Shown piece by piece: positions 1-10,548 of a DNA stretch of 10,548 nt. Made by a program: the position numbers and the translations under genes. The notes beneath the pieces were generated by a model. It had not been told where the DNA came from. It did not search any database and saw only the letters and a list, made by a program, of their open reading frames with translations. Position 1 is the first letter of the stretch, and each line of letters starts with the position of its first letter. This DNA is from Methylococcaceae bacterium. GTDB lineage: Bacteria > Pseudomonadota > Gammaproteobacteria > Methylococcales > Methylomonadaceae. The DNA is taken from assembly GCA_013140465.1 (NCBI GenBank), contig JABFST010000127.1, forward strand, positions 1-10,548. The letters run 5' to 3'.

Positions 1-195
1 CCCGTGTACACGCTGGCCTTTTTGGATTTGTCCATTCCAGCCGACAAAGTGGAAGCCGTTTTTGACGACGCGCTTACTGCTTTGCTTAAGCAAGCACGCG
101 AAGACAGTATCGCCAAGCTTCAGGCCAAAGCCCAAAGCAAAGGCTTGGATCAGCCAGAACAAGAAACTTTAATCAAACTATTGGCAAATAAATAA
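1..195 (+). CDS. dnaG: DNA primase DnaG, C-terminal fragment (5' end outside window)
   Basis: The reading frame is open from the left edge and ends at TAA 193-195, leaving about 64 residues. DnaG makes the RNA primers for replication. Its C-terminal domain is helical and docks on the DnaB helicase. The fragment is a charged helical tail with alternating Leu and Lys/Arg and ends in an LLANK-type terminus, as the C-terminal helix of DnaG does. No catalytic part (zinc finger, TOPRIM) lies in the window, so the name rests on this tail plus position: dnaG directly precedes rpoD in the gammaproteobacterial rpsU-dnaG-rpoD operon. The first visible GTG (position 4) is internal, not the real start. 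There are 76 nt between its stop and rpoD, containing a promoter. Confidence 0.82.
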   Translation, partial: PVYTLAFLDLSIPADKVEAVFDDALTALLKQAREDSIAKLQAKAQSKGLDQPEQETLIKLLANK

Positions 196-225
196 TTGCT
201 GTTATACCTAGAATAGCAGTATAAT
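196..225 (+). promoter_or_regulatory. Sigma-70-type promoter for rpoD
   Basis: TTGCTG (196-201) and TATAAT (220-225) are separated by 18 bp: a perfect -10 box and a 4/6 -35 box. The expected start of transcription is near 232, about 40 nt before the rpoD ATG. The same bases can form a weak stem-loop (195-203 with 212-220, including two G-T positions) right behind the dnaG stop. It has no T-tract, so it is not a convincing terminator. An internal promoter before rpoD is usual in this operon. Confidence 0.55.
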
Positions 226-271
226 TCTCTGTTAAGTATGACCGTACTGACACAGGGTATTTAGCGAGCAA

Positions 272-2083
272 ATGATGAACCAAGAACAGCAGCAGTCTCA
301 GCTTAAACAATTGATTGCCAAAGGCAAGATGCAGGGCTACCTGACTTATGCCGAGGTGAATGACCACTTGCCCAGTGACATTGTAGACCCTGAACAAATT
401 GAAGACATCATTGGCATGATTAATGAAATGGGCATTCAGGTGTACGAGACCGCACCTGATGAAGACTCATTAATCACCGATTCAGCCGCCGTCACCACTG
501 ACGACGAAGATGCCGAAGAAGTGGCTGCACTGGCTTCTGTAGACAGCGAGTTTGGACGCACGACCGATCCAGTGCGTATGTATATGCGCGAAATGGGTTC
601 AGTCGAATTGCTGACCCGCGCCGATGAACTCAAAATTGCCAAACGCATAGAAGAAGGCCAGCAACAGCTGGTTAAAGCCATTGCCCGTTCTTGTGTTGTG
701 GTAGCTGACTTTTTGCAGGCATTTGCAAGCATCTCCGGCGAAGAAGGTGAAATTCGCCTGACTGACCTAATTTCGGGATTTGTTGATCTGAGCAATGCCG
801 ACGACTTGGTTGCCGCCCTACCCGCTGACATAGCCGATGAGGCCGCTGCGCCCGAAGACGAACTTAAGGGCCTTAACTATGAAGAAGTTAAGGAAAAGGT
901 TGATGCCTTAGAAAAACAACTCAAAGTAGCCTCTGCTGCGGTAAAAAAACACGGCTACACCAGCGAAAAGACCGAAAAAGCGTTTGAAATATTAGCCGAT
1001 TTGTTCATGGAATTTAAATGGACACCGCAATACTTAAAAAAATTGACCGCGATCATACCTAACGGCATCGCCACGGTCCGCGAACAAGAAAAGCTGATTT
1101 TGGATGTTTTTGTTAAAGAAACCAATATGTCTCGCAAAGACTTTATTGCTTCTTTTACTGAAAATGAATCCAATCCCGATTGGCTAGACCAACATATAAC
1201 AGGTGGGCACAGCTATTCTGCGGCCTTAAAACCGCGTGAAAAAGAACTGCGCAAAGCCCAAAAAATATTGGCGGATATTGAAGCCGAATATGGCCTGACC
1301 ATCAGCGGCCTAAAAGACATCAACCGCCGCATGTCCATAGGCGAAGCCAAAGCCAGACGTGCGAAAAAAGAAATGATAGAAGCCAATTTAAGGCTGGTTA
1401 TCTCTATTGCCAAAAAGTACACCAATCGTGGCTTGCAATTCCTCGATTTGATACAAGAAGGCAATATTGGCCTGATGAAAGCAGTCGATAAGTTTGAATA
1501 CCGCCGTGGCTATAAGTTTTCAACCTATGCCACATGGTGGATACGCCAAGCGATTACCCGTTCTATCGCCGACCAAGCCAGAACCATACGCATACCCGTA
1601 CACATGATCGAAACGATCAATAAGTTAAACCGGATTTCCCGGCAGATTCTGCAAGAAATGGGGCGCGAAGCAACACCCGAAGAACTGGCAGAACGCATGG
1701 AAATGCCCGAAGACAAAGTGCGTAAAGTATTAAAGATTGCCAAAGAACCGATTTCTATGGAAACCCCTATTGGTGATGATGAAGATTCGCATTTGGGGGA
1801 TTTTATAGAAGATGCTAAAGTATTGTCGCCCGTAGAAGCGGCAACCATAGCAGGTTTGCGTGAATCCACCCAAAACGTGCTGGCGGGCTTGACCGCACGC
1901 GAAGCAAAAGTTCTGCGTATGCGCTTTGGTATCAACATGAATACCGACCATACCCTAGAAGAAGTAGGCAAACAATTTGATGTCACGCGTGAGCGCATCC
2001 GTCAAATAGAAGCCAAAGCCTTAAGAAAGTTAAGGCATCCCTCCCGTTCAGAACAATTAAGGTGTTTCTTAGACGGTGAGTAG
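272..2083 (+). CDS. rpoD: RNA polymerase sigma factor RpoD (sigma-70)
   Basis: This is the primary sigma factor that directs RNA polymerase to housekeeping promoters. It has 603 residues, against 613 in E. coli. Visible blocks are an acidic N-terminal region 1.1 (about 1-85), region 1.2 with [12 protein letters not shown] (about 98-109), and a long acidic non-conserved region (about 130-355). Region 2 follows with [16 protein letters not shown] from about 372 and the -10 recognition/melting segment [19 protein letters not shown] from about 408. Region 3 comes next, then region 4 from about 539, with the -35-binding helix-turn-helix around [20 protein letters not shown] near the C-terminus. 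Two adjacent ATGs (272 and 275) are both possible starts; the Shine-Dalgarno is weak (AGCGAGC). The tRNA follows 12 nt downstream. Nothing is truncated or odd. Confidence 0.98.
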
Positions 2084-2095
2084 ATAAATCATTAG

Positions 2096-2172
2096 GGGCC
2101 CTTAGCTCAGTTGGTTAGAGCGTCCGACTCATAATCGGCAGGTCGTAGGTTCAAGTCCTACAGGGCCCACCA
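2096..2172 (+). tRNA. ileX: tRNA-Ile2 (anticodon CAU, lysidine type)
   Basis: A complete cloverleaf is visible. The acceptor stem GGGCCCT pairs perfectly with AGGGCCC. There is a D arm (GCTC/GAGC), an anticodon loop CTCATAA, a five-base variable loop, a T arm GTAGG-TTCAAGT-CCTAC, discriminator A and an encoded CCA (2170-2172). A CAU anticodon can mean Met or Ile2. Ile2 is favoured because the acceptor start and the CTTAGCTCAG and TTCAAGTCC segments resemble E. coli ileX, and ileX is also found near rpoD there. If this is right, TilS must convert C34 to lysidine so that it reads AUA codons. The outermost anticodon-stem pair (27-43) is T against C, so that stem has only four normal pairs. No promoter fits in the 12-nt gap to rpoD. 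Confidence 0.9.
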
Positions 2173-2179
2173 TTCATAA

Positions 2180-2203
2180 AAAAGGCTGCTTATGCAGCCT
2201 TTT
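2180..2203 (+). terminator. Rho-independent terminator after tRNA
   Basis: AAAAGGCTGC (2180-2189), loop TTAT, GCAGCCTTTT (2194-2203): a perfect 10-bp inverted repeat whose GC core ends in four T, with further T-rich sequence at 2207-2221. It begins 8 nt behind the tRNA CCA and would end the rpoD-tRNA transcript before metK. Confidence 0.8.
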
Positions 2204-2241
2204 GGCTATTTGGGTTTTTATCATTAACAAGAGGTGGTAAC

Positions 2242-3402
2242 GTGAGCAACAACTTTATTTTTACATCAGAATCCGTTTCAGAAGGCCATCCCGACAAAGT
2301 CGCGGACCAAATTTCCGATGCAGTGCTTGATGCTTTATTAGCACAAGACCCAAAATCACGCGTTGCCTGTGAAACCTTGGTAAAAACAGGCATGGTTATC
2401 CTGGCCGGCGAAGTGACCACCAACGCTTGGGTAGACCTAGAAGCCTTAGTCCGTAAAGTAGTCTGCGACATCGGCTACGATCATGGTGACATTGGTTTTG
2501 ACGGACAAACCTGCGCCGTTATCAACGCGATAGGCAAACAATCTGCCGACATCGCAATGGGTGTTGACGAAAGTGAAGACCACGAACAAGGTGCTGGCGA
2601 GCAAGGTTTGATGTTCGGCTATGCCAGCAACGAAACTGATGTGTTCATGCCAGCCCCTATCACTTATTCGCATTTGCTGGTCAAACGCCAAGCCGACGTG
2701 CGTAAAAGCAAAACCTTACCTTGGTTACGTCCTGATGCCAAAAGCCAAATCACCTTCCGCTACGAAAACAACAAACCCGTAGCCATTGATGCGGTCGTGT
2801 TGTCTACCCAACACTCACCCGAAATCAGCAACAAAGCCTTACACGAAGCAGTCATGGACGAAATCATCCTGCCCGTATTACCTAAAGAATGGCTGCATAA
2901 AGACACCAAATACTTTATCAACCCCACCGGCCAATTCGTTATTGGCGGCCCCGTTGGCGATTGCGGCTTGACTGGACGCAAAATCATAGTAGATAGTTAT
3001 GGTGGCATGGCAAGACATGGCGGCGGCGCGTTCTCCGGCAAAGATCCTTCTAAGGTAGACCGCTCAGCGGCCTATATGGCGCGTTATGTGGCGAAAAACT
3101 TAGTGGCGGCAGGTCTTGCCGAACGCTGCGAAATCCAAGTGTCTTACGCGATTGGCGTTGCCGAACCCACCTCGATTACAGTAGAAACATTTGGCACTGG
3201 CAAACTGAGCGAAGACCGCTTGGAACAAATCGTCCGCGATACCTTTGATTTACGCCCAAAAGGTTTAATCAAAATGCTGGATTTGTTGAAACCCATTTAT
3301 CAAATCACCGCCGCTTATGGGCATTTTGGACGCACTGAAGATTCATTTAGTTGGGAAAAGACCGACAAAGTTGACGCATTAAAACATGCGGCTGGTATTT
3401 AA
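2242..3402 (+). CDS. metK: S-adenosylmethionine synthetase MetK
   Basis: MetK makes S-adenosylmethionine from methionine and ATP, releasing phosphate and diphosphate. It is cytosolic and normally a tetramer with Mg2+ and K+. It has 386 residues, close to E. coli (384). The N-terminal [18 protein letters not shown] carries the ATP/Mg motif GHPDK at 15-19. The signature loop [12 protein letters not shown] starts at 117 and the glycine-rich P-loop-like [19 protein letters not shown] at 260. The start is GTG, set by a good Shine-Dalgarno (GAGGTG, 2231-2236). One deviation: the family signature GAGDQG reads GAGEQG here, Asp to Glu at residue 120. ahcY follows after 23 nt, so the two are very likely co-transcribed. 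No SAM-binding riboswitch is visible in the short leader. Confidence 0.98.
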
Positions 3403-3425
3403 TTGCACTCAAAACAGGACACATA

Positions 3426-4718
3426 ATGAGCCAACACGATTATAAAGTCGCCGATATAGCCTTGGCAGACTGGGGCCGTAAAGAAATTAACATAGCCGAA
3501 ACCGAAATGCCGGGCTTAATGGCCTTGCGTGCAGAATTTGGTGCCGAGCAACCGTTAAAAGGCGCACGCATTGCTGGCTGTTTGCACATGACCATCCAAA
3601 CTGCCGTGTTAATCGAAACCTTAACGGCTTTGGGCGCAGAAATCCGCTGGTCTTCCTGCAATATTTTCTCCACCCAAGACCACGCAGCGGCAGCTATTGC
3701 GGCGGCGGGCATCCCGGTATTTGCTTGGAAAGGCGAAACCGAAGCCGAAGCCGATTGGTGTATTGAACAAACCATCGTCGGCCCTAACGGCTGGCGGCCT
3801 AACATGATATTGGATGACGGCGGCGACCTCACCAATATGATGCACGACAAGTTCCCCGAACTGATGGCAGATGTTAAAGGCTTGTCCGAAGAAACCACCA
3901 CAGGCGTGTTGCGTTTGTATGAACGCGTAGCTAAAGGCACCTTAAAAGTACCCGCATTCAACGTCAATGATTCGGTCACCAAATCCAAATTCGACAACCT
4001 GTATGGTTGCCGCGAGTCTTTAGTCGATGGCATCAAACGCGCCACTGACGTGATGATAGCCGGCAAAATCGCCGTCGTTTGTGGTTATGGTGACGTGGGC
4101 AAAGGCTGCGCGCAATCCTTGCGTGGCTTAGGTGCTACGGTTTGGATCACCGAAATTGACCCTATCTGCGCACTGCAAGCGGCAATGGAAGGCTACCGCG
4201 TGGTCACGATGGAAGAAGCTGCCCCTATTGCCAATATCTTTGTCACGGCAACAGGCAACTACCACATTATCCGCCATGAGCACTTGCTGGCGATGCGTGA
4301 CCAAGCCATCGTCTGCAATATCGGCCATTTTGATTCTGAAATTGAAATTTCCTCGTTGCGCCAATACACTTGGGAAAACATCAAACCCCAAGTTGACCAC
4401 GTCATATTCCCTGACGGCAAACGCCTGATTATCTTGGCGGAAGGCCGTTTGGTAAACTTGGGCTGTGCGACCGGCCATCCTAGCTTTGTGATGTCCAACT
4501 CGTTCTGCAACCAAGTGTTGGCGCAATTGGAATTGTGGAAAAACGCCGCCAATTACGACAACAACGTTTATATCCTGCCTAAAATACTGGATGAAAAAGT
4601 TGCCCGTTCCCATTTGGCGCAAATTGGTGTCAACCTGACCGTACTGACCGCAGAACAGGCCAAATACATCAACGTACCTGTTGAAGGGCCTTATAAAGCC
4701 GATCATTACCGTTATTAG
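3426..4718 (+). CDS. ahcY: Adenosylhomocysteinase (S-adenosylhomocysteine hydrolase)
   Basis: AhcY hydrolyses S-adenosylhomocysteine reversibly to homocysteine and adenosine with tightly bound NAD+, relieving product inhibition of methyltransferases. It has 430 residues, the length of the compact form without the roughly 40-residue insertion seen in some bacterial homologues. Seen: the substrate-domain motif [10 protein letters not shown] (D130-D131 onward), a Rossmann NAD-binding motif [18 protein letters not shown] starting at G220, and the conserved C-terminus [10 protein letters not shown], whose Lys424 and Tyr428 reach the NAD of a neighbouring subunit in known structures. The Shine-Dalgarno AGGA (3416-3419) sits 6 nt before ATG. 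It lies directly behind metK. The 23-nt gap is too short to hold a SAH riboswitch, which is known upstream of ahcY in some proteobacteria. Confidence 0.98.
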
Positions 4719-4720
4719 CA

Positions 4721-4767
4721 GTTAATAGGGGAGTATGAAAACCCATCTCTTGCTCCCCTAGCTTAAC
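4721..4767 (+). terminator. Long hairpin behind ahcY (possible terminator without T-tract)
   Basis: TAGGGGAG (4726-4733) pairs perfectly with CTCCCCTA (4753-4760) around a 19-nt loop. Outside it GTTAA (4721-4725) pairs with TTAAC (4763-4767) across a two-base GC bulge. The structure begins two bases after the ahcY stop. No run of T follows, so it could stabilise the 3' end, act with Rho, or mark the junction where the next cassette begins. Confidence 0.4.
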
Positions 4768-4801
4768 AACCGCTCATAGGGTTGAACTTTCTGAGGTTTG
4801 T

Positions 4802-5674
4802 GTGAAACATTACTTGCCAACTATCTACAGTAATCAGGAAGGCTTTACTCAACTGGCACGCTTAAAAAGCATCATTATCCATTCAACAGATAATGAAATA
4901 GTTTTAAATTTTTCTAGGTGTGGCTTTTTCGATGCCAATATGGCTGCCTCTTTAAAAGCGGTATTAGCAATTGCAGCTTCCAAATCGAAAAAAGTGTCCA
5001 TCAATGAATTACGACCGGGGATAGAACGCGTCCTCAGAAAAAATCACTTTTTAACAGAATATGGGTTTAACCCACTACCCGACACCTACCAAACCACTTT
5101 ACCTTATCGTTGTTTTCAAACATCTGATAGCCGTGACTTTAATCAGTATCTAAAAATACATTTGTCGGGTAAAAATATCCCTAAAATGAGCCAAAAGCTG
5201 AATAAGAAGTTTCGGGAAAGTATTTTTGAGATTTTTGAAAACTGTGCGACGCATTCCCATTCAACACAGGGTATTTTTGTCTGTGGGCAGTATTATCCAC
5301 AAAAATGCCGTCTTGATTTGACTGTTTCAGACACAGGTGTTGGCATTCGTACAAATGTGCGCCGTATTCTCGATAACAAAACCTCTTCAGTGGATGCTAT
5401 TTGCTGGGCATTAATAGAAGGCAACACTACGAGAACAGGCAATCAGCCTGGGGGATTTGGATTAGCATTGCTCCAAAATTTTATCGAACACAATAAAGGC
5501 AAAATCCAAATTGTTTCCCGACATGGCTATTACGAATTCAGCAATGGACATAATAAATTTGAAAAATTGGAAGCAGATTTTCCAGGAACCACCATCAACT
5601 TAGAAATTAACACTAACGATGACAACAATTATTGTTTAAGCTCTGAAACAACCTCTTTGGAGGACTTATTTTGA
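4802..5674 (+). CDS. STAS-like plus GHKL (HATPase_c) ATP-binding protein
   Basis: A two-domain cytosolic protein of 290 residues. Residues about 1-90 look like a STAS-type fold; the stretch IVLNFSRCGFFDANMAASL (33-51) resembles the conserved strand-loop-helix of anti-sigma-factor antagonists. Residues about 130-275 are a GHKL ATPase: N box ESIFEIFENCATHS (E139, E143, N147), G1 box DTGVGI (177-182) and G2 box GGFGLALL (217-224). There is no membrane segment and no histidine-kinase dimerisation helix with a phospho-acceptor His, so it is closer to SpoIIAB/RsbW-like switch ATPases than to sensor kinases. The serine phosphorylated in SpoIIAA-type STAS domains appears to be Asn46. The start is GTG with Shine-Dalgarno GAGGT (4793-4797). 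It is AT-richer than its neighbours. First gene of a three-gene cassette; biological role unknown. Confidence 0.8.
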   Translation: MKHYLPTIYSNQEGFTQLARLKSIIIHSTDNEIVLNFSRCGFFDANMAASLKAVLAIAASKSKKVSINELRPGIERVLRKNHFLTEYGFNPLPDTYQTTLPYRCFQTSDSRDFNQYLKIHLSGKNIPKMSQKLNKKFRESIFEIFENCATHSHSTQGIFVCGQYYPQKCRLDLTVSDTGVGIRTNVRRILDNKTSSVDAICWALIEGNTTRTGNQPGGFGLALLQNFIEHNKGKIQIVSRHGYYEFSNGHNKFEKLEADFPGTTINLEINTNDDNNYCLSSETTSLEDLF

Positions 5675-5693
5675 AATCACTAGAGAAGCAAAA

Positions 5694-6050
5694 ATGGACA
5701 ATATAAATACACTTCGGATTTTTGATATTGTTGGCGGCGGCTTGTGTGTATCCTCTGATGATGGACAAACAGTGCATGACAGAATTGCTCACTTATTGCG
5801 TGAAAATCAAAAAGTCGTTATTTCTTTTGAAGGTGTGGACACGTTGATCTCGGCATTTCTCAATGCGTCGATAGGCCAGCTTTATGGCGAATTTACTGAG
5901 GAACATATACGCGAATACCTTGCTGTCGATAACATTTTACAAGACGATAGGATGTTGTTGAAACGTGTTATTGATAATGCAAAAATTTATTTCAAAAACC
6001 GCAAATCCTTTGATGAAGCGTGGAGAATTGAGGTCAACGATGAAGAATAA
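5694..6050 (+). CDS. DUF4325-type STAS-like small protein
   Basis: A soluble protein of 118 residues without signal peptide or membrane segment. The core VVISFEGVDTLISAFLNASIGQLYG (41-65) has the strand-loop-helix pattern of the STAS-like family I know as DUF4325, whose members are often encoded beside GHKL ATPases. The remainder is helical and charged. STAS folds usually bind partner proteins, so it may be the partner of the ATPase encoded 19 nt upstream, of the PIN protein encoded downstream, or of both. This is inference. The start ATG is preceded by AGAGAAG (5682-5688). A stronger GGAGGA (5659-5664) lies in the end of the upstream gene but has no usable start behind it in this frame. The 3' end overlaps the next gene by 11 nt. 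Confidence 0.75.
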   Translation: MDNINTLRIFDIVGGGLCVSSDDGQTVHDRIAHLLRENQKVVISFEGVDTLISAFLNASIGQLYGEFTEEHIREYLAVDNILQDDRMLLKRVIDNAKIYFKNRKSFDEAWRIEVNDEE

Positions 6051-6597
6051 AGCATATAACCTCAGTAATTATACCTTTATCAGGGACGAGGTATTATTGA
6101 TAGATACAAATATTTGGTTATATCTTTTTCCTGCACCTTCTGGCCCCCCAAGTTACTTGACCAGAATTTACTCAGCTGCCTTTAAAAACCTACTCACCCG
6201 TAAAGCGACAATTGCTATTAACTCAATTATTCTCAGTGAATATCTGAACCGATATTGCCACATTGAATACGATGCATTGCACAAAAAAAAATACGCTACC
6301 TATAAAAAATTTCGCCAATCTATCGACTATTCTTCTATTGGTCAACGAGCAGCAGCTGATGCCAAAGAGATCTTAAAGCTTTGCATCAAAAAAACTGATG
6401 ATTTTACTATTGCGGATATGCCCCAAATACTTAACGGCTTTGAGTCAGGCAGCCTTGATTTTAATGACGCCATAATCGCTGACGCCTGCGCACGCCACGG
6501 CTGGAAATTGATTACACATGATGGTGATTTTACCGAGGGCGGCATAGCGATCATCACCAGCAATCAAAAACTACTCTCTAATTGTGCAACGACATAA
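6040..6597 (+). CDS. PIN-domain protein, putative ribonuclease
   Basis: A 185-residue PIN-domain protein. PIN domains are Mg2+/Mn2+-dependent RNases with a cluster of acidic residues. Candidates seen here are D22 in LLIDTNIWLYL, E67 in IILSEYLNRY, D143 in SLDFNDAIIADA, and D161/D163 in LITHDGDF, in the standard order for VapC-like nucleases. It is longer than a typical VapC (about 130), with an extra helical stretch around 75-135. The chosen ATG (6040) lies inside the last codons of the previous gene and has Shine-Dalgarno GAGGT (6030-6034). An upstream ATG in the same frame (5965) would add residues encoded by the previous gene and is unlikely. The overlap implies translational coupling. No antitoxin with a DNA-binding domain is adjacent, so a classical VapBC pair is not supported. 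The target RNA is unknown. Confidence 0.8.
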   Translation: MKNKAYNLSNYTFIRDEVLLIDTNIWLYLFPAPSGPPSYLTRIYSAAFKNLLTRKATIAINSIILSEYLNRYCHIEYDALHKKKYATYKKFRQSIDYSSIGQRAAADAKEILKLCIKKTDDFTIADMPQILNGFESGSLDFNDAIIADACARHGWKLITHDGDFTEGGIAIITSNQKLLSNCATT

Positions 6598-6739
6598 GCC
6601 ATGCGCACCTTGCGTCCAACACTTTATGGCATGCTTCAACACCTTACCTATACCAAAGTATCCAGCATCATTGATCGAATCGATTTTTGTGGATACCTAA
6701 TTGCTCAATGCCACGCGTCTACATAAACTGGGCTTATTT
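6598..6739 (+). promoter_or_regulatory. Leader region of metF with inverted repeat
   Basis: A 142-nt gap between the PIN gene and metF. It holds an inverted repeat GTATCCA (6658-6664) / TGGATAC (6690-6696), with a smaller ATCG-AAT-CGAT hairpin between the arms (6674-6684). A poor promoter-like pair may exist (TTGATC 6671-6676 followed by a TACCTA-like box near 6694), but it is weak. There is no terminator with a T-tract behind the PIN gene. A 41-codon reading frame (6601-6726) crosses the gap without a ribosome-binding site. The segment is best read as the metF leader/operator or the right junction of the inserted cassette. Confidence 0.3.
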
Positions 6740-7576
6740 ATGACTACACAATCACCCTTATTCAGCTTTGAATTTTACCCGCCCAAAACCGAAGAAGGTG
6801 CGGAAAATCTTCACTTAGTGCATAGCAAACTGGCGCAACTGAACCCCGATTTTTTTTCTGTCACGTTTGGTGCTGGCGGGTCTACCCGCGACAAAACCTT
6901 TGACACCGTGGTCGGCATCCAAGCTAAAGGCATTGCCGCCGCGCCGCATTTGTCCTGCGTCGCTTCAACTAAAGACAATATCCGGCAAATCCTTAAAGAC
7001 TACCAAGACCACGGCATCGCCCGCATTGTGGCGTTACGCGGCGACATTCCATCCGGCATGATGTCGGCGGGCGAATTCCGCTACGCCAATGAATTAGTGG
7101 ATTTTATCCGCCAAGAAACTGGGGATTATTTTCAGATTCATGTCGCGGCCTATCCTGAAGTCCACCCCCAAGCCAGCAATGCCAGCGAAGACTTTAAAAA
7201 CTTCAAGCGCAAAGTCGATGCTGGGGCCAATGCCGCGATTACCCAGTATTTTTATAATGCCGAAGCGTATTTTTATTTTCAGGATAATTGCGCAAAACAC
7301 GGCATCGACATCCCTATCGTGCCAGGGATTATGCCTATCACCCAATATGCGCAACTGTTCCGCTTTTCGGAAATGTGCGGCGCGGATATTCCCCGCTGGA
7401 TGCGTAAACGCCTAGAAAGCTTTGGTGATGACCGGGATTCGGTACAGGCTTTTGGCTTAGACTTGGTCAGCAAGCTTTGCCAACGCTTATTGGATAACGG
7501 TGCGCCTGGGCTGCATTTTTACACGATGAACCAATCTGCGCCCACTTTGGCTATCTTAGACAACATCAGCCATTGA
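6740..7576 (+). CDS. metF: 5,10-methylenetetrahydrofolate reductase MetF
   Basis: MetF reduces methylene-tetrahydrofolate to 5-methyl-tetrahydrofolate with FAD, giving the methyl group used to remake methionine from homocysteine. It has 278 residues and a TIM-barrel plan. Motifs: FSFEFYPPKTEEG near the N-terminus (E11, equivalent of E. coli Glu28), VTFGAGGSTRDKT, VALRGD (D102, equivalent of Asp120), VAAYPEVHP (135-143), KRKVDAGANAAITQYFYN (Q169, equivalent of Gln183), PGIMPI and a C-terminal LHFYTMNQS. The start ATG at 6740 is chosen because homology begins at once after it. A TTG at 6701 would add 13 unrelated residues. The Shine-Dalgarno is poor. It belongs functionally with metK and ahcY but is separated from them by the STAS/GHKL/PIN cassette. 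Confidence 0.97.
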   Translation: MTTQSPLFSFEFYPPKTEEGAENLHLVHSKLAQLNPDFFSVTFGAGGSTRDKTFDTVVGIQAKGIAAAPHLSCVASTKDNIRQILKDYQDHGIARIVALRGDIPSGMMSAGEFRYANELVDFIRQETGDYFQIHVAAYPEVHPQASNASEDFKNFKRKVDAGANAAITQYFYNAEAYFYFQDNCAKHGIDIPIVPGIMPITQYAQLFRFSEMCGADIPRWMRKRLESFGDDRDSVQAFGLDLVSKLCQRLLDNGAPGLHFYTMNQSAPTLAILDNISH

Positions 7577-7616
7577 AGGATAGCCACGACCCTTTCAAGC
7601 TGAAAGAGTCCAGCAC

Positions 7617-8885
7617 ATGTTAATGGAGTTTTATAACGCCATTCCGCCCTTGTTGGTACAGTTTGTGATGACGGTGGCATTTTCGTTTGTGGTCGGGCTA
7701 GAATTCCGTAACTACCATCATAGCAACGACTACAAACTGCATTTTGGCAGTACGCGCACTTTTGTCCTGATTGGCTTATTTGGGTTTGTGTTATATACGC
7801 TAGACGCCAGCCGCTTGTTATTTGCAGCAGGGCTGTTGCTGTTAGGCGGCTTGTTGCTGGTCTTTTACTGGCGCTTGTCGTCAGAAAAGCTGTTTTCACT
7901 GTTCAGCACCTTATTCGCCTTACTGATTTATCTCATCGGCCCGATTGCCAGCGTGTTCCCCAACTGGTTTCTGGTGCTGTTTATAGTCGTGCTGATTTTA
8001 TTGCTGGGCGAAAAACCGCTCATCCACCGTTTATCCGACCAACTTGCCAATGAAGAAATCGGCACACTCGCCAAATTTCTGATTATGTCTGGGGTGATTC
8101 TGCCCTTATTGCCCGACCATCCGATTGCCCCGATGCTGCCCGTGACTTATTACAGGGTCTGGCTGGCGGTGATTATCGTATCGGGATTTTCTTACCTGAG
8201 CTACCTCATCAGCACTTATGTGTTCAAAAGCCGTGGACTGCTAGTGACTGGGCTATTGGGCGGGCTTTATTCCAGCACCGCAGCAACCATCATTATCGGA
8301 CGGCGTGCGCACGATATGACCTTGTCTAGCCGCAAAGTGTCATCGGCGTTAATTATAGCCACAACCATGATGTATCTGCGTTTGTTGGCGATAATCTGGG
8401 TTTTTGACCGCTCGGCAGGGCTGCAATTGCTGATGCCGTTTACTGTGATAGTCGCCAGTTCCGGGCTAGTGGTGCTGGGGCTGTTGATGATAAACAACCA
8501 CAGCACGGAACTGCATGACAGCAGTGAAATCAAGCACCCGCTAGAGCTGTCTACCGCCATCTTATTCGCCTTATTATTCATGCTGTTCACCTTTCTGACG
8601 CAATACGTCACCACCCATTATGGCAACCAAGGGCTGACATCATTGGCGATTATTGTCGGCCTGACCGACATAGATCCGTTTATTTTATCGTTGCTCAGCG
8701 GTAAGTTTGCCGTGTCCGATTCAGTCATCGTCCCTGCCGTGATTTTGGCGAGTGGCAGCAACAACTTACTAAAAGCGGCCTATGCCTTGGCGTTTGCCCG
8801 CAACCGCTCGGTATTGCTGGGCGCACTATGGCTAGTGGCCTTGTGTATAGCGTCCGTTGTGTACGCGTTTGGTCAAATGGGCTGA
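7617..8885 (+). CDS. MgtC/SapB-like, DUF4010-type integral membrane protein
   Basis: A 422-residue polytopic inner-membrane protein with about 12-13 hydrophobic segments. The N-terminal part (about 1-150) has the MgtC/SapB layout: a first helix ending in VVGLEFRNY, then GSTRTFVLIGLFGF. The C-terminal part (about 170-420) matches the family known to me as DUF4010, with the conserved helix SRGLLVTGLLGGLYSSTAATI and, near the end, GLTDIDPFILSLLSG. The substrate and role are not established; a link to ion homeostasis is only suggested by the MgtC relation. Starts at 7617 or 7623 are both possible; AAAGAG (7603-7608) supports the first. It lies 40 nt behind metF, so co-transcription is likely but no functional link is evident. 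Confidence 0.85.
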   Translation: MLMEFYNAIPPLLVQFVMTVAFSFVVGLEFRNYHHSNDYKLHFGSTRTFVLIGLFGFVLYTLDASRLLFAAGLLLLGGLLLVFYWRLSSEKLFSLFSTLFALLIYLIGPIASVFPNWFLVLFIVVLILLLGEKPLIHRLSDQLANEEIGTLAKFLIMSGVILPLLPDHPIAPMLPVTYYRVWLAVIIVSGFSYLSYLISTYVFKSRGLLVTGLLGGLYSSTAATIIIGRRAHDMTLSSRKVSSALIIATTMMYLRLLAIIWVFDRSAGLQLLMPFTVIVASSGLVVLGLLMINNHSTELHDSSEIKHPLELSTAILFALLFMLFTFLTQYVTTHYGNQGLTSLAIIVGLTDIDPFILSLLSGKFAVSDSVIVPAVILASGSNNLLKAAYALAFARNRSVLLGALWLVALCIASVVYAFGQMG

Positions 8886-8919
8886 AAGCCGGATAACTAG
8901 TGAAGCTGGGAAGTCGGAA

Positions 8920-8939
8920 GGGCGACCAGTGGGTCGCCC
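8920..8939. terminator. GC-rich hairpin between convergent genes
   Basis: GGGCGACC (8920-8927), loop AGTG, GGTCGCCC (8932-8939): a perfect 8-bp GC-rich stem 35 nt behind the membrane-protein gene and before the convergent RRM gene. Neither strand has a T-tract directly behind it, so termination is plausible by position but not shown. Confidence 0.4.
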
Positions 8940-8965
8940 AGATAGCCCTTAGTATGGATGCCCTG

Positions 8966-8996
8966 CGCTTAAACCCAGCGGATATTGGTTAAAGCG
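8966..8996. repeat. Second intergenic inverted repeat
   Basis: CGCTTAAACC (8966-8975) and GGTTAAAGCG (8987-8996) form a 10-bp stem with one A-A mismatch around an 11-nt loop, 26 nt from the first hairpin. Together the two fill most of the 145-nt gap between the convergent genes. Function unknown: transcript 3'-end structure or a small RNA are both possible. Confidence 0.35.
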
Positions 8997-9030
8997 ATGG
9001 CTACTTAGCTAGAGTGGAGGGTGGTTGTGG

Positions 9031-9297
9031 TTAATGGCGTCTGCCATTTTTGCCTGGGGCGGGTTCTTCAAACTTAACCTTTAACGGTTTTCCGCAATAT
9101 AAATTGCCGTCTAAGGCGGCTATCGCGGCGCGGGCCTCATGGCCTTCCATACCGATAAAGCCGAAACCACGGCATTTACCGCTAAAAATATCCGCTACCA
9201 ATTGGATGGAGCGCACTTTGCCATATTCAGAGAATAAGGCAAGAACACTAGCCTCAGTGGCATCGCTGGGTAAGTTTCCTACAAAAAGTCGTTTCAA
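9031..9297 (-). CDS. Single-RRM RNA-binding protein
   Basis: A protein of 88 residues consisting of one RNA-recognition motif plus a short basic tail (PAPGKNGRRH). RNP2 is LFVGNL at the start (residues 4-9). RNP1 is CRGFGFIGM in the middle; its last position is Met where Phe/Tyr is usual. The two aromatic RNA-stacking positions within GFGF are present. Such small RRM proteins occur in cyanobacteria and some proteobacteria and are linked in cyanobacteria to cold response. The start is taken as TTG (9297) because the domain begins at KRLFVGNLP and an AGGA (9306-9309) stands 8 nt before it. An ATG at 9357 would add 20 residues unlike the domain. It lies 102 nt behind the cold-shock gene on the same strand and may be its operon partner. 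Confidence 0.88.
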   Translation of the reverse strand: MKRLFVGNLPSDATEASVLALFSEYGKVRSIQLVADIFSGKCRGFGFIGMEGHEARAAIAALDGNLYCGKPLKVKFEEPAPGKNGRRH

Positions 9298-9305
9298 AAG
9301 ACATA

Positions 9306-9309
9306 TCCT
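9306..9309 (-). promoter_or_regulatory. Shine-Dalgarno site deciding a TTG start
   Basis: AGGA on the - strand, 8 nt before the TTG at 9297. It supports the short form of the RRM protein over the longer ATG form beginning at 9357. Confidence 0.55.
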
Positions 9310-9399
9310 AAATTCAGGGGGTGAGTTGATGGGCCGGATTGACCGGTCATGCCACAACCCCGCAGATTAAAAACGGGGCTGGGTGTTGGACGATAACGC

Positions 9400-9606
9400 T
9401 TATGCAGCCGTTACGTTGGACGCTTGTGGGCCTTTAGCGCCTGATTCCACTTCATACTTTACGGCTTGGCCTTCTGCCAAGGTGCGGAAACCGCCATCGC
9501 TAGCGATAGCAGAAAAATGCACGAACACATCTGCGCTGCCGTCTGCCGGAGAAATGAAACCAAAACCTTTGGCCTCGTTAAACCACTTAACCTTTCCTGT
9601 TGCCAT
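9400..9606 (-). CDS. Cold-shock-domain protein (CspA family)
   Basis: A 68-residue protein that is one complete cold-shock domain, an OB fold binding single-stranded RNA/DNA and acting as RNA chaperone. Seen: the start [13 protein letters not shown]1-like KGFGFI (13-18), RNP2-like VFVHF (27-31), and the C-terminal [10 protein letters not shown]. The length equals that of E. coli Csp proteins (about 70). Two ATGs compete. The GAGG at 9614-9617 lies 7 nt before the ATG at 9606 but only 1 nt before the one at 9612, so 9606 is chosen. Whether it is cold-induced or constitutive cannot be told. A promoter about 150 nt upstream would give a long leader, as in cold-induced cspA genes. Confidence 0.95.
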
Positions 9607-9613
9607 ACCCATG

Positions 9614-9617
9614 CCTC
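9614..9617 (-). promoter_or_regulatory. Shine-Dalgarno site deciding the Csp start
   Basis: GAGG on the - strand, with 7 nt to the ATG at 9606 and 1 nt to the ATG at 9612. Normal spacing favours 9606, giving the N-terminus MATGKVKWF usual in the family. Confidence 0.65.
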
Positions 9618-9761
9618 ACACTATAAACGTTGATGTTATTGCAAGTTATACTAGGCACAAAAAGGAAAGCGAAAAGCAAGTCGGAATTTCTAAAATAGTG
9701 CTGGTTCATTGCAAAGCTTATTAGCGTAGTGCGCAAAAACGCATCAGCCACTAATCGTTAC

Positions 9762-9790
9762 ATTATAGTGACTAATCTGGCGTATAGCCA
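9762..9790 (-). promoter_or_regulatory. Candidate promoter for the cold-shock gene with direct repeats
   Basis: On the - strand, TGGCTA (9790-9785) and a perfect TATAAT (9767-9762) are 17 bp apart. Transcription would start near 9755, giving a leader of about 150 nt. The heptamer GATTAGT occurs twice in the same orientation (9777-9771 and 9756-9750), 21 bp apart, either side of the -10 box, where a regulator could bind. A rival -10-like box TATAAC (9650-9645) without a good -35 would give a leader of about 30 nt. Confidence 0.4.
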
Positions 9791-9847
9791 TTTATAACGC
9801 ACAGACAGTCAAAATAGCGGCTATTATGTCCCTACCCACCCTTAAGC

Positions 9848-10548
9848 CTATTTCCAAATGCTGACAATATTGGTGAAATCATCGGTCCACGGCTTCATGT
9901 CAAAATACAAGGGCATTTTTTGCCAATCGCCCAAACCGCTTGAAGCCAACGCCGCCAATGTTTCTGGATTTTTTGCCATCACCACCCAATCGGTAGCCAC
10001 CACTAGCGGCTGGTCTTGGCTGGGGACAAACTCTTGTATCAGCGCGGCGAGATGCAAATGCTCGGCGTGGATAGACAGCACCTTTTTTAGCAACAAATGG
10101 CGGTTAGTGACATGGAAGGCCAAAATGCCATTGGGTTTTAGCTTGTTAAAATACAACAACAACGCTTCTTCGGTCAGCAAATGGGTGGGCACGGCATCGG
10201 AGCTGAACGCATCCATCACCAACAAATCAAATTTATGGTCGGGTTCATGCTCTAAGGACAGGCGTGCATCGCCGATGCGCACGGCAAAATGGGCGGCGCA
10301 GTGTTGCAAATAAGTGAAATACAGCGGATTGCTGGCTATCTCCAGCACCAGCGGATCAATCTCGTACAGCGTCCAGTGTTGCGTGGTTTTGGCATAACAC
10401 GCCAAAGCCCCGGCACCTAAGCCGACACTGCCTATCACCCAATCGGCATCTTGGCTGTCATAGACCTTAAACAACTGCCCCATAGGCCCGGGGCGGCTGT
10501 AATAGGTCAGCGGGATTTGCGCCAAGGCGGCTGGCAAGCGTTGCGCAC
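9848..10548 (-). CDS. Spermidine-synthase-like methyltransferase domain, C-terminal part (5' end outside window)
   Basis: The frame ends at TAG (9850-9848) and is open to the right edge, showing about 232 residues. The pattern fits the Rossmann-fold domain of spermidine-synthase-like proteins: LTYYSRPGPMGQ, a cofactor-binding glycine segment IGSVGLGAGALACY, the acidic end of the next strand in YEIDPLVLEIA, GDARLSL, then VMDAFSSDAVPTHLLT with the Asp expected at the active site, and LKPNGILAFHVTN. These phrases resemble the C-terminal half of large proteins that fuse a multi-spanning membrane region to a spermidine-synthase-like domain. If so, the membrane part lies outside the window. The TTG at 10537 is internal, not a start. 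Whether it makes polyamines or methylates something else cannot be decided; the usual glycine motif GGGDG is replaced by GLGAG. Confidence 0.82.
   Translation of the reverse strand, partial: AQRLPAALAQIPLTYYSRPGPMGQLFKVYDSQDADWVIGSVGLGAGALACYAKTTQHWTLYEIDPLVLEIASNPLYFTYLQHCAAHFAVRIGDARLSLEHEPDHKFDLLVMDAFSSDAVPTHLLTEEALLLYFNKLKPNGILAFHVTNRHLLLKKVLSIHAEHLHLAALIQEFVPSQDQPLVVATDWVVMAKNPETLAALASSGLGDWQKMPLYFDMKPWTDDFTNIVSIWK

Follow-up and report, generated by a model that had tools for sequence, protein, structure and literature searches.

The cassette of three genes at positions 4802-6597 of the window (the whole 10,548-bp stretch of Methylococcaceae DNA analyzed in this work) is a member of VapKSC, a kind of system that has already been described (Chambers et al., EMBO J, June 2026, PMC13373217). 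We consider it very likely that these genes constitute a horizontally gained VapKSC operon, i.e. a kinase-controlled toxin-antitoxin or abortive-infection module in which VapS is let go after phosphorylation by VapK, a function that we infer for the copy in question. The first-pass annotation, which had described three packed same-strand genes coding for a STAS and GHKL protein, a DUF4325 protein and a PIN protein, agrees with the list of open reading frames (ORFs) and with Pfam; its statement that the cassette is not a recognized, named defense system has been superseded by the name VapKSC (PMC13373217). A literature search, mainly of openly accessible papers, turned up the name in no other paper and revealed no earlier description.

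Organization of the cassette

All three genes are located on the + strand and have intact frames. The ORFs as listed span 4802-5674 (290 aa), 5694-6050 (118 aa) and 5965-6597; the first two are 19 bp apart and the last two overlap. The listed PIN ORF is probably too long: because most of the aligned homologs begin at MKNKA-like residues, the start of vapC is probably the ATG at 6040 rather than position 5965. The features discussed below are the following:

4719..6739, no strand: the stretch between ahcY and metF that holds the cassette (ahcY ends at 4718, the ATG of metF is at 6740)
4802..5674, + strand: vapK, 290 aa, GTG start; N-terminal STAS-like domain (residues ~1-100) and GHKL ATPase/kinase domain (~110-275)
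5228..5242, + strand: N-box of VapK, with the codons of E143 (5228-5230) and N147 (5240-5242)
5694..6050, + strand: vapS, 118 aa, predicted STAS-like antitoxin (DUF4325), modeled with helices 83-101 and 103-115 at the C-terminus
5850..5852, + strand: TCG codon of VapS S53, the equivalent of the phosphoacceptor S48 in Escherichia VapS
6040..6597, + strand: vapC, predicted PIN-domain nuclease, 185 aa; 11 bp overlap with vapS
6103..6105, + strand: GAT codon of VapC D22, the equivalent of the catalytic D28 in Escherichia VapC

In Pfam, VapK matches HATPase_c over the cut-off (E 2.9e-7) and STAS_2 under it (E 7e-4), VapS matches DUF4325 (E 1.8e-14) and VapC matches PIN (E 3.5e-12). VapK also matches PHROG 3364 over residues 5-277 (E 2.6e-49). 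In PADLOC-DB 2.0.0 (2023) VapS and VapC have no match and VapK weakly matches parts of the profiles of other systems, so copies like the one in the window would stay unannotated with this database.

Relationship to the published VapKSC system

The order of the genes is that of VapKSC: a STAS-GHKL kinase, a STAS protein with a short C-terminal region and a VapC-like PIN protein. VapS of the window matches "Escherichia VapS" (PDB 9Z7O_A) with E 1.7e-13, and its VapC matches "Escherichia VapC" (9Z7O_C) with E 3.2e-9 (phmmer), a value that marks it as distant from the VapC tested by experiment. Among the PDB entries, the STAS-family profile has a single strong match, chain A of 9Z7O (E 2e-27); next come two designed proteins (E 0.005 and 0.47) and then 9Z72 (E 0.84), which is CapS according to the data section of PMC13373217; for the profile of the PIN family, chain C of 9Z7O (E 9.9e-11) is the sole PDB match at E <= 0.001. 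S53 of the window VapS aligns with VapS S48 (position 66 of 9Z7O_A less a tag of 18 residues, the numbering depending on a tag length inferred from 134 vs 116 residues), and D22 of the window VapC aligns with D28, with no gaps before that residue. The window proteins also resemble those of Escherichia sp. E4736 in their domains, in the conserved S/T of VapS, in the catalytic residues of PIN and in the helical C-terminus of VapS, whereas the sequences are distant and VapC comprises 185 aa in the window vs 203 in chain C of 9Z7O.

Chambers et al. (PMC13373217) counted 289 vapKSC operons, spread "across diverse bacterial groups"; in 103 cases another immune gene lies no more than 10 kb away. The tested system comes from Escherichia sp. 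E4736. The crystal structure of the Escherichia VapS-VapC pair (9Z7O) is a 2:2 complex. Escherichia VapC is toxic, and D28A abolishes its toxicity; VapS alone acts as the antitoxin, and this action is lost upon deletion of the C-terminus or in the S48E variant, which no longer binds VapC (PMC13373217). The system confers a ~2-log protection against phage Bas42 that requires D28 of VapC, S48 of VapS and F54 of VapK (PMC13373217). In the model presented there, VapK is a trigger rather than a co-inhibitor, activated by ssDNA and phosphorylating VapS; even for Escherichia, the activation of VapK by ssDNA and its kinase activity are deduced (from CapK and from models made with AlphaFold), and so is the RNA target (PMC13373217).

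Conserved residues and predicted structures

Searches at E <= 0.001 yielded 272 PIN, 330 kinase and 257 STAS homologs, from which the best 120 of each, window protein included, were used. In VapC, the residues D22, E67, D140, D143, D161 and D163 are identical in 120/120 of the best homologs of 272, in line with the full set of acidic residues that had been read from the PIN sequence alone. In VapK, E143, N147, H151, D177, G179, G181, G217, G218, G220 and T263 are likewise identical in 120/120 (best 120 of 330), and E143 and N147 are kept also in every one of the 23 sequences of an alignment with more divergent members. Among the invariant residues are those of the N, G1 and G2 boxes of the GHKL nucleotide site, which is intact in VapK. 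Position 53 of VapS is S in 115 and T in 5 of the best 120 of 257 homologs, and S or T in 31/32 rows of a wider STAS set; the exception, an IMG/VR contig (L025), belongs to a kinase/STAS pair without a PIN gene. At the corresponding start of the helix, the STAS domain of VapK itself reads D-A-N, with A or G at position 45 and N at position 46 in 118 of the best 120, and thus seems to be devoid of a phosphoacceptor. F42 and F43 of VapK (F in 116/120 and 119/120 of the best 120 homologs, respectively) are candidates for the ssDNA-binding aromatic residue (F54 in Escherichia VapK, for which the paper gives the accession WP_135559716.1, and W68 in CapK).

The AlphaFold2 model of VapK (pLDDT 91, pTM 0.90) has chains of SpoIIAB among its Foldseek matches at probability 1.00, and a profile of the kinase family matches RsbS over profile positions 21-80 (whole-sequence E 0.0026). 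VapS exhibits the STAS fold and is placed beside RsbV, SpoIIAA and RsbS among the fold matches. In its monomer model, S53 opens the helix H53-59, and the C-terminal helices comprise residues 83-101 and 103-115, with pLDDT 56 for the last block of residues.

Linkage of the three genes across genomes

Apart from the window, 18 loci (L004-L012, L024, L031-L037 and L073) were found by profile searches of ORFs to have a VapK-like gene scoring >120 bits. The near-duplicates L008/L009 and L011/L012 bring the number of distinct cases nearer to 16. The named sources of these loci are the following:

L004: Elusimicrobia MAG or isolate
L005: Desulfovibrio MAG or isolate
L006, L008-L010: Chlorobiaceae/Pelodictyon MAGs or isolates
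L007: Candidatus Rifleibacterium MAG or isolate
L011, L012: two archaeal MAGs, a Methanosarcinaceae and a Euryarchaeota assembly
L024: IMG/VR contig
L035: unverified faecal phage clone
L036: Streptococcus phage Javan172
L037: Deinococcus gobiensis plasmid

A DUF4325 gene adjoins the VapK-like gene in 18/18 loci (at least 103.7 bits), and a PIN gene is next in order in 17/18 (at least 48.5 bits); in the remaining locus, L006, a PIN frame follows the STAS gene and is interrupted by the end of the contig. The conservation of the genes together, which the first-pass annotation had put forward as a check, was found in every one of the 18 loci whose VapK-like gene exceeds 120 bits (with the PIN frame of L006 cut short, as stated), and a complex among the partners, another of its checks, has been crystallized for the homologous VapS and VapC (9Z7O). 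Among the 119 PIN and 118 kinase proteins listed, 31 exact contig sizes are common to both sets, vs a mean of 1.3 upon jittering (maximum 6 in 2000 trials); in the same pairing of listed proteins, PIN and STAS share 30 sizes, kinase and STAS 24, and all three 11. The distance matrices are correlated for VapC and VapK (r 0.77, 31 pairs), VapS and VapK (0.79, 23) and VapS and VapC (0.86, 30), the observed r being reached in 0/5000 permutations. The pairing by size is indirect and shared host ancestry could add to the correlation of distances, yet these results agree with the loci. Judged from these comparisons of sequences, the three genes form one unit.

The linkage of the kinase and DUF4325 genes to PIN is not universal, as more distant VapK/VapS-like pairs without a PIN gene occur in phages. 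VapK-like and VapS-like genes with no PIN gene recognized are found in Streptococcus phages JX01 (L038) and Javan39 (L071), in the above-mentioned L025 and in Marinitoga phage MPV1 (L072), and five further records are near-identical to the JX01 and Javan39 pairs. The STAS protein of JX01, Javan39 and L025 comprises 99 aa and is short of the C-terminal helices, that of MPV1 comprises 123 aa, and the MPV1 pair lies near a serine integrase. The kinase frame of JX01 (L038:3545-4255) codes for 236 aa vs 298 aa in Javan39 (L071:2111-3007), and the JX01 copy looks disrupted. These pairs without PIN could be toxin-free sensors or decoys. Another phage kinase/STAS pair, by size and order, is possibly present in Francisella hispaniensis phage vB_FhiM_KIRK, for which a hypothetical gene of 293 aa, with a DUF4325 gene of 112 aa after it, is reported beside the CI repressor (PMC7924643). 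The PIN gene of the complete cassette in Javan172 (L036:9164-9694) is unannotated, the record having only a 120-bp hypothetical gene there.

Host locus and probable horizontal gain

To the left of the cassette lie a sigma-70 gene (by Pfam), a tRNA-Met gene and genes that we take from their sequence to be metK- and ahcY-like, and to the right metF (MTHFR, E 2.6e-94) and a gene for a DUF4010 protein (by Pfam). The Pfam analysis of the window genes tested revealed no clear defense family besides the cassette, whose neighbors are housekeeping genes, with no defense island as far as the window reaches. The GC content of 4802-6597 is 0.384, vs 0.480 on the left and 0.499 on the right. A sample of the same genus comprised 35 genomes (own included), 31 of them with a metF match, and returned 30 loci, one of which is the window. 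Of the 29 others, 27 are informative, and in all of these ahcY and metF are neighbors that lie 49-210 bp from each other without an intervening cassette; the two remaining loci (L058 and L068) show no ahcY. At E <= 1e-30, VapK was found in one of the 34 other genomes of the genus (G427, with a divergent VapKSC elsewhere, 36% identical in the kinase) and in 4/398 genomes of a sample of the phylum, own included; among 61 relatives it was found in two, again own included. Because of this sparse distribution, the low GC content and the empty site in relatives, we propose that the cassette probably reached the site between ahcY and metF by horizontal transfer.

An inverted repeat, AGGGGAG...CTCCCCT, is located directly after ahcY (4728-4760 of the window); it was not picked up by the scan of the window and is possibly the terminator of ahcY. 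Elsewhere in the host assembly (G000), contig C404 codes for a 345-aa protein (L001:1459-2496, - strand) with a DUF4325 end that was scored and, by eye, an HTH-like start and a GHKL-like middle, and contig C128 (L003:1013-1773, - strand) carries a gene for a solitary DUF4325 protein of 107 aa, immediately followed by one for a 144-aa protein whose N-terminus is hydrophobic and whose remaining part is charged.

Proposed mechanism and alternative explanations

In the mechanism that we propose, VapS (DUF4325) would in the resting state be bound to VapC (the PIN nuclease), which it would contact through its STAS face while its C-terminal helix lay close to the VapC active site. VapK (STAS and GHKL) would bind ssDNA that arises when phages replicate or when DNA is restricted or damaged and, in the ssDNA-bound form, would become an active Ser/Thr kinase; it would phosphorylate VapS at S53, VapS would let go of VapC, and the freed VapC would cut RNA and stop growth. 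The idea of the first-pass annotation that a GHKL kinase similar to SpoIIAB or RsbW and a STAS protein control a PIN toxin, as a stress or anti-phage switch, is supported by the experiments on the Escherichia homolog (PMC13373217). Its suggestion that the ATPase and the STAS protein together hold the PIN protein is borne out in the Escherichia homolog for the latter partner but not for the former, which in the model presented there releases the toxin (PMC13373217).

The folds of the GHKL Ser kinase and its STAS substrate are common to the window cassette and to the SpoIIAB/SpoIIAA and RsbW/RsbV pairs. However, the latter control sigma factors, their kinases are not known to have a STAS domain of their own, and no nuclease is known to be involved. 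With the VapBC type II toxin-antitoxin systems the cassette has in common the RNase toxin of the PIN family. VapB, a small antitoxin that binds DNA, is as a rule eliminated by proteolysis, whereas the predicted antitoxin of the window is a STAS protein under the control of a kinase. Identity with VapBC was rejected, as the gene upstream of vapC is of the DUF4325/STAS type and no other + strand ORF of at least 60 aa is listed between vapC and metF.

It is conceivable, but in our opinion rather unlikely, that the cassette is VapKSC by descent and yet serves its host chiefly in the response to DNA damage or stress, i.e. in growth arrest after genotoxic stress, and not in defense against phages. 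The proposed trigger, ssDNA, is a general signal of damage, and the window copy resides among housekeeping genes; however, the sparse distribution and the copies in phages, a plasmid and restriction operons suit defense better than a core stress response. Far less probable is transcriptional control of the neighbors (vapC, metF) by the kinase/STAS pair, with no protein-protein switch. Such a role is suggested by CapK/CapS, the closest pair studied by experiment, which regulates transcription of the CBASS/Bub operons (PMC13373217). Like the window pair, CapK/CapS combines a STAS-GHKL kinase with a STAS substrate, phosphorylated in CapS at the conserved serine, but CapK has an N-terminal HTH, CapS has a winged helix, and the output is transcription instead of a toxin. 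In the window, neither an HTH on VapK nor a winged helix on VapS was found by Pfam at E <= 1 or in the secondary structure of the models, on which grounds identity with CapKS was rejected as well; their 290 and 118 residues, as modeled, leave no room for such domains, and the C-terminal helices of VapS are placed where the tested VapS needs them for the inhibition of VapC. It is hardly credible, finally, that the three genes, decayed or clustered by chance, have no joint function. The three frames are intact, the motif residues are kept and the linkage extends across phyla; for the family, the invariant residues and the recurrence of the gene set in other phyla argue against chance.

Genomic context of other copies

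Several VapKSC copies are found in or near operons for DNA-cutting defense. In G427 (L033), hsdM, small genes, hsdS, vapK, vapS, vapC and hsdR follow each other on one strand, with hsdS and vapK overlapping by ATGA. In the Elusimicrobia locus L004, HmaA (1702 bits) overlaps vapK by ATGA, and vapC is followed by an AAA_15 gene, HmaB (1532) and HmaC (1112). A type ISP enzyme is encoded upstream of the cassette in L005; a SNF2 helicase, a type III methylase and a ResIII gene lie upstream in L032, with GmrSD beyond; a type I system in L007 is convergent with the cassette; and L073 (genome G662) carries genes for a Schlafen protein, a protein similar to AriAB of PARIS (E 2e-169) and a type III methylase. 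Restriction, Hma or PARIS neighbors are present at no fewer than 6/18 loci (L004, L005, L007, L032, L033 and L073), a count that comes from selected neighbors scanned in a non-random sample, with no background rate. A CHAT/NACHT/TPR protein is encoded ~1.6 kb away on the opposite strand in L011, and an NB-ARC protein, an HNH gene and a VapBC pair are found in the Deinococcus plasmid stretch (L037). The neighbor genes tested in L008, L010, L031 and L034 revealed no clear defense family. In Javan172 the cassette sits between an HTH/M78 gene pair and an integrase, and in L024 an integrase gene is near the cassette.

It is tempting, though on balance doubtful, to regard VapKSC as a portable, ssDNA-armed suicide cartridge that has repeatedly been built into DNA-cutting defense operons (between hsdS and hsdR of a type I system, within an Hma operon, and downstream of a type ISP and of a type III-like system) and that is also present in archaea and in prophage lysogeny regions, with some phages keeping the kinase-STAS half but not the toxin, possibly as a sensor or decoy antidote. 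If this were true, the products or failures of the restriction machine would fire VapC as a second layer. In the main text of PMC13373217, "archae" is present twice (as far as shown, in a single reference) and "prophage" a single time, where a different system is meant, whereas "phage-encoded" is absent. The copies that lie within type I restriction and Hma operons, the archaeal copies and the phage copies by integrases may go beyond what is in print, and should be regarded as leads rather than results.

An unannotated cassette from an environmental genome is now tied to a system for which a crystal structure and phage data exist. The copies borne by restriction systems, Hma operons and phages make it testable that DNA-cutting defenses may be physically wired to a toxin released by a kinase.
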